Below, one piece after another: positions 1 through 64,000 of a stretch of DNA of 64,000 bases (its first letter is position 1; each line of letters begins with the position of its first letter). A program made the translations under genes and the position numbers. Source of the stretch: Devosia riboflavina. Its GTDB lineage: Bacteria > Pseudomonadota > Alphaproteobacteria > Rhizobiales > Devosiaceae. Below the pieces are notes generated by a model. That model had not been told where the DNA came from. It did no database searches and worked only from the letters and a program-made list of their open reading frames with translations. The stretch spans positions 62,001 through 126,000 of the forward strand of contig NZ_JQGC01000004.1 in NCBI RefSeq assembly GCF_000743575.1, read 5' to 3'.

Positions 1-592
1 GATAGTTCGGCTCCGAGCAAACCTGCACGGCATAGCCGGACTGATTGTCGATCGAGGAAATCCGGTCGGTCCAGTCGCGCAGATCCCTTACGCTGTCGCC
101 GGCCGAAAGGCAGAAGCTCTGACCGCGGAAATTGGTGCGATCGTAGAAGCAGACCTCGTCATAGACCGGCTCCGGCACCGGCTGGATAACCGGCGGGCGC
201 GGCGGACGCGGCGGCTGCTGCGGGTTGCCGATACCGATATTCACGTTCGGACCATTCGGGCCGAGGTTGAAGCCGAAGGAAAGCCCCGGCTGGGTCGGAT
301 TGACCGGCTGGCCACCGCCTGCGGCAAGATAGGTAGCCGAAACCCAACCATCGGGACCCGGCTTCGACACGTAGCACCAGGAGCCCTGGCACTGCTGCAC
401 GTCGACCTGCTGGCCGCGGCGCACCGTATCGACCACGGCATAATTGGTGCCCGGACCCGAACGCACATTGACATTGCTGGTCACGGTCCCCGGCGCGGCC
501 TGCGCGGCCGGCAGGAACACGACGACTGCGGTCGTCGCGACGGCAATGGCGGTCGCAACATTGAGCAGGGTTTTGCGGGTATGGCGGTTCAT
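1..592 (-). CDS. Exported SH3b protein with crystallin/I36-like C-terminal domain (3' end outside window)
   Basis: The start codon at 592 is preceded by AGAGGGA. A signal peptide of about 32 residues (hydrophobic run ending in AQA) is followed by a bacterial SH3 domain with the usual NVNVRSGPG opening and QGSWCYV core. A Pro-rich linker leads to a second domain containing CFYDRTNFRGQSFC, which resembles the beta/gamma-crystallin or peptidase-inhibitor I36 fold. It is therefore an exported envelope protein, function unknown. At least 197 residues are visible and the frame runs off the left edge. It is a close paralogue of the proteins at 9952-10617 and 26988-27440. Confidence 0.85.
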   Translation of the reverse strand, partial: MNRHTRKTLLNVATAIAVATTAVVVFLPAAQAAPGTVTSNVNVRSGPGTNYAVVDTVRRGQQVDVQQCQGSWCYVSKPGPDGWVSATYLAAGGGQPVNPTQPGLSFGFNLGPNGPNVNIGIGNPQQPPRPPRPPVIQPVPEPVYDEVCFYDRTNFRGQSFCLSAGDSVRDLRDWTDRISSIDNQSGYAVQVCSEPNY

Positions 593-798
593 GACTATTC
601 CCTCTTCCACCACGTCCGGGGGTGACGCTTAAAACCCGGCGCGGAATTTCATTGCGATGCAGAAACGGGTCCGGCCTTCAAAGAGTTCCGGCCCCGAACG
701 GATTCAAAAGCTTAGGAGACGGCGACCGGTAATGACGTGAAACTTCATAGCCCTGCCCCAGCACCAAAGCGCTTCACACGCCTTTTCGCTCGTCCAGC

Positions 799-814
799 CT
801 GAACGCAGTCTGAA
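799..814 (-). promoter_or_regulatory. TTCAG-N6-TTCAG direct repeat
   Basis: Two TTCAG half-sites 11 bp apart, read on the minus strand, lie in the gap upstream of the SH3 protein gene that starts at 592. The same arrangement precedes the SH3 paralogues at 9952 and 26988. The 11-bp period suggests a response-regulator-type tandem site. Here the distance to the gene is about 200 bp, so this copy is the weakest of the three. Confidence 0.4.
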
Positions 815-823
815 TGTATTGGC

Positions 824-1213
824 TCAGCCTTGCGGGATCACCCGCTTTTGGCCGTTATCGTCAAGAGAAACATAAACGAAGCGCCCCTCGGTAACCTTCT
901 TGCGGTCATCGAGTTCGTGCCGCCGCACCCAGGCCTCGAGGCCCACGGTGATCGAGGTCCGCCCGATCCGCTCGATCGTCGTATAGACGCAGAGCACGTC
1001 GCCCACTTTCACCGGCGCGATGAACGTCATGGCTTCCACAGCCACCGTCACCACCCTGCCCTTGACCCGCTCGACCGCGGCAATGGCCCCGGCAATATCC
1101 ATCTGGCTCATCACCCAGCCGCCAAAAATGTCGCCCGCCGCATTGGTATCGGCCGGCATGGCCAGGGTGCGGATGGTCAGTTGGCCCAGCGGTTCGCTCA
1201 CGACAGTTTCCAT
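824..1213 (-). CDS. Acyl-CoA thioesterase, hotdog fold (YciA-like)
   Basis: The 129-residue product has the single hotdog domain of the YciA/ACOT family, with the N-terminal block DTNAAGDIFGGWVMSQMD holding the expected catalytic Asp/Asn region, and VAVEAMTFIAPVKVGD. It should hydrolyse acyl-CoA thioesters in the cytoplasm; substrate length cannot be read from sequence. The ATG at 1213 overlaps the tdk stop (TGATG), so translation is coupled to thymidine kinase. An in-frame GTG at 1216 is the alternative start. Confidence 0.85.
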   Translation of the reverse strand: METVVSEPLGQLTIRTLAMPADTNAAGDIFGGWVMSQMDIAGAIAAVERVKGRVVTVAVEAMTFIAPVKVGDVLCVYTTIERIGRTSITVGLEAWVRRHELDDRKKVTEGRFVYVSLDDNGQKRVIPQG

Positions 1214-1809
1214 CACTCAGGTCCTTTCACCGGCCAGCGGCCGACCGCCTCTTCCCAATGCTTGCGGCACAGCGAGAGATAGACGGATTTTTCGATCGAC
1301 ACCTGATCGCCATCGGTCAGCACGCGCCCATCCACGCTCTGCCGCACCACCATGGTCGCCTTGGCGCCACAGGTACAGATCGTGCGAATTTCGCGCATCA
1401 CATCGGCAATGGCCAGCAGTTCCATCGAACCAGGAAAGAGCTTGCCCTGAAAATCGGTGCGCAGCCCGAAGCACATCACCGGAATGCGCAACCGGTCAGC
1501 CACGCGCGCCAGTTGCCACACCTGCTCGCGCTCCAGAAACTGCGCCTCGTCGACAAAGACGCAATCGACCTTGGACTCTTCATGCTGGTCGCGGATCGAC
1601 TGATAAAGGTCATCGCCCGCCGAATAGAGCTCGGCCGGCTCGCTAATCCCAATCCGCGACGAGATCAGCCCGATTCCATCCTCGACATAGAGCGCTGATG
1701 TATAGAGCAGCGGCCGCATCCCGCGCTCGCGATAGTTATAGGCGGCCTGCAACAGCAAGGTGGACTTGCCGGCATTCATAGCGGCATAGGAAAAATAGAG
1801 TTTGGCCAT
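1213..1809 (-). CDS. tdk: Thymidine kinase
   Basis: A 198-residue type II thymidine kinase: it phosphorylates thymidine to dTMP in the salvage pathway. Visible marks are the P-loop MNAGKST at residues 11-17, the DEAQF Walker B/lasso region, and Cys residues of the zinc site (CTC and the C-terminal CRKH). I chose the start at 1809 because the P-loop must lie near the N-terminus and GGGGCGGA precedes the ATG; longer in-frame extension upstream is not conserved. It is followed by a coupled thioesterase gene and preceded by a minus-strand terminator-like hairpin at 1884-1910. Confidence 0.95.
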   Translation of the reverse strand: MAKLYFSYAAMNAGKSTLLLQAAYNYRERGMRPLLYTSALYVEDGIGLISSRIGISEPAELYSAGDDLYQSIRDQHEESKVDCVFVDEAQFLEREQVWQLARVADRLRIPVMCFGLRTDFQGKLFPGSMELLAIADVMREIRTICTCGAKATMVVRQSVDGRVLTDGDQVSIEKSVYLSLCRKHWEEAVGRWPVKGPE

Positions 1810-1883
1810 AGTCCGCCCCGGAAGCTGCGGACCTATTTGACCTAGCCGGCGCCCCGGTGCGAGGGTTTTTCCCGACGGTCCAC

Positions 1884-1910
1884 AAAAAAGGGCCGCCCGT
1901 GGGGCGGCCA
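1884..1910 (-). terminator. Rho-independent terminator in the tdk leader
   Basis: The stem GGCCGCCC/GGGGCGGCC is followed on the minus strand by a run of six T. No minus-strand gene lies immediately upstream (to the right), so it either ends an untranslated transcript from the 1916-2062 element or sits in the 5' leader of tdk. Confidence 0.6.
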
Positions 1911-1915
1911 AGGCC

Positions 1916-2062
1916 TAGGACCGATCGGCATTCAGCTCAGGCTCAGGCGAAAATGGTGGCTTTCGAGAACCGGAGCGGAACGTACTTTTGGGTACGTGAG
2001 CACCGGAAGCGCAGAAAGCTGCCATTTGCAGACCAGCATCAGCTGAATGCCGATCGGTCCTA
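1916..2062. repeat. MITE-like palindromic element, copy 1
   Basis: Perfect 22-bp inverted repeats at 1916-1937 and 2041-2062 enclose a long hairpin. Its core (1951-2027) has an outer stem, an internal loop with GAGAACCGGAGCG opposite GAGCACCGGAAGCGC, and an inner hairpin (ACGTAC/GTACGT). The same core with a different outer stem is at 50350-50487. TA dinucleotides bound the GGACC...GGTCC termini, as expected for an IS630-type TA target, but no transposase is present. Confidence 0.7.
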
Positions 2063-2259
2063 AGCGTTGAGGCAGAACGGCCTCGGGTAGTGCGTCCGCT
2101 GGCCTGGGGGGCTGGTGCGAACGGCGCATCCGGCATGCATGGGCTGCCCCGGAGCATTTCCAGACTAGGCACCTTACATGACGTGCACATGAAAGCCGTT
2201 CAGCCAGCATTCAGGCTCGCGAAGCCATGCTGGGTCTACCGAGTAGAGAGTTTCAGCCA

Positions 2260-2643
2260 ATGCGCTTCGCCCGCAGCCTCGCCTTTGCCCTCGCCGCCCT
2301 GATCGCCACCCCCGCCCTCGCCTCGCCAGTGGGCACCTGGGAATTGGAGGGCAAGGACACCCGCTTCCAGCTCGAAATGTGCGGAGACGGCACCCAGCTT
2401 TGCGGCCTCCTCACCTGGCTCAGCGATGTCGACTACAACGAGCAGTACAAGCCCTATCTCAACCGCCCCATGGCCGACCACATGAACCAGTCAGGCCCCA
2501 ACCGCTGGAAGGGCGACATAAAGCTCTTCGGCTACAACCTGTCCGGCACGCTGACCCAGAACAGCGAAAACCACATGACGCTGCACGGCTGCGCCCTGCT
2601 CGTCGTCTGCAAGACCTACCAGATGTATCGCTACACCGAATAA
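2260..2643 (+). CDS. Exported DUF2147 family protein
   Basis: A 127-residue protein starting with a signal peptide that ends at ALA-SPVGTWE. The mature part matches the DUF2147 pattern: a lipocalin-like small barrel beginning with GTWELE, conserved CGDGTQLCGLLTWL, and a C-terminal LHGCALLVVCKTYQMYRY. Members are periplasmic and have no settled function. The ATG at 2260 was chosen because it begins the signal peptide; an upstream in-frame ATG at 2227 would bury it. It is monocistronic, convergent with the transporter gene that ends 3 bp downstream. Confidence 0.8.
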   Translation: MRFARSLAFALAALIATPALASPVGTWELEGKDTRFQLEMCGDGTQLCGLLTWLSDVDYNEQYKPYLNRPMADHMNQSGPNRWKGDIKLFGYNLSGTLTQNSENHMTLHGCALLVVCKTYQMYRYTE

Positions 2644-2646
2644 GGT

Positions 2647-3552
2647 CTAATTCGTAGCCCTGACCTCAGGCAGCCTCCGGCGCTCCAACAGCGCCGGCAC
2701 CGCCTCCACCATCACGATGGCCACGAACAGCAACGCCGCCCCGGCATAGCCCACCACCGGCAGCCGATCCCCCAACACGACCGCCCCGCCAAGCGCCGCA
2801 AACAGGCTCTCCGCCGAAAGAATGATCGCCGCATTGGCCGGCGGCACATATTGCTGCCCTACCGCCTGCAGCGTAAAGCCCACGGCCGTCGACAGCACCG
2901 CCGCATAAGCCAGTTGCACCCAGACGTCCGAGATCTGCGCAATCGTCGGCGCCTCGACCGGCAACGCAATCGCCAATGCCACCGCACCCGCCACGAGGAA
3001 ACTTACCGCCGAGACGAAGATCGGCAGCTCCGTCTCCTTGGCCAGATGTCCCAGCGTCAGCACATGCATGGCCCAGAACACCGCACTTCCCACGATCAGC
3101 CAGTCGCCACCGTTGAAGCTCGAAAGCCCACCGCCATTGAGGAAATAGATTCCAACCAATGCCAGCGGCACCCCGACATAGACGATGGGATGCGGCCGCA
3201 CGCGAAACGCAAAATAGCCGATCAGCGGCACGAAGAAGACATAGAGCCCGGTCAGAAACCCGCCATTGGTTGCCGTCGTCGTCGCCAGCCCCGCCTGCTG
3301 CAACCATGACCCCATGAAGAAGGCAAAGCACAACACGCCCACCAGCAGCCATTGCGCGCGCGACAATTCCACCTTGCGCCGCCGCCATTCATTGATCGCC
3401 AGCGGCAAAACCAGCAGCCCGCCGATAATATACCGCGCCCCGGTAAAACTCAGTGGCCCCACCGACCCCATGGCCGATTTCTGCGCCACGAAGGCAAACC
3501 CCCAAAACATGGTGCAAAGCAGCAAAAGCAAGGCTGCGAGTGGACGTGACAT
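2647..3552 (-). CDS. EamA/DMT-superfamily membrane transporter
   Basis: A 301-residue protein with about ten hydrophobic segments arranged as two EamA repeats, each about 140 residues (first repeat opening MFWGFAFVAQKSAMG). Members of the drug/metabolite transporter superfamily export metabolites or amino acids; the substrate here is unknown. The start at 3552 removes a non-conserved upstream extension that would read through the REP palindrome at 3600-3631. Monocistronic. Confidence 0.85.
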   Translation of the reverse strand: MSRPLAALLLLLCTMFWGFAFVAQKSAMGSVGPLSFTGARYIIGGLLVLPLAINEWRRRKVELSRAQWLLVGVLCFAFFMGSWLQQAGLATTTATNGGFLTGLYVFFVPLIGYFAFRVRPHPIVYVGVPLALVGIYFLNGGGLSSFNGGDWLIVGSAVFWAMHVLTLGHLAKETELPIFVSAVSFLVAGAVALAIALPVEAPTIAQISDVWVQLAYAAVLSTAVGFTLQAVGQQYVPPANAAIILSAESLFAALGGAVVLGDRLPVVGYAGAALLFVAIVMVEAVPALLERRRLPEVRATN

Positions 3553-3599
3553 TTTTTGTTTCTCGTTGGCGGTTTCGGGCAGGCTGCTCCCCACCCCGA

Positions 3600-3631
3600 T
3601 GTCATCCCCGCGAAAGCGGGGACCTCTGTTT
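3600..3631. repeat. REP-type palindrome (GTCATCCCCGC family)
   Basis: The stem CCCCGC-GAAA-GCGGGG is flanked by GTCAT and ACCTCTGTTT. Related copies occur at 48066, 56497 and 57440. It lies between the EamA gene and the aminotransferase gene. Confidence 0.8.
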
Positions 3632-3662
3632 AGCGGCATTCGTCGGGAAAATGATTCTCCCT

Positions 3663-4886
3663 CTAAAGCTCCTCATCCAAGGCCTTGATCAGACTCTGGA
3701 TTTCCTCCGGGCTCGTGTAGTGCACGAACGACAGGCGCAGCACGCCATGCTGCGGATCGATCCCCAGCGCCTCCATCAGCCGCCAGGCGTAAAAATTCCC
3801 GCCCGAAGCCATGATCCCGTGCTTTGCCAACCGCTTCGCCACCTCCACGCCCGGCTCGCGATGCCGCAACGCAATCGTCGGCGCCCGCAATTCGGCATCG
3901 CCCGGTCCCACCAGGTTCACGTCATTGCGCCCATTGAGATAATCGAGCAGCGGCCGCGCCAGCGCGATTTCCTGCGCCCGCATCGCCTTGTGCGCCCGCC
4001 GGAACGGATTGCCCTCGCCCCCAGCGATCTCCGCCACCTGTTCCAGATAATCCGCAATCCCCGCCGAAGCGGCGATCTGCGCATGATCCGGACCAGCCGG
4101 CGTCAACCGATAGCGCGGCTTGGCATCGTTGAAGAAGTGCCCCTGGTTCGGCAACTGCATGGCCAGTTCCGGCCGCACCGCCATCACCCCCTGATGCGGT
4201 CCATAGGTCTTGTAGGCCGAAAACAGATAAATATCCGCGCCAAGCTCAGTCAGATCCGGCAAGCCATGCGGCGCATAGCTCACCCCATCCACCGCCAGCA
4301 CCGCACCAACGGCATGCGCCCTCTTGGCAATCTCGGCAACCGGATTGATCTCACCCACCACATTGGAGCAATGCGGCGCAGCAACGAGCTTCACCTTGTC
4401 ATCGAGCACCGCATCCAGCGCCGCCAGCGCCAATCGCCCGCTCTGCCCATCGACGCTCCACTCGCGCACCTCGATGCCCCGCTGCGCAAGGCGCCGCCAC
4501 GAGCCCGAATTGGCCTCATGATCTTGATTGGTGACGACAATGGCATCGCCCGGCTTCAGCCACCCGCCAAAGGCATTGCCCAACACATAGCTGTTCGCCG
4601 AAGACGACGGTCCAAAGTGGATCCAGTCCGCCGAAACACCAAGCGCCGCCGCAATCCGCTCATAGGCCAGGTTCATCGCCTCTCCCGCCTCGATCGAAGC
4701 CGGGTAAACCCCATAAGGCTGCACCTTGGTCGCGCGATAATAATGCTCCAACCGATCGAGGACCGCCTTGGCGGCATAGGAACCACCGGCATTCTCGAAA
4801 AACGCCTGGCCCTGCAGGCTCGGCTCGGCAAAGGCGGGGAAGAGCGCGCGAATACGCACCGGGTCCAGAGGCAGATTGGTCATCAT
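3663..4886 (-). CDS. Class V aminotransferase, cysteine desulfurase-like
   Basis: A 407-residue PLP enzyme of the class V family. The Schiff-base Lys is in LFSAYKTYGPHQG; the cofactor region VAAPHCSNVVGEINPV and VDGVSYAPHG resemble the NifS/CsdA group. The sulphur-carrying Cys loop typical of housekeeping IscS is not obvious, and there are no isc/suf genes nearby, so it may be a selenocysteine-lyase-like or unrelated lyase member. Tandem ATGs at 4886 and 4883 are equally possible starts. Confidence 0.85.
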   Translation of the reverse strand: MMTNLPLDPVRIRALFPAFAEPSLQGQAFFENAGGSYAAKAVLDRLEHYYRATKVQPYGVYPASIEAGEAMNLAYERIAAALGVSADWIHFGPSSSANSYVLGNAFGGWLKPGDAIVVTNQDHEANSGSWRRLAQRGIEVREWSVDGQSGRLALAALDAVLDDKVKLVAAPHCSNVVGEINPVAEIAKRAHAVGAVLAVDGVSYAPHGLPDLTELGADIYLFSAYKTYGPHQGVMAVRPELAMQLPNQGHFFNDAKPRYRLTPAGPDHAQIAASAGIADYLEQVAEIAGGEGNPFRRAHKAMRAQEIALARPLLDYLNGRNDVNLVGPGDAELRAPTIALRHREPGVEVAKRLAKHGIMASGGNFYAWRLMEALGIDPQHGVLRLSFVHYTSPEEIQSLIKALDEEL

Positions 4887-4920
4887 CGATCCGTCAAAGA
4901 GTGATCGATTGGTAGAGAAG

Positions 4921-4960
4921 CTGAAAATTAAAGCAAGCCCGGCCGTTGAGAGCCGGGCTT
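4921..4960 (-). terminator. Rho-independent terminator of the LTXXQ gene
   Basis: The 9-bp stem at 4935-4943/4952-4960 is followed on the minus strand by a T-rich stretch (TTTAATTTT). It lies 70 bp beyond the stop of the gene at 5031-5636. Confidence 0.65.
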
Positions 4961-5030
4961 GTCGCGACGCAGGTCCGCGCCGCTGGCCGTCTCCCATATC
5001 TGAAGGAGATACAGGAGCCGGATTTATAGG

Positions 5031-5636
5031 TTAGCGGTTACCGCCACCAAAGCCGCGCGGCCCCTGACCGCCATGCTGACCACGCGGACCATGTTCGCCC
5101 TGCGCCGGCATCAGCTCGGCCTTCTGTTCATCCGTCAGGCTATCGAAAAATGCCGCAACGGACGGCTGCACCGCTTCAAGCGCCGCCACATGCGCTTTCT
5201 CAACAGCAATCCGGGTTTCGAGCCGCTGCGCCACATCAGGCATTGCCGGCTGTTCGCCTTCCGCCGGCCTCGTCGGGCGCAAGCCTTCGGTCGCGGTCGC
5301 AAAATCTTCTGCCGCAGCCAGCGCCGAGGTCTTGAGCGTGTCGAACAGCGCCTGCTGTTCCGTGGTCAGGTCAAGACGATGGCTGAGGCGGACCAGCGCA
5401 ATCTCGATCCCCTCGCCACCACGCGAGAAATCGAAGAAGCCGCCGATGCCGCCGCCGTTCTGGCGCGGCCCACCGCCCTGCGGACGGAAAGCCTGGTTGC
5501 CGGGCCCGCCATCTTCCTGGGTAACGGCAGCGTCGGGCGCCTGCGGAGCCAGCTGGGCCATGGCGGGAGCCACGGCGCTCAAACCGATTGCAGTCGCGAC
5601 GACGGCCATGAGGGCTTTGATCGAGGTGGAGGTCAT
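5031..5636 (-). CDS. Periplasmic LTXXQ-motif (Spy/CpxP-like) protein
   Basis: A 201-residue protein with signal peptide (cleavage after AMA). The middle is helical with two LTXXQ motifs, LTTEQ and LTDEQ, about 80 residues apart, as in Spy and CpxP, which are periplasmic chaperone-like stress proteins. Both flanks are Gly/Pro/Gln-rich and disordered, ending in a GGxGPRG tail. AAGGAAAA precedes the ATG. It is a single gene with its own terminator. Confidence 0.8.
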   Translation of the reverse strand: MTSTSIKALMAVVATAIGLSAVAPAMAQLAPQAPDAAVTQEDGGPGNQAFRPQGGGPRQNGGGIGGFFDFSRGGEGIEIALVRLSHRLDLTTEQQALFDTLKTSALAAAEDFATATEGLRPTRPAEGEQPAMPDVAQRLETRIAVEKAHVAALEAVQPSVAAFFDSLTDEQKAELMPAQGEHGPRGQHGGQGPRGFGGGNR

Positions 5637-5753
5637 AGTGTTTTTCCTTGCATGGGAAACCGGCAGAACCGGAACAACACGACCCTAGCGAGCATAAACT
5701 CTTCACGAGATTGCGAGGGCATGAACTCTTGGCAAGGTCGGTAAGGTTGGCCG

Positions 5754-5779
5754 TGAACTGTGACACCGCCTTCCGCGTT
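5754..5779 (+). promoter_or_regulatory. Possible EcfG-type promoter
   Basis: TGAAC-N17-CGTT lies 27 bp upstream of the small gene at 5806; the EcfG consensus of alphaproteobacteria is GGAAC-N16/17-CGTT, so there is one mismatch in the -35 element. Confidence 0.35.
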
Positions 5780-5805
5780 TTCATCATGAGGCAAAGGAGG
5801 AGCCC

Positions 5806-5985
5806 ATGACCAAACCCACCGCCCGCCCGACAAACACTCCGGCGTCCCGCCCCATGACCCGCCGTGGCCCCGATGGTCGCCCGCACGAAACCGAAGAGAT
5901 GGAACAGCGCGCCGCCGAAGCAGAGAAGGCCGACGCCGGTACCCCGCGCCGCGCCCCAGTCACCGTCGTCGGCAATCCGGACTAG
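5806..5985 (+). CDS. Small hydrophilic protein of 59 residues
   Basis: A perfect AAAGGAGG lies 5 bp before the ATG at 5806 and the frame ends in TAG at 5985. The product is rich in Pro, Arg, Thr and Glu, with the stretch TRRGPDGRPHETEE, and is predicted to be disordered and cytoplasmic. I do not recognise a family. The strong ribosome-binding site, the terminator directly downstream and a possible EcfG-type promoter upstream make it a convincing real gene. Confidence 0.7.
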   Translation: MTKPTARPTNTPASRPMTRRGPDGRPHETEEMEQRAAEAEKADAGTPRRAPVTVVGNPD

Positions 5986-6004
5986 CGCGCGCCTCATGCC
6001 CAAA

Positions 6005-6042
6005 AGAACGGGCCGCCCGCAGTTTCTGCGTGGCGGCCCTTC
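6005..6042. terminator. Bidirectional terminator between convergent genes
   Basis: The stem GGGCCGCC/GGCGGCCC with an inner GCAG/CTGC pairing sits between the plus-strand small gene (ends 5985) and the minus-strand gene that ends at 6058. Confidence 0.6.
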
Positions 6043-6057
6043 ATTCGGAGCGAGCCG

Positions 6058-6537
6058 CTACTCTCCGAATTCACCAAAGAACAGCGCATGGAGCCTTCCC
6101 TCCAGCGGCCGCACAATATCGGCATGGACCATGCCCTGCTCCCGCGTCGCCTGCGCCTCGGCAACCAATCCCACGATATGCTCCCGCATCATCGCCTTCT
6201 GATCGTCCGCCAGCGCCGAGGCTTCCAGCAAGGCCAAAGGCTCCTCGAAAACCGCGTTGAACTCATCGAGCGGGATCACAGCCATATAGCCGCTCGCCAC
6301 CGCGTCATAGGCGGTGACCCAACTCGCCCGATCGAACCCCGCCGCCGGAATCAGATTGGCGCCGAGCGCGTCATAATCGAAGAATATCTCCGCCGCGTCA
6401 GCGACCATGCCCTCGCCGGTCTCGTCAGCCAATTGCTCGACGATCCCAACCACCGCCTCGGCCTCCCCGACGGTCAGCGCCATAGCCGGCGTCGCCATCA
6501 TCAGGCCCGCGGCCACGAGAAAAATCCCAAACTTCAT
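6058..6537 (-). CDS. Small exported protein of unknown function
   Basis: A 159-residue protein with a clear signal peptide (hydrophobic core, cleavage after AMA). The mature part is acidic, helical and Ala-rich without cysteines. I do not recognise a family. Its ATG overlaps the stop of the HAF autotransporter gene as TGATG, so the two are translationally coupled and probably work together at the cell surface or in the periplasm. Confidence 0.65.
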   Translation of the reverse strand: MKFGIFLVAAGLMMATPAMALTVGEAEAVVGIVEQLADETGEGMVADAAEIFFDYDALGANLIPAAGFDRASWVTAYDAVASGYMAVIPLDEFNAVFEEPLALLEASALADDQKAMMREHIVGLVAEAQATREQGMVHADIVRPLEGRLHALFFGEFGE

Positions 6538-8660
6538 CAGAAAGCTCCCTTGATACCGGCCGAAATAGCCACGGTCGGATCGCGCCCATTGGTCGCCAGA
6601 TGCACCGATGTCGACAGCGACACCGCATCATTAACCCGATGATCTAGCTCCAGCCCCAGCCGCCCCCAGGTCTGCCCATAGGTCCCCCCGCCAAGCGAGA
6701 AGCTGAACAGCCCGTCCACCTGCCCCACGGCCGACGCCGCCGTACCGGTGCGATGCGCCAGTTCCAGCGTCGTGCTGAGCCTCGTGTCTTTCGAAAATTC
6801 CGTGACCGCCGTCACACCGACGCGAATATCCGTATGGCCCAGATTCTGCGCCGCAAACCGCGCCGGAAACGGCCCGCCACTCTCGCTATACCCGTCCACA
6901 TGCAGCGCCCCGAACGACACCGAGGCCCACGGATTGAAACTGGTATTGCCGATCTTGGCCGCCTCCAGCCAATCCGCCCGCACGCGCACCACGCCACCCA
7001 TGGCATTGGTCTGCCCGCTCGACATTGCCGTCGCCGCACCATTCGAATAGGCCCGATCCACCTTGGCGTTCCATCCGCCCAGCATGCCGGTCACCGACAG
7101 CAGCAGCGGCGTACCATCCGGCTGCCAATCCACCTCGCCCAGCACATATTGCCCCACCATATTGGCGGCCCCGCCCAGCGACAGCGCCTGCCACGAAGCC
7201 GTCGTGCCCACCGCACCACCAAGCCGCACGGCGCCCCCCGCCAGGTCGACGCAACCCCCGGCCTCCGCCAGCGCCAAATTCGCGCCGCTCTGGCCATAAT
7301 GGGCAAAATCCCCCGTCGCCCAGGCGCACATGTCGCCCGAAAGATCCGGCGTCAGCATCAATGGCCGGTGGTGCGCCCCATTCATCGGCAGCCAGGTCAG
7401 AAATTCCCCGGCATTGGCGATCCCCGCGGCGCCATAAAGCGTCGATTGGTATTCCGCCACATTCATGATGCCGGAGCCTGGATTGGGCCCCGTATCGGCG
7501 ATGACCCGGGCAATATAGATTTCCCATTCGCCGTCATCGTTCAGCATCGTGCCCGTCACGAGGCTGCCATCCGAATTCGTCGCCTGAGCGTCCGTCAGCG
7601 TATAGTCCACCGAAACGCCCGCGCGCCGAAGCCAGTCGGCAACCGACAGCATGCCGGTGTCCTCTTCCCAGCGGAACGCGACATCATCACCTGCGGCCGA
7701 CTCCGAACGCCCGACAACCACCCGACCATCACCCGAAACAGCGGATGCAGCGCTTTCGTCGCCGCCCAGCGTCCCCAGCTCATACATGCTGCCGCCATTG
7801 TATCCGCCTGTCGCCCCTTCGACCCAGCGAAAGGCCCGCAAGTGACCGCCGCCGGCAGCATCCAGCTCGGCCGCCCCGACAATGACGGTACCATCGTCGG
7901 AAATGTCATAGGGATTGGTTTCCCAGCCGCCCAGACTGCCCAGTGCCACGTGGCTGACAACGCCGCCCTGGATGCCGCTGATATCGTATCGGTAAGCCTC
8001 CGGCGTGCCTCCGGGATACTCTTGGCCAGTTGTGTAGCGGCCATTGCCCGAAATTCCGCCCAGAGTGACGTTGATCGCACCAGTGGCCGAAAGCATTTCG
8101 TGCATTTGTGGATTCGAGACGACGCCGGTCGTTGCGTCCTTGATCCACACAAAGCGCGTATCCGTGCCATCGCCGCGCCGCGCAAATCCCACCACGATGC
8201 GACCATCATTGGAAACATCATAGGCCATGCTGCGATTGCCGCCGAGCGAGCCGATATATTCGAGCCCGCCATCCTCGGTCCAGCGGAACGCACCCGGCAT
8301 GGAAATGAAGTTCGAGTAGCCAACGACCACGCTGCCATCCCAGGACACGCCGGTAGCGTAGGAGTTGGCGCCGATATCGGCCCCAAGATCGACCGCATTG
8401 CCGCCGCTGTCCCACCGTGTCGCACGCCACAAGCCTGAACCGGAAGCCTGCAGGAGACCAACGACATAAGCGCCATTTCCGCTCATGGCCTGGGAAAGGA
8501 TTGAACTCGGCTCGTTGGGAAGCCCATAAATCCTGTCAAAGCGGCTCTGCGCCTCCGCCTTCGGAGCCGCGACCAGAGCTGTCGTTGCCATCAGCGCCGC
8601 CGCCAACAGCCACCGCCCCCCGATCTGTCGTTTCCGTGTCCCAAAAGCGCGCGCCGCCAT
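6537..8660 (-). CDS. HAF-repeat autotransporter
   Basis: A 707-residue protein: signal peptide (about residues 1-37, ending AEAQ), then a passenger of repeated HAF units such as YIGSLGGNRSMAYDVSNDG and LGTLGGDESAASAVSGDG (residues about 50-370), then a beta-rich C-terminal domain (about 430-707) ending in Phe, typical of an autotransporter beta-barrel. It should be displayed on or released from the outer membrane. GGGAGAGA precedes the ATG. A small exported protein is coupled downstream. Confidence 0.8.
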   Translation of the reverse strand: MAARAFGTRKRQIGGRWLLAAALMATTALVAAPKAEAQSRFDRIYGLPNEPSSILSQAMSGNGAYVVGLLQASGSGLWRATRWDSGGNAVDLGADIGANSYATGVSWDGSVVVGYSNFISMPGAFRWTEDGGLEYIGSLGGNRSMAYDVSNDGRIVVGFARRGDGTDTRFVWIKDATTGVVSNPQMHEMLSATGAINVTLGGISGNGRYTTGQEYPGGTPEAYRYDISGIQGGVVSHVALGSLGGWETNPYDISDDGTVIVGAAELDAAGGGHLRAFRWVEGATGGYNGGSMYELGTLGGDESAASAVSGDGRVVVGRSESAAGDDVAFRWEEDTGMLSVADWLRRAGVSVDYTLTDAQATNSDGSLVTGTMLNDDGEWEIYIARVIADTGPNPGSGIMNVAEYQSTLYGAAGIANAGEFLTWLPMNGAHHRPLMLTPDLSGDMCAWATGDFAHYGQSGANLALAEAGGCVDLAGGAVRLGGAVGTTASWQALSLGGAANMVGQYVLGEVDWQPDGTPLLLSVTGMLGGWNAKVDRAYSNGAATAMSSGQTNAMGGVVRVRADWLEAAKIGNTSFNPWASVSFGALHVDGYSESGGPFPARFAAQNLGHTDIRVGVTAVTEFSKDTRLSTTLELAHRTGTAASAVGQVDGLFSFSLGGGTYGQTWGRLGLELDHRVNDAVSLSTSVHLATNGRDPTVAISAGIKGAF

Positions 8661-8678
8661 AAGTCTCTCCCAAAAGCA

Positions 8679-8709
8679 AAAGCCGGTCCTTGCGAACCGG
8701 CTTTGGCAA
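8679..8709 (-). terminator. Rho-independent terminator of the AraC-family gene
   Basis: A 9-bp stem AAAGCCGGT/ACCGGCTTT followed on the minus strand by TTTTGCTTTTG, located between the AraC-family gene and the autotransporter gene. Confidence 0.7.
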
Positions 8710-8780
8710 TTAGGGCACCCATTTCATCAGCTCAACGTGAGCGCCTCTCAGTCAAAACCATTGCCCTTCGCCATAACGGC

Positions 8781-9749
8781 CTAGACCTCCTCCTCGCCCC
8801 GCTTCCACGCCCCCGGCGTCACGCCAAAGCGCCGTCGAAACGCGGTGACAAAATTGCTCACCTGCGCATAGCCCAGTTCCCAGGCAAGCTGCTTGAGCGG
8901 CAAAGGCGTCCCCTCCTCCAGCGCCTGCCGCGCCGCATCGAGCCGCGCATCGCGCAGGAAGGCAAACACCGTCGTGCCATAGAGCTGCCGAAACCCGCGA
9001 TTGAGCCGCTTTGCTGAAAGCCCCACGTCCCGCGACAACGCCTCGAGATCGGGCGGCTCGCGCAAATCGAACAGCAGCCGGTCACGCGCCATGCGCACCT
9101 TCGCCAGGTCGCGAGCCGGCAATGTATCGTCCGCCTCATGCGACCGGTCGAGCACGCTGAACTGATGGGCGAGAAATTCCAGCGCCTTGGCCTGGCGGAA
9201 AATCCGGTTCATCGGCCCACGAAAGGCCGGGCGCAGCAGCTCCTGCGCCACAAGGCGCAGCTTGGCCGGCAGCGTCGCCATGCCCAGAACATCGTCCTTT
9301 CCCCTGTCCAGCGATGCCGTGAACAGTTCCGGCAGGTTGGAATCTCCCCCCACCAGCTCCAGCGCCTCCGGCTCGAGCCGCAGCGACACGGCCCGCCATC
9401 CCCGATGCGCATCGATTTCGTAGCGCGCGCGCCTTTCGACCGGCGTCATCACATAGGCCCGACCATCCTCGCGCCAGCTTTCGTTGCCGCAGCCTTCAAG
9501 GCTCGCCACGCCCCGGCTCGTCAGGATGGCACCGAGAATAAGCCGTCCCCGGCTCGGCTCGCCCGCCTCCACCTCGATACTGAAACGGCAATCGGGCGTC
9601 GCCTCGCTGCGATAAAGCCACAGGCCCGGCAGCACCTGCGTCTCCTCGAGATAGGCCTTGGCGGCCCCATACCGAAAGCTCAGCCGCTCGCGCTCCGCGA
9701 AATCCGCGACTTGCGTGTGCCGCCCACTCGAAAACAACCAGTCCGTCAT
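8781..9749 (-). CDS. AraC-family transcriptional regulator
   Basis: A 322-residue protein with a C-terminal pair of helix-turn-helix motifs (about 230-320), including LEALSRDVGLSAKRLNRGFRQ and the second helix region ending VSNFVTAFRRRFGVTPGAW, diagnostic of AraC/PchR-type regulators. The N-terminal 200 residues form an effector or dimerisation domain I cannot assign. The start at 9749 follows GAGGGA and gives a normal family length. Divergent from the SH3 gene at 9952. Confidence 0.9.
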   Translation of the reverse strand: MTDWLFSSGRHTQVADFAERERLSFRYGAAKAYLEETQVLPGLWLYRSEATPDCRFSIEVEAGEPSRGRLILGAILTSRGVASLEGCGNESWREDGRAYVMTPVERRARYEIDAHRGWRAVSLRLEPEALELVGGDSNLPELFTASLDRGKDDVLGMATLPAKLRLVAQELLRPAFRGPMNRIFRQAKALEFLAHQFSVLDRSHEADDTLPARDLAKVRMARDRLLFDLREPPDLEALSRDVGLSAKRLNRGFRQLYGTTVFAFLRDARLDAARQALEEGTPLPLKQLAWELGYAQVSNFVTAFRRRFGVTPGAWKRGEEEV

Positions 9750-9859
9750 CCGCGTCCCTCGGAAGCAAGCCCGGCACGCTAGAAGAAAATCGCCTTCTGT
9801 CAAATCACTGAAATTATGAACGCCGGACGCCAATACATGCCGGAACAGTAAATGGCGCA

Positions 9860-9894
9860 TTCAGTACCAGTTCAGCGCCGGTGAACTTTACTGG
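9860..9894 (+). promoter_or_regulatory. TTCAG-N6-TTCAG repeat with conserved downstream TTTACTGG
   Basis: TTCAG at 9860 and 9871, then 11 bp, then TTTACTGG at 9887-9894. The same order and spacing (TTCAG, TTCAT, TTTAGTGG) occurs at 26910-26944 before another SH3 paralogue. The arrangement looks like an activator site next to a promoter. Confidence 0.5.
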
Positions 9895-9951
9895 CCTCAA
9901 CAAAGCGGGAGGGGCGGAGGGCCGTACCCCGCAGTTGAGGGACTGAACCAA

Positions 9952-10617
9952 ATGACCAAGACCATCGCACTCACCGCACTCTTTTCCACACTCACCCTGA
10001 TCGTCGGCACCAGTGCCGCCCTGGCCCAGCCGGGCGTCGCCACCAGCGGCGTCAATGTCCGCTCCGGCCCGGGCACCAATTTCGCCAAGCTCGGCGCGCT
10101 CAAGGCCGGCGAACTCGTCGACGTTCAGGAATGCCAGGGCTCCTGGTGCTTCGTCGATCGCCAGGCCGGCAAAGACGGCTGGGTCGCGGCCAATTACCTG
10201 AAACCTGCCGCCATCCAGGACGATGCCGACGAGGAAGAAGAGGACGACATCCCGTTCAATTTCGGCGTCACCGTCGGCCCCAATGGCCCGTCCATTTCCT
10301 TCGGCGTCGGCAACCAGCCCGCTCCCCTGCCGCAGCCGCCCCAACCCCAGCCGCCGCAAAATGGCGACAAGGCCTGCTTCTATACGGGCATCCAGTTCAC
10401 CGGCCAAAGCGCCTGCGTTGCCATCGGCGCCAATTCGACCTTCCTCGTGCCCGGCTGGGACAATGAAGTGGAAAGCTTCAAGATCATCGGCACCGGCAAG
10501 GTGGAAATCTGCCGCGACCCCAATTTCGGCGGCGGCTGCGCCGTCTATGTCAGCAGCCAGTCGAGCCTCCACCCATCCTATGCCAACAACGTATCGAGCT
10601 ATCAGACCTACTACTGA
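9952..10617 (+). CDS. Exported SH3b protein with crystallin/I36-like C-terminal domain
   Basis: A 221-residue protein: signal peptide (cleavage after ALA), SH3b domain at about 27-83 with GVNVRSGPGTNF and CQGSWCFV, an acidic run of Asp/Glu, a Pro/Gln linker, and a C-terminal domain with CFYTGIQFTGQSAC and ICRDPNFGGGCAVY, resembling beta/gamma-crystallin or peptidase-inhibitor I36 repeats. Envelope location is clear; the ligand is not. Same architecture as the protein at 1-592. Confidence 0.85.
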   Translation: MTKTIALTALFSTLTLIVGTSAALAQPGVATSGVNVRSGPGTNFAKLGALKAGELVDVQECQGSWCFVDRQAGKDGWVAANYLKPAAIQDDADEEEEDDIPFNFGVTVGPNGPSISFGVGNQPAPLPQPPQPQPPQNGDKACFYTGIQFTGQSACVAIGANSTFLVPGWDNEVESFKIIGTGKVEICRDPNFGGGCAVYVSSQSSLHPSYANNVSSYQTYY

Positions 10618-10624
10618 TCAAAGG

Positions 10625-10653
10625 AAAGGCCAGGCAATGCCGGGCCTTTTGCT
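10625..10653 (+). terminator. Rho-independent terminator
   Basis: The stem AAGGCC/GGCCTT with inner GGCA/TGCC, followed by TTTT, lies right after the SH3 gene stop. Confidence 0.75.
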
Positions 10654-10673
10654 ATTCAAACGACTGATGAACC

Positions 10674-10973
10674 CTAGTGCGGCGGATGCTCCGGCAATTG
10701 CTTGAGCTCCTCCTTCGTCCACGACGTCATGGCGTGAATTTCGCCGCCCTCGTCGCGCATGAAGTCCAGTTCATGTAGCGGCAGCGCAACCGGTTTGGCG
10801 CCAATGCCGAGAAAACCCCCAACATCGACAACGGCCGTACTGTCCATCCCGACCCCGTCGATATGATCGACAGTGCCGACCTTTTCATCATCGACATCAT
10901 AAATGATCGCCCCTTCGAGCATTGCCGGGACAAGCTCGGTGCTGGAAAGGCGTACATGATGGCTGTGGTCCAT
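10674..10973 (-). CDS. PRC-barrel domain protein
   Basis: A 99-residue soluble protein that is essentially one PRC-barrel domain (LEGAIIYDVDDEKVGTVDHI near residues 18-37, then the GIGAKPVALPLHELDF strand pair). PRC barrels occur in photosynthetic reaction centre H subunits and RimM; stand-alone forms in this group are usually stress-related and of unknown role. AAGGAG precedes the ATG at 10973. An EcfG-like promoter lies just upstream. Confidence 0.8.
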   Translation of the reverse strand: MDHSHHVRLSSTELVPAMLEGAIIYDVDDEKVGTVDHIDGVGMDSTAVVDVGGFLGIGAKPVALPLHELDFMRDEGGEIHAMTSWTKEELKQLPEHPPH

Positions 10974-11000
10974 GGTCAATCTCCTTTCATCTCCCAGAGA

Positions 11001-11026
11001 AACCAATGGCAGCCCTGCTCCGTTCC
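11001..11026 (-). promoter_or_regulatory. Possible EcfG-type promoter
   Basis: On the minus strand GGAAC-N17-GGTT matches the EcfG general-stress consensus except for the first base of the -10 element. It is 28 bp from the PRC-barrel start. Confidence 0.4.
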
Positions 11027-11086
11027 GTCGGAGCTCAATCACAATGACGAGTGCCCAGCGCGAAGATTGACACACCTATCGGTGCA

Positions 11087-11113
11087 AGGTATATATACCT
11101 ATAATCGATAGGT
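11087..11113. promoter_or_regulatory. Palindromic operator cluster for the PadR operon
   Basis: A perfect 14-bp palindrome AGGTATATATACCT (11087-11100) overlaps an inverted repeat ACCTAT-N5-ATAGGT (11097-11113), directly before the PadR start at 11120. This fits an autoregulatory operator for a PadR-type repressor. Confidence 0.6.
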
Positions 11114-11119
11114 ATAGAT

Positions 11120-11458
11120 ATGCCCCCTACTCCATCCACTTTCCTCAATGGCATCCCCGAGCTCCTGGTCCTTCGCCTACTGCGCGATCGGGAAATGTAT
11201 GGTTACGAATTGGTACAAGCCATCCGCGAGGCCAGCGCCGATCAACTCACCTTCGCCGAAGGCGTCATCTATCCGCTTCTCCATACGCTGGAGCGTGACG
11301 GCGCCCTCTCCACCCGCCGCCAGACCATCAATGGCCGCAGCCGTGTCTATTATTCCATCACGCCCACCGGTAACGAACGCTTGGACGCCCTCTCCGCCCA
11401 TTGGCGCGCGCTCACCGGCGCCATCGCCAATATCCTGAAGGCGCCCCATCATGCGTGA
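11120..11458 (+). CDS. PadR-family transcriptional regulator
   Basis: A 112-residue winged-helix protein: LLVLRLLRDREMYGYELVQ followed by FAEGVIYPLLHTLERDGAL and YYSITPTGNERL are the classic PadR signature. PadR proteins are small repressors that usually control the adjacent gene. No Shine-Dalgarno sequence is apparent and the ATG lies within 7 bp of the operator palindromes. The stop overlaps the next gene by 8 bp, forming an operon with a HAAS-type membrane protein and a hydrolase. Confidence 0.9.
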   Translation: MPPTPSTFLNGIPELLVLRLLRDREMYGYELVQAIREASADQLTFAEGVIYPLLHTLERDGALSTRRQTINGRSRVYYSITPTGNERLDALSAHWRALTGAIANILKAPHHA

Positions 11459-12098
11459 GCGTTTCGCCGACCTTCTCGAAGACCTCCTTCGCGCCGGCAT
11501 CTCACCGCGCCGCGCAAACCGCTACGTCCGGGAACTTTCGGACCACCACGCCGATCTCATTGAACATCTGGAGGCACAAGGCCTTTCCCACCAAGAAGCC
11601 GAACAAAGCGCCACGCAGCGCCTCGGCTCTCACGATACGCTGCTGTTACCCATGCTCGCCGATGCCCGTTTCCGCAGCATGGCATCGCGCTGGCCCGCCG
11701 TGGTCTATCTCGTCCTGCCCCTCGTCTCGCAGATCATCCTGGCACTCCTCGCAGCGATATTCCTCATCGCCGCGGCTTCGACGCCCCTTCGCCCCGCTCT
11801 GATCGATCTCGCCTCTGGCGCCGCTATCCTATGGCTCACCGGTTCCGTCATCCTGAGTTGGGCCGCCATTCTCGCCGCCCATCGCCGCCGCGCCTCCATG
11901 CGCTGGCCGGTTATCGCAGCCTTGGCCGTCGCCACTCTCGCTGCCGCCGTAAATATCGGTGTCACTATGCCCGTGGCAGAAATCCATGGCGAAATCACCC
12001 TCGCCCTCACGCATCCGTCGCCGCTATCTCTGGTTACCCTCGCGGCCCTGTCCCTGCTGCCCCTCGTTCTCCATTTCCGCGCGAGGTCCGCGACATGA
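11451..12098 (+). CDS. HAAS-domain membrane protein
   Basis: A 215-residue protein. The N-terminal 65 residues are helical and charged and resemble the HAAS/DUF1700 signalling domain regularly encoded next to PadR genes; then four to five transmembrane segments follow (from about residue 80). The ATG at 11451 is within the PadR gene and the stop overlaps the next start as ATGA. Context suggests PadR represses this pair until a signal arrives; the function of the membrane part is unknown. Confidence 0.7.
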   Translation: MRERFADLLEDLLRAGISPRRANRYVRELSDHHADLIEHLEAQGLSHQEAEQSATQRLGSHDTLLLPMLADARFRSMASRWPAVVYLVLPLVSQIILALLAAIFLIAAASTPLRPALIDLASGAAILWLTGSVILSWAAILAAHRRRASMRWPVIAALAVATLAAAVNIGVTMPVAEIHGEITLALTHPSPLSLVTLAALSLLPLVLHFRARSAT

Positions 12099-12967
12099 AA
12101 AGCCTCGCCGCTCTTTTCCTGCTCACCGGCGCGGCAAGCGCGGCCCCGGAAGCCCATCACCTGACCCGCCCCGACGGCAGCCTCATCCACTACACAATCG
12201 ACCGGGCCGCCGAGCCCGCCACTGGCCTCCTCGTCCTCAGCCAGGGTTCCGGCTGCCGACCCGGCGCCCAAAACGCCGCACTCGCTACGGTCCGCGCCGC
12301 CTTCTCCGCCTATGACACTCTGATCGTCGAAAAAGCCGGCATCACACCCGATATGGAGATCGACGAACTCAACTGCCCCGCCGACTTCTACGATCGCTAC
12401 ACAGTCTCCCAGCGCATCGACGACTACGAAGCCGTCCTTTCCACGCTCGGCCCTCCACCCAGCCGCGTCGTCCTTTTCGGCGGCTCCGAAGGTGGCCTCG
12501 CCATGGCCATCCTCACGACCAGACTGCAAGCCGACGCCGCCATCATCTTCTCCTCCGCCACCGGCACCAGTTTTGGCGACATGGTGAAAAGCACCGTCCC
12601 GCCCGAAGGCCATGCCCACATCGATGCCGGCTTCGCCGCCGCCCGCGCCAATCCCGACAGCAGCGAGCTTTTCGCAGGCCACGCCTATCGCTTCTGGGCC
12701 GACATTCTCGATTACCGCTCCATTGATTATATGCGCCAAACCGACACGCCCTTCCTCCTCATCCAAGGCGGCCTCGACACCTCCTCCCCCCTCGCCGCGG
12801 CCCGCGCCACGGCCGATGCTTTCACCGCCGACGGCCGTTGCAACCTGACCTATTGGGAATTCCCCGCCCTCGACCACGGCATGCTCGACCCCCAAGGCGC
12901 CTCCCATCTCCCCTCAGTTGCGGCGATGGCCGCCGCCTGGGCGGAGAACCCCATCCCTGCGCGCTAA
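12095..12967 (+). CDS. Exported alpha/beta hydrolase
   Basis: A 290-residue protein with a signal peptide (cleavage after ASA) and an alpha/beta-hydrolase fold: nucleophile elbow GGSEGG, acid in QGGLDTSS, and C-terminal LDHGM supplying the His. Two Cys near GSGCRPG and LNCPADF may form a disulphide. It is the third gene of the PadR operon, so its expression is probably PadR-controlled. Substrate unknown; an esterase or peptidase role is possible. Confidence 0.75.
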   Translation: MKSLAALFLLTGAASAAPEAHHLTRPDGSLIHYTIDRAAEPATGLLVLSQGSGCRPGAQNAALATVRAAFSAYDTLIVEKAGITPDMEIDELNCPADFYDRYTVSQRIDDYEAVLSTLGPPPSRVVLFGGSEGGLAMAILTTRLQADAAIIFSSATGTSFGDMVKSTVPPEGHAHIDAGFAAARANPDSSELFAGHAYRFWADILDYRSIDYMRQTDTPFLLIQGGLDTSSPLAAARATADAFTADGRCNLTYWEFPALDHGMLDPQGASHLPSVAAMAAAWAENPIPAR

Positions 12968-13072
12968 CCCATCGGTAGTCGCGCCTCGGGTAAGTAAAAC
13001 TCGGCGCGCGGTCGATGCGTCCCATTAAGAGTTTTCCCGTAGAACTGACGGTGAAATGGTGGGAGCGCAGGC

Positions 13073-14479
13073 ATGAAGGACGTCGTTCATCTCTCGGAAG
13101 TCGTGGGTGCGCTCAGCTACGCCCTGGACCTCACCGAGGGTCAGCCGATCGGTCATAGCCTCCGCTGCTGCTGGATCGGCATGCATATCGGCAAGCGTCT
13201 GGGCTTGTCCGAAGCATCCCTGTCCGACCTCTATTATACGCTCCTGCTCAAGGACATCGGCTGCAGTTCCAATGCGGCGCGTATCTGCAAGCTCTATCTG
13301 ACCGACGACCTGAGCTTCAAAGGCTCCTACAAGCTGATCGACAACAAGCTTCCCGAAGTCTTGCGGTTTTTGCTCGCCAACACGGCGCGGAAATCCGGCT
13401 TCGTCGAACGCCTGCAGACCATGATCAGTGTCGCGCGCAGCAGCGGCGAAATCGCTCGCGAACTGATCGAAACGCGCTGCCAGCGTGGCGCCGACATCGT
13501 CCGCAACATGCATTTCTCGGAAGCCGTCGCCCACGGCATTCTCGATCTCGACGAACACTGGGATGGTTCCGGCCAGCCGTTGCAGCGTCGCGGCCGCGAT
13601 ATTTCCCTCTTTGCCCGCATCGCCCTGATCTCGCAGGTGGTCGACGTCTTCTTCATGCGCGGCGGCGCGCCCGCTGCCGTCGCGGAAGTGAAGAGCAGGT
13701 CCGGCCGCTGGTTCGACCCCGAACTGGTCTCGATCGTCGCGACCTTGGAAAGCGACGCCTTCTTCTGGCTTCCCCTCCTCGCCAATGATCTGCCGGATCG
13801 CGTCGCCGATCTCGAACCGCAAACCCTCGTGCGCTCCGTCGATGAAGACTATCTCGACGACATCGCCGCCGGCTTCGCCCAGGTGGTCGACGCCAAGAGC
13901 CCCTTCACTGCCGGCCACAGCGATCGCGTCTCCCTGTTCGCCGATCTCATCGCCGAAGAGCTTGGCTGCGATGCCGAACATCGCCGCTGGCTCAAGCGCG
14001 CCGCCCTTCTCCACGATATCGGTAAGCTCGGCGTTTCCAATACCGTTCTGGACAAGAATGGCCCGCTCGACGAGGAGGAATGGGAGCAGGTCCGCAGCCA
14101 CTCGCAGCTTGGCCGCATCATTCTCTCCAAGATCAGCGCCTTCCGCTCCATGGCCCGCATCGCCGGCGACCATCACGAGCGGCTCGACCGCAAGGGCTAT
14201 CCTTTCGGCATCGGCGCCGCCGAGATCGACCGCGACACCCGCATCGTCACGGCCGCCGATATTTTCGACGCCCTCACCGCCGACCGCCCCTATCGCAAGG
14301 CCATGCCGGTTCCCGCCGCCTTCGAGGTGATGGAACGCGGCCTCGGCACGGCCATCGATCCCGAAATTTTCGCCGCCCTGAAACGCGGCTTCGCCCGCAT
14401 CAACGGCATCGTCGAAGCCCCGGCTCCCGCAGCCGACGCCACAGAGGACAAGCACGCCGACGCGGCGAACGCCGCCTGA
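13073..14479 (+). CDS. Tandem HD-GYP domain protein
   Basis: A 468-residue cytoplasmic protein with two HD-GYP-type halves. The C-terminal one is intact: HDIGKLG at 314-320 and HHERLDRKGYP at 367-377, the metal and substrate motifs of cyclic-di-GMP phosphodiesterases. The N-terminal half has LKDIGCSS at 59-66 in place of HDIG and DEHWDGSGQP at 160-169, so it has lost the first metal His and is probably regulatory. No receiver or sensor domain is present. The C-terminus is an Ala/Pro/Asp tail. Confidence 0.85.
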   Translation: MKDVVHLSEVVGALSYALDLTEGQPIGHSLRCCWIGMHIGKRLGLSEASLSDLYYTLLLKDIGCSSNAARICKLYLTDDLSFKGSYKLIDNKLPEVLRFLLANTARKSGFVERLQTMISVARSSGEIARELIETRCQRGADIVRNMHFSEAVAHGILDLDEHWDGSGQPLQRRGRDISLFARIALISQVVDVFFMRGGAPAAVAEVKSRSGRWFDPELVSIVATLESDAFFWLPLLANDLPDRVADLEPQTLVRSVDEDYLDDIAAGFAQVVDAKSPFTAGHSDRVSLFADLIAEELGCDAEHRRWLKRAALLHDIGKLGVSNTVLDKNGPLDEEEWEQVRSHSQLGRIILSKISAFRSMARIAGDHHERLDRKGYPFGIGAAEIDRDTRIVTAADIFDALTADRPYRKAMPVPAAFEVMERGLGTAIDPEIFAALKRGFARINGIVEAPAPAADATEDKHADAANAA

Positions 14480-14606
14480 GGCCCGTTCCCTCTCCGTTCA
14501 CAATATGTTAAAAGCCGCGCTCCGTTTCCCTGCTGACATTGCGTGACAGGACACCCATCTTAGGGTCACCCTGCACCATCCGTTCTGCTGAAGAAGAGCC
14601 CGCGCC

Positions 14607-17240
<2,634 letters not shown>

Positions 17241-17379
17241 GCCACAATCGAGCCGAGTTAAACTAGCGCCGGCCTTCTTTCTCTCTCCAGTTCTAGGTGA
17301 GAGTTAGGACTAGACGAGCATCTGCGTGTAGACAAAAAGACAACAGCGCGATCTTCTTTACTTGATAGGGGAGATTCGT

Positions 17380-18297
17380 GTGAAAAAGCCATTTCGTGGA
17401 AGTCGCGACACAGACGCCAAACTGTCAATGCTTCATGATTATCTGAAGCACTATTCCATAGCCCTGCAAGACCAAGGGTTCGCCCGACTTTACATCGATG
17501 CGTTTGCTGGAACGGGCAGCAAAACCGAGACTCGTCCGGCGTTACCTCTGTTCGGACCAGAGTTCGCTGAACCTCATGAAGTCAATACGCCCGGCTCGGC
17601 TCGCCTTGCCCTGTCGGTTGAACCCCCATTTGATACGCTCGTCTTCATTGAGCAGGACCAGGACAGATTTCACGAACTGGAGCGCCTCGCATCTGAGTAT
17701 CCCGATCACAAGATATTTCTGAAGAACGGTGATGCTAATCAGAACGTGAAAAGGCTCTGTTCTGGGGTGCCTTGGCACAAGCGGCAAGGCGATGTCCTTG
17801 GTATGCGGGGGGTCATTTTTCTTGACCCGTTTGGCATGGAGGTCGAGTGGTCCACGGTGGAGGCGGTCGCCGCCACCGAGGCGCTCGACTGTTGGTACTT
17901 TTTTCCACTGTCGGGCCTGTACCGCAATGCACCGCACGACCGCGCAAAGCTTGAGCGAGGAAAAGAGGAAAAGCTGGATAGGTTGCTTGGCACCACCGAC
18001 TGGCGAGAACGTTGGTATCAGCACTCGGTACTACCCGAAAATATGTTCGAAAGCGAAACAGAAGCAGTTCGCCGCGCGGACGTTGATGCAATCGAGGCCT
18101 ACGTCTCAGAGCGGCTAGCGAGCGTATTTAAGGGCGGTGTGATGCCCCCGGTTAGGCTTAGGCACAACAACAATGCCCCAATGGCATCTCTGTTTTTTGC
18201 GGTAGCGAACCCGAGTCCCAAGGCAACCGCGTTGGCTAAGCGCATTGCAAGCTACATTCTCAAACCAGGCAGTTCATCCCACACGCGGTCGCGATAG
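17380..18297 (+). CDS. tcmP: TcmP, three-Cys-motif partner protein; methyltransferase-like
   Basis: A 305-residue protein of the TcmP family, named for its habitual neighbour, the three-Cys-motif Gp37/Gp68 protein, which is adjacent here. Motifs fit a class I SAM-dependent methyltransferase: DAFAGTG at 40-46 (motif I), acidic E91 after a hydrophobic strand, D118 in NGDAN, and GVIFLDPFG at 144-152 (a DPPY-like motif IV). The GTG at 17380 is preceded by AGGGGAG. The 3' end overlaps the opposite-strand gene by 46 bp. Codon use is visibly more AT-rich than in flanking genes. Confidence 0.8.
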   Translation: MKKPFRGSRDTDAKLSMLHDYLKHYSIALQDQGFARLYIDAFAGTGSKTETRPALPLFGPEFAEPHEVNTPGSARLALSVEPPFDTLVFIEQDQDRFHELERLASEYPDHKIFLKNGDANQNVKRLCSGVPWHKRQGDVLGMRGVIFLDPFGMEVEWSTVEAVAATEALDCWYFFPLSGLYRNAPHDRAKLERGKEEKLDRLLGTTDWRERWYQHSVLPENMFESETEAVRRADVDAIEAYVSERLASVFKGGVMPPVRLRHNNNAPMASLFFAVANPSPKATALAKRIASYILKPGSSSHTRSR

Positions 18298-19004
18298 GTG
18301 CGTCCGGCCGCCTTCTTATTTGTTCCGCCCCACTGCTTGAAGAAGAAGGCTGTGCCCGACCGCTTGCATGCCGAATGTATTTCATCAACCCAGGTAGCGT
18401 TCATCGGGCGCGATTGGGGGCCGGACTCACCGCCAACTATGGCCCAATGAATATCATCCAACTCTGCCCCCGCTACTGATCCTATCAGCGGCTCGAATGA
18501 CACGAAACGAACCTCAGCCGGCACGGTGCGCAATTGATTGAGTCGATTAACAACTCGACTATCCTCAACGCTCGTGCCGAGCCAGACGTTTTGCAGAACA
18601 TCAAAACCCCCGCCCGACAAAACAGAAGACATTCGGTCTGGACGCTTCGTTAGTATCTGAAATGTATGCTGACGTGCCCCAGCCATGGCTGACCACACTT
18701 TGCGGATGAACTCCACCGGAACGTCGGGATGGAAGAGATCCGACATGGAATTGACAAACACCTTCCTCGGTCTCTTCCAGGTCGACGGAATAGAAAGCGC
18801 AGCATCATCCAGTACGATTTTGCCTGTCCATTTCGCACGCCCACCTGACTTTCGTGTGGTCCCCACGTACTTATCGACCCCCATCGCCTCCAGGCGAGCC
18901 GCCATTCTCATCGCATAGCAATTGGTGCACCCCGCCGTGGCTATCGTGCATCCAGCCACAGGGTTCCAAGTGGCATCGGTCCATTCAATTGACGTGTCAG
19001 CCAT
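18252..19004 (-). CDS. Phage Gp37/Gp68-type three-Cys-motif protein (DUF5131)
   Basis: A 250-residue protein of the phage Gp37/Gp68 family. The N-terminus has IEWTDATWNPVAGC and the cysteines C19-X6-C26-X2-C29, which could ligate an iron-sulphur cluster, possibly radical-SAM-like. Later family blocks are KVFVNSMSDLFHPDVP and ILTKRPDRM, and VSFEPLIG and VGGESGPQSRPM near the C-terminus. AGGAGA precedes the ATG. It is tail-to-tail with tcmP and divergent from the winged-helix gene at 19296. The biochemical role is unproven. Confidence 0.85.
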   Translation of the reverse strand: MADTSIEWTDATWNPVAGCTIATAGCTNCYAMRMAARLEAMGVDKYVGTTRKSGGRAKWTGKIVLDDAALSIPSTWKRPRKVFVNSMSDLFHPDVPVEFIRKVWSAMAGARQHTFQILTKRPDRMSSVLSGGGFDVLQNVWLGTSVEDSRVVNRLNQLRTVPAEVRFVSFEPLIGSVAGAELDDIHWAIVGGESGPQSRPMNATWVDEIHSACKRSGTAFFFKQWGGTNKKAAGRTYRDRVWDELPGLRM

Positions 19005-19170
19005 CTGATAGTTCTCCTGAACGCAGGATGTGACAGCTGCGTAAAGAAACCGTGATGGAACAAATAAGGAACACAGTCAAACCAACTCAAGGTGATCGAG
19101 AGCAGGAAGAGGTCTCGACGACCTCCTACAGCACAACAAACTTCGGCATTGGGCTAAATCGTAAGAGAAT

Positions 19171-19186
19171 GCGACAAGGTTGTCGC
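19171..19186. promoter_or_regulatory. Perfect inverted repeat in divergent control region
   Basis: GCGACAA-GG-TTGTCGC lies midway between the divergent three-Cys and winged-helix genes, a natural operator position. Confidence 0.5.
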
Positions 19187-19271
19187 CTCGGTAACCAGAT
19201 ATCACCGATAGAATAGTTTCCGGCGCTTCGTTTTGTGCCAGTATGTATTCATCTGTCTTGGCGGCGTAGAT

Positions 19272-19285
19272 TTGGCGATCGCCAA
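19272..19285. promoter_or_regulatory. 14-bp palindrome overlapping the ribosome-binding site
   Basis: TTGGCGATCGCCAA ends inside the AAGGAGG (19284-19290) of the winged-helix gene that starts at 19296; binding or hairpin formation here could block its translation or transcription. Confidence 0.5.
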
Positions 19286-19295
19286 GGAGGTGAAA

Positions 19296-19718
19296 ATGAC
19301 GATCTCCGATTCCTCAACCTACAAATCTAACGTCTACTCAAAATGGGGAGAAGCAGCTCTTGCCGGCTTCCAGGCCGTGCCGGACCTTTTGTTGCGTCGC
19401 CAGCATGAGCTTCGCCTGAACACCACAGACTTAGTCGTTCTGCTGAACATTCTAATGCACTGGTGGTATGCCGACAGCCCGCCGTTTCCGCGCCCGACTT
19501 CAATCGCTCAACGAATGGGCCTAAGTGTGCGTTCAGTCCAGAGATCCGTAAAAGACCTTGAGGCTATGGGCTTCATAACGCGAAGCCACGATTGGCATGG
19601 AAACGCAGTTCTTGACCCTTCAGGTTTGGTCGCGCGTCTCAGAGAAATTGCACAAACCGATGTGCACTTTTTAGCGAGACGTCAGAGACTGCAAGAGAGC
19701 GGTCGCCTCGAGTCATAA
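19296..19718 (+). CDS. Winged-helix DNA-binding protein of the TcmP island
   Basis: A 140-residue protein with a helix-turn-helix region SIAQRMGLSVRSVQRSVKDLEAMGFI at about residues 70-95, similar to the N-terminal winged helix of DnaD/replication-initiator-like regulators. The ATG at 19296 is preceded by AAGGAGG with 5-bp spacing. Divergent from the three-Cys gene with two palindromes between them, so autoregulation and control of the island is the simplest reading. Nucleotide composition matches tcmP rather than the chromosome. Confidence 0.7.
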   Translation: MTISDSSTYKSNVYSKWGEAALAGFQAVPDLLLRRQHELRLNTTDLVVLLNILMHWWYADSPPFPRPTSIAQRMGLSVRSVQRSVKDLEAMGFITRSHDWHGNAVLDPSGLVARLREIAQTDVHFLARRQRLQESGRLES

Positions 19719-19725
19719 CCGCCAC

Positions 19726-20202
19726 TCACCCCAACCATAACCTAAACCGCCGATCCACCGCCGCGCCCGGCGCAAACTCCTGCACCAGCCGCACCAGCTC
19801 CTTCGGCTTCACCGCCAAATGGCTCGCCGGCACCAGCACATGCCCGCCATCGGCCAGAAAAATCTCCAGCGTCCAGCCCGAGGACCCGGCGCTGCGATAG
19901 CCGAGCGATCGAAAATGGTCCCAGGGAATGACCACCGGCACGGCAATGCGATGATCGACAAACCCCTCCGGCCCCAGCGTCACTTGCGGCGAGCGGTCGA
20001 GCAGTTTTAGGAGATCATAGAAACCAAAAAACACGCCGCCCGCGATCAGCAGCAGCGCGAGCCATAGCGCCTGCCCCGCTTCGCCGCTGAAAAATGCCCG
20101 GGCAAGGATAAAAATCCCCAGGAGCACCATGGCGCCCTTGACCATCACCAGCAGGATGCTGATCACGCTGCGATCGGTATAAATGTGAATGGTCCGATCC
20201 AT
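19726..20202 (-). CDS. Membrane protein with PH-like domain (STM3941-like)
   Basis: A 158-residue protein with two transmembrane helices (about 15-35 and 45-62) followed by a cytosolic beta-rich region, VTLGPEGFVDHRIAVPVVIPWDHFRSLGYR, that resembles the STM3941/PH-like family. Function unknown. Its ATG lies 3 bp upstream-side of the stop region of the exported protein encoded at 20205-20687, so the two are an operon. Confidence 0.6.
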   Translation of the reverse strand: MDRTIHIYTDRSVISILLVMVKGAMVLLGIFILARAFFSGEAGQALWLALLLIAGGVFFGFYDLLKLLDRSPQVTLGPEGFVDHRIAVPVVIPWDHFRSLGYRSAGSSGWTLEIFLADGGHVLVPASHLAVKPKELVRLVQEFAPGAAVDRRFRLWLG

Positions 20203-20204
20203 GC

Positions 20205-20687
20205 CTAGCCCGCCGGGCAGGCCTCCAATATCCGGTCGATTTCCCCCTTGCCACTCTTGGCGCCGAATTCACCCAAAACCTCGCCATCCACGCTGACCAC
20301 GAACCCGCCGCGCAGTAGCGTCGTCAATTCCGGCCCGAAACTGGTAATCGTGCCGACCGAATAGCCATTGTAGTCGCTGACCTCGCTCTCGAAGGCAAAG
20401 CGCGTCCCCGCGCCCTCCAGTACGACCGCCGCCGGCTTCGCGCCCGCCGCCGCCGGCCCATCCACATAGATGGTGAGCACCACGTCGGCATAACCCTCCT
20501 GGCAATTCACCGCGACCGTCACATCGCCGCTGCCTGGCTCGTACCAGGCGAGGAACAGGTCGTTGACCCCGCTCATATCCTCTTCCTGCAGATGCCAGCC
20601 CTCCGGCACCTCCTGCCCCATGGCCGCGGTTCCCAAAAACCCCGCCATCAGTGCCGCAGGAAAACCCAGACGTGAAAACCCCAGCAT
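20205..20687 (-). CDS. Exported protein of unknown function
   Basis: A 160-residue protein: signal peptide (cleavage after AMG), then a compact beta-rich domain with two Cys (one in VNCQEGYADV, one near the C-terminus in ILEACPAG) that may pair. I do not recognise a family. The start at 20687 follows GGAGGGGA. Transcribed with the membrane protein gene 2 bp downstream. Confidence 0.6.
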   Translation of the reverse strand: MLGFSRLGFPAALMAGFLGTAAMGQEVPEGWHLQEEDMSGVNDLFLAWYEPGSGDVTVAVNCQEGYADVVLTIYVDGPAAAGAKPAAVVLEGAGTRFAFESEVSDYNGYSVGTITSFGPELTTLLRGGFVVSVDGEVLGEFGAKSGKGEIDRILEACPAG

Positions 20688-20705
20688 CGGCAATCTCCCC
20701 TCCAA

Positions 20706-21309
20706 GATTGCCCCACTCTAGCGCCTCCGCGGCAAAAGTAGAGTCCGCCGGCCGACCCAAACTTATTCAACTTATCCCCGCCCCGAAAACCTGTGCCATC
20801 ATTCCCCCGTTCCCGCCGATAACACGCGGCACCGACGAAGTGCCGGGCGGGAAGTCGGGTTTGCTCGGGGTCGCCTGGGCGAATGCGTGGATGCCGACCA
20901 CCGGCCAGACGGCGGTGAGCCCCCGTTGCATCTTCGGATGCTTCCGACGGCGATCCGGACCGCAAACCCCAAAAGGGGGCCGCTCGAGGCGTGCGCAAAA
21001 AATCCCGAACTTGGGAAGCGGCTTTCGCCTCTTCATTTTACAAATCTTCGGGGCGAAAGCCGCTCTCCACCGTGCGCCCCATGGGCGTCGCGACCGTGCG
21101 CCCAAAGGGCGTCCCAACCGTGCAACCGCGACGCCCCACAGGGCCGGGCGGCGCTTGCGCGCGCGTGGCGGAATTTCCCAAAGGCATCAGCGATTTGCGC
21201 GTAGAATCAAGCCCTTGCACGGCGCGCTTGAATCAAAAAAGCCGGAACCAAATCCGGCGGCTCCCGGTTTCTTGGCCATTGCCAAAGGCGAAAGCCGAAG
21301 GAGATAAAA
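20706..21309. other. 600-bp non-coding gap with inverted and tandem repeats
   Basis: No convincing gene. It holds a perfect 13-bp inverted repeat (21017-21029 with 21052-21064), three imperfect 24-bp tandem units beginning ACCGTGC (21069-21140), the first two with an inner GCGCCC/GGGCGT hairpin, and a small hairpin GCCGGA/TCCGGC at 21241-21258 before the next gene. Confidence 0.5.
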
Positions 21310-21762
21310 ATGAAGAAATTTCTGATTCCGATCATTGCCTCTGCCGCGCTGGTGGTTCCCACCCTGGCGCATGCCCAGATCATCAAGAGCGAACCTGAAG
21401 CCGAAGCTGCCGGCGGCGCCGTTGTCGGCGGCACGGCGGGCGGCGTCACCGGTGCCGTCGTCGGCGGCCTCATCTTTGGCCCCATCGGCGCTGCCATTGG
21501 CGGCTTTGCCGGGGCTACCATCGGCGCCGGCGCCGGCATCGAAGCCTCCTCGGTCGACTATGTCCGCCTCAACCCCACCGAGCCCGTCGTGCTCGAAGGC
21601 GACATCGACGTCGGCTATGCGGTCCCCGAAGCCATTGTCATTCACCCCATCGAGGGCGATCCGGCCTATGGCTATTTCTACACCCAGGACCGCGTCTACT
21701 TCGTCGACCTCTCCAATCGCGCGGTCGTCTATTCTCCCGGCATCGTCGTTGCCGCAGAATAA
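21310..21762 (+). CDS. Exported DUF1236 family protein
   Basis: A 150-residue protein with signal peptide (cleavage after AHA), a Gly/Ala-rich glycine-zipper-like stretch (about residues 37-77) that could insert in membrane, and a C-terminal DUF1236 domain, with VPEAIVIHPIEGDPAYGYFY and DRVYFVDLSNRAVVY. Frequent in Hyphomicrobiales, function unknown. AAGGAG precedes the ATG, and a strong terminator follows. Confidence 0.8.
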   Translation: MKKFLIPIIASAALVVPTLAHAQIIKSEPEAEAAGGAVVGGTAGGVTGAVVGGLIFGPIGAAIGGFAGATIGAGAGIEASSVDYVRLNPTEPVVLEGDIDVGYAVPEAIVIHPIEGDPAYGYFYTQDRVYFVDLSNRAVVYSPGIVVAAE

Positions 21763-21772
21763 CGACTTTTAC

Positions 21773-21797
21773 AACGGCCGCCCCCGGGCGGCCGTTT
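21773..21797 (+). terminator. Rho-independent terminator
   Basis: An 11-bp perfect stem (21773-21783/21786-21796) followed by a short T run, directly after the DUF1236 gene. Confidence 0.75.
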
Positions 21798-21872
21798 CGC
21801 ATCAGCCGGTCCTATTGCCCCGATAAAAAACCTTCGTTGGACGCGATTTAGCTGCAGCGCCAAACTCGCCCC

Positions 21873-22154
21873 ATGACCGAACGTCTCTCCAATGGCGGCC
21901 CTCCCCTCGACGACGACCACACCCCACCCTGGGGCCGCAATGGCATCGGCCGCTATTTCGAATGGGCCGCGGCCAAGAAAAAGGCCTTCGACGCCCCCTA
22001 CGACGTCGCCGTCCTCCGCGCCCGCCGCGCCGCCCTCATCGGCCTCACCTACGAGGAATATACCCTGGAAATCCTCGAACGCGGCCGCTACCTCGGCACC
22101 GGCGATGTGGAACGCATCGCCGAAATCAAGCGCCACCGTCCGATCCGCTACTAA
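21873..22154 (+). CDS. Small conserved-looking cytoplasmic protein
   Basis: A 93-residue protein without signal or membrane segments. The N-terminus is Pro/Asp-rich, followed by a charged helical part with AALIGLTYEEYTLEILERGRY. I do not recognise a named family. It has coding-like third-position GC and lies 40 bp before the SH3 gene on the same strand. Confidence 0.55.
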   Translation: MTERLSNGGPPLDDDHTPPWGRNGIGRYFEWAAAKKKAFDAPYDVAVLRARRAALIGLTYEEYTLEILERGRYLGTGDVERIAEIKRHRPIRY

Positions 22155-22194
22155 GCGCCTTGCAAGCGCCATCGTGCCAGCGCAAGAGTGCCCC

Positions 22195-22485
22195 ATGCGC
22201 ATCCTGTTCGTAGCGGCCCTCGCCGCCCTGACCATCACCCCGGCCCTGGCCGAACCCACTGCCCGCGTCTCCGGCGGCAACATCGCCGTCCGCACCGGCC
22301 CCGGCATGTTCTACGGCATAATCGGCCGCATCCCCGACGGCACGGAAGTCACCCTAGACTATTGCACCCGCGACGATCGCTGGTGCTTCGTCACCGACAC
22401 AGGCTGGGTCGACGCCTCCTGGCTCGTCGGCTGGTCCGCCAAAATGCGCGTCACCCCACCCGACTTTTCAGGCCCCGGCTGGTGA
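22195..22485 (+). CDS. Minimal exported SH3b protein
   Basis: A 96-residue protein: signal peptide (cleavage after ALA) and a single bacterial SH3 domain, GGNIAVRTGPGMFYGIIG and DDRWCFVTDTGWVDASWL. It lacks the crystallin-like domain of the larger paralogues. The ATG at 22195 starts the signal peptide. Convergent with hemH, with 2 bp between the stop codons. Likely periplasmic, ligand unknown. Confidence 0.8.
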   Translation: MRILFVAALAALTITPALAEPTARVSGGNIAVRTGPGMFYGIIGRIPDGTEVTLDYCTRDDRWCFVTDTGWVDASWLVGWSAKMRVTPPDFSGPGW

Positions 22486-22487
22486 GG

Positions 22488-23510
22488 CTACAGCCAGCCC
22501 TTAAGCTCGCGCCGCACCATATCCTCAATCATCTCCATGCCCGCGGGGCTGTCATTGAGGCAGGGGATATAGGCGTATTTCTCGCCCCCAGCATGGAGGA
22601 AAGTCTCCTTGCCGCCCATGGCGATTTCTTCCAGCGTTTCGATACAGTCAGCCGAAAAGGCCGGCGCCAGAATCGCGACCTTCTTGATGCCCCTCCCCGG
22701 CAGTTCTTCCAGCGTCTTGTCGGTATAGGGCTGCAGCCATTCCGTCGGCCCGAACCGGCTCTGGAAAGTCACCATCAGCTTCTCCTTGGGCCAGCCAAGA
22801 TATTCACGCACCAGCCGCGTCGTCTTGTGGCACTGGCAGTGATACGGATCGCCCTTCTGCAGATATTCCACCGGCATGCCGTGATAGCTGGTGATCACCA
22901 GGTCCGGCTCGAAATCAAGCGCCGCCACACCGTCGCGGATCGAATTACCCAGCGTCTCGATATACTTCGCATCCTCGAAGTAAGCGGGCGTCGTCCGCAC
23001 CGCCGGCTGCCAGCGCATGGCTTTTAGCGCATCAAACGCCTTGTCGTTCGCAGTAGCCGTCGTCGTAGCAGAATACTGCGGGTAGAGCGGCACGAGGAGT
23101 ATTTTTTGGCAGCCCGCCTTCTGCATCTTCTCAAGCACGCTCTGCGTCGATGGATTGCCATAGCGCATGGCATATTCAACCATCACGCCATCGCCGCTCA
23201 TGCGTTCCGCCAGCGCCTCGGCCTGCCCCCGCGTGATGACGCGAAGCGGGCTCTCGTTGCGCTCCTTGTCCCATATCTGGGCATAGGCATGCCCAGCCTT
23301 TTGCGGCCGAAAATTCAGGATGACCAGGTTGAGAATCGGCCACCAAAGCCACTTCGGCGTCTCGATCACCCGCGGGTCAGAGAGAAATTCCTTGAGGTAG
23401 CGCCGAACGCTCCAAAAGTCCGTGGCGTCGGGCGTTCCGAGATTGAGCAGCACCACGCCAATCTTGGGCGCAACAACGGACGGATGACTAGGGGGCAGAT
23501 GATCGGACAT
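22488..23510 (-). CDS. hemH: Ferrochelatase
   Basis: A 340-residue ferrochelatase that inserts Fe2+ into protoporphyrin IX, the last step of haem synthesis. Visible are KIGVVLLNLGTPDAT at the N-terminus, the catalytic His in VITSYHGMPVEYLQKGDPY, CQCHKTT, and the Glu of the DCIETLEEI helix. Start: ATG at 23510; another ATG at 23552 would add 14 residues and neither has a strong ribosome-binding site. Confidence 0.95.
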   Translation of the reverse strand: MSDHLPPSHPSVVAPKIGVVLLNLGTPDATDFWSVRRYLKEFLSDPRVIETPKWLWWPILNLVILNFRPQKAGHAYAQIWDKERNESPLRVITRGQAEALAERMSGDGVMVEYAMRYGNPSTQSVLEKMQKAGCQKILLVPLYPQYSATTTATANDKAFDALKAMRWQPAVRTTPAYFEDAKYIETLGNSIRDGVAALDFEPDLVITSYHGMPVEYLQKGDPYHCQCHKTTRLVREYLGWPKEKLMVTFQSRFGPTEWLQPYTDKTLEELPGRGIKKVAILAPAFSADCIETLEEIAMGGKETFLHAGGEKYAYIPCLNDSPAGMEMIEDMVRRELKGWL

Positions 23511-23625
23511 GGGGGCGCCAGTTTGGAAATCTTCCAGAGTTGCCGGCAACATAGAACTTTCTCGCCCCGCCGCAAGGCGGCTATGGGTCGCGCTTTCGCT
23601 TGCGCTGGATCAAGACGGTGCGGCT

Positions 23626-25332
23626 CTAGAGGCTGGCCATCAACAGGAGGATGCCGAACAGCAGCACGAAGACCGCCCCGGCAAGCTCGGCCCACCAGAC
23701 GATTCTCTGCGCCAGGGCGCTGTCTCCGCCGCCGAGTCGGCTCACCAATCCCTTGGCGCCCACCGCCAGCGACGCCAGCACCGCCACGGTGATCGCCGTC
23801 CCCAACCCCATCAGCAGCACCGAGACCACGCCCGCCAGGAGTACGCCCTGCGATAGTGCGAAGACCATAACCACTAGTGCGCCGGAACAGGGTCGCAACC
23901 CCACAGCCAGCACCACGCCCAGCTTCTCCCGCCAGCTCCCCTTGAGGTCCCCCGGGCCAACCGCATGGTGCATGTGCTCGGTATGATGCTCATGCACATG
24001 GTCATGCTCGTGATGGTGCGCGTGATCATGACCATGATCGTGATGATGGTCGTGGTGATGATGGTGATCATGCCCATGGCCGTGCCCATGATCACCATCA
24101 TGATCATGCCAGATATCGCGCTTCACCGGCTCTTCATGGTGCTGGTGGTGGTGATGCCCCCATCCAAAAACCTTCCGCGCAATCAGCCAAAGCCCTAGTG
24201 CAACCACTATGGCATAGCTCAAGACTTCCACCCAATAAGCGGCATCGCCGAGGGCCGTGCTGGTCAGCTTCAACACTCCAGCCAAGACCAGCACAAAGCC
24301 GATCGCCACCAGCGATTGCAGCAGCGCCGACAGCGCACTGAGCGCAATGCCCTGGCGCAATTGCCGCTCATTGGCGAGCACATATGACGAGATGACCACC
24401 TTGCCATGCCCCGGCCCGGCAGAGTGGAAAACGCCATAGAGGAAGCTCAGCCCGCCCAGCACCCAAAATGCGGTCCAGTCCGTCCGCATCCGATCGAGCG
24501 CGCTGGTCATGGCGGCATAAAAAGCCTTCTGCTGGTCCCTCACCCAGCCAAAAAATCCCGTGCGCGGCAGGTTGAGGCCCCGCTCCGGCGGCGGTCCGCC
24601 AAAGGGCGCGGCCGGTCGGGCTTGCGCCACATGCTCCGTCGCCTGCAAGGCCGTCGTCGCCACCGGCGCTTCACCGCATGAAATGACGATCATCCCCTGC
24701 GTGCCGCGCATCGCCGCAGCCAGATCCGGCGGTAGTTCCAGCACGTCCGGCCCCAGTGCATAGAGCCGGTCTTCGGTCGTCTTATCCATCGGTCGCGGCG
24801 GCACCAGTTCCGTCCCACAGCTCGCCGGCGGATTCTCCAGCGTCACATGCCCGACATCGGCAAAGCTGATCGCCACATAATATTCGGCGTCGAAGATCCC
24901 CAGTTCAAACCGCGCCCCCGGCGCAACCGGCTCCACAGCATTGATGGAAAAATCCAGCGTGACCTTGTTGTCCTCATAGCGCATGCGCTGGTCGCCCACA
25001 GGCGTGAAATGCACGCCATCGCCGGCCACGGTGTAAAATCCATAGTCGGCGAGCCCGACCATGTTCTCGTCCGCCAGTTCCTGCATTTCCTCTGACGAGA
25101 CGACCCCATCGCCATTGGTATCGAGCCCCTGCACCATCCACACGGAAAAAGCCGTGTCAAAAGTCCAGCTATTGCGCAGCGTCGCGATCCGCCCCGCATC
25201 GTCGAAAACGACGGCCACCTTGGCATCGATGAAAATGTGCGGATGCGCCATCGCCGGCTGCGCCAGCCCGAGCAGCACCAGAACCAGCCCTGCAAGCCGC
25301 AGCGCCCACGCCCCAAATCGCGAAAAACCCAC
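23626..25332 (-). CDS. Fusion of DUF1007 and NicO/RcnA-type nickel-cobalt exporter
   Basis: A 568-residue protein. After a signal peptide, residues about 30-210 form a DUF1007 domain starting HPHIFIDAK, with an EF-hand-like loop DTNGDGVVSSEE. The rest is a NicO/RcnA exporter with HSAGPGHGK and GLRPCSGA in the transmembrane core and a central loop of about 60 residues that is mostly His and Asp, suited to binding Ni2+ or Co2+. In most bacteria the two parts are separate genes. Start GTG at 25332. It follows a LysR gene by 12 bp. Confidence 0.85.
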   Translation of the reverse strand: MGFSRFGAWALRLAGLVLVLLGLAQPAMAHPHIFIDAKVAVVFDDAGRIATLRNSWTFDTAFSVWMVQGLDTNGDGVVSSEEMQELADENMVGLADYGFYTVAGDGVHFTPVGDQRMRYEDNKVTLDFSINAVEPVAPGARFELGIFDAEYYVAISFADVGHVTLENPPASCGTELVPPRPMDKTTEDRLYALGPDVLELPPDLAAAMRGTQGMIVISCGEAPVATTALQATEHVAQARPAAPFGGPPPERGLNLPRTGFFGWVRDQQKAFYAAMTSALDRMRTDWTAFWVLGGLSFLYGVFHSAGPGHGKVVISSYVLANERQLRQGIALSALSALLQSLVAIGFVLVLAGVLKLTSTALGDAAYWVEVLSYAIVVALGLWLIARKVFGWGHHHHQHHEEPVKRDIWHDHDGDHGHGHGHDHHHHHDHHHDHGHDHAHHHEHDHVHEHHTEHMHHAVGPGDLKGSWREKLGVVLAVGLRPCSGALVVMVFALSQGVLLAGVVSVLLMGLGTAITVAVLASLAVGAKGLVSRLGGGDSALAQRIVWWAELAGAVFVLLFGILLLMASL

Positions 25333-25344
25333 GCCCCAAACCCG

Positions 25345-26253
25345 TCAGTTGATCGGGTGCACTGCGAACCAGTCCACCAGATGGTCGATCAGCGCCCGCA
25401 CCTTGCCGGCCAGATGCCGCCGATGCGGATAGACCGCCTGCAGCGTCTGCCCCGTCGGCAGAAAGCCGGGCAGCACCGGCACGAGTTCGCCACTCGCCAC
25501 CAGCGGGTCAGCCAGATAGGACGGCAATACGACAAAACCGAGACCCATGGCCGCCGCCTTGCGCGCCGCCAGCGGCGAATTCACCCGCAACGGCCCGTTC
25601 ACCGGCACGGAAATCGTCTTGTCATTCTCGATGAAGCGCCAGTTCGATTGGCCCTGCAAATTGACGTCGATGATGCAGGGCAAATGCCGGAGATCGTCGG
25701 GATGCTGCGGCGCGCCGATCGTCTTGATCAGCTCCGGCGACGCCCCCACCACCACATGCATATCGGCAATTTTTCGCGCGATCAGCGAAGAGTCCGCCAG
25801 CGTTGAAATCCGCAGCGCCACGTCGATCCCCTCGTCGACGAGATCGACATAACGATCCTCAAGCCTGAGATCGAGCGTCACCTTCGGATATTTCTTCAGA
25901 TACTCGAAAATCGCCGGCGCCAGCGTCGACTCGCCAAAATTGCGCGGCGCCGAAACTCGCAGCATGCCGCGCGGCTCTGCCGTCTGGTCGGTTATGGTCG
26001 CGTCGAGATCATCAAGCTGCTGCAACAGCGACGACGCCTCGCGATAATAAGCCTCCCCCGCCTCGGTCAGGCTCAGCTTTCGCGTCGTGCGATTCATCAG
26101 CCGCACCCCGAGATAGTCTTCGAGATCGGTCACATATTTGCTGAGCAGCGCCTTGGAGCGGCCATGCAGCCGTGCGGCGGAAGAAAATCCGCCCGCATCA
26201 AACACCTGCACGAATGCACGAATGCGGGCAAGATCCTGCAAATTGGCCTCCAT
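25345..26253 (-). CDS. LysR-family transcriptional regulator
   Basis: A 302-residue regulator: N-terminal winged helix (residues 5-65, FSSAARLHGRSKALLSKYVTDLE) and a type 2 periplasmic-binding effector domain, closest in feel to the LrhA/PerR-type group that starts ...RIRAFVQVFDAGGFSSAA. It lies 12 bp upstream of the metal exporter gene on the same strand and could be co-transcribed with it, but LysR proteins usually act on divergent genes, here the MarR-like gene at 26416. Confidence 0.9.
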   Translation of the reverse strand: MEANLQDLARIRAFVQVFDAGGFSSAARLHGRSKALLSKYVTDLEDYLGVRLMNRTTRKLSLTEAGEAYYREASSLLQQLDDLDATITDQTAEPRGMLRVSAPRNFGESTLAPAIFEYLKKYPKVTLDLRLEDRYVDLVDEGIDVALRISTLADSSLIARKIADMHVVVGASPELIKTIGAPQHPDDLRHLPCIIDVNLQGQSNWRFIENDKTISVPVNGPLRVNSPLAARKAAAMGLGFVVLPSYLADPLVASGELVPVLPGFLPTGQTLQAVYPHRRHLAGKVRALIDHLVDWFAVHPIN

Positions 26254-26415
26254 TGGCGGGAATCATACAGACGGCATTGCACCGCTGAACACCACCAATC
26301 GACGCATAACTCATCTGCAATCAGTGAACAATAACGGGTCTTGGTCGTTGCGTGATTAACGATAGGATGTTTCCACCGTCGACGCGCAACCGGAGTTCGG
26401 ACTATTTTCCCGCTC

Positions 26416-26838
26416 ATGGCCAAACCTTCACCCAATTCCTCGCTCTATCAACTGATCGCGGCTGGGCAATTGGCGCACAAGGCTTTGCTCGTGCCGCTCA
26501 AGGAACGCGGGCTCGAACCGGGCGACGACGCCGTGCTCTTCGAATTGGGGCGCTCCGGCACCACCGAGCAGGAACTGGCGGAAACCCTTGGCCTGCCGTT
26601 CGAAACCCTCGAACCCCGCCTTATCAGACTCATCGATCGCGACCTCGTCGACCGCCGCGCCGTCGGCCCGGAACTTGTTCCGGGTGTCGCCCTCACCGAA
26701 CGCGGCATTCGCATCCGCAATAGCCTTGCCGATCATTGGGCCCAGCTCGAAGAAGCGCTCCTTGGCGAGCTCAAGCCAAAACACCGCAAGCGCTTCGGCC
26801 AGATTCTCCGCCGCTTCACCGATCTCCTGCAGTTTTGA
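26416..26838 (+). CDS. MarR-like winged-helix regulator
   Basis: A 140-residue protein with a winged helix in the middle: TEQELAETLGLPFETLEPRLIRLIDRDLVDRR and the wing VALTERGIRIRNSL. Length and order fit MarR. It is divergent from the LysR gene across a 162-bp region. No Shine-Dalgarno sequence is visible before the ATG. Ligand and targets unknown. Confidence 0.7.
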   Translation: MAKPSPNSSLYQLIAAGQLAHKALLVPLKERGLEPGDDAVLFELGRSGTTEQELAETLGLPFETLEPRLIRLIDRDLVDRRAVGPELVPGVALTERGIRIRNSLADHWAQLEEALLGELKPKHRKRFGQILRRFTDLLQF

Positions 26839-26909
26839 ACGGCGCCGGCCGCGCCGAAGCAACGCACTGAAGTTTCGCGCATTTCCTGAATCGATGTCTG
26901 AAGGCTTCG

Positions 26910-26944
26910 TTCAGTCTGGGTTCATCCACGATACGCTTTAGTGG
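26910..26944 (+). promoter_or_regulatory. TTCAG-N6-TTCAT repeat with downstream TTTAGTGG
   Basis: Half-sites at 26910 and 26921, then 11 bp, then TTTAGTGG at 26937-26944. Same order and spacing as the site at 9860-9894 before another SH3 gene. Confidence 0.5.
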
Positions 26945-26987
26945 ACGCAGGCAAAAACAAGCCAACGACAGGGAAAGGAGAACTCCC

Positions 26988-27440
26988 ATGGCTCTTAATC
27001 GCAAGCTGATCACTTCCGCGCTTGCCACCCTGGCAGTGCTGGCAACCACCGCAGCGGCCTCCGCCGCGCCCGCCGTCGCGACCAGCAATGTCAATGTGCG
27101 CTCGGGTCCGGGCACCGGCTATGCCGTGGTCGACGCGCTGCGCCGCGGCGAACAGGTCGACGTCCAATACTGCCGCGGTAGCTGGTGCTTCATCCAGAAG
27201 CGCGGTCCCGATGGCTGGGTGTCTTCCAACTACCTCTCGAGCGGTGGTGGCTGGGATGACGACTGGTACGAGCCGGCTCCGCCGCCGCGCCCGCCGCACT
27301 GGAACCCGCGTCCCCCGCGTCCGCCCCACTGGAACCCGCAGCCCTGGCCGCCGCGTCCTTACCCGACGCCCTACCCGACCCGTCCGGGCGCCAGCTTCTG
27401 CTTCAACGGCCCCAACGGCTACTTCTGCGCCGGCAGCTAA
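26988..27440 (+). CDS. Exported SH3b protein with Pro/Trp-rich tail
   Basis: A 150-residue protein: signal peptide (cleavage after ASA), SH3b domain at about 28-83 with SNVNVRSGPGTGYAVVDAL and YCRGSWCFI, then a Pro-rich tail with the repeated unit PPHWNPRPP and a short C-terminal FCFNGPNGYFC that may form a disulphide loop. It is the closest paralogue of the N-terminal half of the protein at 1-592. AAAGGAGA precedes the ATG. Confidence 0.85.
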   Translation: MALNRKLITSALATLAVLATTAAASAAPAVATSNVNVRSGPGTGYAVVDALRRGEQVDVQYCRGSWCFIQKRGPDGWVSSNYLSSGGGWDDDWYEPAPPPRPPHWNPRPPRPPHWNPQPWPPRPYPTPYPTRPGASFCFNGPNGYFCAGS

Positions 27441-27463
27441 TTCCGGTCCGCATCTGATCATCG

Positions 27464-27495
27464 AGCGGCCCCCTCATCGGGGCCGCTTTCATTTT
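27464..27495 (+). terminator. Rho-independent terminator
   Basis: A 9-bp stem AGCGGCCCC/GGGGCCGCT followed by TTCATTTT after the SH3 gene. Confidence 0.75.
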
Positions 27496-27555
27496 CGTAC
27501 ACGGTTATTCTTGCCAACACGCGATTTTTCGTGTACGAATATTTTCGTGAACATC
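27494..27555 (+). promoter_or_regulatory. brnTA promoter-operator
   Basis: A 10-bp inverted repeat TTCGTACACG (27494-27503) and CGTGTACGAA (27530-27539), plus a further half-site TTCGTGAAC that includes the GTG start. TTGCCA (27511) and TACGAA (27534) with 17-bp spacing fit a promoter whose start point would coincide with the GTG at 27547. BrnA proteins repress their own promoters. Confidence 0.5.
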
Positions 27556-27795
27556 ACCTTTGATGAACCGAAGCGCCTGAGCAATATCGCCAAGCACGAT
27601 GGCCTCGACTTCGCTTCTCTCACGGTCCAGTTCTTTGAAACCGCCGCAATCTTTCCCGCCAAGGGAGACCGTCTCCTCGCCATCGGCGTGTTCGAAGGCA
27701 TCGTGATCGCGGTGGTGTTCCAACCCTTGGGAACCGAGGCGCTCGCCGTTATCTCCATGCGCCCTGCCAGCCGAAAGGAAAGGGATCTACTATGA
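27547..27795 (+). CDS. brnT: BrnT toxin of type II toxin-antitoxin pair
   Basis: An 82-residue ribonuclease-like toxin of the RelE-fold BrnT family: NITFDEPKRLSNIAKHDGLDF at the N-terminus and ISMRPASRKERDLL at the C-terminus match the family ends. It would cleave RNA and arrest growth when free of BrnA. The GTG start at 27547 fits family length but has no Shine-Dalgarno sequence; the likely promoter would give a leaderless message. The stop overlaps brnA as ATGA. Confidence 0.85.
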   Translation: MNITFDEPKRLSNIAKHDGLDFASLTVQFFETAAIFPAKGDRLLAIGVFEGIVIAVVFQPLGTEALAVISMRPASRKERDLL

Positions 27796-28079
27796 CGAAA
27801 AAATTCAGCGCCGACCGCCCGCTGACCGATGCCGAAGAGGCCGACATCCAGCGCATGATCGCGTCGGACCCGGACAATCCCGAAATTGCCGACGAGCAGG
27901 CCAAAGGCCAGATAAGCTTCGCCGAAGCCATGAAGCGTGGCAGGGGCCGTCCCAAACTGGATAATGCCCGTCAGGCTGTCACCCTGCGGCTTGACCCCGA
28001 AACCATCGCCAGGTTTCAGGCCACCGGGGAGGATTGGCGCAGCCGCATGGTGGAAGTGCTCGACAAAGCGCGAATCTGA
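27792..28079 (+). CDS. brnA: BrnA antitoxin
   Basis: A 95-residue antitoxin with an N-terminal toxin-binding part and a C-terminal ribbon-helix-helix DNA-binding domain, RGRPKLDNARQAVTLRLDPETIARF, the BrnA signature. Translation is coupled to brnT by the ATGA overlap. It should neutralise BrnT and repress the operon through the inverted repeats upstream of brnT. Confidence 0.9.
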   Translation: MTKKFSADRPLTDAEEADIQRMIASDPDNPEIADEQAKGQISFAEAMKRGRGRPKLDNARQAVTLRLDPETIARFQATGEDWRSRMVEVLDKARI

Positions 28080-28082
28080 CGG

Positions 28083-28517
28083 TCACTCCACCGTCAGCCG
28101 CTCCACATCGACACCATAGCGCTCCAGCGGCGCCCGTGCCTTGCGAATGAGAAATTCGTTGAGCCCGTAGGCCACCACGGCGCCAACGACCATGGCAATG
28201 CCAAACCCGCGCCAGCCATCCTGGCTGGCAATCGCAATGGCCGAAAACAACGTTACTCCGCCCACGCCAAGCAGAAACCAGCCGCGTTTCTGGCTCGCCA
28301 CGCGAAAATTCCGCGCGCCGGCATGCAACAGATCGCGCAATTCGCTGTCGCTCATCGCCACGAGCTCAGGATTGCGGCGCTCGCGCCTTATCGTCTCGAT
28401 ATAGGCGTCCACGCGCCGCAAGGTCAGCGCCTCGCGCTCCTTGGTCACCTTTCCGCGCGTCAGCAGCGTCCAGCCGCCGCCGATCAGCAACAAGACCAAG
28501 GCGATTTGCAGCCACAT
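28083..28517 (-). CDS. Small membrane protein of unknown function
   Basis: A 144-residue protein: one N-terminal transmembrane helix (residues 2-20), a charged helical stretch LTLRRVDAYIETIRRERRNPELVAM, and two closely spaced transmembrane helices (about 82-97 and 104-120). I do not recognise a family. It ends 3 bp from brnA on the opposite strand. Confidence 0.55.
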   Translation of the reverse strand: MWLQIALVLLLIGGGWTLLTRGKVTKEREALTLRRVDAYIETIRRERRNPELVAMSDSELRDLLHAGARNFRVASQKRGWFLLGVGGVTLFSAIAIASQDGWRGFGIAMVVGAVVAYGLNEFLIRKARAPLERYGVDVERLTVE

Positions 28518-28578
28518 GGTGAGACCTCCCTATCCAGCGCTTCACATGCCCATTCGGGGACAGGCCTGCAAGTGCCGC

Positions 28579-29496
28579 CTATTCCTCGCCCACAGGCGCA
28601 GCCGCCACGACCGGAATGCGCTTCTGTCGCTCCCGCGCCATCACCACCAGCCCGGCCGCGACGATAACGGCCGCACCCACCAGCGAGATCGGATCGATCC
28701 ACTGCCCGAAGACCACGATGCTGAGCACGATGGCCCAGGGTAGGGAGAAATAGTTGAACGGCTGCAACACGCTGGCCGGCGCCATGGTCAGCGCATAGAC
28801 CATCAGGCCATGCCCGGCGCAGGTGGTCAGCATGGTCACCACCACGAGCGCGAAATCGGTCCACGGCATGGGCTGCCAGAAAAATATGCCGACCCCACTC
28901 GACATCACCAGCCCCACCAGCGCGCCATAGGCAAGACTCGTCGCCGCGCTGTCGCTGCGCGAAACCTGGCGCGTCAGAACAATGTAGAGGGCATAGGAGG
29001 CTGCGGAGGCGATGGCAAAGGCCACGCCCCATTCAAGCGGCACGCCACCCGGCCGCAGGATGATCAAGGCGCCCAAAAGCCCCGCCCCCACCGCCGCAAA
29101 ACGGAAGATACCGACCTTTTCCCCCAGAATCGGAATCGCAAAAACCGTCACCAGCAGCGGATAGATGATGACGATGGCCTGCAATTCCCCCAGCGGCACC
29201 GTCTGCAGCGCTATGGCAAAGCACCAGATATCGACCATCAGCAACACGCCGCGCAGGATTTGCCGCTTCGGCATTTTCGAGTGCAACGCCTCGCGCAGCG
29301 GCCCCTGCCGCATCACGATGATGAGGGCAAAGACCGCAAAACCCCAATAGCGCATCATGGTGATCTGGAACGGCGAATGCGCCTGCACCAGAAGCTTGGC
29401 GACCGCGTCCTGAACGCCGAATACCGCAATGGTGGTGAGGGTAAGGGCAATCGCGCGGCCCAGATTATCCGCGCGTGGTTCAAGGGGGGAGGACAT
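28579..29496 (-). CDS. EamA/DMT-superfamily transporter
   Basis: A 305-residue protein with ten predicted transmembrane helices in two EamA repeats (VQDAVAKLLVQAHSPFQ in the first). Similar in kind to, but distinct from, the transporter at 2647-3552. Substrate unknown. The ATG at 29496 gives the usual N-terminal length; no clear Shine-Dalgarno sequence. Monocistronic. Confidence 0.85.
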   Translation of the reverse strand: MSSPLEPRADNLGRAIALTLTTIAVFGVQDAVAKLLVQAHSPFQITMMRYWGFAVFALIIVMRQGPLREALHSKMPKRQILRGVLLMVDIWCFAIALQTVPLGELQAIVIIYPLLVTVFAIPILGEKVGIFRFAAVGAGLLGALIILRPGGVPLEWGVAFAIASAASYALYIVLTRQVSRSDSAATSLAYGALVGLVMSSGVGIFFWQPMPWTDFALVVVTMLTTCAGHGLMVYALTMAPASVLQPFNYFSLPWAIVLSIVVFGQWIDPISLVGAAVIVAAGLVVMARERQKRIPVVAAAPVGEE

Positions 29497-29617
29497 GGTC
29501 ACCGGAGGGAAAAGTGTGGCGCCTCGCAAATATGGGCCTCGCGGGGCGCCGGAACGCTATAGCAGGAAAGTAGCCAAGTCGATCTTCAGCTCCAGATGAG
29601 CCGAAACGTCTTCGGCC

Positions 29618-29926
29618 TCAGCTCTTGGCCATCGCGGACTTGATGATGCCGGCGATTGCCGTCAGCACGCCACCGCCGACAAGGCCGGTCGCGCCCTGTC
29701 CTGCCAATGCACCGATATCCAGGCCTCCCGTGCCGGCGGCTGCACCCACCAGCGAGTCGAGGCCGGGAATCATGCCGGCCAACCACGTGCCGGCAAGGCC
29801 CCCGATTGCACCGACAATAGAATTGCCGGTGGTCCCGAGATTGAGGTTCTTGGCCAATTGTCCGATGACATTGCCGCCGGCACCGCCGGCGATCAATTGC
29901 ACCAATAAAGGCACTAAGACTTCCAT
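29618..29926 (-). CDS. Small glycine-rich hydrophobic protein
   Basis: A 102-residue protein that is Gly/Ala/Leu-rich throughout, with repeated small-residue blocks such as GGAGGNVIGQLAKN and GALAGQGATGLVGGG and no charged core. It resembles small membrane-inserting proteins found in Hyphomicrobiales and has no assigned function. GAGGGGA precedes the ATG at 29926. Monocistronic. Confidence 0.55.
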   Translation of the reverse strand: MEVLVPLLVQLIAGGAGGNVIGQLAKNLNLGTTGNSIVGAIGGLAGTWLAGMIPGLDSLVGAAAGTGGLDIGALAGQGATGLVGGGVLTAIAGIIKSAMAKS

Positions 29927-30129
29927 GGTAGTCCCCTCGTTTTGCACGGAAGCTCCAACTTCCGTGTATGGAAACGTTAACTCTCCTCGCGGTGCAGGGA
30001 AAGCACAAAGCTACTGCCGCGTTCTGTCATTTCATTTGAGATAACTGAGCCCGAAGAAGCCTTTGCGCTTCGCCCGCCTGCCCACGCCACGATTGAAGGA
30101 AGCGGCCAATCCGGCCTATTGTCCGCCCG

Positions 30130-30915
30130 ATGTCCGAAACGCCCCGAATCTATCCAGACCAGCCCGGCATAGCCCTCGTCACCGGTGCCAGCACCCGCAT
30201 CGGCGCTGCCATCGCGCGCGCCCTCGCCGCCGCCGGCCACGCCGTCATCATCCACTATCGTTCGGATGAAAATGGCGCCCGCACGCTCGCCGACGAACTC
30301 AGGGCCGCAGGCCACCGCGCCGCCACCGTCCAGGCCGATCTCGGCAGCCGCGCCGATCGGGCCAGCCTCATCGCCAAGGCACAAAAATCCTTCGGCCCAC
30401 TAACGGTGCTCGTCAACAATGCCTCGGTCTTTCATCCCGACAGTGCCCGGGATGTGAACGAAGACCTCTGGGACGAGCACTTTTCGATTCATGCCGAAGC
30501 CCCCATATTTCTCTCGCGTGATTTTGCCGCCCAGCTCCCCGACGGCATCGAGGGAAACATCATCAACATGATCGACGAACGGGTTCTCAAGCCCAGCCCC
30601 GCCTATTTCAGCTACACCCTCTCAAAATCCGTGCTCTGGACCGCAACCCAGACCATGGCGCAATCCCTCGCCCCCGCCATTCGCGTCAACGCCATCGGCC
30701 CCGGCCCCGTCCTGCCGCACAATGGCCAGAGCGAAGAAGACTTCGAGCAGAGCACAAGAACCCTGCCCCTCAAGCGCCACGCCGATCCCGACGCCATCGC
30801 CCGGGCCGTCCTCGCCATTCTCTCCATGCCGTCCTTTACCGGCCAGATGCTCGCCCTCGACGGCGGCAAGCATCTCGACTATCCCAGCCGCCGCGGCCCC
30901 ACGCCCCGAAAATGA
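30130..30915 (+). CDS. Short-chain dehydrogenase/reductase, pteridine-reductase-like
   Basis: A 261-residue SDR: cofactor motif [12 protein letters not shown] at the N-terminus (the TRIG variant of pteridine or dihydromonapterin reductases), NNAS, and the catalytic YxxxK as YTLSK. It could reduce a folate or pterin. Its stop overlaps uvrC as ATGA, an arrangement I have seen described for Hyphomicrobiales, so it probably shares the uvrC transcript. Confidence 0.85.
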
Positions 30916-32792
30916 CCGACACGCCCACTCCCCCGCCCTCCGGCCCTGAAGTCATCAAGAACTTCGTCCGCACCCTGCCCTCGGCACCGGGCGTCTATCG
31001 CATGCTCGATGAAAACGGCGAGGTCATTTATGTCGGCAAGGCCCGCTCGCTAAAGTCGCGCGTCACCAATTACACCCGCCCCGAAGGCCTTTCCGTGCGC
31101 ATCCAGCGCATGATCATGGCCACCGTCTCGATGGAATTCGTCCGCACCGAGACCGAGGCCGAAGCGCTCCTCCTCGAAGCCAATCTCATCAAGCGGCTAA
31201 AGCCGCGCTTCAACGTCCTCCTCCGCGACGACAAGAGCTTTCCCTACATCCTGATCGCCACCGATCACGAAGCCCCGGAACTGACGAAACACCGCGGCTC
31301 CCGCCGCCGCCCCGGCCACTATTTCGGCCCCTTCGCCTCCGCCGTCGCCGTCAGCCGCACCATTGCGAGCCTCCAAAAGGCGTTCCTCCTGCGCAATTGT
31401 TCCGACAGCTTTTACGCCGCAAGAACAAGGCCGTGCCTCCAATACCAGATCAAGCGCTGCGCCGGCCCCTGCACCCGCGAAACCAGCCTTGAAGCCTATG
31501 GCGAGCTGGTGGAAGACGCGCGCCTCTTCCTCACCGGCAAATCGCAAACGGTCCGCGACCACCTGCAAAAGGACATGGCGAGCGCCGCCGAAAACCTCGA
31601 TTTCGAGCGCGCCGCTCTCCTCCGCGATCGCCTCTCGGCCCTGGCGCTGATCCAGTCGCAGGGCGACGCCACGGCAAAATCCGTCGAAGAAGCCGACGTC
31701 TTCGCCATTCATCACGAAGGCGGCCAGTTCTGCGTGCAGGTCTTCTTCTTCCGCGCCTTCCAGAATTGGGGCAACCACGCCTTCCGCCCCAAGGCCGACG
31801 ACTCCCTCTCCGACGCTGAAGTGCTCGAAGCCTTTATCGGCCAGTTCTACGAAGACCGCACCCCACCGCGCCTCGTGCTCCTCAGCCACGAAATGTCCGA
31901 GCCCGAAGTTCTCGAAGAGGCGCTACGCACCCGCGCCGGCTACAAGGTCCGCGTCGAAACCCCTCAGCGCGGCGAAAAGCGCGACCTCGTCAATCACGCC
32001 CTCCAAAACGCCCGCGAAGCCCTCGGCCGCCAGCTCGCCGAAGGCGCCTCCCACCGCGCCCTCCTCGAAGGCGTCGGCGAAATTTTCGGCCTCGAAGAAA
32101 CCCCGCGTCGCATCGAGGTCTACGACAACTCCCACATCTCGGGCACCAATATGGTTGGCGCCATGATCGTGGCCGGCGAAGAAGGCTTTTCCAAAAAGCA
32201 CTACCGCACCTTCAACATCAAATCCGACATCTCCGCCGGCGACGATTTTGGCATGATGCGCGAAGTCCTGACCCGCCGCTTCACCCGCCTCGCCACCGAA
32301 AGCGAGACCGACGCCGAAGACGAACAGACCGGCATGCCCGATTGGCCCGACGTCGTCTTCATCGACGGCGGCGCCGGCCAGCTCAGCGCCGTGCGCGGCG
32401 TCATCGCCGAACTGAACCTGCCCAAGGAAGTGACCTTCATCGGCATCGCCAAAGGCGAAGAGCGCGATGCCGGCCGCGAAAAATTCTTCATGGAAGGCAA
32501 GGACGCCTTCATGCTCCCCCACCGCGACCCGGTCCTCTACTACGTCCAGCGCCTCCGCGACGAAGCCCACCGCTTCGCCATCGGCACCCACCGCGCCAAG
32601 CGCAAAAAGGACGTGGTGAAAAACCCCCTCGACGAAATCGAAGGCATCGGCCCCACAAGAAAACGCGCCCTCCTCAATCACTTCGGTTCCGCCAAGGCCG
32701 TCGCAAGAGCGAGCCTCATGGACCTCGAGTCAGTGCCCAGCATCTCCAAAGCCATGGCCCAGCTCGTCTACGATCACTTCAACCAGACCTAG
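30912..32792 (+). CDS. uvrC: Excinuclease ABC subunit C
   Basis: A 626-residue dual-incision nuclease of nucleotide excision repair. Order of domains: GIY-YIG nuclease ([24 protein letters not shown], residues about 27-50), Cys-rich [16 protein letters not shown] motif (about 205-240), RNase H-like nuclease with [23 protein letters not shown] and the later catalytic His in ALPHRD-like FMLPHRDP, and C-terminal helix-hairpin-helix [18 protein letters not shown]. Works with UvrA and UvrB; uvrB is at 14607. Confidence 0.97.
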
Positions 32793-32798
32793 CCCGGA

Positions 32799-32980
32799 CC
32801 TGTCCCTCTCCCCTTGCGGGAGAGGGACAGGATTTTTGCGTTCAGCAAAAATCCAGGGTGAGGGGTATCTCTCCTCCGCAGAGGAGTTGGCAATGACACG
32901 GTGCCACCCCTCATCCCAGCCGAATTCGCAAACGCGAATTCGGTGACCCTTCGGGCACCTTCTCCCGCAAGGGGAGAAGG
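32799..32980. repeat. Composite intergenic repeat
   Basis: Contains inverted arms TGTCCCTCTCCCC/GGGAGAGGGACA and a hairpin GATTTTTGC/GCAAAAATC, followed by GGGTGAGGGGTATC. The same order of modules occurs at 58276-58349. It may also serve as the uvrC transcription end. Confidence 0.7.
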
Positions 32981-33057
32981 AAGAAAAGTGCTGTAGACTC
33001 GTCGAAATCCCCCACCCCCATTCGTCGCGTTAGCAATCCCCAGCCCCGGAGCATCAG

Positions 33058-33411
33058 ATGAAATTCATCACCATGGTGAAAACCCTCAACCCCGAAACCG
33101 CCATACACCCGCCCGTCGAACTCATGCAGGCCATCATGCAGCTCGGCATGGAAGCCGGCGCCAAGATGACCGAAACCGGCGGCATGGCCCTCGCTGGCAC
33201 CGTCACCACGAAACAAGGCCAGATGATCACCGATGGCCCCTTCGCCGAGGCCAAGGAAATGGTCGGCGGCTACGCGGTCTACGAGCTCGAAACCGACGCC
33301 GAAATCATCAACTGGACCGAACGCTTCGTCGATCTTCATCGCAAGCACTGGCCAGTATGGGACGGCGAGGTCACCATCCTGCACCTCCAGCAATTCAATA
33401 TGGCCGGTTGA
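33058..33411 (+). CDS. YCII/DGPF-domain protein
   Basis: A 117-residue single-domain protein with the DGPFAEAKEMVGGYAVYELET block that gives the DGPF family its name. YCII-fold proteins are small, possibly enzymatic or ligand-binding; the role is not established. Two more copies are in the sigma factor cassette at 54470-55234. It lies in front of a PPOX-fold stress protein gene. Confidence 0.85.
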   Translation: MKFITMVKTLNPETAIHPPVELMQAIMQLGMEAGAKMTETGGMALAGTVTTKQGQMITDGPFAEAKEMVGGYAVYELETDAEIINWTERFVDLHRKHWPVWDGEVTILHLQQFNMAG

Positions 33412-33500
33412 ACGCTCCGATGTGATCGCCCCGCGGTCACAACAGCGCAACCTCCGCCCGCGCCCACCCGTTCGGCTCCCACCCCACAAGGAGTCGAACC

Positions 33501-34004
33501 ATGACCGAAGAAAACAACAACATCCTGCCGCCCGGCGAAGCCGTGGACCGCATCTGGGAACTGGCCGAAAAGATCGACATCTGCATGCTGACCACCTGGG
33601 ACGGCAACCAGCAGCGCAGCCGCCCCATGTCCGCTAGGGTCCGCCGCGAAGAACACGCCATCTATTTCCTCACCGATCTCGAAGGCCACAAGCTCACAGA
33701 GATCGAGCAGTTCCCGCACGTCTCCCTCGCCTGGGCCGACAATGGCGGTCACAAATATGCAGTGATCGCCGGCGAAGCCGAAGTGCTCAACGACCGCAAC
33801 ATGATCGCCGACCTCTGGGAAAGCTTTGACAAAGCCTGGTGGGACGACGCCAATGATCCGCAGATCCGCCTCCTCCGCGTCACGCCCGATGACGGCGAGG
33901 TCTGGGACAGTCCAAACATGCTCGTCGCCACCGCCAAAATGCTGGTCGCCGCCGCCACCGGCGCCAAGCCCGAGATGGGCGACACCGCCAAGGTGCGCAT
34001 GTAG
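33501..34004 (+). CDS. Pyridoxamine-5'-phosphate-oxidase-fold general stress protein
   Basis: A 167-residue split-barrel flavin-binding type protein of the general stress protein 26 group: IDICMLTTWDGNQQRSRPMSARV and IYFLTDLEGHKLTEIEQ, with the C-terminal WWDDANDPQIRLLRVTPDDGEVWD typical of the group. AAGGAGT precedes the ATG. Flavin or F420 use cannot be decided from sequence. Confidence 0.85.
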   Translation: MTEENNNILPPGEAVDRIWELAEKIDICMLTTWDGNQQRSRPMSARVRREEHAIYFLTDLEGHKLTEIEQFPHVSLAWADNGGHKYAVIAGEAEVLNDRNMIADLWESFDKAWWDDANDPQIRLLRVTPDDGEVWDSPNMLVATAKMLVAAATGAKPEMGDTAKVRM

Positions 34005-34099
34005 CATCCCCGGCCCGCGGCACTCCGCGGGCCATTTCTGTCTATCCCCTTCCCACACCCCAAGAATCGTTTAGCTTCCCCCCTCTGGGAGGGAGAACC

Positions 34100-35098
34100 A
34101 TGGCGATCATCTCGGCACAGGGCGTCGAAAAGACTTTCCGCCAGCCCAAGCGGCAATCCGGTCTGGCCGGCGCAATTCGCAGCCTCTTTTCGCGCGACTA
34201 CACCGAGGTTCGCGCGGTCAACGGCATCTCTTTTACCATCCAGCCCGGCGAAGCCGTCGGCTATCTCGGCCCCAACGGCGCCGGCAAGTCGACCATGATC
34301 AAGATGATGACCGGCATCCTGGTTCCCACCGCCGGCACCTTGAGCGTCCTCGGCCGCGAGCCCCATTCCAATCGCATCACCAATGCCGCCGAAATCGGCG
34401 TCGTCTTCGGCCAGCGCAGCCAGCTCTGGTGGGATCTGCCTGTGCGCGACAGCTTTGACCTCAACCGCCACATCTACGACATCCCGACCCCGCGCTTTGC
34501 CGAAAACCTCACCCGCCTCACCACCATGCTCGACATGGGAGGCTATATCGACCGCCCTGTGCGCCAATTGAGCCTCGGCCAGCGCATGCGCGCCGAAATC
34601 GCCATGGCCCTGCTGCACGACCCCAAAATCCTCTTCCTCGACGAACCCACCATCGGCCTCGATGTCGTCGCCAAGGACGTGGTCAGAAAATTCCTCGCCG
34701 AGGTCAATCGCGAGCGCGGCACCACCATCATCCTCACCACCCACGATCTCGTCGACATCGAAGAAATCTGCCCCCGCCTCATCATGGTCGACGACGGCAA
34801 GCTGCTCTTCGATGGCGAACTGAAACACCTGCGCAGTGCCCTCGGCTCCCGCCGCCGCCTGAAACTCGAATTCGGCACCGACCCCGGCCCGATCACGCTC
34901 AAGACCGCACACCTCGTCACCGACGAAGGCGCCGCAAAACACTTCCTGCTCGACAGCGAACAGACATCCATCCTCGATGTCCTCACCGAACTCGGCTCAG
35001 GCCACGACCTGAAAGACGTCAAACTCGAAGAGCCCGACATCGAGGAAGTGATCCGCACTTTCTATAAAAACAAGGTGCAGGCGGGAGTCGCGCCATGA
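34100..35098 (+). CDS. ABC-2 type exporter, ATP-binding subunit
   Basis: A 332-residue ATPase: Walker A GPNGAGKS, signature LSLGQRMRAEIAMALLH, Walker B LFLDEP, switch His in TTHDLVDIEE. The ABC subfamily is that of antibiotic/lipid-type ABC-2 exporters with the paired DUF990-like permeases that follow. The stop overlaps the first permease gene as ATGA. GGGAGGGAGA precedes the start. Confidence 0.93.
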   Translation: MAIISAQGVEKTFRQPKRQSGLAGAIRSLFSRDYTEVRAVNGISFTIQPGEAVGYLGPNGAGKSTMIKMMTGILVPTAGTLSVLGREPHSNRITNAAEIGVVFGQRSQLWWDLPVRDSFDLNRHIYDIPTPRFAENLTRLTTMLDMGGYIDRPVRQLSLGQRMRAEIAMALLHDPKILFLDEPTIGLDVVAKDVVRKFLAEVNRERGTTIILTTHDLVDIEEICPRLIMVDDGKLLFDGELKHLRSALGSRRRLKLEFGTDPGPITLKTAHLVTDEGAAKHFLLDSEQTSILDVLTELGSGHDLKDVKLEEPDIEEVIRTFYKNKVQAGVAP

Positions 35099-35898
35099 AG
35101 CTCGCCGCCTATCCCGCCTTCACCGCCACGGCCTTCCAGTCGCGCCTCGCCTATCGCAATCAGGTCTGGTCGGGCGTCTTCGGCGAGCTGGTCTTCATGT
35201 TCGCCCGCATCGCCATCTGGACATCGGTCTTCAGCACCGTGGCCTCGGATAGCGTCGACGGCGTCACCCTGCCGCAAATGATCACCTATGCCCTGCTCGC
35301 CGGCCCGGTGCTCTATTGGGACTATTCGCGCCTCCTGCGCGATGTCGGCACTGCGGTAAAGTCAGGCGACATCGCCGTGTACCTGCTCAAACCCCTGCTC
35401 TATCCCGCTTATATGCTGGCCAATCATACCGGCAACTTCCTGTTCGACTTGCTTACCGTCACGGTGCCGGTCGCCATCATCATAGGCTTCACCGTCGGCC
35501 TCGTTCCCCCGGCGAGCCTCTTTCACGGCCTGGCCTTCCTCCCCTTCTGGGCGCTCTCCTTCGGCATGCTGTTCCTGCTGACGACCATCCTCGGCCTCGC
35601 CGCCTTCTGGCTGATGACCGCCGATTCCCTTGATTGGTTCTTCAACAGCATCATGACCCTGCTGGCCGGGGGCATCGTCCCACTCTGGTTCTTCCCCGGC
35701 TGGCTCGCTGCCATCGCCGGCAACCTGCCCTTCGCCTGGGTCTCTTACTATCCCGCGGCCATCTATATCGGACAGCTCGATCCCTCCCAGGCGCTGACCG
35801 CCTTTATCATCGGCCTCGTCTGGTTCGCCGTGCTGCTGGGTGTCCTGCTCTGGCTCTGGGCCAAGGCCCGCCACCGCCTGATCGTACAGGGAGGCTGA
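35095..35898 (+). CDS. ABC-2 type exporter, permease subunit 1
   Basis: A 267-residue protein with six transmembrane helices, of the ABC-2 membrane protein group that pairs with a second similar permease. Contains VRDVGTAVKSGDIAVYLLKPL-like cytoplasmic loop (RLLRDVGTAVKSGDIAVYLL), conserved in this permease family. It overlaps the ATPase gene and is followed at one-base spacing by the second permease. Substrate unknown. Confidence 0.85.
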   Translation: MKLAAYPAFTATAFQSRLAYRNQVWSGVFGELVFMFARIAIWTSVFSTVASDSVDGVTLPQMITYALLAGPVLYWDYSRLLRDVGTAVKSGDIAVYLLKPLLYPAYMLANHTGNFLFDLLTVTVPVAIIIGFTVGLVPPASLFHGLAFLPFWALSFGMLFLLTTILGLAAFWLMTADSLDWFFNSIMTLLAGGIVPLWFFPGWLAAIAGNLPFAWVSYYPAAIYIGQLDPSQALTAFIIGLVWFAVLLGVLLWLWAKARHRLIVQGG

Positions 35899-35899
35899 C

Positions 35900-36700
35900 A
35901 TGGCTCGTCTCCACGTTGTCATCCCCGCCCTCGTCCACACCTTCATCAGGAGCAAGACCGAATATCCCGGCGCCATGGTTTTGGGCTGGCTATCCCAGTT
36001 CGCTGCCTATGGCTCGATGTACACGGCCATCTCCCTCATCCTCGCCCGCTTCGGCTCACTGGGCGGCTGGGTCTGGCCGGAAATCGCCCTGCTGCTCTCC
36101 TTCCACCTCCTCGCCTATTCCCTTGGCGCGTCGCTCAGCTTCGTGCAATTCCGCGAAATGGAAGAAAAAGTGCGCATAGGCACGATGGACGCGATCCTGG
36201 TAAAACCCGTCAGCACCTGGACCTATATCGTCTTCTCCGGCCTTAATATCGGCTATGCTGGCCACATCGTCCTGGCCCTCGGCCTCATGGCCTGGTCCCT
36301 CACCCAGGTCGACGTCACTTGGACCGGGCAGTCCAGCCTGCTCTTTGTCTGCTACCTGATCAGCGCCGCCATGATCATCGCCGCTGTCATGACCATGATC
36401 GGCGCCACCGCGCTCGTCTGGGTAAAATCCAACCACCTCTACCAGATCTTTTTCGGCTTCTGGGAATTGGCCCGCTACCCGCTCAACATCTTCCCCCTCC
36501 CCCTGCAGCTCCTCATGCTCACCTTCGCGCCCCTGGCCTTCATGGCCTATGTCCCCGTCGCGGCGACTCTGGGCAAACCCGTGCCCCTCCTCGGGGATTA
36601 CGCCTCCGCAGCCGCCCTCCTCGCCGGTCCCTTGGTCACCCTAATCGCCATGGCCCACTGGCGCTGGTGCCTCCGCAACTACCAGGGCGCAGGCGGCTAG
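35900..36700 (+). CDS. ABC-2 type exporter, permease subunit 2
   Basis: A 266-residue six-helix permease, companion of the previous one; the matching cytoplasmic loop reads EEKVRIGTMDAILVKPVSTW. The two permeases would form a heterodimer with two copies of the ATPase. Last gene of the operon; the long inverted repeat at 36741-36792 follows and probably protects or ends the transcript. Confidence 0.85.
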   Translation: MARLHVVIPALVHTFIRSKTEYPGAMVLGWLSQFAAYGSMYTAISLILARFGSLGGWVWPEIALLLSFHLLAYSLGASLSFVQFREMEEKVRIGTMDAILVKPVSTWTYIVFSGLNIGYAGHIVLALGLMAWSLTQVDVTWTGQSSLLFVCYLISAAMIIAAVMTMIGATALVWVKSNHLYQIFFGFWELARYPLNIFPLPLQLLMLTFAPLAFMAYVPVAATLGKPVPLLGDYASAAALLAGPLVTLIAMAHWRWCLRNYQGAGG

Positions 36701-36734
36701 GATTTCTGCACAGAATCCACCCATCCTCGATTGT

Positions 36735-36798
36735 CACCCCGGCGAAGGCCGGGGCCCAACTTGAGATCTCGGGATAGGCCCCGGCCTTCGCCGTTGTG
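36735..36798. repeat. Paired REP-type palindromes forming a 16-bp inverted repeat
   Basis: 36741-36756 is perfectly complementary to 36777-36792, flanked by TGTCACC and GTGACA. It sits after the ABC-2 operon and before the aroG leader. Confidence 0.85.
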
Positions 36799-36895
36799 AC
36801 ACGTATGCGTCCCACTCATTTGGCCCAAAAGGACCGACACCCCCTCCTAAAGTCGGGACTCGACAAGCCCCGACTCCTCCGCTAGCTTCCTCACC

Positions 36896-36970
36896 ATGAT
36901 CAACGCAGCGACCTTTTTTTGGTATTTTAGCTATCCGCTCCCGGCGGAGGCTATCGCGCGCGTGTCCTGA
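36896..36970 (+). CDS. Aromatic-rich leader peptide of the DAHP synthase gene
   Basis: A 24-codon frame from ATG 36896 to TGA 36968-36970, with seven consecutive codons Phe-Phe-Trp-Tyr-Phe-Ser-Tyr at 36914-36934: six of seven are for aromatic amino acids. It precedes a terminator and an alternative antiterminator, the standard layout of a ribosome-mediated attenuator. Its purpose is to sense charged tRNAs for Phe, Trp and Tyr; the peptide itself probably has no function. Confidence 0.85.
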   Translation: MINAATFFWYFSYPLPAEAIARVS

Positions 36971-37007
36971 TCCCGACAAGACCAGACCAAATCGCAAGCC
37001 AGCCGCC
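36943..37007 (+). promoter_or_regulatory. Antiterminator of the aroG attenuator
   Basis: GGCGGAGGCT at 36943-36952 can pair with 36997-37007 (nine base pairs with one small bulge). This uses the left arm of the terminator, so the two structures exclude each other. The upstream half lies inside the leader frame just after the aromatic codons, where a ribosome that has finished the peptide would cover it. Confidence 0.75.
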
Positions 37008-37030
37008 CGACTTCCGAGGCGGCTTTTTTC
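37001..37030 (+). terminator. Attenuator terminator before the DAHP synthase gene
   Basis: The stem AGCCGCC/GGCGGCT with a ten-base loop is followed by six T. It ends 38 bp before the aroG start and has no gene of its own to terminate other than the leader peptide. Confidence 0.85.
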
Positions 37031-37067
37031 TTGGCCCCTCGACCCAAAAAACTTCGAGGACTAAGAA

Positions 37068-38141
37068 ATGCTCAAATCGACCGACGACCTCCGCATCACC
37101 GAGATCAAACCGCTGACCACGCCCATCGAGGTCATGCGCCAGCACCCGCGCACCGATGCCGCGACCCGCACCGTCATCGCCGCCCGCCACGATTTCCATA
37201 ATATCCTGACCGGCCAGGATGATCGCCTGGCAGTCATCGTCGGCCCCTGCTCCATCCACGACCCCAAGGCGGCCATGGACTATGCCAACCGCCTCGTTGC
37301 CCTGCGCGAAACCCTCGGCGATCGCCTCGAAATCATCATGCGCGTCTATTTCGAGAAGCCCCGCACCACCGTCGGCTGGAAGGGTCTGATCAACGACCCC
37401 GATCTCGACGGCAGCTTCAACATCACCCAAGGGTTGCACACCGCCCGCACCCTGCTGCTCGACGTCGCCAATCTTGGCCTCCCCGCCGCTTGCGAATTCC
37501 TCGACATGACGACGCCGCAATACATTGCCGACCTCGTCTCCTGGGCCGCCATCGGCGCGCGCACCACCGAGTCGCAGATCCACCGCGAACTGGCCTCCGG
37601 CCTCTCCTGCCCCGTCGGCTTCAAGAACGGCACCGATGGCAACGTCAAAATCGCCCTCGACGCCGTCCTCTCCGCCTCACACCCGCACCATTTCCTCGCC
37701 GTCACCAAGGACGGTCGTTCCGCCATCGCCGCCACGACCGGCAATGAAGACTGCCACATCATCCTCCGTGGCGGCAAAACCACGAACTACGACGCCCAGA
37801 GCGTTGAAGCCGCGGCCCAGGCCGCAACCAAGGCCGGGCTCAACCCGGCCATCATGGTCGACGCCAGCCACGCCAATTCCTCGAAAAACCCGGAAAACCA
37901 ACCGCTGGTCCTCGCCGACATCGGCACCCAGCTCGCCGCTGGCGACAAGCGCATCATCGGCGTCATGATCGAATCCAACCTCGTCGCCGGCCGCCAGGAC
38001 CTCGTCCCCGGCCAGGAACTGACCTACGGCCAGTCCATCACCGACGGCTGCATCGACTGGGACACGACCGTCACCACGCTCAATGCCCTCGCCGAAGCCG
38101 TCGAAAAACGCCGATCCGTGACCAATCAGGCAGTTGCCTGA
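37068..38141 (+). CDS. aroG: 3-deoxy-7-phosphoheptulonate synthase (DAHP synthase), class I
   Basis: A 357-residue DAHP synthase of the AroG/AroF/AroH type: it joins phosphoenolpyruvate and erythrose 4-phosphate as the first step of the shikimate pathway. Motifs include IVGPCSIHDP, EKPRTTVGWKGLINDP, FKNGTDG and DASHANSSKNP. The enzyme length is that of the feedback-sensitive class. GAGGAC precedes the ATG. The upstream aromatic leader and attenuator predict expression control by Phe, Trp and Tyr supply; which aromatic residue feeds back on the enzyme cannot be read here. Confidence 0.95.
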   Translation: MLKSTDDLRITEIKPLTTPIEVMRQHPRTDAATRTVIAARHDFHNILTGQDDRLAVIVGPCSIHDPKAAMDYANRLVALRETLGDRLEIIMRVYFEKPRTTVGWKGLINDPDLDGSFNITQGLHTARTLLLDVANLGLPAACEFLDMTTPQYIADLVSWAAIGARTTESQIHRELASGLSCPVGFKNGTDGNVKIALDAVLSASHPHHFLAVTKDGRSAIAATTGNEDCHIILRGGKTTNYDAQSVEAAAQAATKAGLNPAIMVDASHANSSKNPENQPLVLADIGTQLAAGDKRIIGVMIESNLVAGRQDLVPGQELTYGQSITDGCIDWDTTVTTLNALAEAVEKRRSVTNQAVA

Positions 38142-38164
38142 GCCGATACCTGCGCTCCTTCGTC

Positions 38165-38240
38165 TCCCTCCCCCTTGTGGGGAGGGATCAAGGGGGGGTA
38201 GCAGCAAGCGCGAATGCCAACTCCCTTGACCCCCCGCCCC
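38165..38240. repeat. Intergenic CCCTCCCCCTTGTGGGGAGGG-type repeat
   Basis: The palindrome CCTCCCCCTTGTGGGGAGG is followed by an inverted pair ATCAAGGGGGG/CCTTGACCCCCC. A second copy of the first palindrome is at 43876-43913. Confidence 0.7.
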
Positions 38241-38260
38241 CATTCCTGTTCTGTCCCCCC

Positions 38261-38830
38261 ATGGCCAGAAACCCGCTCACGCTCGTCCCGAATATCATCA
38301 CCATCGCCCGCATCGCGGCGATCATCCCGATCGTCTGGCTGGTGATGGATGGCGACCTGACGCTGCGCATCATCGCGCTCGTCCTTTACGTCGTGGCCGC
38401 CGCCAGCGATTGGGTCGATGGCTTCCTCGCCCGCGCGTGGAACCAATATTCCGACCTCGGCCGCATGCTTGATCCGATTGCCGACAAGCTCCTCGTCGGC
38501 ATCCTCATCGCTGCTCTCGCCTGGGACGGCAGCTTTTCCGGCTGGGACATGATTCCAGTCAGCGCCATCCTTTTCCGCGAATTCTTCATCTCGGGCCTCC
38601 GCGAATTCCTCGGCAATACCGCCGTGGTCCTCCCCGTCAGCCAACTCGCCAAGTGGAAGACCACCATCCAGCTCGTCGCCCTCGCCGTGGTCTTGGTCGA
38701 ACCCCTCATCCCCGGCCTGCGCCTCATCTCCGACCTGATCCTCTGGGCCGCCGGCGCCATCACCCTCTGGACCGGTTGGAACTACCTCCGCGCCTCCTGG
38801 CCGCACCTTTCCGGCACGACTGCGAAATGA
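38261..38830 (+). CDS. pgsA: CDP-diacylglycerol-glycerol-3-phosphate 3-phosphatidyltransferase
   Basis: A 189-residue integral membrane enzyme making phosphatidylglycerol phosphate. The CDP-alcohol phosphotransferase signature DG-x2-AR-x8-G-x3-D-x3-D is present as DGFLARAWNQYSDLGRMLDPIAD; four to five transmembrane helices. The start at 38261 matches the family N-terminus NPLTLVPNIITIARI, but no Shine-Dalgarno sequence is seen. The stop overlaps moaD as ATGA. Confidence 0.95.
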   Translation: MARNPLTLVPNIITIARIAAIIPIVWLVMDGDLTLRIIALVLYVVAAASDWVDGFLARAWNQYSDLGRMLDPIADKLLVGILIAALAWDGSFSGWDMIPVSAILFREFFISGLREFLGNTAVVLPVSQLAKWKTTIQLVALAVVLVEPLIPGLRLISDLILWAAGAITLWTGWNYLRASWPHLSGTTAK

Positions 38831-39078
38831 AAATCCTCTACTTCGCCTGGCTGCGCGAGCGCCTCAACCGCGCCAGCGACGACGTATCGCCGCCCGCCGA
38901 AGTCCAAACCCTGGCCGACCTCATCGTCTGGCTCCGCGCCAATGACGAAGCCCTCGACCTCGCCATGGCCAATCCCAAACAGTTCAAACTCTCGAAAAAC
39001 GCCCGCATCGTCCCCTGGGAAACCCCCATCGCCGATGCCGACACGATTGCCATCCTGCCCCCCATGACCGGTGGCTGA
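38827..39078 (+). CDS. moaD: Molybdopterin synthase sulfur carrier subunit
   Basis: An 83-residue ubiquitin-like protein ending in the essential Gly-Gly (PPMTGG), which is thiocarboxylated and donates sulphur to precursor Z for molybdopterin. The start overlaps the pgsA stop and the gene is followed at once by moaE, its partner in the heterotetrameric synthase. Confidence 0.95.
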   Translation: MKILYFAWLRERLNRASDDVSPPAEVQTLADLIVWLRANDEALDLAMANPKQFKLSKNARIVPWETPIADADTIAILPPMTGG

Positions 39079-39079
39079 G

Positions 39080-39523
39080 ATGATCATCATCTCCGAAGCC
39101 CCCTTCGACCCCGGCGCCCTCCTCAACGAGTTTCAGGCCAACCACCCCGAAGCCGGCGCCGCCGTCGCCTTCACCGGCATGGTCCGCTCCACCCCCGATC
39201 GCCCGATCACGGCCCTCATCCTCGAATGCTATCCCGAACTCGCCCAAAACGAGATCGCCACCATTCGCTCCGCCGCCATCGCCCGCTTCAACCTCATCGA
39301 CGCCGCGGTCCTCCACCGCTACGGCCGCCTCGTCCCCGGCGAACCCATCATGCAGGTGATAACCCTCGCCTCCCACCGCCAAGCCGCCTTCGATGGCGCC
39401 CAATACCTGATGGACTACCTGAAAACCGACGCGCCTTTCTGGAAGCAGGAAGACACCGCAGCGGGCACGGAATGGGTGGAAGCCAAGTTGGCGGACGATG
39501 CCGCGCGGGATCGTTGGCGCTAG
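39080..39523 (+). CDS. moaE: Molybdopterin synthase catalytic subunit
   Basis: A 147-residue MoaE: FTGMVRS, LECYPELAQNEI, the HRYGRLVPGEPIMQV strand region and the catalytic-Lys region DYLKTDAPFWKQE. It converts precursor Z to molybdopterin with MoaD. The ATG at 39080 is 1 bp after the moaD stop; an in-frame GTG at 39071 inside moaD is the alternative. The 3' end overlaps parE on the other strand by 4 bp. Confidence 0.95.
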   Translation: MIIISEAPFDPGALLNEFQANHPEAGAAVAFTGMVRSTPDRPITALILECYPELAQNEIATIRSAAIARFNLIDAAVLHRYGRLVPGEPIMQVITLASHRQAAFDGAQYLMDYLKTDAPFWKQEDTAAGTEWVEAKLADDAARDRWR

Positions 39524-39810
39524 TCGAGCCAGGATTTTGGTTCACGCATGGCGTGCACCACGGCTGCCACCCAGATCATCTCGACCTCTGGCCGGTAGAA
39601 AGCCAGATATGATCCGACCACCAGCATCCGCAGCCGATCTTGGATATCGTCTCTTGGGCTACCCATGTTTGGATTCTCAGCCGCCAAATCTATAGCATCA
39701 AGAATGCCATTGATGACTTTGTCGGCGGAGCGTTCGCTTTCTTCGGCAATAAAATACCAGATGTCAGCGATTTGGCGTCTCGCAGCTGGCGATAGGCGCG
39801 CTTCACGCAC
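39520..39810 (-). CDS. parE: ParE-type toxin (RelE/ParE superfamily)
   Basis: A 96-residue toxin: LSPAARRQIADIWYFIAEES at the N-terminus and the C-terminal strand pair MLVVGSYLAFYRPEVEMIWVAAVVH typical of ParE. ParE toxins inhibit DNA gyrase. It overlaps the antitoxin gene by 8 bp and meets moaE tail to tail. Confidence 0.9.
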   Translation of the reverse strand: MREARLSPAARRQIADIWYFIAEESERSADKVINGILDAIDLAAENPNMGSPRDDIQDRLRMLVVGSYLAFYRPEVEMIWVAAVVHAMREPKSWLD

Positions 39811-40063
39811 GCTTGGCCCGCCGGGACTTCACTTCGGCGAAGAAGGCCTCGCGATCCAGCGGTTTAGGCTCGCCGCTGTCAAACCCAGCCTGAATCTCCC
39901 GCCGCAGCCATTCGACCTCTGCCGCTTCGGCCGTCTTGCGCTTTTCCCAAAGCTCCAATGCTTCGCGAATGACCTCGCTATCGGATGCAAACCGCCCCCC
40001 GGCAACCGCCCTCTCGAGCAGCTTCTCGGTCTCATCATCCACCGATATGGTCAGCGTCTTCAT
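39803..40063 (-). CDS. parD: ParD-type antitoxin
   Basis: An 86-residue antitoxin with an N-terminal ribbon-helix-helix, LTISVDDETEKLLERAVAGGRFASDSEVIREALEL, and a C-terminal toxin-binding tail rich in Glu, Arg and Lys. It binds ParE and represses the pair. First gene of the operon; GGGGG lies before the ATG. Confidence 0.9.
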   Translation of the reverse strand: MKTLTISVDDETEKLLERAVAGGRFASDSEVIREALELWEKRKTAEAAEVEWLRREIQAGFDSGEPKPLDREAFFAEVKSRRAKRA

Positions 40064-40102
40064 ACCCCCATCATATCAAACTCCTGCCCACCCTTCAAAA
40101 AC

Positions 40103-40130
40103 AAAAAAGGCCGGACATCCTGCCCGGCCT
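40103..40130 (-). terminator. Rho-independent terminator of ilvE
   Basis: The stem AGGCCGG/CCGGCCT is followed on the minus strand by a run of six T, 28 bp after the ilvE stop. Confidence 0.8.
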
Positions 40131-40157
40131 CCTCAAACGCAAATCAGCGAAAGAACC

Positions 40158-41048
40158 CTACTCCGCCGCCGCCCGCTTCGGCTGCACCGCTGCCGAATAG
40201 GCATCGATCAGCGTCCGGCAACCTTCGCCCGGGGTGAACTTGTAGTCCCCAATCAGCGAAACCGGCGTCACTTCCGCGGCCGTGCCGGTCAGGAAACACT
40301 CGTCGAACTGGCTCAACTCTTCGGGCATGATATGCCGCTCGGTCACCGTAAAGCCGTTTTCCTTGGCCAGCGCGATCAGCGTCTGGCGGGTGATGCCGTT
40401 GAGGAAGCAATCCGGCGTCGGCGTCGTGATTTCCTTGCCCTTGATGAAGAACACGTTGGCGCCCGTGGCCTCAGCCACATAGCCGCGATAGTCCAGCATC
40501 AGCGCATCGGCAAAACCGTTGGCCATGGCATGGTCCTTGGAGAGCGTGCAGATCATGTAAAGACCGGCAGCCTTGGCCGAAGACGGAATGGTTTCCGGCG
40601 ACGGACGCTTCCACTTGCTCCATTCAAGGCGAATCCCCTTGAGCTTTTCCTCGACCGAGAAATAGCTCGGCCAGACCCACGCAGCGATCGCCACATGCAC
40701 CTTGTTGTTGCGCGCCGGCACCGAAAGCTCTTCCGAGCCGCGCCAGGCCACAGGCCGCACGTAAGCGTCAACCAACCCGTTCTTGTCGAGCACGAGGCGC
40801 TTTGCCGCCTCGATTTCGTCGACCGAATAGGGGAAGGGCATGTCGAGCGTCGCGGCCGAACGGATCAGGCGTTCGGTGTGCTCGCGCGACTTGAAGATTT
40901 CGCCGCCATAGGCGCGTTCGCCTTCAAATACCGAGCTGGCATAGTGAAGCCCGTGCGTCAGTACGTGAATCTTCGCGTCCTTCCACGGTTTGAGTTCGCC
41001 GTCGAACCAAATCCAGCCATCGCGCTGGTCCATGGGCACGCCTGCCAT
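40158..41048 (-). CDS. ilvE: Branched-chain amino acid aminotransferase
   Basis: A 296-residue class IV aminotransferase making or degrading Leu, Ile and Val. The PLP Lys is in SSAKAAGLYM and the class IV signature is YVAEATGANVFFIKGKEI; the N-terminus has HVLTHGLHYASSVFEGERAY. The ATG at 41048 follows GGAGAGG. Divergent from a MarR gene; a palindrome lies between them. Confidence 0.95.
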   Translation of the reverse strand: MAGVPMDQRDGWIWFDGELKPWKDAKIHVLTHGLHYASSVFEGERAYGGEIFKSREHTERLIRSAATLDMPFPYSVDEIEAAKRLVLDKNGLVDAYVRPVAWRGSEELSVPARNNKVHVAIAAWVWPSYFSVEEKLKGIRLEWSKWKRPSPETIPSSAKAAGLYMICTLSKDHAMANGFADALMLDYRGYVAEATGANVFFIKGKEITTPTPDCFLNGITRQTLIALAKENGFTVTERHIMPEELSQFDECFLTGTAAEVTPVSLIGDYKFTPGEGCRTLIDAYSAAVQPKRAAAE

Positions 41049-41112
41049 GATCCTCTCCAAAGTCTTCGTTTTTGCCGTTTGCTCGCGAAACGGGTGTTCC
41101 TTTGATCATGCC

Positions 41113-41131
41113 CCAAGGGCCATGCCCTTGG
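41113..41131. promoter_or_regulatory. Palindrome between ilvE and the MarR gene
   Basis: CCAAGGGC-CAT-GCCCTTGG, an 8-bp perfect inverted repeat placed between the divergent starts at 41048 and 41184; a plausible MarR operator. Confidence 0.5.
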
Positions 41132-41183
41132 CAAACCTGAATGTCTTTGGGATAAGACGGAACGCCTTTGCGATGGAGTGACA

Positions 41184-41702
41184 ATGCCAGAGAGCCCAAA
41201 AAATGTCAACAAGGCTGACATAAATTCTGGCCATCCCGTGCAGTCAGGCCTGCCGCTCGACATTATGGGCCTTTTCTTCTTTGCCTATCGCGACTTCACC
41301 GGCGATGCCGATGCGCTGCTCGAACGCCAGGGTTTTGGCCGCGCTCACCACCGCGTGCTTTATTTCGTCAACCTGCGCCCCGGCATGCCGGTCGCCGACC
41401 TGCTCGATATCTTGAAAATCACCAAGCAGAGCCTGGCCCGCGTGCTCCGCCAACTGATCGACAACGGCTATATCGAGCAAAAGACCGGCCATTCCGACCG
41501 CCGCCAGCGCCTGCTCTTTGCCACCGACAAGGGCCGTTCCCTCTTCGCCACGCTCTCGGCGACCCAGGCCAGCCGCATCGACGAAGCCATCGCTTCCCTC
41601 CCCCCCGAAGGCGCCCGCATGGTCCGCGAATTCCTGGTCCGGATGGTCGAACCATCCGATCATTCGGTTCTCGATCGGCTCAATCTCACCATCAATCTCT
41701 AG
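41184..41702 (+). CDS. MarR-family transcriptional regulator
   Basis: A 172-residue MarR protein: helix-turn-helix VADLLDILKITKQSLARVLRQLIDNGYIEQ and wing HSDRRQRLLFATDKGRSL. It resembles the PetP/LdtR group often found beside branched-chain aminotransferase genes in Hyphomicrobiales (family knowledge). An in-frame GTG at 41178 could be the start. Probably acts at the palindrome upstream. Confidence 0.9.
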   Translation: MPESPKNVNKADINSGHPVQSGLPLDIMGLFFFAYRDFTGDADALLERQGFGRAHHRVLYFVNLRPGMPVADLLDILKITKQSLARVLRQLIDNGYIEQKTGHSDRRQRLLFATDKGRSLFATLSATQASRIDEAIASLPPEGARMVREFLVRMVEPSDHSVLDRLNLTINL

Positions 41703-41722
41703 CGCTGCCTCGCCAGAAATAG

Positions 41723-42220
41723 GCTTGTGCGCCAATAACTTGTCCGGCACTCTGGAATCAGTTCGGCAGCCTTCGGGAGCGGCAGATTCTTAGTCTGGTT
41801 CAGTATCTGTCCGAAGCGCAGCGCCTGGAACAACAGGGCGAACTGGTCGAAGCCATCTGGTGCTACGAGACCATTCTGCGCGATCCACTGGTCGGTGACG
41901 ACCGCCCGACCCTGCAAGCCGCCGGCCTTGGCCTCGGCCTCCTGCTCATCACCGAAGCCCGCCACAGCGACGATCCGCGCCGCGTCGACCGCCTCGTCAA
42001 TCGCGCCATCACAGCGCTGACGACAGCCAGCCAATCCGACCCGACCGAGCCCACCTTGGGCCTTGCTTTGGCCGAAGCCCATATCCTGCGCTTTCAGCTC
42101 TCCGGCCAAACGGCAGACCTGCTCGCGGCAAACATCCAACTGGATAGATTGGCCGAGACAGAAGCGCCGCCGCTCGAACACATACACTCGCTCCGCGCGC
42201 TTCTCGCCGGCTCGCGCTAA
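41723..42220 (+). pseudogene. TPR-like reading frame without a usable start codon
   Basis: An open frame of 165 codons from just after TAG (41720-41722) to TAA (42218-42220). Codon choice is strongly coding-like, and the peptide (WNQFGSLRERQILSLVQYL, then QQGELVEAIWCYETILRDP) resembles a tetratricopeptide-type helical protein. There is no ATG, GTG or TTG until late in the frame. Either the 5' end was lost by deletion or frameshift, or translation begins at a rare codon such as the ATT at about 41786, which has GGGAG upstream. Confidence 0.55.
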
Positions 42221-42332
42221 CGCAGTTCGTCCTGACGCAAAGTCTGGCGCAGGATCTGCACCTTTGCCGGGGTGACAACCGAATGCTTGGATGTTTCAGA
42301 TAAAGCGTGAAGAGACGTTAGGACGACCTGTC

Positions 42333-43154
42333 CTAGCCCCGACCCAATTCCTCGCTGCGCTTCCGCGCCGCATCCACCGCGCGATCCATCAGCGGCGTCA
42401 GGCCATCTTCGCCCATCAGCACATTGAGCGCCGCCGCCGTCGTGCCATTGGGCGAGGTCACATTCTGCCGTAGCACACTCGCCGGCGCCGCATCGGCCTC
42501 CAGCAGCGCCGCCGAGCCAATAACAGTCTGCCGCGCCAGCACCATGGCCACATGCTCGTCGAGCCCCTGCGCCACGCCAGCCGCAGCCAGCGCCTCGACC
42601 AGGTTGAACACATAGGCCGGGCCCGAACCCGAAACCGCCGTCACCGCATCGAGGTCGCCTTCCTCGTCAAACCAAACCACCAGCCCGGCCGCCGACAACA
42701 GCGCCTCCGCCGCCGAGCGACCATCCTGATCGACACCGGCTCCAGCGACGACACCCGTGACACCCTTGCCGATCTGCGCCGGCGTATTGGGCATGCTGCG
42801 CACCATCCGATCGGTACCCGTGCCCTTGGCCAGCCGCGCCAGCGAAATCCCCGCCGCAATCGACACTACCAGAGTCTGCGGCCCGATCACCGGCACGAGG
42901 CTCGCCATCACCTCGTCGATCACCTGCGGCTTGACCGCCAGCACCAGCACATTGGGCAAAAGCCCCACGGCATGGTCATAAATCTTCAAATCATATTCGG
43001 CCGCAAAAGCCTTGGTTTCTTCGCTCGGTTTGGGCTCCACCAGCACCAGGTTAGTCGGCGGCAAGCCCGCCTCAAGCCAGCCGGTCGCCAGTGCCATGCC
43101 CATCTTGCCGGCACCCACCAGCATGACCGGCCCGATCGAGCGCAAATTCGCCAT
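42333..43154 (-). CDS. proC: Pyrroline-5-carboxylate reductase
   Basis: A 273-residue NAD(P)H-dependent enzyme for the last step of proline synthesis. Rossmann motif MLVGAGKMGMALATGW, then RSMPNTPAQIGKG and the family signature AVSGSGPAYVF; C-terminal TSPNGTTAAALNVL. The ATG at 43154 overlaps the stop of the ybjN-like gene as TGATG. Coupling of ybjN and proC suggests co-translation. Confidence 0.95.
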   Translation of the reverse strand: MANLRSIGPVMLVGAGKMGMALATGWLEAGLPPTNLVLVEPKPSEETKAFAAEYDLKIYDHAVGLLPNVLVLAVKPQVIDEVMASLVPVIGPQTLVVSIAAGISLARLAKGTGTDRMVRSMPNTPAQIGKGVTGVVAGAGVDQDGRSAAEALLSAAGLVVWFDEEGDLDAVTAVSGSGPAYVFNLVEALAAAGVAQGLDEHVAMVLARQTVIGSAALLEADAAPASVLRQNVTSPNGTTAAALNVLMGEDGLTPLMDRAVDAARKRSEELGRG

Positions 43155-43654
43155 CACGCCTCTCCCACGGTTTCGAACATCACATGGCTCAGCGCATCCG
43201 CCGCCGATTTGCCTGCCCAGACGACGAATTGGAAAGCCTGATAATAGAGATCGCAGCTATCGCTGGCCGAACGCAAGAGCGCTTCGCACTGCTGCGGCGA
43301 CACATCGGCGCCGCCTGTAAGAAGGTGCGAATTGCGGAAGAGCACGACGCCTTCCTTGTTCCAGATATCGAAATGTCCGATCCAGAGCTGCTCGTTGATC
43401 ATGCTGATCAACTGCCGCACCTCCCCGCGCCGCCCATCCGGCACCTTCAGGTCGAATGCGCACGCGACATGGAGGCTTTCGAGATCCTCCATCCAGTTGA
43501 ACGACACATGATAGTCGCTCCAGCCGCCGCGCACCGAAATCGAGATTTCGTCGGCGTCCTGGCGCTCAAAGTTCCAGTCATTGATCGATGCGATATGCTC
43601 GACCAGGTCCACCGGGTGGGACACGCGATCGGGCTCGTGGGCAATCAAGGACAT
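43154..43654 (-). CDS. YbjN-domain protein
   Basis: A 166-residue protein with the YbjN/type III secretion chaperone-like fold: residues about 10-130 with SHPVDLVEHIASINDWNFERQ, GGWSDYHVSFNWMEDLESLH and LISMINEQLWIGHFDIW. The family includes possible sensory or chaperone proteins of unknown role. The start at 43654 was chosen by family N-terminus. Coupled to proC. Confidence 0.8.
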   Translation of the reverse strand: MSLIAHEPDRVSHPVDLVEHIASINDWNFERQDADEISISVRGGWSDYHVSFNWMEDLESLHVACAFDLKVPDGRRGEVRQLISMINEQLWIGHFDIWNKEGVVLFRNSHLLTGGADVSPQQCEALLRSASDSCDLYYQAFQFVVWAGKSAADALSHVMFETVGEA

Positions 43655-43875
43655 TGGCCGTTTCCATGCTGGCTTGGCGCTACGTCGAATGCACCAGGAG
43701 GGGCGCATCACGAATGCGGACCCGCTCTCGCGCCTCCTCCGGCGTTCGAATCGTCCACAATGGAAAGGGTACACTGCGTTACTGATTCAGGCAGTCAGCT
43801 AGTTCAAGAGCGGCTATTCTCTTGTGGATGACAGTAACGACTTGTTAACTCTTGCCGCGCCGGCAGAGGCCTTTG

Positions 43876-43913
43876 CCTCCCTCCCCCTTGTGGGGAGGGA
43901 ATGAGGGCGGGGG
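43876..43913. repeat. Intergenic repeat, second copy of the 38165 family
   Basis: CCTCCCCCTTGTGGGGAGG followed by GAATGAGGGCGGGGG, in the gap between the ybjN and phosphoesterase genes. Confidence 0.7.
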
Positions 43914-43932
43914 CACCGGCAAGCCTTAAAAC

Positions 43933-44655
43933 CTAGCCCAGGCTCTCCGGCCCCGCCCAACCATGCCGGATGGACTCGCCCCAGCCCGGAAACCCATTGG
44001 CCTCCGCCAGCTTTGCCGCAGCTTCGGTGTCATAGGGCACGGCAATCAGCGCCGTCTGCCAGCCGCGCCGCCCCTTCTCCACGATCGCATAATGCGCGTC
44101 GGGCGATCCCCGCACCAATTGCATCCCCACCGAACCGGGATTGGCGATCAACCGCCCGTCGCTCAGCCGCAGGGTCCGCGCGATATGCGTGTGCCCGCAG
44201 AGAATGACCGCACTGTCGATCCCCCGAGCGTGCCCCGCCACCTCCTCCTCGGAAGGCAGCGTGGTCGTGCGTCCATCATAGAAATTGTCGAGCCAGGGCG
44301 TCTCGTCATTCTCCGGCGTACCGTGGCAGACGAAAATCTCGTCTCCCACCTCCGCCGTCGCCGGTAGCCCCGCCAGCCACGTCAATTGCTCGGCCGACAA
44401 TCGCCCCTGCGCAAAGCGGTCGACCGCCCCTGCCCCACGTGAGCCGGTATCCACCGTCCAGCGATCATGATTGCCGCGAATAGCCACGGCATCGAGCCCC
44501 ATTAGCCGCTCCGCCGCCCCCTTGGGGTCGATCGGCCCACTGACATGGTCGCCCAGCAACACGATGGCGTCGACATGCTCGCCGGCAATATGCTCGAGCA
44601 CGGCGTCCAGCGCCGGCGCATTGCCATGCACGTCTGAAATAACCGCGAGGCGCAA
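43933..44655 (-). CDS. Metallophosphoesterase family protein
   Basis: A 240-residue calcineurin-like phosphoesterase: AVISDVHGNAPAL (metal ligands), LLGDHVSGP, RGNHDRW, and the C-terminal CGHTHIA; then ANPGSVGMQL as in the YfcE/MJ0936 type. The only sensible start is TTG at 44655, 4 bp after the ubiK stop; any ATG upstream is inside ubiK. Substrate unknown, possibly a nucleotide or phosphodiester. Confidence 0.85.
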   Translation of the reverse strand: MRLAVISDVHGNAPALDAVLEHIAGEHVDAIVLLGDHVSGPIDPKGAAERLMGLDAVAIRGNHDRWTVDTGSRGAGAVDRFAQGRLSAEQLTWLAGLPATAEVGDEIFVCHGTPENDETPWLDNFYDGRTTTLPSEEEVAGHARGIDSAVILCGHTHIARTLRLSDGRLIANPGSVGMQLVRGSPDAHYAIVEKGRRGWQTALIAVPYDTEAAAKLAEANGFPGWGESIRHGWAGPESLG

Positions 44656-44659
44656 AGTC

Positions 44660-44911
44660 TTAGGCGGTCTTTTCGGCCTTGAGCGCAGCCAGCTCCTTGC
44701 GGAGGGCATCAATCTCTTCGCCCTGCACCTGCACCAACTCGCGCAGCGCGTCAAAATCCTCGCGCTTCACCAGTTCCATATCGGCCACGATGCGCTGGGC
44801 CTGCGATTTGGCGACGGTTTCGACTTCCCGGCGCACGCCATCGGCCACGCCCGCAGCCTCGTTCATGATCCGGCCAAGGCCATCAAAAATCCGGTTGCTG
44901 CTCTGCGTCAT
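44660..44911 (-). CDS. ubiK: UbiK/BMFP-type accessory factor
   Basis: An 83-residue coiled-coil protein: IFDGLGRIMNEAAGV at the N-terminus, then KREDFDALRELVQVQGEEIDALRKELAALK, the usual UbiK ending. UbiK (BMFP) is a trimeric helical factor that helps ubiquinone synthesis in proteobacteria. It heads a two-gene unit with the phosphoesterase. Confidence 0.85.
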   Translation of the reverse strand: MTQSSNRIFDGLGRIMNEAAGVADGVRREVETVAKSQAQRIVADMELVKREDFDALRELVQVQGEEIDALRKELAALKAEKTA

Positions 44912-45192
44912 GGCTTTTCCAACTCTCGGTTGCGCGTCTAGCCCCTATGTAAGCCAGCCCCACCCACTTGACCAGTGCGGTGAGAGGCCGCGGCACACCC
45001 CGCGCCCCTTCATGCCCAGGGACGCAGCCGTCGATGACACGATCGACTTGGCCGCTTCGCCCCGTAAACGTCGATGAGGCATCAAAACCGGATCAAACGT
45101 CAATAAAACGACCGGTACATTGCCGAACAAAAATTGGCGTACTACTGTTTTGCTGCTTGATTTGTTTCCATAAGGAAATTCAAGGGGGCACA

Positions 45193-45888
45193 ATGAAAAG
45201 TAGACTCATCGCGGCGTTGGCCGCTTCTTTTGTATCGCTAGGCGCTACCCACGGCGCCGACCTCGTTCTCGTAGACCCGCCACCGCTGGTCATCCCCGAT
45301 GCCGGTTTCGATTGGTCGGGCCTCTATGCCGGCCTCAATGCCGGCTATATCGGCGGCGAGGCCAAGTCCGTCGGCGCGGTGACGGGCGTCACCACCACCG
45401 TTCCGGTTTCCGGCGGCCTGATCGGCGGCACCCTGGGTTTTAATGCCCAGTTCGACCGCATCGTGCTCGGCCTCGAAGGCGACATCGCCTGGACTGGCGC
45501 CACGGGCACAGCCACCTGCGCAGCCAACCCGATCTATAATTGCGAGGGCAAGCTCGATTGGCTGGGCACGTTCAAGGGCCGCGCCGGTTTCGCCGTGGAT
45601 CGTGTGCTCTTCTTCGGCACCGCCGGTTTCGCCGTCGGCAATACCACCGCCAACGTCACCCCTGCCGCACCAGCCCAGACCAACACCTTTACGGGCACCA
45701 TGGGCGGCTGGACTGCAGGCGCCGGCATCGAAGCCTTCGTCACCGACGCTTTCTCGGTGAAGGCCGAATATAGCTATGTCAGCCTCAGTGGCCTCCAGGC
45801 CCCCACCGGCACGCTGTCGAGCGCCCAGGCCTCCAACCTCAGCGCCTCGACCCACATCGTCCGGCTGGGCGTAAACTATCACTTCTAG
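45193..45888 (+). CDS. Outer-membrane beta-barrel protein (Omp25/Omp31-like)
   Basis: A 231-residue protein with signal peptide (cleavage after THG or GAD), then FDWSGLYAGLNAGYIGGEA, the start typical of Omp25/31-type porin-like barrels, alternating amphipathic strands with Gly/Thr/Ala loops, and a C-terminal Phe in VRLGVNYHF as needed for BAM insertion. Two Cys in the third loop (TCAANPIYNC) could form a disulphide. AAGGGGG precedes the ATG. Confidence 0.9.
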   Translation: MKSRLIAALAASFVSLGATHGADLVLVDPPPLVIPDAGFDWSGLYAGLNAGYIGGEAKSVGAVTGVTTTVPVSGGLIGGTLGFNAQFDRIVLGLEGDIAWTGATGTATCAANPIYNCEGKLDWLGTFKGRAGFAVDRVLFFGTAGFAVGNTTANVTPAAPAQTNTFTGTMGGWTAGAGIEAFVTDAFSVKAEYSYVSLSGLQAPTGTLSSAQASNLSASTHIVRLGVNYHF

Positions 45889-46020
45889 AAGCAACCGCCC
45901 CGGCCGAGTCGGGACGGCGTAGGTCTGAAATAGAGGCGTGAAAACACGCTTTCGGCGAAACCGCCGGCCCGTATCCGAAAGCTGCCCCTGCTTTCGCGAT
46001 ACACACGAGAGGCAAGACGT

Positions 46021-47031
46021 TTAGCGCGTCACCGCATCCCCAACATCGGACACCCCGATCGTTTCGAGCACTCGATCCATCGGCTCGAACCGGGTCCAGA
46101 ACCCCGCCGGTATCTTCACGTCTGCCCCCAGCGACCCGCTCTCCTCGAACCAAGTCTGCGTATATTTGACATCGCTCATCTGCAGCCCGCCATTCACGGT
46201 CCAGCTCCCAGCGTAAAGTTCGGACAATTCCGCCAGCGTCGCCGGTTCGACATCCGGCCGCGCCCGCGTCATGGCAGCGACCCAGAGCTGCGGATCAGCC
46301 GCGAAATCACGCGCCGCCAGCGTTAGCGCTTCAAGCACGGCATCGACATCCCCGGCGCGCTCCTCCAGCACCTTCGTCGAAACCACATTGACCTTGGTCA
46401 GCACCGGCGCCGAACGATAGAATTCTGCGGCATCCACCAGAATATCGAGCCCCGTCCGCTCCGGCATGGCCAGGAACACGCCGATCGACATGGTCGTGGC
46501 ATCCACCCGCCCCTGCTGCAACGCCTGCGCCCGCACCGCCGGATCGCCGAGCGGCACATAGGTCATCTGCTCGATCCTGGTCCCACGGCTCTGCAACACC
46601 AGTCGCGACAGCGTATAGTCGAGACTATTCTCCCGCCCGACCCCAAAGGTGCCCTCACTCAGGCTATCGAAGGTAACACCCTCCCGCGCCGCGATAATGT
46701 AGGGAATGGCCTTGTCGGTCGAACCCACCGCCACAAGGCTCTTGTCGCCCCGCGCATAAAGCCCCAGCAGCGCCTCGACCGAAATATTGGCCATTTCCCC
46801 GCCGCCGGTCAGCACGGCCGTGATCGCCATCGGCGTCTGCGCCGCCGGCACCAGCTCGACCTCGACTCCCGCCCGCTCGAAATAGCCCTCGCTCAGCGCC
46901 AGGTGCAGCACCGAATTGGGCACCAGCGGCACTTCGGTCGATGTTACGATGATCCGGAATGGCGCAGCCGCCGCCGGCCCCATAGCAAAACCTGCCAGCA
47001 GCAGGGCGATAGCGACCTGGGAAATTTTCAA
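46021..47031 (-). CDS. ABC transporter substrate-binding protein (NMT1/SsuA-like)
   Basis: A 336-residue periplasmic binding protein: signal peptide (cleavage after AAA), then the NMT1/SsuA-type fold, LHLALSEGYFERAGVEVELVP and FGVGRENSLDYTLSRLVL. This group binds nitrate, taurine, sulfonates or pyrimidine precursors; the ligand cannot be read. The start is TTG at 47031, with GGAG 8 bp before it; no ATG fits the signal peptide. Pairs with the permease upstream; the ATPase gene is missing here. Confidence 0.85.
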   Translation of the reverse strand: MKISQVAIALLLAGFAMGPAAAAPFRIIVTSTEVPLVPNSVLHLALSEGYFERAGVEVELVPAAQTPMAITAVLTGGGEMANISVEALLGLYARGDKSLVAVGSTDKAIPYIIAAREGVTFDSLSEGTFGVGRENSLDYTLSRLVLQSRGTRIEQMTYVPLGDPAVRAQALQQGRVDATTMSIGVFLAMPERTGLDILVDAAEFYRSAPVLTKVNVVSTKVLEERAGDVDAVLEALTLAARDFAADPQLWVAAMTRARPDVEPATLAELSELYAGSWTVNGGLQMSDVKYTQTWFEESGSLGADVKIPAGFWTRFEPMDRVLETIGVSDVGDAVTR

Positions 47032-47057
47032 CGCAAAACTCCAATCGGAAAAAGCAT

Positions 47058-47861
47058 TCAGGGAATGGCAAACCGGCGCTCAAGCCGTCTCAAAATAGCC
47101 GAGGTAGCACTGCCAATCGCCAGCGCCGTCAGCACGGTCACGAAATAGCGGGGCATATTGAACGACGCCCCATAGCCGACCAACAATCCGCCAAGCCCGG
47201 TCATCGCCGTATAGATTTCCGCGATGATACAGGCCGTCAGCGCCTGCGCGGCCCCAAGCCGCAACCCCGCGATCATCTGCGGCAGAACCTGCGGCCAGAC
47301 GACCCGCACCTGCGCCTGCAACCGCGACGCACCAAGCCCCATCGCCGCTTCCTCATCGCTCTTGCCCACTCCCTCGAATGCCGCCTGCGCCGTCGTGGTG
47401 ATCACGATGAAGGCCGCGAGCAGCACCACGACGATCTTGGCCGAGGGCCCCAACCCCAGCAGCGCCACGAAGAGCGGCATGAAGGCGATGATCGGAATAT
47501 TGGCGAAGAAATCGAGGATGACCTTCATCACCCGCCCGAGCAGCGGCACCCGCCCCATCAACCCTGCCATGCCCCAGCCCAGCACCAAAGCCAGTCCGAG
47601 CCCGGAAAAGTAAATCTGCACCGTGCTGCCGACAGCGTTGAAATAATCGCGCTTCGGGTCCTGCATCATCTTGAAGAGGGCCTCGGCCGTTTCGCCGATG
47701 GAAGGAATGATCGCCTCGGGATATTGCCCCGCCACCCATTCCCAAAGCACCAGCAGCGCCACGATCAGGCCAAGCACGATCCAGGTCTCGGCCCGAACGC
47801 CCTTCAGCCAATCCCCCGTCTCCCGCCAGGCGTCCACCAACTCCCGCGCGCTGCTACGCAT
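47058..47861 (-). CDS. ABC transporter permease (SsuC/TauC-like)
   Basis: A 267-residue permease with six transmembrane helices and the cytoplasmic EAA loop EEAAMGLGASRLQAQVRVVWPQVLP typical of the nitrate/taurine/sulfonate class. The ATG at 47861 is likely; a GTG at 47954 would add 31 hydrophilic residues. It precedes the binding protein gene by 26 bp. There is no ATPase gene in or next to the unit. Confidence 0.88.
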   Translation of the reverse strand: MRSSARELVDAWRETGDWLKGVRAETWIVLGLIVALLVLWEWVAGQYPEAIIPSIGETAEALFKMMQDPKRDYFNAVGSTVQIYFSGLGLALVLGWGMAGLMGRVPLLGRVMKVILDFFANIPIIAFMPLFVALLGLGPSAKIVVVLLAAFIVITTTAQAAFEGVGKSDEEAAMGLGASRLQAQVRVVWPQVLPQMIAGLRLGAAQALTACIIAEIYTAMTGLGGLLVGYGASFNMPRYFVTVLTALAIGSATSAILRRLERRFAIP

Positions 47862-48065
47862 CCCGCCACTCTCCCGCGAATTTTCAGGATCGGTCCGGGA
47901 GCGAGTGTCTTCGTTTGACAAAGCGAGCCATTTCTTGCCGCGCGATGCGGACACTGTCCGTCACCCCTCCCAGGCAACGAGAACATCTCACCGGGTGATA
48001 GAAGCGCCAAGCGGGCCTGTCAAATGCAGGCGGCCGCCCGTCTTGCATCCCATTTTCAACTCGGC

Positions 48066-48090
48066 GTCATTCCCGCAAAAGCGGGAATCG
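48066..48090. repeat. REP-type palindrome
   Basis: GTCATTCCCGC-AAAA-GCGGGAAT, a single copy of the GTCATCCCCGC family in the gap upstream of the permease gene. Confidence 0.75.
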
Positions 48091-48227
48091 CGGTTTCCGC
48101 CGATTTTCAATCCTTTGCCACAAATAAGGCTTCCAATTATAACTGCCGCAGTCGTTCGATTGCGCCCGCCCAAATTCTCATCGCTACGTTTTCACACCGG
48201 GTTTCCAATGCGTCCAAGGAGTTACAA

Positions 48228-48905
48228 ATGCGAACAATGACGAAACCAGCTATGCTGGCGCTTCTGCTGGCCGGCTCGGCTCTGACCCCGGCCGCCGCAC
48301 AAAATGCGCGCACCGAAACGGTCCACTTCCAGCGCGGCACCTCCGGCACGACCATCGAGGGCAAGATCACCGGCGATCAAAGTGTGCGCTACAGCATCGG
48401 CGTATCCGCAGGCCAGACCATGGATGTCCAGCTCGATACCGACAATGCGAGCAGCTATTTCAACATCACCGCCCCCGGCGCGAGCGAAGCCCTATACAAT
48501 GGCTCCATCTCGGGCAACGCGACCTCCTTCGTAGTACCCTCGAGCGGCAATTACATCGTCGACGTCTACCTGATGCGCAACGCCGCCCGTCGCGGCGAGA
48601 CCGCCAACTATGATCTCACCCTCTACGTCGAAAACGCTGCCAAGTCCGCGCCCACAGCGCCGCGCCCCCAGGCACCCGACACATCGAGCGCCGCCCCATC
48701 CCAGCTCGACACCAGCCAGATGCCTCGCTTCTGCGCCGGCGAAGCATCGGCCGAATACGGCGTCCGGCCGCAGGACATCACCGTCAACATGGCCTTCCAG
48801 TCCGGCAACCGTTTCGTCACCCAGGGCAATTTCGACCGCGACGGCAACACCACCTTCTTCAACTGCTGGTTCGGCCTCGACGGCACCTTCCAGTCCCTGA
48901 ACTGA
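48228..48905 (+). CDS. Exported protein resembling inhibitors of g-type lysozyme
   Basis: A 225-residue protein: signal peptide (cleavage after AAA), then TETVHFQRGTSGTTIEGKITGDQSVRYSIG-type domain (here split as HFQRGTSGTTIEGKI and GDQSVRYSIGVSAGQTM), DVYLMRNAARRGETANY, which resembles the PliG family that protects peptidoglycan from goose-type lysozyme. A Pro-rich linker leads to a second Cys-containing domain (CAGEASAEYG ... FFNCWFG). AAGGAG precedes the ATG. Confidence 0.75.
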   Translation: MRTMTKPAMLALLLAGSALTPAAAQNARTETVHFQRGTSGTTIEGKITGDQSVRYSIGVSAGQTMDVQLDTDNASSYFNITAPGASEALYNGSISGNATSFVVPSSGNYIVDVYLMRNAARRGETANYDLTLYVENAAKSAPTAPRPQAPDTSSAAPSQLDTSQMPRFCAGEASAEYGVRPQDITVNMAFQSGNRFVTQGNFDRDGNTTFFNCWFGLDGTFQSLN

Positions 48906-49033
48906 CGCCCGCAAGAAGGGCACCCTCAAAAACCGATCCGACTGCTGGACGAAAAGACGCTGTCCCGCACTCGACAAGGCGTTTCGTCCAACTCAAGCTC
49001 CCTTCCGGCATTCCTGCCGCCGGAAGTGGACGC

Positions 49034-50269
49034 ATGAAACAGCAGACGCCACTCATAGCCCTGGCCATTGCCACGGTCGGATCAATCGGCGGTACGCGGC
49101 TATCCGCGATCGCCGTTCCTTGGCTGGTGCTTTCCACCACCAACAGCCCGGTGCTTACCGGCGTCGCGGGCCTTGCGGAAATGTTGCCTTATGTGCTCGC
49201 CAAGGCACTAAGCGGCCCCTTCATTGACCGCCTCGGGGCCCGACGCATCGCCATCTGGTGCGACTGTCTTTCGGCCATTGCCGTCAGCGTCATTCCGCTG
49301 CTCTACTGGTCCGGCATTCTGTCCTTCTGGCTGCTCCTTCCCGCTGTCGCCTTCTTGGGCGTTCTGCGGGCGCCGTCCGATGCTGCCAAGCATGCACTGG
49401 TTCCCGTGGTTGCCGAGGCCGGCAGCCTCTCCCTGGAACGGGTCACCGGGATTCTCGGCACCAGCGACCGTCTTGCCGGGACGCTCGGCGCTGCCGGTGC
49501 AGGCATTCTTATTGCGTTGCTCGGCTCTGGCCCCGCCCTCCTCGCCAACGCAGCCGCCTTTGTCATTTCGGCCCTGGCCTTGACCATCGGCATGGGAACC
49601 ACCGCCGCGGCGCATCCGAAAACCGAACCCACCTCACAAAACTACCGCGCACAAATGTCCGAAGGCTGGGCCGCGTTCAGCCGCGACCCCATCCTCGTCG
49701 CCCTCGTGGTGATGCTCGCCTTTACCGGGCTCTTCGACCAGGCCTATGCAACCGTTCTCTTGCCCGTCTGGGTCCGCTCTTCCGGCCTCGACGCCAGTTG
49801 GGTCGGCATTCTCCTCGCCGTCTTTTCCGGCGCGGCAATTGCCGGAGCCGCAGCCGGCGCATTTTTCGCCGAACGTCTGCCGCGACTTTTGATGTACGTG
49901 GTCGGCTTCACCTTTGCCGGTCCGGTCCCCATGGCGACGCTCGCTTTCGGCCCGCCCCTGTGGCTGATCGTCTCGATTCTGCTTGTCTGCGGTTTCGCGG
50001 CCGGCTTCCTCAACCCCATCATCGGCGCACTCCTCTTCGAACGCATTCCCAAACCCGTCGTGGGCCGCGTGATCGCGCTGGTGGGTTCGCTCACCTGGGT
50101 TCTCATTCCCTTTGGCGGCATCTATGCGGGCCTGCTTACCGACACTACCGGTATTCTTGCCGCCCTTGGCATCACCGCGGCCTTCTACGGTGTGGCCGCA
50201 TTGTCTCCCGCCGCAATCCCCCGTTTCCGCGCCATAGGTCAGCGCCCCATCGCGCAACCCGCCAGTTGA
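49034..50269 (+). CDS. MFS transporter
   Basis: A 411-residue protein with about twelve transmembrane helices and the loop 2-3 motif GPFIDRLGARR (GxxxDRxGxRR-type). Closest to the enterobactin-exporter/DHA3-type group that lacks further motifs. Substrate unknown. Monocistronic, ending 80 bp before the repeat element that precedes lgt. Confidence 0.85.
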   Translation: MKQQTPLIALAIATVGSIGGTRLSAIAVPWLVLSTTNSPVLTGVAGLAEMLPYVLAKALSGPFIDRLGARRIAIWCDCLSAIAVSVIPLLYWSGILSFWLLLPAVAFLGVLRAPSDAAKHALVPVVAEAGSLSLERVTGILGTSDRLAGTLGAAGAGILIALLGSGPALLANAAAFVISALALTIGMGTTAAAHPKTEPTSQNYRAQMSEGWAAFSRDPILVALVVMLAFTGLFDQAYATVLLPVWVRSSGLDASWVGILLAVFSGAAIAGAAAGAFFAERLPRLLMYVVGFTFAGPVPMATLAFGPPLWLIVSILLVCGFAAGFLNPIIGALLFERIPKPVVGRVIALVGSLTWVLIPFGGIYAGLLTDTTGILAALGITAAFYGVAALSPAAIPRFRAIGQRPIAQPAS

Positions 50270-50349
50270 GGTTGCGCCCACACATCCAATTGTAGAACTC
50301 TCCCCTTGCGACCCACCCCGCCATGAGGCTACGGCTGGCAAAACCCGAG

Positions 50350-50487
50350 AGCCTGTTTGAAAATTCGCTGCGGCGAGTCAGATGGCGGCGTTTTCGAGAA
50401 CCGGAGCGGAGCGGACAAATCGTCCGTGAGCACCGGAAGCGCAGAAAACGCCGCCAGGTGACGCCGCAGTAGAATTTGGAACAGGCT
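50350..50487. repeat. Palindromic hairpin element, copy 2
   Basis: Imperfect inverted arms 50350-50375 and 50462-50487 enclose the same core as at 1951-2027: GAGAACCGGAGCG opposite GAGCACCGGAAGCGC, with an inner stem CGGAC/GTCCG (ACGTAC/GTACGT in copy 1) and an outer stem GGCGGCGTTTTC/GAAAACGCCGCC. Stem bases differ between copies but pairing is kept. It ends 30 bp before the lgt start. Confidence 0.75.
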
Positions 50488-50517
50488 GAACTGGCCGAGC
50501 CGGCAAAAGGACAAACC

Positions 50518-51342
50518 TTGCCCTTCCCCAATATCGACCCAATCGCCTTCGCCATCGGCCCCGTCGCCATTCGCTGGTATGCGCTCGCCTATCTCTTCGG
50601 CGTCATCCTCGGCGCCGGTTACGGCTATCTGCTGCTGCGCAACGAACGCCTCTGGCACAAGGGCACCCCGCCTTTCCCGGCCAAGGATATCTGGGATTTT
50701 GCCTTCTGGGCGATGCTCGCCATCGTCATCGGCGGCCGCACCGGCTACGTGCTGTTCTACAACCTGCCCTACTATCTCCAGAACCCCATCGAGATAATCA
50801 ACACCCTCGATGGCGGCATGTCCTATCACGGCGGCATGCTCGGCCTCATGCTGGCGGCCATCCTCTTCACCCTCTCGAAAAAGGGCAACTGGCTCTCCTC
50901 GCTCGACCTCCTGGGCGCCGTCGCCACCATCGGCATTTTCCTCGGCCGCATCGCCAATTTCATCAATGCCGAACTCTATGGCGCCCCCACCACCCTGCCC
51001 TGGGGCGTCGTCTTCCCCACCGATCCCCTGCAGGTCGCCCGCCACCCGAGCCAGCTCTACGAAGCCGCCCTCGAAGGCCTCCTCCTCTTCCTCATCATCC
51101 GCCTCGCCACCCACGTCTTCTACGCGCTGCGGAAACCCGGTCTTGTTGCCGGCATCTTCGCCATCGGCTACGCCCTCTCGCGCATCCTCGTCGAATTCGT
51201 GCGCCTGCCCGATCAGCAGCTCGGCTACCTCTATGGCGGCTGGCTCACCATGGGCCAAATCCTCAGCCTCCCCATTCTTATCGGCGGCCTTATCCTCGTC
51301 ATCTACGCGACGACGCGCCCCGTTAACGCATTGCGCCCCTAG
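50518..51342 (+). CDS. lgt: Prolipoprotein diacylglyceryl transferase
   Basis: A 274-residue, seven-helix inner-membrane enzyme that attaches diacylglycerol to the lipobox Cys of prolipoproteins. Signature residues: YHGGMLGLML, GRIANFINAELYG, and SQLYEAALEG. The start is TTG at 50518, because the protein then begins LPFPNIDPIAFAIGP like the family and AAAGGA is 6 bp upstream. A further TTG at 50476 lies inside the repeat element. First gene of lgt-midA-pgeF. Confidence 0.95.
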   Translation: MPFPNIDPIAFAIGPVAIRWYALAYLFGVILGAGYGYLLLRNERLWHKGTPPFPAKDIWDFAFWAMLAIVIGGRTGYVLFYNLPYYLQNPIEIINTLDGGMSYHGGMLGLMLAAILFTLSKKGNWLSSLDLLGAVATIGIFLGRIANFINAELYGAPTTLPWGVVFPTDPLQVARHPSQLYEAALEGLLLFLIIRLATHVFYALRKPGLVAGIFAIGYALSRILVEFVRLPDQQLGYLYGGWLTMGQILSLPILIGGLILVIYATTRPVNALRP

Positions 51343-51354
51343 GAGACGCTCAAC

Positions 51355-52434
51355 GTGAACAGTACGCTAACACTGGCACAGCAGATCGACCTCCAGATCA
51401 CCGCCGGCGGTCCCATCTCCGTCGCCACTTATATGGGTCTCTGCCTGACCCACCCCACCAAGGGCTATTACAAGGGCTCCGACCCCCTCGGCGCCGGGGG
51501 CGACTTCATCACCGCGCCGGAAATTTCGCAGATGTTTGGGGAGCTTATCGGCTTTCACCTCGTCAATGTCTGGCAACAGATGGATGAGCCGAAAAGCTTC
51601 AACCTCGTGGAACTCGGGCCCGGCCGCGGCACCCTCATGGCCGACATCCTCCGCGTCGCCTGCCGCGCCCCCGGTTTCCGCGATGGCCTCAAACTAAAAC
51701 TCTTCGAAACCAACCCTGCCCTGACGGTCGAACAGCGGAATCGCCTCGAAAGCTACGAGCCGCAATGGCTTGAAAACTTTGAGCAATTCGACGAAGGCCC
51801 GATCCTCGTCGTCGCCAACGAGTTCTTCGATGCCCTGCCCATCCGCCAGTTCATCAAGAAGGAAGACGGCTGGCACGAACGCCTCGTCGGCCTCATCGAC
51901 GGCAAGCGCGCCTTCGGCCTCTCGCCCACCCCAATCCCCAACGAAACCATGCCCTCCGCCGTCGCCAATGCCGAGCCCGACAGCCTGTTCGAAGTCTGCT
52001 TTGCCGGCGGCGAAGTCATGTCGCGCCTCGCAAAAGTGGTGGCCAAACAAGGCGGTAGCATCCTCGCCATCGACTACGGCTACGCCCGCACCCAGACCGG
52101 CGACACTTTGCAAGGCGTCCGCAACCACGCCTATGCCGACGTCCTCGAAGAACCCGGCGAAACCGATCTCTCCGCCCATGTCGATTTCGGCGCCCTCGCC
52201 GCGGTGACTCAAGAAGTCGGCCTCGCCGTACAACCCCTTGCCACCCAAGGCGAATTCCTCACCCGCCTCGGCATAGCCGAACGCGCGAAAGCCCTCGCCG
52301 GCGCCAATCCCAGCTCCGCCAGCGACATCCGCATCGCCCACGAGCGCCTCACCGGCAAGGACCAGATGGGCGACCTCTTCAAGGTTTTCTGCGCCCACTC
52401 CCCCGGCCTTAATCCCCCGGGGTTCACCGCATGA
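51355..52434 (+). CDS. MidA/NDUFAF7-type SAM-dependent methyltransferase
   Basis: A 359-residue protein of the MidA/NDUFAF7 family, which in mitochondria methylates a complex I subunit. SAM-binding motifs NLVELGPGRGTLMADIL and LVVANEFFDALPIRQF, plus HPTKGYY at the N-terminus, are diagnostic. The GTG at 51355 follows AGGAG. The stop overlaps pgeF as ATGA. Role in bacteria is inferred only. Confidence 0.9.
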   Translation: MNSTLTLAQQIDLQITAGGPISVATYMGLCLTHPTKGYYKGSDPLGAGGDFITAPEISQMFGELIGFHLVNVWQQMDEPKSFNLVELGPGRGTLMADILRVACRAPGFRDGLKLKLFETNPALTVEQRNRLESYEPQWLENFEQFDEGPILVVANEFFDALPIRQFIKKEDGWHERLVGLIDGKRAFGLSPTPIPNETMPSAVANAEPDSLFEVCFAGGEVMSRLAKVVAKQGGSILAIDYGYARTQTGDTLQGVRNHAYADVLEEPGETDLSAHVDFGALAAVTQEVGLAVQPLATQGEFLTRLGIAERAKALAGANPSSASDIRIAHERLTGKDQMGDLFKVFCAHSPGLNPPGFTA

Positions 52435-53192
52435 TCGACTTTGTCTCCGTCCAGTCGCTGACCGATAGCGACGTCGTCCGCCACGGCTTTTTCGGCCGCC
52501 ACGGCGGCGTGTCCACGGGCGATTTCGCCGGCCTCAACGTCTCCCACTCGGTCGGCGACAACCCCGACGCCGTCGAGGAAAACCGCGCCCTCATCACCAA
52601 AACCCTAGGCGGCGCGCCGCTTGTGACGCTGAAACAGGTCCACTCCAACCGCGCCATCACTGTCGAAGCCGGCAGCATCCCCGACCGCTCTGTCGAGGCT
52701 GACGCAATCGTGACCCGCCGCGCCGACGTGCTCATCGGCGTCCTCACCGCCGACTGTTCTCCCCTGCTTTTCGTCGATCGCCACGCCGGCATCATCGGCG
52801 CCGCACATGCCGGATGGCGCGGCGCGGTGGACGGAATTCTCGAAAACACCGTCGCCGCCATGGAAGCCCTGGGCGCCCAGCGCCGCCGCATCCAGCTCGC
52901 CATCGGCCCGACGATCAGCCAGCAGAATTACGAAGTCGGTGAGCAGTTTAAGGCCGACGCCTTGAATCAGAATGCGAACACCAAGGCCGCCTTCACGACC
53001 CCGCCCGGCGGCAAGCCCCACTTCGATCTGCCCGGCTACCTCGCCATCCAAGCCCGCGCCCTCGGCCTTGCAGAAATCACCGACACTGCCCTCTGCACCT
53101 ATGCCGACCCCGCCCGCTTCTTCTCCCACCGCTACGCCACGCACCAGCAAACGAGAACCGGCCGCCAGATCGCCGTTATCGGCCTCGCTTAG
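52431..53192 (+). CDS. pgeF: Peptidoglycan editing factor PgeF (laccase-domain YfiH family)
   Basis: A 253-residue YfiH-family protein with the metal-binding triad in order: KQVHSNRA (His), LTADCSPLLF (Cys), AAHAGWRGA (His). The family has been assigned purine nucleoside phosphorylase and laccase activity and a role in keeping peptidoglycan stem peptides correct. Third gene of lgt-midA-pgeF. Confidence 0.93.
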   Translation: MIDFVSVQSLTDSDVVRHGFFGRHGGVSTGDFAGLNVSHSVGDNPDAVEENRALITKTLGGAPLVTLKQVHSNRAITVEAGSIPDRSVEADAIVTRRADVLIGVLTADCSPLLFVDRHAGIIGAAHAGWRGAVDGILENTVAAMEALGAQRRRIQLAIGPTISQQNYEVGEQFKADALNQNANTKAAFTTPPGGKPHFDLPGYLAIQARALGLAEITDTALCTYADPARFFSHRYATHQQTRTGRQIAVIGLA

Positions 53193-53311
53193 GCTTAAAT
53201 TTACGCATGAGACCAATGGGGCGTTGCAGTCATAAAAATGACTCGATAAAGCTGCCCGCGAAACTGGAAGGTCCCTCCTCCCCGGGGACTGGTTGAGACA
53301 GGATCGCCCTC

Positions 53312-54244
53312 ATGAAACTGGTGACTGGCAACTCCAATCGTGCCCTCGCCCAAGCCGTCGCCAGCTATCTTGAGCTTCCCCTGACAGATTGCACGGTAAA
53401 GCGCTTCGCGGACAAAGAGGTCTTTGTCGAAATCCACGAAAACGTCCGCGGCGAAGACGTCTTCATGCTGCAGTCGACCAGCTTCCCGGCCAATGACAAC
53501 CTGATGGAACTGCTGATCCTCACCGACGCCCTGCGCCGGTCCTCGGCACGCCGCATCACCGCGGTCCTCCCCTATTTCGGCTATGCCCGCCAAGATCGTC
53601 GCGCCGCCGGCCGCACCCCGATTTCGGCCAAGCTGGTGTCCAACCTGATCGCCGAAGCCGGCGTCAACCGCGTCATCACGCTCGACCTGCACGCCGCGCA
53701 GATCCAGGGCTTCTTCGATATCCCGACCGACAATCTCTATGCCGCGCCGATCATCACCCGTGACATCCTCGACAACTATAAGCTCGACAATACCATGATC
53801 GTGTCGCCCGACGTCGGCGGCGTGGCCCGCGCCCGCGCCGTCGCCCAGCGCCTCGGCACCGATCTCGCCATCGTCGACAAGCGCCGCCCCAAGGCCGGCG
53901 TATCCGAAGTGATGAACATCATCGGCGACGTCTCCGGCAAATCGTGCATCCTCATCGACGACATCGTCGATTCCGGCGGTACACTGGTAAATGCCGCCGA
54001 TGCCCTCCTCAAGGCCGGCGCCAATGAGGTTTCGGCCTACATCACCCACGGCGTCCTCTCCGAAGGCGCCGCCGAGCGCATCGCCGGCAGCAAGCTCAAG
54101 GAACTGGTGGTGACGGACTCTATCGAAGAGACCCCCGCCACCAAGGCCGCCGCCAACATCCGCCGCATCACCATCGCAGCCCTGATCGGCGAAGCCATCG
54201 CCCGCACCGCCAGCGAACAGAGCGTTTCTAGCTTGTTCGACTAA
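53312..54244 (+). CDS. prs: Ribose-phosphate pyrophosphokinase
   Basis: A 310-residue PRPP synthetase feeding purine, pyrimidine, His and Trp synthesis. [25 protein letters not shown], and the PRPP loop [13 protein letters not shown] are all present. Length is normal. Followed by a paired palindrome that probably ends the transcript. Confidence 0.97.
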
Positions 54245-54258
54245 GGCCCATCACAGAT

Positions 54259-54344
54259 CGTCACCCTCGGGCTTGACCCGAGGGCCCTGCACTTGCCTCG
54301 CAACAGCGGAGTAAAGTGTCCTCGGGTCAAGCCCGAGGATGACG
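54259..54344. repeat. Paired palindromes of the CCTCGGGCTTGACCCGAGG type
   Basis: 54265-54283 is near complementary to 54320-54338, flanked by GTCA and ATGAC. Lies between prs and the YCII-ECF42 cassette. Confidence 0.8.
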
Positions 54345-54469
54345 ACCGGAGGGCGCGCCCGGCAGCGCCCCCAACAAAAATTCCCCCACCTGTCGAAAAC
54401 CGCTTCCCCTCCCCGACATTGTTGTGCCGCACTACAAAACCAGCGGCCAACCGTGAAAGGACGAGTGCG

Positions 54470-54877
54470 ATGCGTTATCTCCTCATGCTCTATGCCGACG
54501 AGAATGCCGGCGCCGCCATCCCGCCCGAGCAGATGGCAAAGGCGATGGAGGGCATGTACGCCTATCAGCAGGCTCTCGAAAAAGCCGGCGCCTTCGTCTC
54601 CACCTCGGCCCTCGGCCGAACCAGCGATGCGCGCACCCTTCGCATGTCAGGCGGCGAGATCCACAATGTGGACGGCGCCTTCATCAACCAGGGCGGCACG
54701 CTGAAGGTGGAAGAAGGCCCCTATGCCGAAGCGCGCGAGCAATTCGGCGGGCTCTTCGTCATCGAATGCGAAGACATGGACGCGGCCGTCAAATGGGCCG
54801 CCCGCTGTCCCGCCGCCCAATGGGGACCCATCGAAATTCGTCCTGTCGTCCACACCAGTTCCGCCAAGGAGGCGTAA
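54470..54877 (+). CDS. YCII/DGPF protein of the sigma-factor cassette (1)
   Basis: A 135-residue YCII-fold protein: MRYLLMLYADENAG, VEEGPYAEAREQFGGLFVIECEDMD (DGPF block as EGPY). The ATG at 54470 follows AAAGGA. First gene of a three-gene cassette with another YCII protein and an ECF42-type sigma factor, a pairing known for ECF42. Confidence 0.88.
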   Translation: MRYLLMLYADENAGAAIPPEQMAKAMEGMYAYQQALEKAGAFVSTSALGRTSDARTLRMSGGEIHNVDGAFINQGGTLKVEEGPYAEAREQFGGLFVIECEDMDAAVKWAARCPAAQWGPIEIRPVVHTSSAKEA

Positions 54878-54880
54878 CCC

Positions 54881-55234
54881 ATGCGCTACATGATGCTGAT
54901 CCACCACGACGAAACCAATATCGGCGACCCCGCCGGCCAGCAGGCGCTCTACGCCGCCTGGGGCGCCTTCAACGAAGCTCTCGCCAAGGCCGAAGGCGCC
55001 GCGCCGGGCGAACGCATGCAGTCCCCCACCCAGGGCAAGACGGTCCGCACCCGCAATGGCGAGACCAATGTCGTCGACGGCCCCTATTCCGACGCCAAGG
55101 AACAGCTCGGCGGCTATTTCTTCATCGAAGCCAAGGATTTTGATGAAGCCGTCAAATGGGCCGAACTCTGCCCCGCCAGCAAATACGGTACTATCGAAAT
55201 CCGTCCCATCGTCCAGCCGGACAAGAACTGGTGA
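54881..55234 (+). CDS. YCII/DGPF protein of the sigma-factor cassette (2)
   Basis: A 117-residue YCII-fold protein with VVDGPYSDAKEQLGGYFFIEAKDFDEA. It starts 3 bp after the previous gene (AAGGAGG lies in that gene's end) and its stop overlaps the sigma gene as GTGA, so the three genes are translated together. ECF42 sigma factors act on promoters of such YCII genes (family knowledge). Confidence 0.9.
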   Translation: MRYMMLIHHDETNIGDPAGQQALYAAWGAFNEALAKAEGAAPGERMQSPTQGKTVRTRNGETNVVDGPYSDAKEQLGGYFFIEAKDFDEAVKWAELCPASKYGTIEIRPIVQPDKNW

Positions 55235-56466
55235 GCGACACCGCCAGGCGAGCCGCCGAACGAGCCGCCCGTGAAAGCTACGGGCGCCTCCTCGCCTTCC
55301 TCGCCGCCCGCACCCGCGATGTCGCGGGGGCCGAAGACGCGCTGGCAGAAGCCTTTGCCAGCGCCCTAACCGCATGGCCGGAACAGGGCGTTCCGGCCAA
55401 TCCCGACGCCTGGCTGCTCACCGTCGCCCGCCGCCGCCAGACCGATGCCTATCGTCGCAACAGTACCAGCAGATCAGGTGAAACCCATCTAACCCTGATG
55501 CGCGAAGAACTGGATGACCTCGCCATGACTCCGGAAGCCATCCCCGATCGTCGCCTCGCCTTGATGTTCGCCTGCGCCCACCCCGACATCGACCCGTCCC
55601 TCCGCAGCCCCCTGATCCTCCAGACCATTTTGGGCCTCACCGCCGCCGATATCGGCGCTGCTTTCCTCATTCCCGCCGCCACCATGGGTCAGCGCCTCGT
55701 CCGCGCCAAATCGCGGATCGCCGAACTCGGTATCGCCTTTGAAATCCCCGACACTGAAGACCTGCCCGGCCGCCTCGACGCCGTCCTCGAAGCCATCTAC
55801 GCCGCCTATGCAAAAGGCTGGAACGACCTCGTCGGCGAGACGGGCGGCCAGCTTGCAGAGGAAGCAATCTGGCTCGGTCGCCTCGTCGCCTCGCTCCTGC
55901 CAGCTTCGCCCGAAGCCAAGGGCATGCTGGCCCTCATGCTCTATTCCCACGCCCGCCGCGTCGCCCGCCGCAGCCCCACCGGCGCCTATGTGCCTCTCGA
56001 CGAGCAGGACACCGCTCTTTGGGACATGGAAGCCATCGAAGCTGCAGAAACCCTCCTCCGCGCCGCCAGCAGCGCCGGCCCGACGGGTCGCTGCCAGCTC
56101 GAAGCCGCCATCCAGTCCGCCCATGTCGTCCGCCGTCTGACGGGCACCGACAACTGGCCGATCATCGTAAAACTATACGACATCCTCCACGCCATGACCG
56201 GCTCGCCCGTCGTCCTCCTCAACCGCGCCGCTGCCCTCGCCGAAACCGAAGGCCCCGCCGCGGCCCTCCAAAGCATAGCGCCCCTCGCCGAAGACAAGCG
56301 CATGGCCGACTACCAACCCTACTGGGCCGTCCGCGGACGCCTCCTCGCCGAAACCGGTAACCGCGAAGCTGCGCATGAGGCGCTGACACTGGCCATGGGG
56401 CTTTCCACTGACCCGGCGATCCGAGATTGGCTGGAGGCGAGAAGGGGTGAGTTAATGGCCGGCTAA
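55231..56466 (+). CDS. ECF42-type RNA polymerase sigma factor with C-terminal helical domain
   Basis: A 411-residue sigma factor: region 2 near residues 15-90 (LLAFLAARTRDVAGAEDALAEAF, NPDAWLLTVARRRQTDAYRR), region 4 near 120-185 (LGLTAADIGAAFLIPAATMGQRLVRAKSRI), and a large C-terminal TPR-like domain of about 220 residues typical of ECF42, which is needed for activity. No anti-sigma factor gene is present, as is usual. The GTG at 55231 overlaps the upstream stop. Confidence 0.9.
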   Translation: MSDTARRAAERAARESYGRLLAFLAARTRDVAGAEDALAEAFASALTAWPEQGVPANPDAWLLTVARRRQTDAYRRNSTSRSGETHLTLMREELDDLAMTPEAIPDRRLALMFACAHPDIDPSLRSPLILQTILGLTAADIGAAFLIPAATMGQRLVRAKSRIAELGIAFEIPDTEDLPGRLDAVLEAIYAAYAKGWNDLVGETGGQLAEEAIWLGRLVASLLPASPEAKGMLALMLYSHARRVARRSPTGAYVPLDEQDTALWDMEAIEAAETLLRAASSAGPTGRCQLEAAIQSAHVVRRLTGTDNWPIIVKLYDILHAMTGSPVVLLNRAAALAETEGPAAALQSIAPLAEDKRMADYQPYWAVRGRLLAETGNREAAHEALTLAMGLSTDPAIRDWLEARRGELMAG

Positions 56467-56496
56467 TGGCCCGCCGATCTCGCCTTTTCCCACTGT

Positions 56497-56561
56497 GTCA
56501 TCCCCGCGAAAGCGGGGACCTCCGTTTCCTGAACAGGGGTTCCCGCTTTCGCGGGAATGAC
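56497..56561. repeat. Paired REP-type palindromes (inverted)
   Basis: GTCATCCCCGC-GAAA-GCGGGG and the inverted copy ending GCGGGAATGAC bracket a 66-bp unit that can fold as one hairpin. Lies between the sigma factor gene and rplY. Confidence 0.85.
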
Positions 56562-56723
56562 ATCGTGCGGAGGAGAGGGAAGTATCGCAGCAAATCCCCC
56601 AGAATCCCTTGCCCCCATCCCCCCTTTCCTCTATAGCCCGGCGCATGAAGCGCTCGTCACCCCTGGAGGACGGGCGCGTATGCCGTTGTGATGACGCATA
56701 CACCAACCCAATGGATGCTTTCC

Positions 56724-57344
56724 ATGGCTGAGACCAAAGTGCTCAAGGCACAGGCGCGTAACGGAGTTGGCAAGGGGGCCGCTCGCGAAGCTCGTCGTCA
56801 GGGACTCGTTCCCGCAGTTATCTATGGTGACAAGAAGCCCCCCGTCACCGTTTCCGTGGCCTATAAGGACGCGCTGAAGTTCATCTACGCCGGTGGCTTC
56901 AAGTCCCACATCCTCGACCTCGACGTCGATGGCACGATCCATAAGGTCATCCCGCGCGATTACCAGCTCGACGTCGTCATGGATCAGCCGATCCACATCG
57001 ACTTCCTGCGCGTCGCCAAGGGCGCCAAGATCAACGTTCAGGTTCCGGTTCACTTCGAAAACGAAGAAGCGAGCCCCGGCCTGAAGCGTGGCGGCACGCT
57101 CAACATCGTGCACCACACGCTCGACCTGACCGTTTCTGCCGACGCTATCCCCGAATTCGTGACCGTCGACCTGACCGGCCTCGATATCGGTGACACTGTC
57201 CACATCTCGAACATCAAGCTGCCCAAGGGCTCCGCTGACCACAGCCACGAAGAAGACGTGACGATCGCCACGATCGTTGCTCCGTCGGCTCTGAAGTCCA
57301 GCGGCGGCGACGCTGCGGAAGAAGGCGAAGCATCAGCCGAGTAA
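56724..57344 (+). CDS. rplY: 50S ribosomal protein L25/general stress protein Ctc
   Basis: A 206-residue L25 of the long (Ctc) type: an N-terminal 5S rRNA-binding domain ETKVLKAQARNGVGKGAAREARRQGLVPAVIYG and a C-terminal beta-rich domain, with an acidic tail. The ATG at 56724 matches the family start; in-frame ATGs further upstream have no ribosome-binding site. Followed by pth, with a terminator in between. Confidence 0.95.
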   Translation: MAETKVLKAQARNGVGKGAAREARRQGLVPAVIYGDKKPPVTVSVAYKDALKFIYAGGFKSHILDLDVDGTIHKVIPRDYQLDVVMDQPIHIDFLRVAKGAKINVQVPVHFENEEASPGLKRGGTLNIVHHTLDLTVSADAIPEFVTVDLTGLDIGDTVHISNIKLPKGSADHSHEEDVTIATIVAPSALKSSGGDAAEEGEASAE

Positions 57345-57365
57345 TCGGCCTCGCTTCGAGACTTT

Positions 57366-57398
57366 GGGGGCGGCCTTCGGGTCGCCCCTTTCTTTTTC
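57366..57398 (+). terminator. Rho-independent terminator of rplY
   Basis: A stem of GGGGCGGCC/GGTCGCCCC (one mismatch, tetraloop TTCG) followed by TTTCTTTTT. Confidence 0.85.
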
Positions 57399-57439
57399 TA
57401 TCCACCGTGTCAGCGCAGGATCGTCCCCACCATTACGGT

Positions 57440-57470
57440 GTCATTCCCGCGAAAGCGGGAACCTCTGTTT
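57440..57470. repeat. REP-type palindrome
   Basis: GTCATTCCCGC-GAAA-GCGGGAACCTCTGTTT, the same family as at 3600, between rplY and pth. Confidence 0.8.
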
Positions 57471-57547
57471 TGGAGCACCAGGGCTTCTCACGACACGCCG
57501 CTACGGCTATTCCCTGTCTCAACGTCTTTTCTTGATTAGAGCGCGCC

Positions 57548-58246
57548 ATGAAACTGCTTGTCGGCCTGGGCAATCCGGGCAGCCAATATGAAGGCAATCG
57601 CCACAATATCGGCTTCATGGCCGTCGACGCGATCGCTCGCGCCAATGGCATTTCCGGCTGGAAGTCCAAGAATTCAGGCCTCCTCGCCGAAGGCACCATC
57701 GGCAGCGATCGCGTGCTGCTGCTCAAGCCTCAGACCTTCATGAACAAGTCCGGCGACAGCGTGCAAAAGGTCGCGAGCTTTTACAAAATCGCCCCCGCCG
57801 ACATCGTGGTCTTCTACGACGAGCTCGACCTCGCCCCCGGCAAGGTCCGCGTCAAAATCGGCGGCGGCAATGGCGGCCACAATGGCCTGCGCTCCATCGA
57901 CCCTCAGATCGGCCTCGACTACAAACGCGTCCGCCTCGGCATCGGCCACCCCGGCAAGGAATTCGTCACCCACCACGTCCTCGGCGACTTCGCCAAGGCC
58001 GACAAGACCTGGCTCGATCCCCTCCTCGAAGACATCGGCCGCCACGCGGGGATGCTGCTCGCCGGAGATGATGCCGGCTTCATGAACAAGCTGGCACTGG
58101 CCGCGAAGGGTAGCGAAGAGCCGAAGGCAGCGCCAAAAGCGCAAAGCCACATCCGCCAAGCCCGCACCAGCAAGCCGCAGGCCGAAGTGCCCAAATCAGG
58201 CCCAATGGCCGACATGCTCAACAAGCTGTTTGGAAAGGGCGAGTAG
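57548..58246 (+). CDS. pth: Peptidyl-tRNA hydrolase
   Basis: A 232-residue hydrolase that releases peptides from dropped-off peptidyl-tRNA. GLGNPGSQYEGNRHNIGF holds the catalytic His, FYDELDL the Asp, GGGNGGHNGLRS the substrate loop. The C-terminal about 40 residues are a Lys/Ala/Pro-rich extension beyond the usual length. Cotranscription with rplY is interrupted by the terminator and REP. Confidence 0.96.
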   Translation: MKLLVGLGNPGSQYEGNRHNIGFMAVDAIARANGISGWKSKNSGLLAEGTIGSDRVLLLKPQTFMNKSGDSVQKVASFYKIAPADIVVFYDELDLAPGKVRVKIGGGNGGHNGLRSIDPQIGLDYKRVRLGIGHPGKEFVTHHVLGDFAKADKTWLDPLLEDIGRHAGMLLAGDDAGFMNKLALAAKGSEEPKAAPKAQSHIRQARTSKPQAEVPKSGPMADMLNKLFGKGE

Positions 58247-58275
58247 GCCCTACCCAAGACAACCCAGCCACCGGA

Positions 58276-58349
58276 CCTCCCTCGCCCCTTGAGGGAGAGG
58301 GACAGATTTTCTGCGTTCAGCAGAAAATCAGGGTGAGGGGTATCCCTCA
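58276..58349. repeat. Composite intergenic repeat, second copy
   Basis: The same modules as 32799-32853: a CCTCTCCC-type arm, a hairpin GATTTTCTGC/GCAGAAAATC, and GGGTGAGGGGTATC. Followed by CCTCATCCTGAGCCTGTCGA, another frequent intergenic sequence of this group. Confidence 0.7.
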
Positions 58350-58467
58350 GTAGCCCTCATCCTGAGCCTGTCGAAGGACGAGGGCGTGCCCCAACACCCT
58401 CCACTCGCCCGCCCTCGTGGTTCGAGGCTACGCTACGCTCCGCACCTCACCATGAGGTCTTCAAGAC

Positions 58468-58498
58468 AAAAAGGCCCCGGTGCTTCCACACCGAGGCC
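58468..58498 (-). terminator. Rho-independent terminator of the GH4 gene
   Basis: The stem GGCCTCGGTG/CACCGGGGCC followed on the minus strand by a run of T, 22 bp after the GH4 gene stop at 58520. Confidence 0.8.
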
Positions 58499-58519
58499 CC
58501 AATCTCACTAACCTAACGC

Positions 58520-59887
58520 TTAGGCGACCCGCTGCTTCCGCGCCCCACGTGCCCATTCCGGCAACATCGTGCCATGGGCCTCGAGCAAATCATCCACCAG
58601 GTTCCAGATCTGATCCAGATCCAGTTCCGCGGCTGTATGCGGGTCCATCATCGCGGCATGATAGATATGCTCGCGGTTCTCCTCGATCAGCGCGCGAACC
58701 GTCAGTTCCTGCACATTGATATTGGTCCGGATCAGCGCCGTGAGCTGCGGCGGCAATTCGCCGATATAGGTCGGCTGCAACCCGTTGTCGTCGACGAGGC
58801 ACGGCACTTCCACCGCCGCGTTATACGGCAGCGAGGTGATGACACCATTGTTCCGCAGGTTCCCGTAGATCACCGAAGGCTCGCCGGTCCAGACCGAGTT
58901 GACGATGGACGAAGCATATTCCTTGGACTGCTTGACCTCGATCCGATCGGCCTTGCGATAGTCCTCGGACGTCTGCTTCCACTTGGCGATCTGCTCGACG
59001 CAGCGCTTCGGATACTCGTCCAGCGGAATTCCGAATTTTTCGATGATGTCCTCGCGCCCTTCCTTGATGAAATAGGGCGTGTACTCGGCAAAGTGCTCGG
59101 AGCTCTCGGTCACGAAATAGCCGAGCCGCGTCATCATCTCGTAGCGCACCTTGTTCGGGCAGCGCGGATTCCAGCCCGGCTTGGGCGCACGCCCCTCGCG
59201 ATAGGCGCGGTGTAGTTCCGGATAAAGGTCCTTGTAGGTCCCGTCCGCCTGGCGGTGCTCGAACTTGAGATAGAAGGCCATGTGGTTGATGCCGGCCGAG
59301 CGGTAGCGGATTTCCTCGTAGGGAATGTCGAGGTCGTGCGCCAGCTCCATGGCCGTGCCCTGCACCGAGTGGCAGAGGCCAACCTGCTTGATCGTCGGAT
59401 ACTTTTCCGAGATCGCCCAGGTGTTGATGGCCATCGGGTTGACGTATTGCAGCATGATCGCGTCGGGCGCCACCTGCAGCATGTCCTCGCAGATGCTCCA
59501 GAGATGCGGCACGGTGCGCAGCCCGCGCATGATGCCGCCAACGCCAAGCGTGTCGGCAATCGTCTGGCGCAGGTTGTACTTCTTCGGAACGTCGAAATCG
59601 ACGACCGTGGACGGCTCATAGCCACCGATCTGGAAGCAGACGACGACGAAATTGGTGCCGTCCAGCGCCTGGCGCTGGTTCGAGAAGGTTTCCACCGTCG
59701 CCGGCACGCCCAGCGTCGCCACCAGCTTCTTGGCGATGATCTCGCTTTCCTCAAGCCGCGTCGGATTGATGTCCATCAGGCGGATCTGCGCCCCTGCCAG
59801 CGCCGGGCGCTGCAGGATATCGCCAACGATATTCTTCATGAACACCGAAGAGCCGGCGCCGATGAACGTGATTTTGGGGTTCGCCAT
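58520..59887 (-). CDS. GH4 family alpha-galactosidase
   Basis: A 455-residue GH4 enzyme, which uses NAD+ and Mn2+: FIGAGSSVFMKNIVGDIL is the NAD site, the metal-binding Cys-His is C172-H173 in GLCHSVQG, and N201-H202 is in GINHMAF. The CHSVQ form and the nearby ABC importer fit alpha-galactosidases of the AgaL/MelA type. The ATG at 59887 starts the family sequence. Last gene of the operon, ended by the terminator at 58468-58498. Confidence 0.88.
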   Translation of the reverse strand: MANPKITFIGAGSSVFMKNIVGDILQRPALAGAQIRLMDINPTRLEESEIIAKKLVATLGVPATVETFSNQRQALDGTNFVVVCFQIGGYEPSTVVDFDVPKKYNLRQTIADTLGVGGIMRGLRTVPHLWSICEDMLQVAPDAIMLQYVNPMAINTWAISEKYPTIKQVGLCHSVQGTAMELAHDLDIPYEEIRYRSAGINHMAFYLKFEHRQADGTYKDLYPELHRAYREGRAPKPGWNPRCPNKVRYEMMTRLGYFVTESSEHFAEYTPYFIKEGREDIIEKFGIPLDEYPKRCVEQIAKWKQTSEDYRKADRIEVKQSKEYASSIVNSVWTGEPSVIYGNLRNNGVITSLPYNAAVEVPCLVDDNGLQPTYIGELPPQLTALIRTNINVQELTVRALIEENREHIYHAAMMDPHTAAELDLDQIWNLVDDLLEAHGTMLPEWARGARKQRVA

Positions 59888-59907
59888 TTTGAGAAAGACT
59901 CCAGTCG

Positions 59908-61572
59908 TCAGGCAGCGATTTCGAATGCGGCGCGGACAAGCCGAGCCGTATATTCGGTTTGGGGATTGGTGAGAACTTCGTTGACGGGCCCCTGCTCCAC
60001 GATCTTGCCGTGCTGCATCACCATCACTCGATGGCAAAGGGCCCGCACGACCTTCAGGTCATGCGAAATGAAGAGATAGGAGAGGCCCTTCTCGTTCTGC
60101 AGTTTTCGAAGCAGATCGATGATCTGGGCCTGCACCGAAAGGTCGAGCGCCGATGTCGGCTCGTCGAGCAGGATGAATTCAGGCTCGAGCGCAATGGCCC
60201 GGGCAATGGCGATACGCTGGCGCTGCCCGCCCGAGAATTCATGCGGGAAGCGGTTCAAAATCGTGTCCGGCATGCCAGCATCGCGCAGCGCCTGCCGCAC
60301 CCGCTCCAGCCGCTCATTGCGATTGGCGCCAAGCCCGTTGACGATCAGGCCTTCCTCGATGATCTGGCCAATCGACATGCGCGGATTAAGTGATGCAAAC
60401 GGGTCCTGGAACACGATCTGCATCCGGCTCCGCAGCGGCCGCATGGCCTTGCGATCCTTGTTATGGATCGGCTCGCCGTCGAAGAAAATCTGCCCGCCCT
60501 GATTGCCGATCAGCCGGATCAGCGCCTGCCCGAACGTCGTCTTGCCCGAGCCGCTCTCGCCGACAATCCCCAGCGTTTCATGCCGCATCAGCTTGATGTC
60601 GAGATTGTCGACAGCCTTCAATTCAAAGAAGTCCGGATTGAACAGCCCGCCCCGCTTGAGCGTATAGGTGACCTTCACCTCCTTGCCCTCAAGCACCGTC
60701 TCATGCACGCCCTCTTCGAGCGGCAGCGCCGTGCCCTTGGGCTCCGACGCAAGCAAATGCCGCGTATAGGCATGCTGCGGATTGGCAAACAGCGCCTCGG
60801 TCTCGTTGTGCTCCTGCACGGCCCCGTTCTGCATCACATAGACATAGTCCGAAAACTGCCGGACCACGGTCAGGTCATGGGTGATCAGGATCACCGCCAT
60901 GCCGTACTTGTCCTTGAGATCCTTGATCAGATTGAGGATCTGCGCCTGCACCGTCACGTCGAGCGCCGTCGTCGGCTCGTCGGCAATGAGAACATCCGGC
61001 CGATTGGCCAGCGCCATGGCGATCATCACACGCTGCCGCTGCCCGCCCGAAAGCTGATGCGGATATTGCTTCAGCCGCGCCGCCGGTTCGGGAATCTGCA
61101 CTTCCTCAAGCAGCTTTTCCGCCCGATTCATCGCCTCCTGCCGCGACACGCGATTGTGGAGGTGAATGATCTCGCAGATCTGCTGCCCCACCGTATAGAC
61201 CGGGTTGAGCGAACTCATCGGCTCCTGAAAGATCATCGCAATGTCATTGCCGCGGAGTTTTCGCATGTCGCGATCGCTCATCGTCACGACATTCTTGCCC
61301 GAAAGCGTAATTCGCGTGTTCTTGCCGATCGTGGCGCGCTTGGTGAGCAGCTTCATCAGCGTGCGCGCCGTCACCGACTTGCCCGAGCCGCTCTCGCCCA
61401 CGAGGGCGATGGTCTCGCCCTTGTGCAGCTGGAACGACACGTCCTTCACCGCCTGCACCACCCCGCCCTCGACCTTGAAGTCGACGGCGACATTGCGAGC
61501 ATCGAGGATCAGTTCGCGACCATGCGATCCCAGATCATGCCGTTCAGCGGGCGCAAAGTTTTGAGAAGTCAT
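59908..61572 (-). CDS. ABC importer with two fused ATP-binding domains
   Basis: A 554-residue protein of the peptide/opine/nickel class with two complete ATPase halves: first ALVGESGSGKS, LSGGQRQRVMIAMALA, LIADEPTTAL; second GIVGESGSGKT, FSGGQRQRIAIARAIA, ILLDEPTSAL. It is a DppD-DppF fusion. GAGGA precedes the ATG at 61572. With the two permeases it should import alpha-galactosides, by context. Confidence 0.93.
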   Translation of the reverse strand: MTSQNFAPAERHDLGSHGRELILDARNVAVDFKVEGGVVQAVKDVSFQLHKGETIALVGESGSGKSVTARTLMKLLTKRATIGKNTRITLSGKNVVTMSDRDMRKLRGNDIAMIFQEPMSSLNPVYTVGQQICEIIHLHNRVSRQEAMNRAEKLLEEVQIPEPAARLKQYPHQLSGGQRQRVMIAMALANRPDVLIADEPTTALDVTVQAQILNLIKDLKDKYGMAVILITHDLTVVRQFSDYVYVMQNGAVQEHNETEALFANPQHAYTRHLLASEPKGTALPLEEGVHETVLEGKEVKVTYTLKRGGLFNPDFFELKAVDNLDIKLMRHETLGIVGESGSGKTTFGQALIRLIGNQGGQIFFDGEPIHNKDRKAMRPLRSRMQIVFQDPFASLNPRMSIGQIIEEGLIVNGLGANRNERLERVRQALRDAGMPDTILNRFPHEFSGGQRQRIAIARAIALEPEFILLDEPTSALDLSVQAQIIDLLRKLQNEKGLSYLFISHDLKVVRALCHRVMVMQHGKIVEQGPVNEVLTNPQTEYTARLVRAAFEIAA

Positions 61573-61582
61573 TTTCGCGTCC

Positions 61583-62770
61583 TCAATAGGGGTCGATGGC
61601 ATCGCGCAGGCCGTCACCCAGCGCGTTGAAGGCAAAGACGGTGATGAGCACGAAGATCACCGGCGAGAGGATCCACGGATAGGACCCGATCACCGAGAAC
61701 GTCCCCGTATCCTGCAGCATCAGGCCCCAGGAAATCAGCGGCGGCTTCACGGCAAAACCCAAAAACCCGAGGAAGCTTTCGAGCAGCACGACGCTCGGAA
61801 TAGCCAGCGTGATCGACACGATGATGTGGCTCAACACGTTGGGCAGGATATGGCGCGTAATGATGCGCCCATCCGAAGACCCCACGGCAATCGCCGCACG
61901 CACGTAGTCGATCCGCGCCAGCGACAGCGTCTTCGACCGCACTTCTCGACTAAGCTGCGCCCACCCCAACACCGCCATGACGAAGATCACGAATGTCAGG
62001 AATACATTGGACGGAGCCGTCACAGGAATGAGCGAAGTCAGCGCGAGATAGAGCGGCAATTGCGGGAACGCCAGGACGAACTCGACAAACCGCTGCACCC
62101 AGGCATCGAGCCGCCCGCCGATATAGCCCGAGGTAATCCCCACCAGCGTCCCGACAATCGTTGTCAGCGCCACCACCACAAGGGCAATCGTCAGCGAAAT
62201 CCGCGACCCGACAATACCGCGCGAGAGAATATCTCGCCCGAACTTGTCCGTGCCCAGGAGCTGGATCGGCCGCCCATCGGTCGAGCCGAAGAAGTGAATA
62301 TTGGAAGGGATGAACCACAGGAAGTAATAGGAATAACCCTCTACAAAAAACCCGGTCGGCGTCGGATTGTCGAGCACGGGCCCGGTCAGCGGCTGAAACG
62401 TCACCGGATCGAATTCGCCGGTGTCCCCAATCGGATAGACATGCGGGATCAGGCTGAAATTACCGGCCGAATCCTGAAAAGCGATCACATCGGGCGGCGC
62501 AAAAGGCAAGTTCGTTGCCTTCGGGTCCATCACTGCGAAGAAATCGGCAAAGATGGAAACAAAGAGCAGCAGGCCGACGAGAACGAGGCCAATCATGCCC
62601 ATGGTTGAGCGCCGGAACCGCCGCCACACCAGGCTCGCATAGGTCTCGTTGCCCGAGCCGTAGCGGGTCACGACCGGCGCGACATCGGCCTCTTCGGCCG
62701 GCGTCGGAGCCGGGCCACCGCCAACGTCGGTGGGCAGGGGAATGGAGGAATGCGTATCCACTTTGGTCAT
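61583..62770 (-). CDS. ABC importer permease 2 (DppC-type)
   Basis: A 395-residue permease: hydrophilic N-terminus of about 50 residues, first transmembrane helix MIGLVLVGLLLFVSIFADFF, a long periplasmic loop with LGTDKFGRDILSR, and the EAA loop VRAAIAVGSSDGRIITRHILPNVL. The DppC family is normally about 300 residues; the extra length is in the periplasmic loop. Its start overlaps the stop of the first permease as ATGA. Confidence 0.92.
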   Translation of the reverse strand: MTKVDTHSSIPLPTDVGGGPAPTPAEEADVAPVVTRYGSGNETYASLVWRRFRRSTMGMIGLVLVGLLLFVSIFADFFAVMDPKATNLPFAPPDVIAFQDSAGNFSLIPHVYPIGDTGEFDPVTFQPLTGPVLDNPTPTGFFVEGYSYYFLWFIPSNIHFFGSTDGRPIQLLGTDKFGRDILSRGIVGSRISLTIALVVVALTTIVGTLVGITSGYIGGRLDAWVQRFVEFVLAFPQLPLYLALTSLIPVTAPSNVFLTFVIFVMAVLGWAQLSREVRSKTLSLARIDYVRAAIAVGSSDGRIITRHILPNVLSHIIVSITLAIPSVVLLESFLGFLGFAVKPPLISWGLMLQDTGTFSVIGSYPWILSPVIFVLITVFAFNALGDGLRDAIDPY

Positions 62771-63777
62771 TCTGCCGATCCTCCCAGACGAATGCGCGGA
62801 TCGAGCGCGACGAGCAACAGGTCGGAAATGATGTTGCCGATGATGAGCGTGGTGGCGAGCACCAGCATGAACGAGGCGGTGACGAACACGTCGCCCACGG
62901 CCATGGAGCCGACAATGGCCGGCCCGACAGTCGCAAGCCCGAACACCACGGCAACTTCGATTTCACCGGTGAGCATATAGGGCAGCACCACGCCTTGATA
63001 GGCGATCAGCGGATGCAGCGCATTGGGCACGGCATGCTTCATGATCACGGCGCCTTCCGGCAGGCCCTTGGCCCGCGCGGTCTCGACATATTGGCTGTTG
63101 AGCACGTCGAGGAGGTTGGCGCGCATCACGCGCATATTGTAGGCGAGCCCGCCAAAGGTGGCGATGAAGATCACCGGCCAGACATGGTAGACGAGATCGA
63201 CGAACTTGCCCCAGCTCCAGGGCTGCCCGCCCCAACGGGCGGAAAAGAACATGCCCACTTCCTGGACGTTCATCTTGAACACCAGGACGTAGAGAATGAT
63301 GATCGCGAGCAGGAACCGCGGGATCGTCATGCCGAGGAACGAGATGATGCCGAGCAGCGTATCGGTCCAGGAATATTGACGGGTCGCCGCGACGATGCCG
63401 AGGCCGATGCCCAGCATCGAAGCCAGGATGTGACACACCAGCGCCAGCGCAATGGTGGCCGGCAGGCGTTCGGCGATCACATTGCCCACGGGCTTGTTGT
63501 AGTAGAGCGAGTGCCCGAAATCGAAACGGGTGACGATGCCGGTGATCCAACGGAAATACTGCACGATCAGCGGATCATTGAGCCCGTTGGCCTGGCGATA
63601 GGCCTCGGCCTGAATCTCGGCAAGGTCGGGCCGCACGCCGCCCTGGTTGATCAGCATGGAGCGGATATAGTCGGCATAGTCGCCGGGCGGCGCCTGGATG
63701 ATGGCGAAGGTCACAATGCTGAGCAGAAACAGCAATGGGATCGCGCCAAGCACACGCATCATAAGAAATCGAAGCAT
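62767..63777 (-). CDS. ABC importer permease 1 (DppB-type)
   Basis: A 336-residue six-helix permease of the DppB family: N-terminal FLMMRVLGAIPLLFLLSIVTFAI, then ETARAKGLPEGAVIMKHAVPNAL as EAA loop. Start ATG at 63777; GTG at 63789 is the alternative. Forms the membrane channel with the next permease. Confidence 0.93.
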   Translation of the reverse strand: MLRFLMMRVLGAIPLLFLLSIVTFAIIQAPPGDYADYIRSMLINQGGVRPDLAEIQAEAYRQANGLNDPLIVQYFRWITGIVTRFDFGHSLYYNKPVGNVIAERLPATIALALVCHILASMLGIGLGIVAATRQYSWTDTLLGIISFLGMTIPRFLLAIIILYVLVFKMNVQEVGMFFSARWGGQPWSWGKFVDLVYHVWPVIFIATFGGLAYNMRVMRANLLDVLNSQYVETARAKGLPEGAVIMKHAVPNALHPLIAYQGVVLPYMLTGEIEVAVVFGLATVGPAIVGSMAVGDVFVTASFMLVLATTLIIGNIISDLLLVALDPRIRLGGSAE

Positions 63778-63799
63778 GAACGGCCTCACTGGCTAGGGG

Positions 63800-63945
63800 C
63801 ACAACCCCTTCCCCCAACCCTCTCCCCGGAGGGCGAGGGGGCGGATCGCCGACAGAGCGCGATCCTGCCAAGGTCATTGAACGGATCCCCTACCCTTGCG
63901 TGGGAGGGGCCGGGGTGAGGGGCGGCTGGCCGCCCCTCGCTGCGT
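63800..63945. repeat. Intergenic hairpins between binding-protein and permease genes
   Basis: Contains CCTCTCCCCGGAGGGCGAGG, GGGGTGAGGGG, and a perfect hairpin GAGGGGCGG-CTGG-CCGCCCCTC at 63917-63938 just after the upstream gene's stop. Such hairpins often stabilise the 3' end of a binding-protein message. Confidence 0.65.
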
Positions 63946-63949
63946 CGGA

Positions 63950-64000
63950 TCAGGCCGGACCGGCACTGCCCGGAGCGCCAGGCAGCGTTTCCGGATGCAG
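63950..64000 (-). CDS. C-terminus of the ABC solute-binding protein (5' part outside window)
   Basis: The last 16 codons of a minus-strand frame reading into the window (ending PETLPGAPGSAGPA and a TGA at 63950-63952). Position in front of the two DppB/DppC-type permeases predicts a periplasmic binding protein. Too short to identify a family from itself. Confidence 0.6.
   Translation of the reverse strand: MHPETLPGAPGSAGPA

Follow-up and report, generated by a model that had tools for sequence, protein, structure and literature searches.

In the window (the whole 64,000-nucleotide stretch of the Devosia riboflavina genome that we analysed, whose positions we use throughout), a type I DAHP synthase gene is preceded by what is very probably a ribosome-mediated transcription attenuator of the classical type. 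We found an aromatic leader ORF, a terminator, an antiterminator that excludes the terminator, and control codons whose placement is compatible with control by stalled ribosomes. Our confidence comes from the conservation of this arrangement, its specificity for aroG, its spacing, the modelled energies of stalled leaders, the comparison with synonymous recodings, and the leaderless look of the transcript. A sequence-only reading of this DNA had already proposed an attenuator with a leader peptide, a terminator and an antiterminator, and had named the pairing partners. Comparison with relatives and stall modelling lend this strong support, and the interpretation in that reading as a whole is partly supported.

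The DAHP synthase gene (37068..38141, plus strand) encodes an AroG-like protein of 357 amino acids from the AroF/G/H family. Its identity, also part of the sequence-only reading, is supported by matches to TIGR00034 (526 bits, with a cut-off of 173) and PF00793 (320 bits); the protein scores under the cut-off of the AroG-specific model NF006723 (550 of 568). The gene has a Shine-Dalgarno-like GAGG at 37056..37059 (plus strand), and its closest AroG relatives among the matches listed are from Devosia, at up to 96% identity, which supports a Devosia-like origin of the DNA. Further downstream, 39520-40063 holds two adjoining ORFs on the minus strand (96 and 86 amino acids), which we take to resemble a ParE/ParD toxin-antitoxin pair.

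The leader peptide ORF (36896..36970, plus strand) begins with the ATG at 36896, has 24 codons and ends with the TGA at 36968-36970. It encodes MINAATFFWYFSYPLPAEAIARVS, whose aromatic codon cluster (36914-36934) reads Phe Phe Trp Tyr Phe Ser Tyr. Thirty nucleotides past the leader stop lies an intrinsic terminator (37001..37029, plus strand), in which a hairpin at 37001-37024 (AGCCGCC-CG-ACTTC-CG-A-GGCGGCT, with a bulged A; -15.1 kcal/mol) runs into six T's at 37024-37029. The 5' arm of this hairpin (37001-37007) is contained in region 3 (36997..37007), which is the antiterminator partner of region 2 (36943..36952, within the leader ORF): GGCGG and GGCT of region 2 pair with CCGCC (37003-37007) and AGCC (36997-37000), respectively. 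This competing duplex has an energy of -19.4 kcal/mol, as computed on a slightly longer stretch. Region 2 has a second potential partner, as region 1 (36928..36939) is predicted to pair with 36943-36953 if the aromatic codons are free of ribosomes. The ORF, the terminator and the competing helix had been placed correctly to the base in the sequence-only reading; the hairpin between regions 1 and 2 and a promoter-like site upstream (see below) are additions to it. That reading had also looked to a fold of 36890-37035. The overall stability of this fold is ordinary (z of -1.27; 21 of 200 shuffles were equally stable). A generic consensus scan of 36700-37100 reported neither a promoter nor a terminator, presumably because the stem is bulged and the hexamers are weak. 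The arrangement nevertheless goes beyond chance because its layout is conserved, the stems show paired changes, and synonymous recodings do less well than the natural sequence.

We infer the start point, the kinetics, termination and the relevant amino acids as follows. Transcription would begin at the leader ATG, giving a leader mRNA without a 5' untranslated region. If tRNA-Phe, tRNA-Tyr and tRNA-Trp are charged, the ribosome would pass the aromatic codons and cover or clear region 2, so that region 3 would be free to pair with region 4 (the 3' arm of the terminator) and the polymerase would halt near 37029. If charged tRNA for Trp9, Tyr10, Phe11 or Tyr13 is short, the ribosome would stall with its front edge just before region 2 and with region 1 hidden; region 2 would then engage region 3 ahead of the synthesis of region 4, letting transcription continue into aroG. 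Without translation, the 1:2 and 3:4 hairpins would both form, and transcription would stop.

The leader is conserved among relatives. Our first set of loci consisted of the window and the best 80 of at least 589 confirmed AroG places. A short frame with at least three aromatics in eight residues lies 5' of aroG in 78 of these best 80 relatives; the other two are L058, which has just 157 nucleotides of upstream DNA, and L073, which has no leader. Under a stricter rule, a leader with a terminator is found in the window and in 77 of the best 80 relatives. Put another way, a terminator (defined as a hairpin before at least four T's) follows 78 of the 79 leaders of the first set (the window and 78 loci), and the exception is L037. 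The AroG of L037, from Rubellimicrobium arenae (Roseobacteraceae by its tree label), falls with its leader within the Devosia branch, which suggests a possible joint transfer of gene and leader.

We then widened the comparison to 158 upstream regions. To the window and the 80 relatives we added 37 loci obtained by searching genomes (including the type II DAHP synthase gene of the same genome, L118, which is not an AroG) and 40 regions that we selected among the matches listed in a search of the phylum. A leader with a terminator was found in 122 regions, a leader only in two (L037 and L157), and neither in 34. We took the match at L157 to be due to chance and scored it as "no" in the tree analysis below. 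The 34 regions comprise L058 and L082 (too little upstream DNA), L118, L073, L083, L108 and 28 of the 40 chosen regions, so 33 AroG regions have no leader under the rules used. Two of these do have something similar: L108 has a leader with a GTG start, which the ATG rule missed, and L083 has a terminator preceded by a degenerate leader (RFY only). Judged from these sequences, the same leader precedes the type I DAHP synthase gene in many other Proteobacteria, with leader-bearing records named Devosia, Bradyrhizobium, Kaistia, Methylosinus, Bordetella and Achromobacter, along with a contig titled Gammaproteobacteria bacterium. Records titled Mycobacterium sp. KBS0706 (L045) and Frankia sp. RB7 (L039) also carry an alphaproteobacterial-type aroG with the leader; they are perhaps misnamed.

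On a tree of AroG (157 rows, built by a quick method), the presence of the leader requires 7 changes, whereas shuffles need 31. A clade of 116 rows contains 111 with a leader, 3 without (L073, L083 and L108) and 2 that were undecidable; among the remaining 41 rows, 12 have a leader and 29 do not. The loci are related to each other, so all of these counts overstate their independence.

The leader is also specific to aroG. We built a profile from 24 leader peptides, without using any AroG sequence, and searched 249 genomes of the order. All 27 matches with E ≤ 0.0011 (which include the window's own leader) adjoin AroG, upstream and on the same strand. The same profile gave 6 matches with E ≤ 7.1e-4 in 278 genomes of the class, of which 5 are at AroG and one is at a contig end; in this last genome (G187), AroG starts at base 161 of another contig. 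The window's genome has a single such leader by this search. Peptide matches with E above 0.003 were treated as chance: in the loci examined, which extend down to L248 in the ranking of the order search, they are not at aroG, except for L247 (E = 0.0045).

The window's genome encodes one type I DAHP synthase and, on another contig, one type II enzyme (L118; G000:C27:17064-18377). Upstream of the type II gene, of pheA (L165) and of pheS (L166), we saw no aromatic-rich short ATG frame with a T run; single frames with two Trp codons were flagged at L118 and L166, each without a T run. So, just one of the two DAHP synthases that we found seems to carry the attenuator. The trpE of this genome is interrupted by a contig end, and no conserved Trp leader was seen at trpE across 11 genomes of the genus. 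In 2 of these 11 genomes, an ORF of the form MGWW..APW precedes trpE (L208 and L210; near base 544, which for L208 is counted after reverse complementing), without a T run. A few Trp-bearing frames with T runs (L211 and L213) were set aside, as we took their position to be trpE itself. More broadly, type I DAHP synthases (at E ≤ 1e-60) are commoner in our sample of the phylum (at least 225 of 398 genomes) than in our sample of the class (8 of 289).

The geometry of the switch is conserved as well. Counted from the first base of the last aromatic codon, region 2 begins 10-13 nucleotides downstream at 85 of 122 loci (median 12, range 5-25). Such a spacing is about the distance to the downstream edge of a ribosome that holds that codon in its A site. 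As the sequence-only reading had expected of a genuine attenuator, the homologous leaders at the 122 loci keep the aromatic codons and show paired changes in the stems. At the position of the arm after the CCGCC core, the bases in region 2, the arm and the 3' arm of the terminator are T-A-T at 82 loci, G-C-G at 9 and C-G-C at 5; at the remaining 26, one of the two pairs is absent or a G-T pair occurs. At the position before the core, the bases are C-G-C in 56 loci, T-A-T in 3, T-G-C in 13 and C-G-T in 1, and region 2 is too short in 49. The end of the core is T in three loci, where region 2 has A in two and G in one. These are raw counts, with no significance attached.

The leader mRNA looks leaderless, with a predicted start at the A of the ATG at 36896. 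In the window, a predicted sigma-70-type promoter (36860..36888, plus strand) has a -35 element of TCGACA (36860-36865), a 17-nucleotide spacer and a -10 element of TAGCTT (36883-36888), and it ends 8 nucleotides 5' of the leader ATG. The relatives share a conserved block upstream of the leader. Among the 120 leaders with enough upstream DNA, the hexamer that best resembles TATAAT begins at -14 to -12 in 85 (a count made without a shuffle control), and a TGAC or TTGAC core lies within -45 to -27 in 79, as compared to 7.2 expected from base shuffling. A Shine-Dalgarno-like motif is present at 2 of the 120 leader starts, versus 24 of 26 aroG starts (the window and L001-L025). Across most of the relatives, then, a promoter-like sequence adjoins the ATG and a Shine-Dalgarno motif is rare, while the generic scan of the window was negative. 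Five leaders of the f205 kind have a consensus without such a promoter, and the main text of a study of start sites in B. japonicum (PMC4842269) does not contain the term aroG. Further upstream, at 36737-36758, we noticed a palindromic repeat, CCCCGGCGAAGGCCGGGGCCCA, with 55 copies in the genome (26 forward and 29 reverse, allowing up to 2 mismatches); a control pattern had 0 copies.

To model the effects of stalling, we folded the RNA left free by a stalled ribosome at 30 C, ending at the terminator loop. Averaged over 99 distinct leaders, the net energy of the antiterminator was -11.9 kcal/mol with the ribosome stalled in the cluster, -4.2 kcal/mol for free RNA, and -1.6 kcal/mol with the ribosome past the cluster (at least 4 codons beyond the last aromatic; a ribosome that reaches the arm is assigned an energy of zero). 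Stalls in the cluster had a lower energy than both of the others in all 99 leaders. In the window, the energy drops from -3.3 kcal/mol at F7 and -4.4 at F8 to -7.2 at W9, -8.7 at Y10, -10.8 at F11 and -12.3 at S12; it then rises to -8.5 at Y13, -6.6 at P14 and -2.4 at L15, and it is -1.9 for the free RNA. At 64 of 78 loci, the steepest loss of energy begins at the last aromatic codon or one codon earlier. The choice of ribosome edge made little difference: for edges of 9, 12 and 15 nucleotides, the means across 122 loci were -11.7, -12.1 and -11.8 in the cluster and -2.4, -1.7 and -1.8 at 4 codons past it.

We also compared the natural leaders with leaders in which the codons after the cluster were replaced by random synonymous codons, weighted by the pooled codon usage of the aroG genes of the first set. 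The observed leaders had a mean of -15.2, versus -7.4 for the recoded ones. Of the 99 distinct leaders, 93 beat 90% of their 60 recodings, 45 beat all 60, and none was worse than the median. The window's leader (-12.3) was better than any of its 60 recodings (mean of -5.2).

Folds of the complete leader at equilibrium speak against the model. In the window, the terminator wins at every stall position. Across 78 loci, its probability fell below 0.5 at a codon of the cluster in just 31, and in the Devosia group in 2 of 19. Because the terminator is favoured at equilibrium, timing must decide the outcome, and so our later folds end before the 3' arm of the terminator; in the attenuator model, the antiterminator must form first and persist. 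In these truncated folds, the probability that region 3 pairs upstream was similar whether the ribosome stalled before the cluster or within it. The net interaction energy does tell the two apart, and it was adopted as our measure after that probability had been seen.

Which amino acids would the leader sense? At 98 of 122 loci, and in 78 of the 99 distinct peptides, the eight residues richest in aromatics include Phe, Tyr and Trp. The remaining 24 leaders, including those from Bordetella and Achromobacter, have Phe and Tyr without Trp in this stretch. It is possible, if somewhat improbable, that the attenuator responds mostly to a single amino acid (Phe, or Phe together with Tyr), with Trp and some of the Tyr codons as passengers. 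The leaders without Trp fit with this, and the window has just one Trp codon. Also, as described in PMC11802643, the AroR leader of C. glutamicum, with its Phe-Tyr-Phe, responds to the supply of Phe and not of Tyr, so the presence of a codon is no proof of sensing. On the other hand, most loci do have all three aromatics; the pathway's product is common to all three; and the modelled effect of a Trp codon resembles that of Phe and Tyr codons, with mean energies for stalls in the cluster of -11.7 kcal/mol for Phe (255 codons), -12.1 for Tyr (243) and -11.2 for Trp (79). In the window's own leader, the first two Phe codons fall outside the sensitive stretch, as their stalls yield -3.3 and -4.4. 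The claim of the sequence-only reading that starvation for any of the three aromatics triggers read-through is plausible and is compatible with these modelled energies.

For Phe, the leaders strongly prefer TTT, the opposite of the aroG genes: the ratio of TTT to TTC is 276:53 in the 122 leaders (which are from related loci), versus 35:416 in aroG of the window and of 77 relatives. For Tyr, the ratio of TAT to TAC is 185:134 in the leaders, versus 151:251 in the aroG genes. In the window, the Phe codons concerned lie within 36914-36928. Both codons of each pair are decoded by one tRNA, so the effect of the bias may be to slow decoding or to leave the aromatic stretch unpaired.

In the classical model, the 1:2 hairpin holds region 2 when ribosomes are absent. 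A different switch, which we consider unlikely, would make little use of this hairpin: the pairing of regions 2 and 3 would be the default, a passing ribosome would mask region 2, and loss of translation would turn aroG on. The truncated folds described above are what this switch would predict, as region 3 pairs upstream with a mean probability (across 78 loci) of 0.72 for stalls before the cluster, 0.74 for stalls in it, and 0.29 for stalls after it. However, the net gain from the antiterminator is far smaller for free RNA than for stalls in the cluster, both on average and for the window at its best. Moreover, in ribosome-free RNA, pairing with upstream bases already occupies region 2, with a probability of 0.96 in the window and of at least 0.5 in 90 of the 99 distinct leaders, and the complete, ribosome-free leader keeps the terminator at a probability of at least 0.9 in 70 of 78 loci.

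A conserved, structured 5' region with a terminator could look much the same if it were a riboswitch, a T-box or a protein-bound leader and the small ORF were incidental. We consider this very improbable. No Rfam family matched at its gathering score, either in the window or in the leader at any of 14 related loci; conservation tracks the peptide and its distance from the helix; and the element can be retrieved with the peptide alone. (A glycine riboswitch, RF00504, was found with 45 bits at L112:9-112, away from the aroG leader.) That the ORF arose by chance before an ordinary terminator, as short aromatic-rich frames occasionally do, is contradicted by its conservation and its specificity for aroG, and we give this almost no credence.

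We would give an even chance to a more ambitious version of the classical attenuator, in which one leaderless device across many proteobacterial families acts as an OR gate for the charging of Phe, Tyr and Trp tRNAs, with UUU-biased Phe codons tuned for stalling, and with a terminated RNA and a peptide that might act in trans as well. If attenuation by this leader is confirmed, then many Proteobacteria could couple the first step of the shikimate pathway to the demand for three amino acids with a single RNA device. This device may take the place of the repression by TyrR and TrpR that is known from E. coli, where aroF and aroH are repressed by these proteins, as described in PMC11802643. Metabolic engineers could also use the leader as a natural sensor of how far the aromatic tRNAs are charged. 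Since some lineages have no Trp codon, the leaders may form a natural series for studying how the amino acid specificity of attenuators evolves. This would be a wide family of attenuators for which we saw no entry in Rfam, Pfam or NCBIfam (for the latter two, three leader peptides were tried, with no match at E up to 1). Our literature searches turned up no description of a proteobacterial aroG leader, although there could be an earlier account in Vitreschak et al. 2004, Neshat et al. 2014 or Merino et al. 2008.

The layout of the aroG leader, with its four regions, its terminator and antiterminator, and its control codons, is that of pheL-pheA and trpL-trpE in E. coli. In contrast, these E. 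coli attenuators each respond to one amino acid and control genes of terminal branches. In the ilv and thr attenuators, the control codons of a single leader correspond to several end products of a branched pathway, as we propose for aroG, but these have branched-chain or Thr/Ile codons and control other genes.

Two systems are closer in other respects. In C. glutamicum, AroR is an aromatic leader that precedes the DAHP synthase gene aroF and also acts by attenuation (Neshat et al. 2014, as related in PMC11802643 and PMC4046766). It differs in being actinobacterial and in having Phe-Tyr-Phe, with no Trp mentioned in those accounts; the two leaders are compared here by description only. The sequence-only reading considered a three-aromatic leader to be unusual. 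Judged from our searches, such a leader appears to be new at the common first step, but the ilv, thr and AroR leaders are precedents for parts of the design. The trpL-trpE(G) attenuator of S. meliloti, according to PMC7298713 and PMC10117765, resembles the aroG leader in being alphaproteobacterial, in depending on the ribosome and in having an RNA that begins at the leader AUG. It differs in its Trp control codons and its target, trpE(G), and its products, the rnTrpL RNA and the peTrpL peptide, act in trans. The mechanism that we propose is a classical one; the proteobacterial aroG target and the three-aromatic leader appear to be new.
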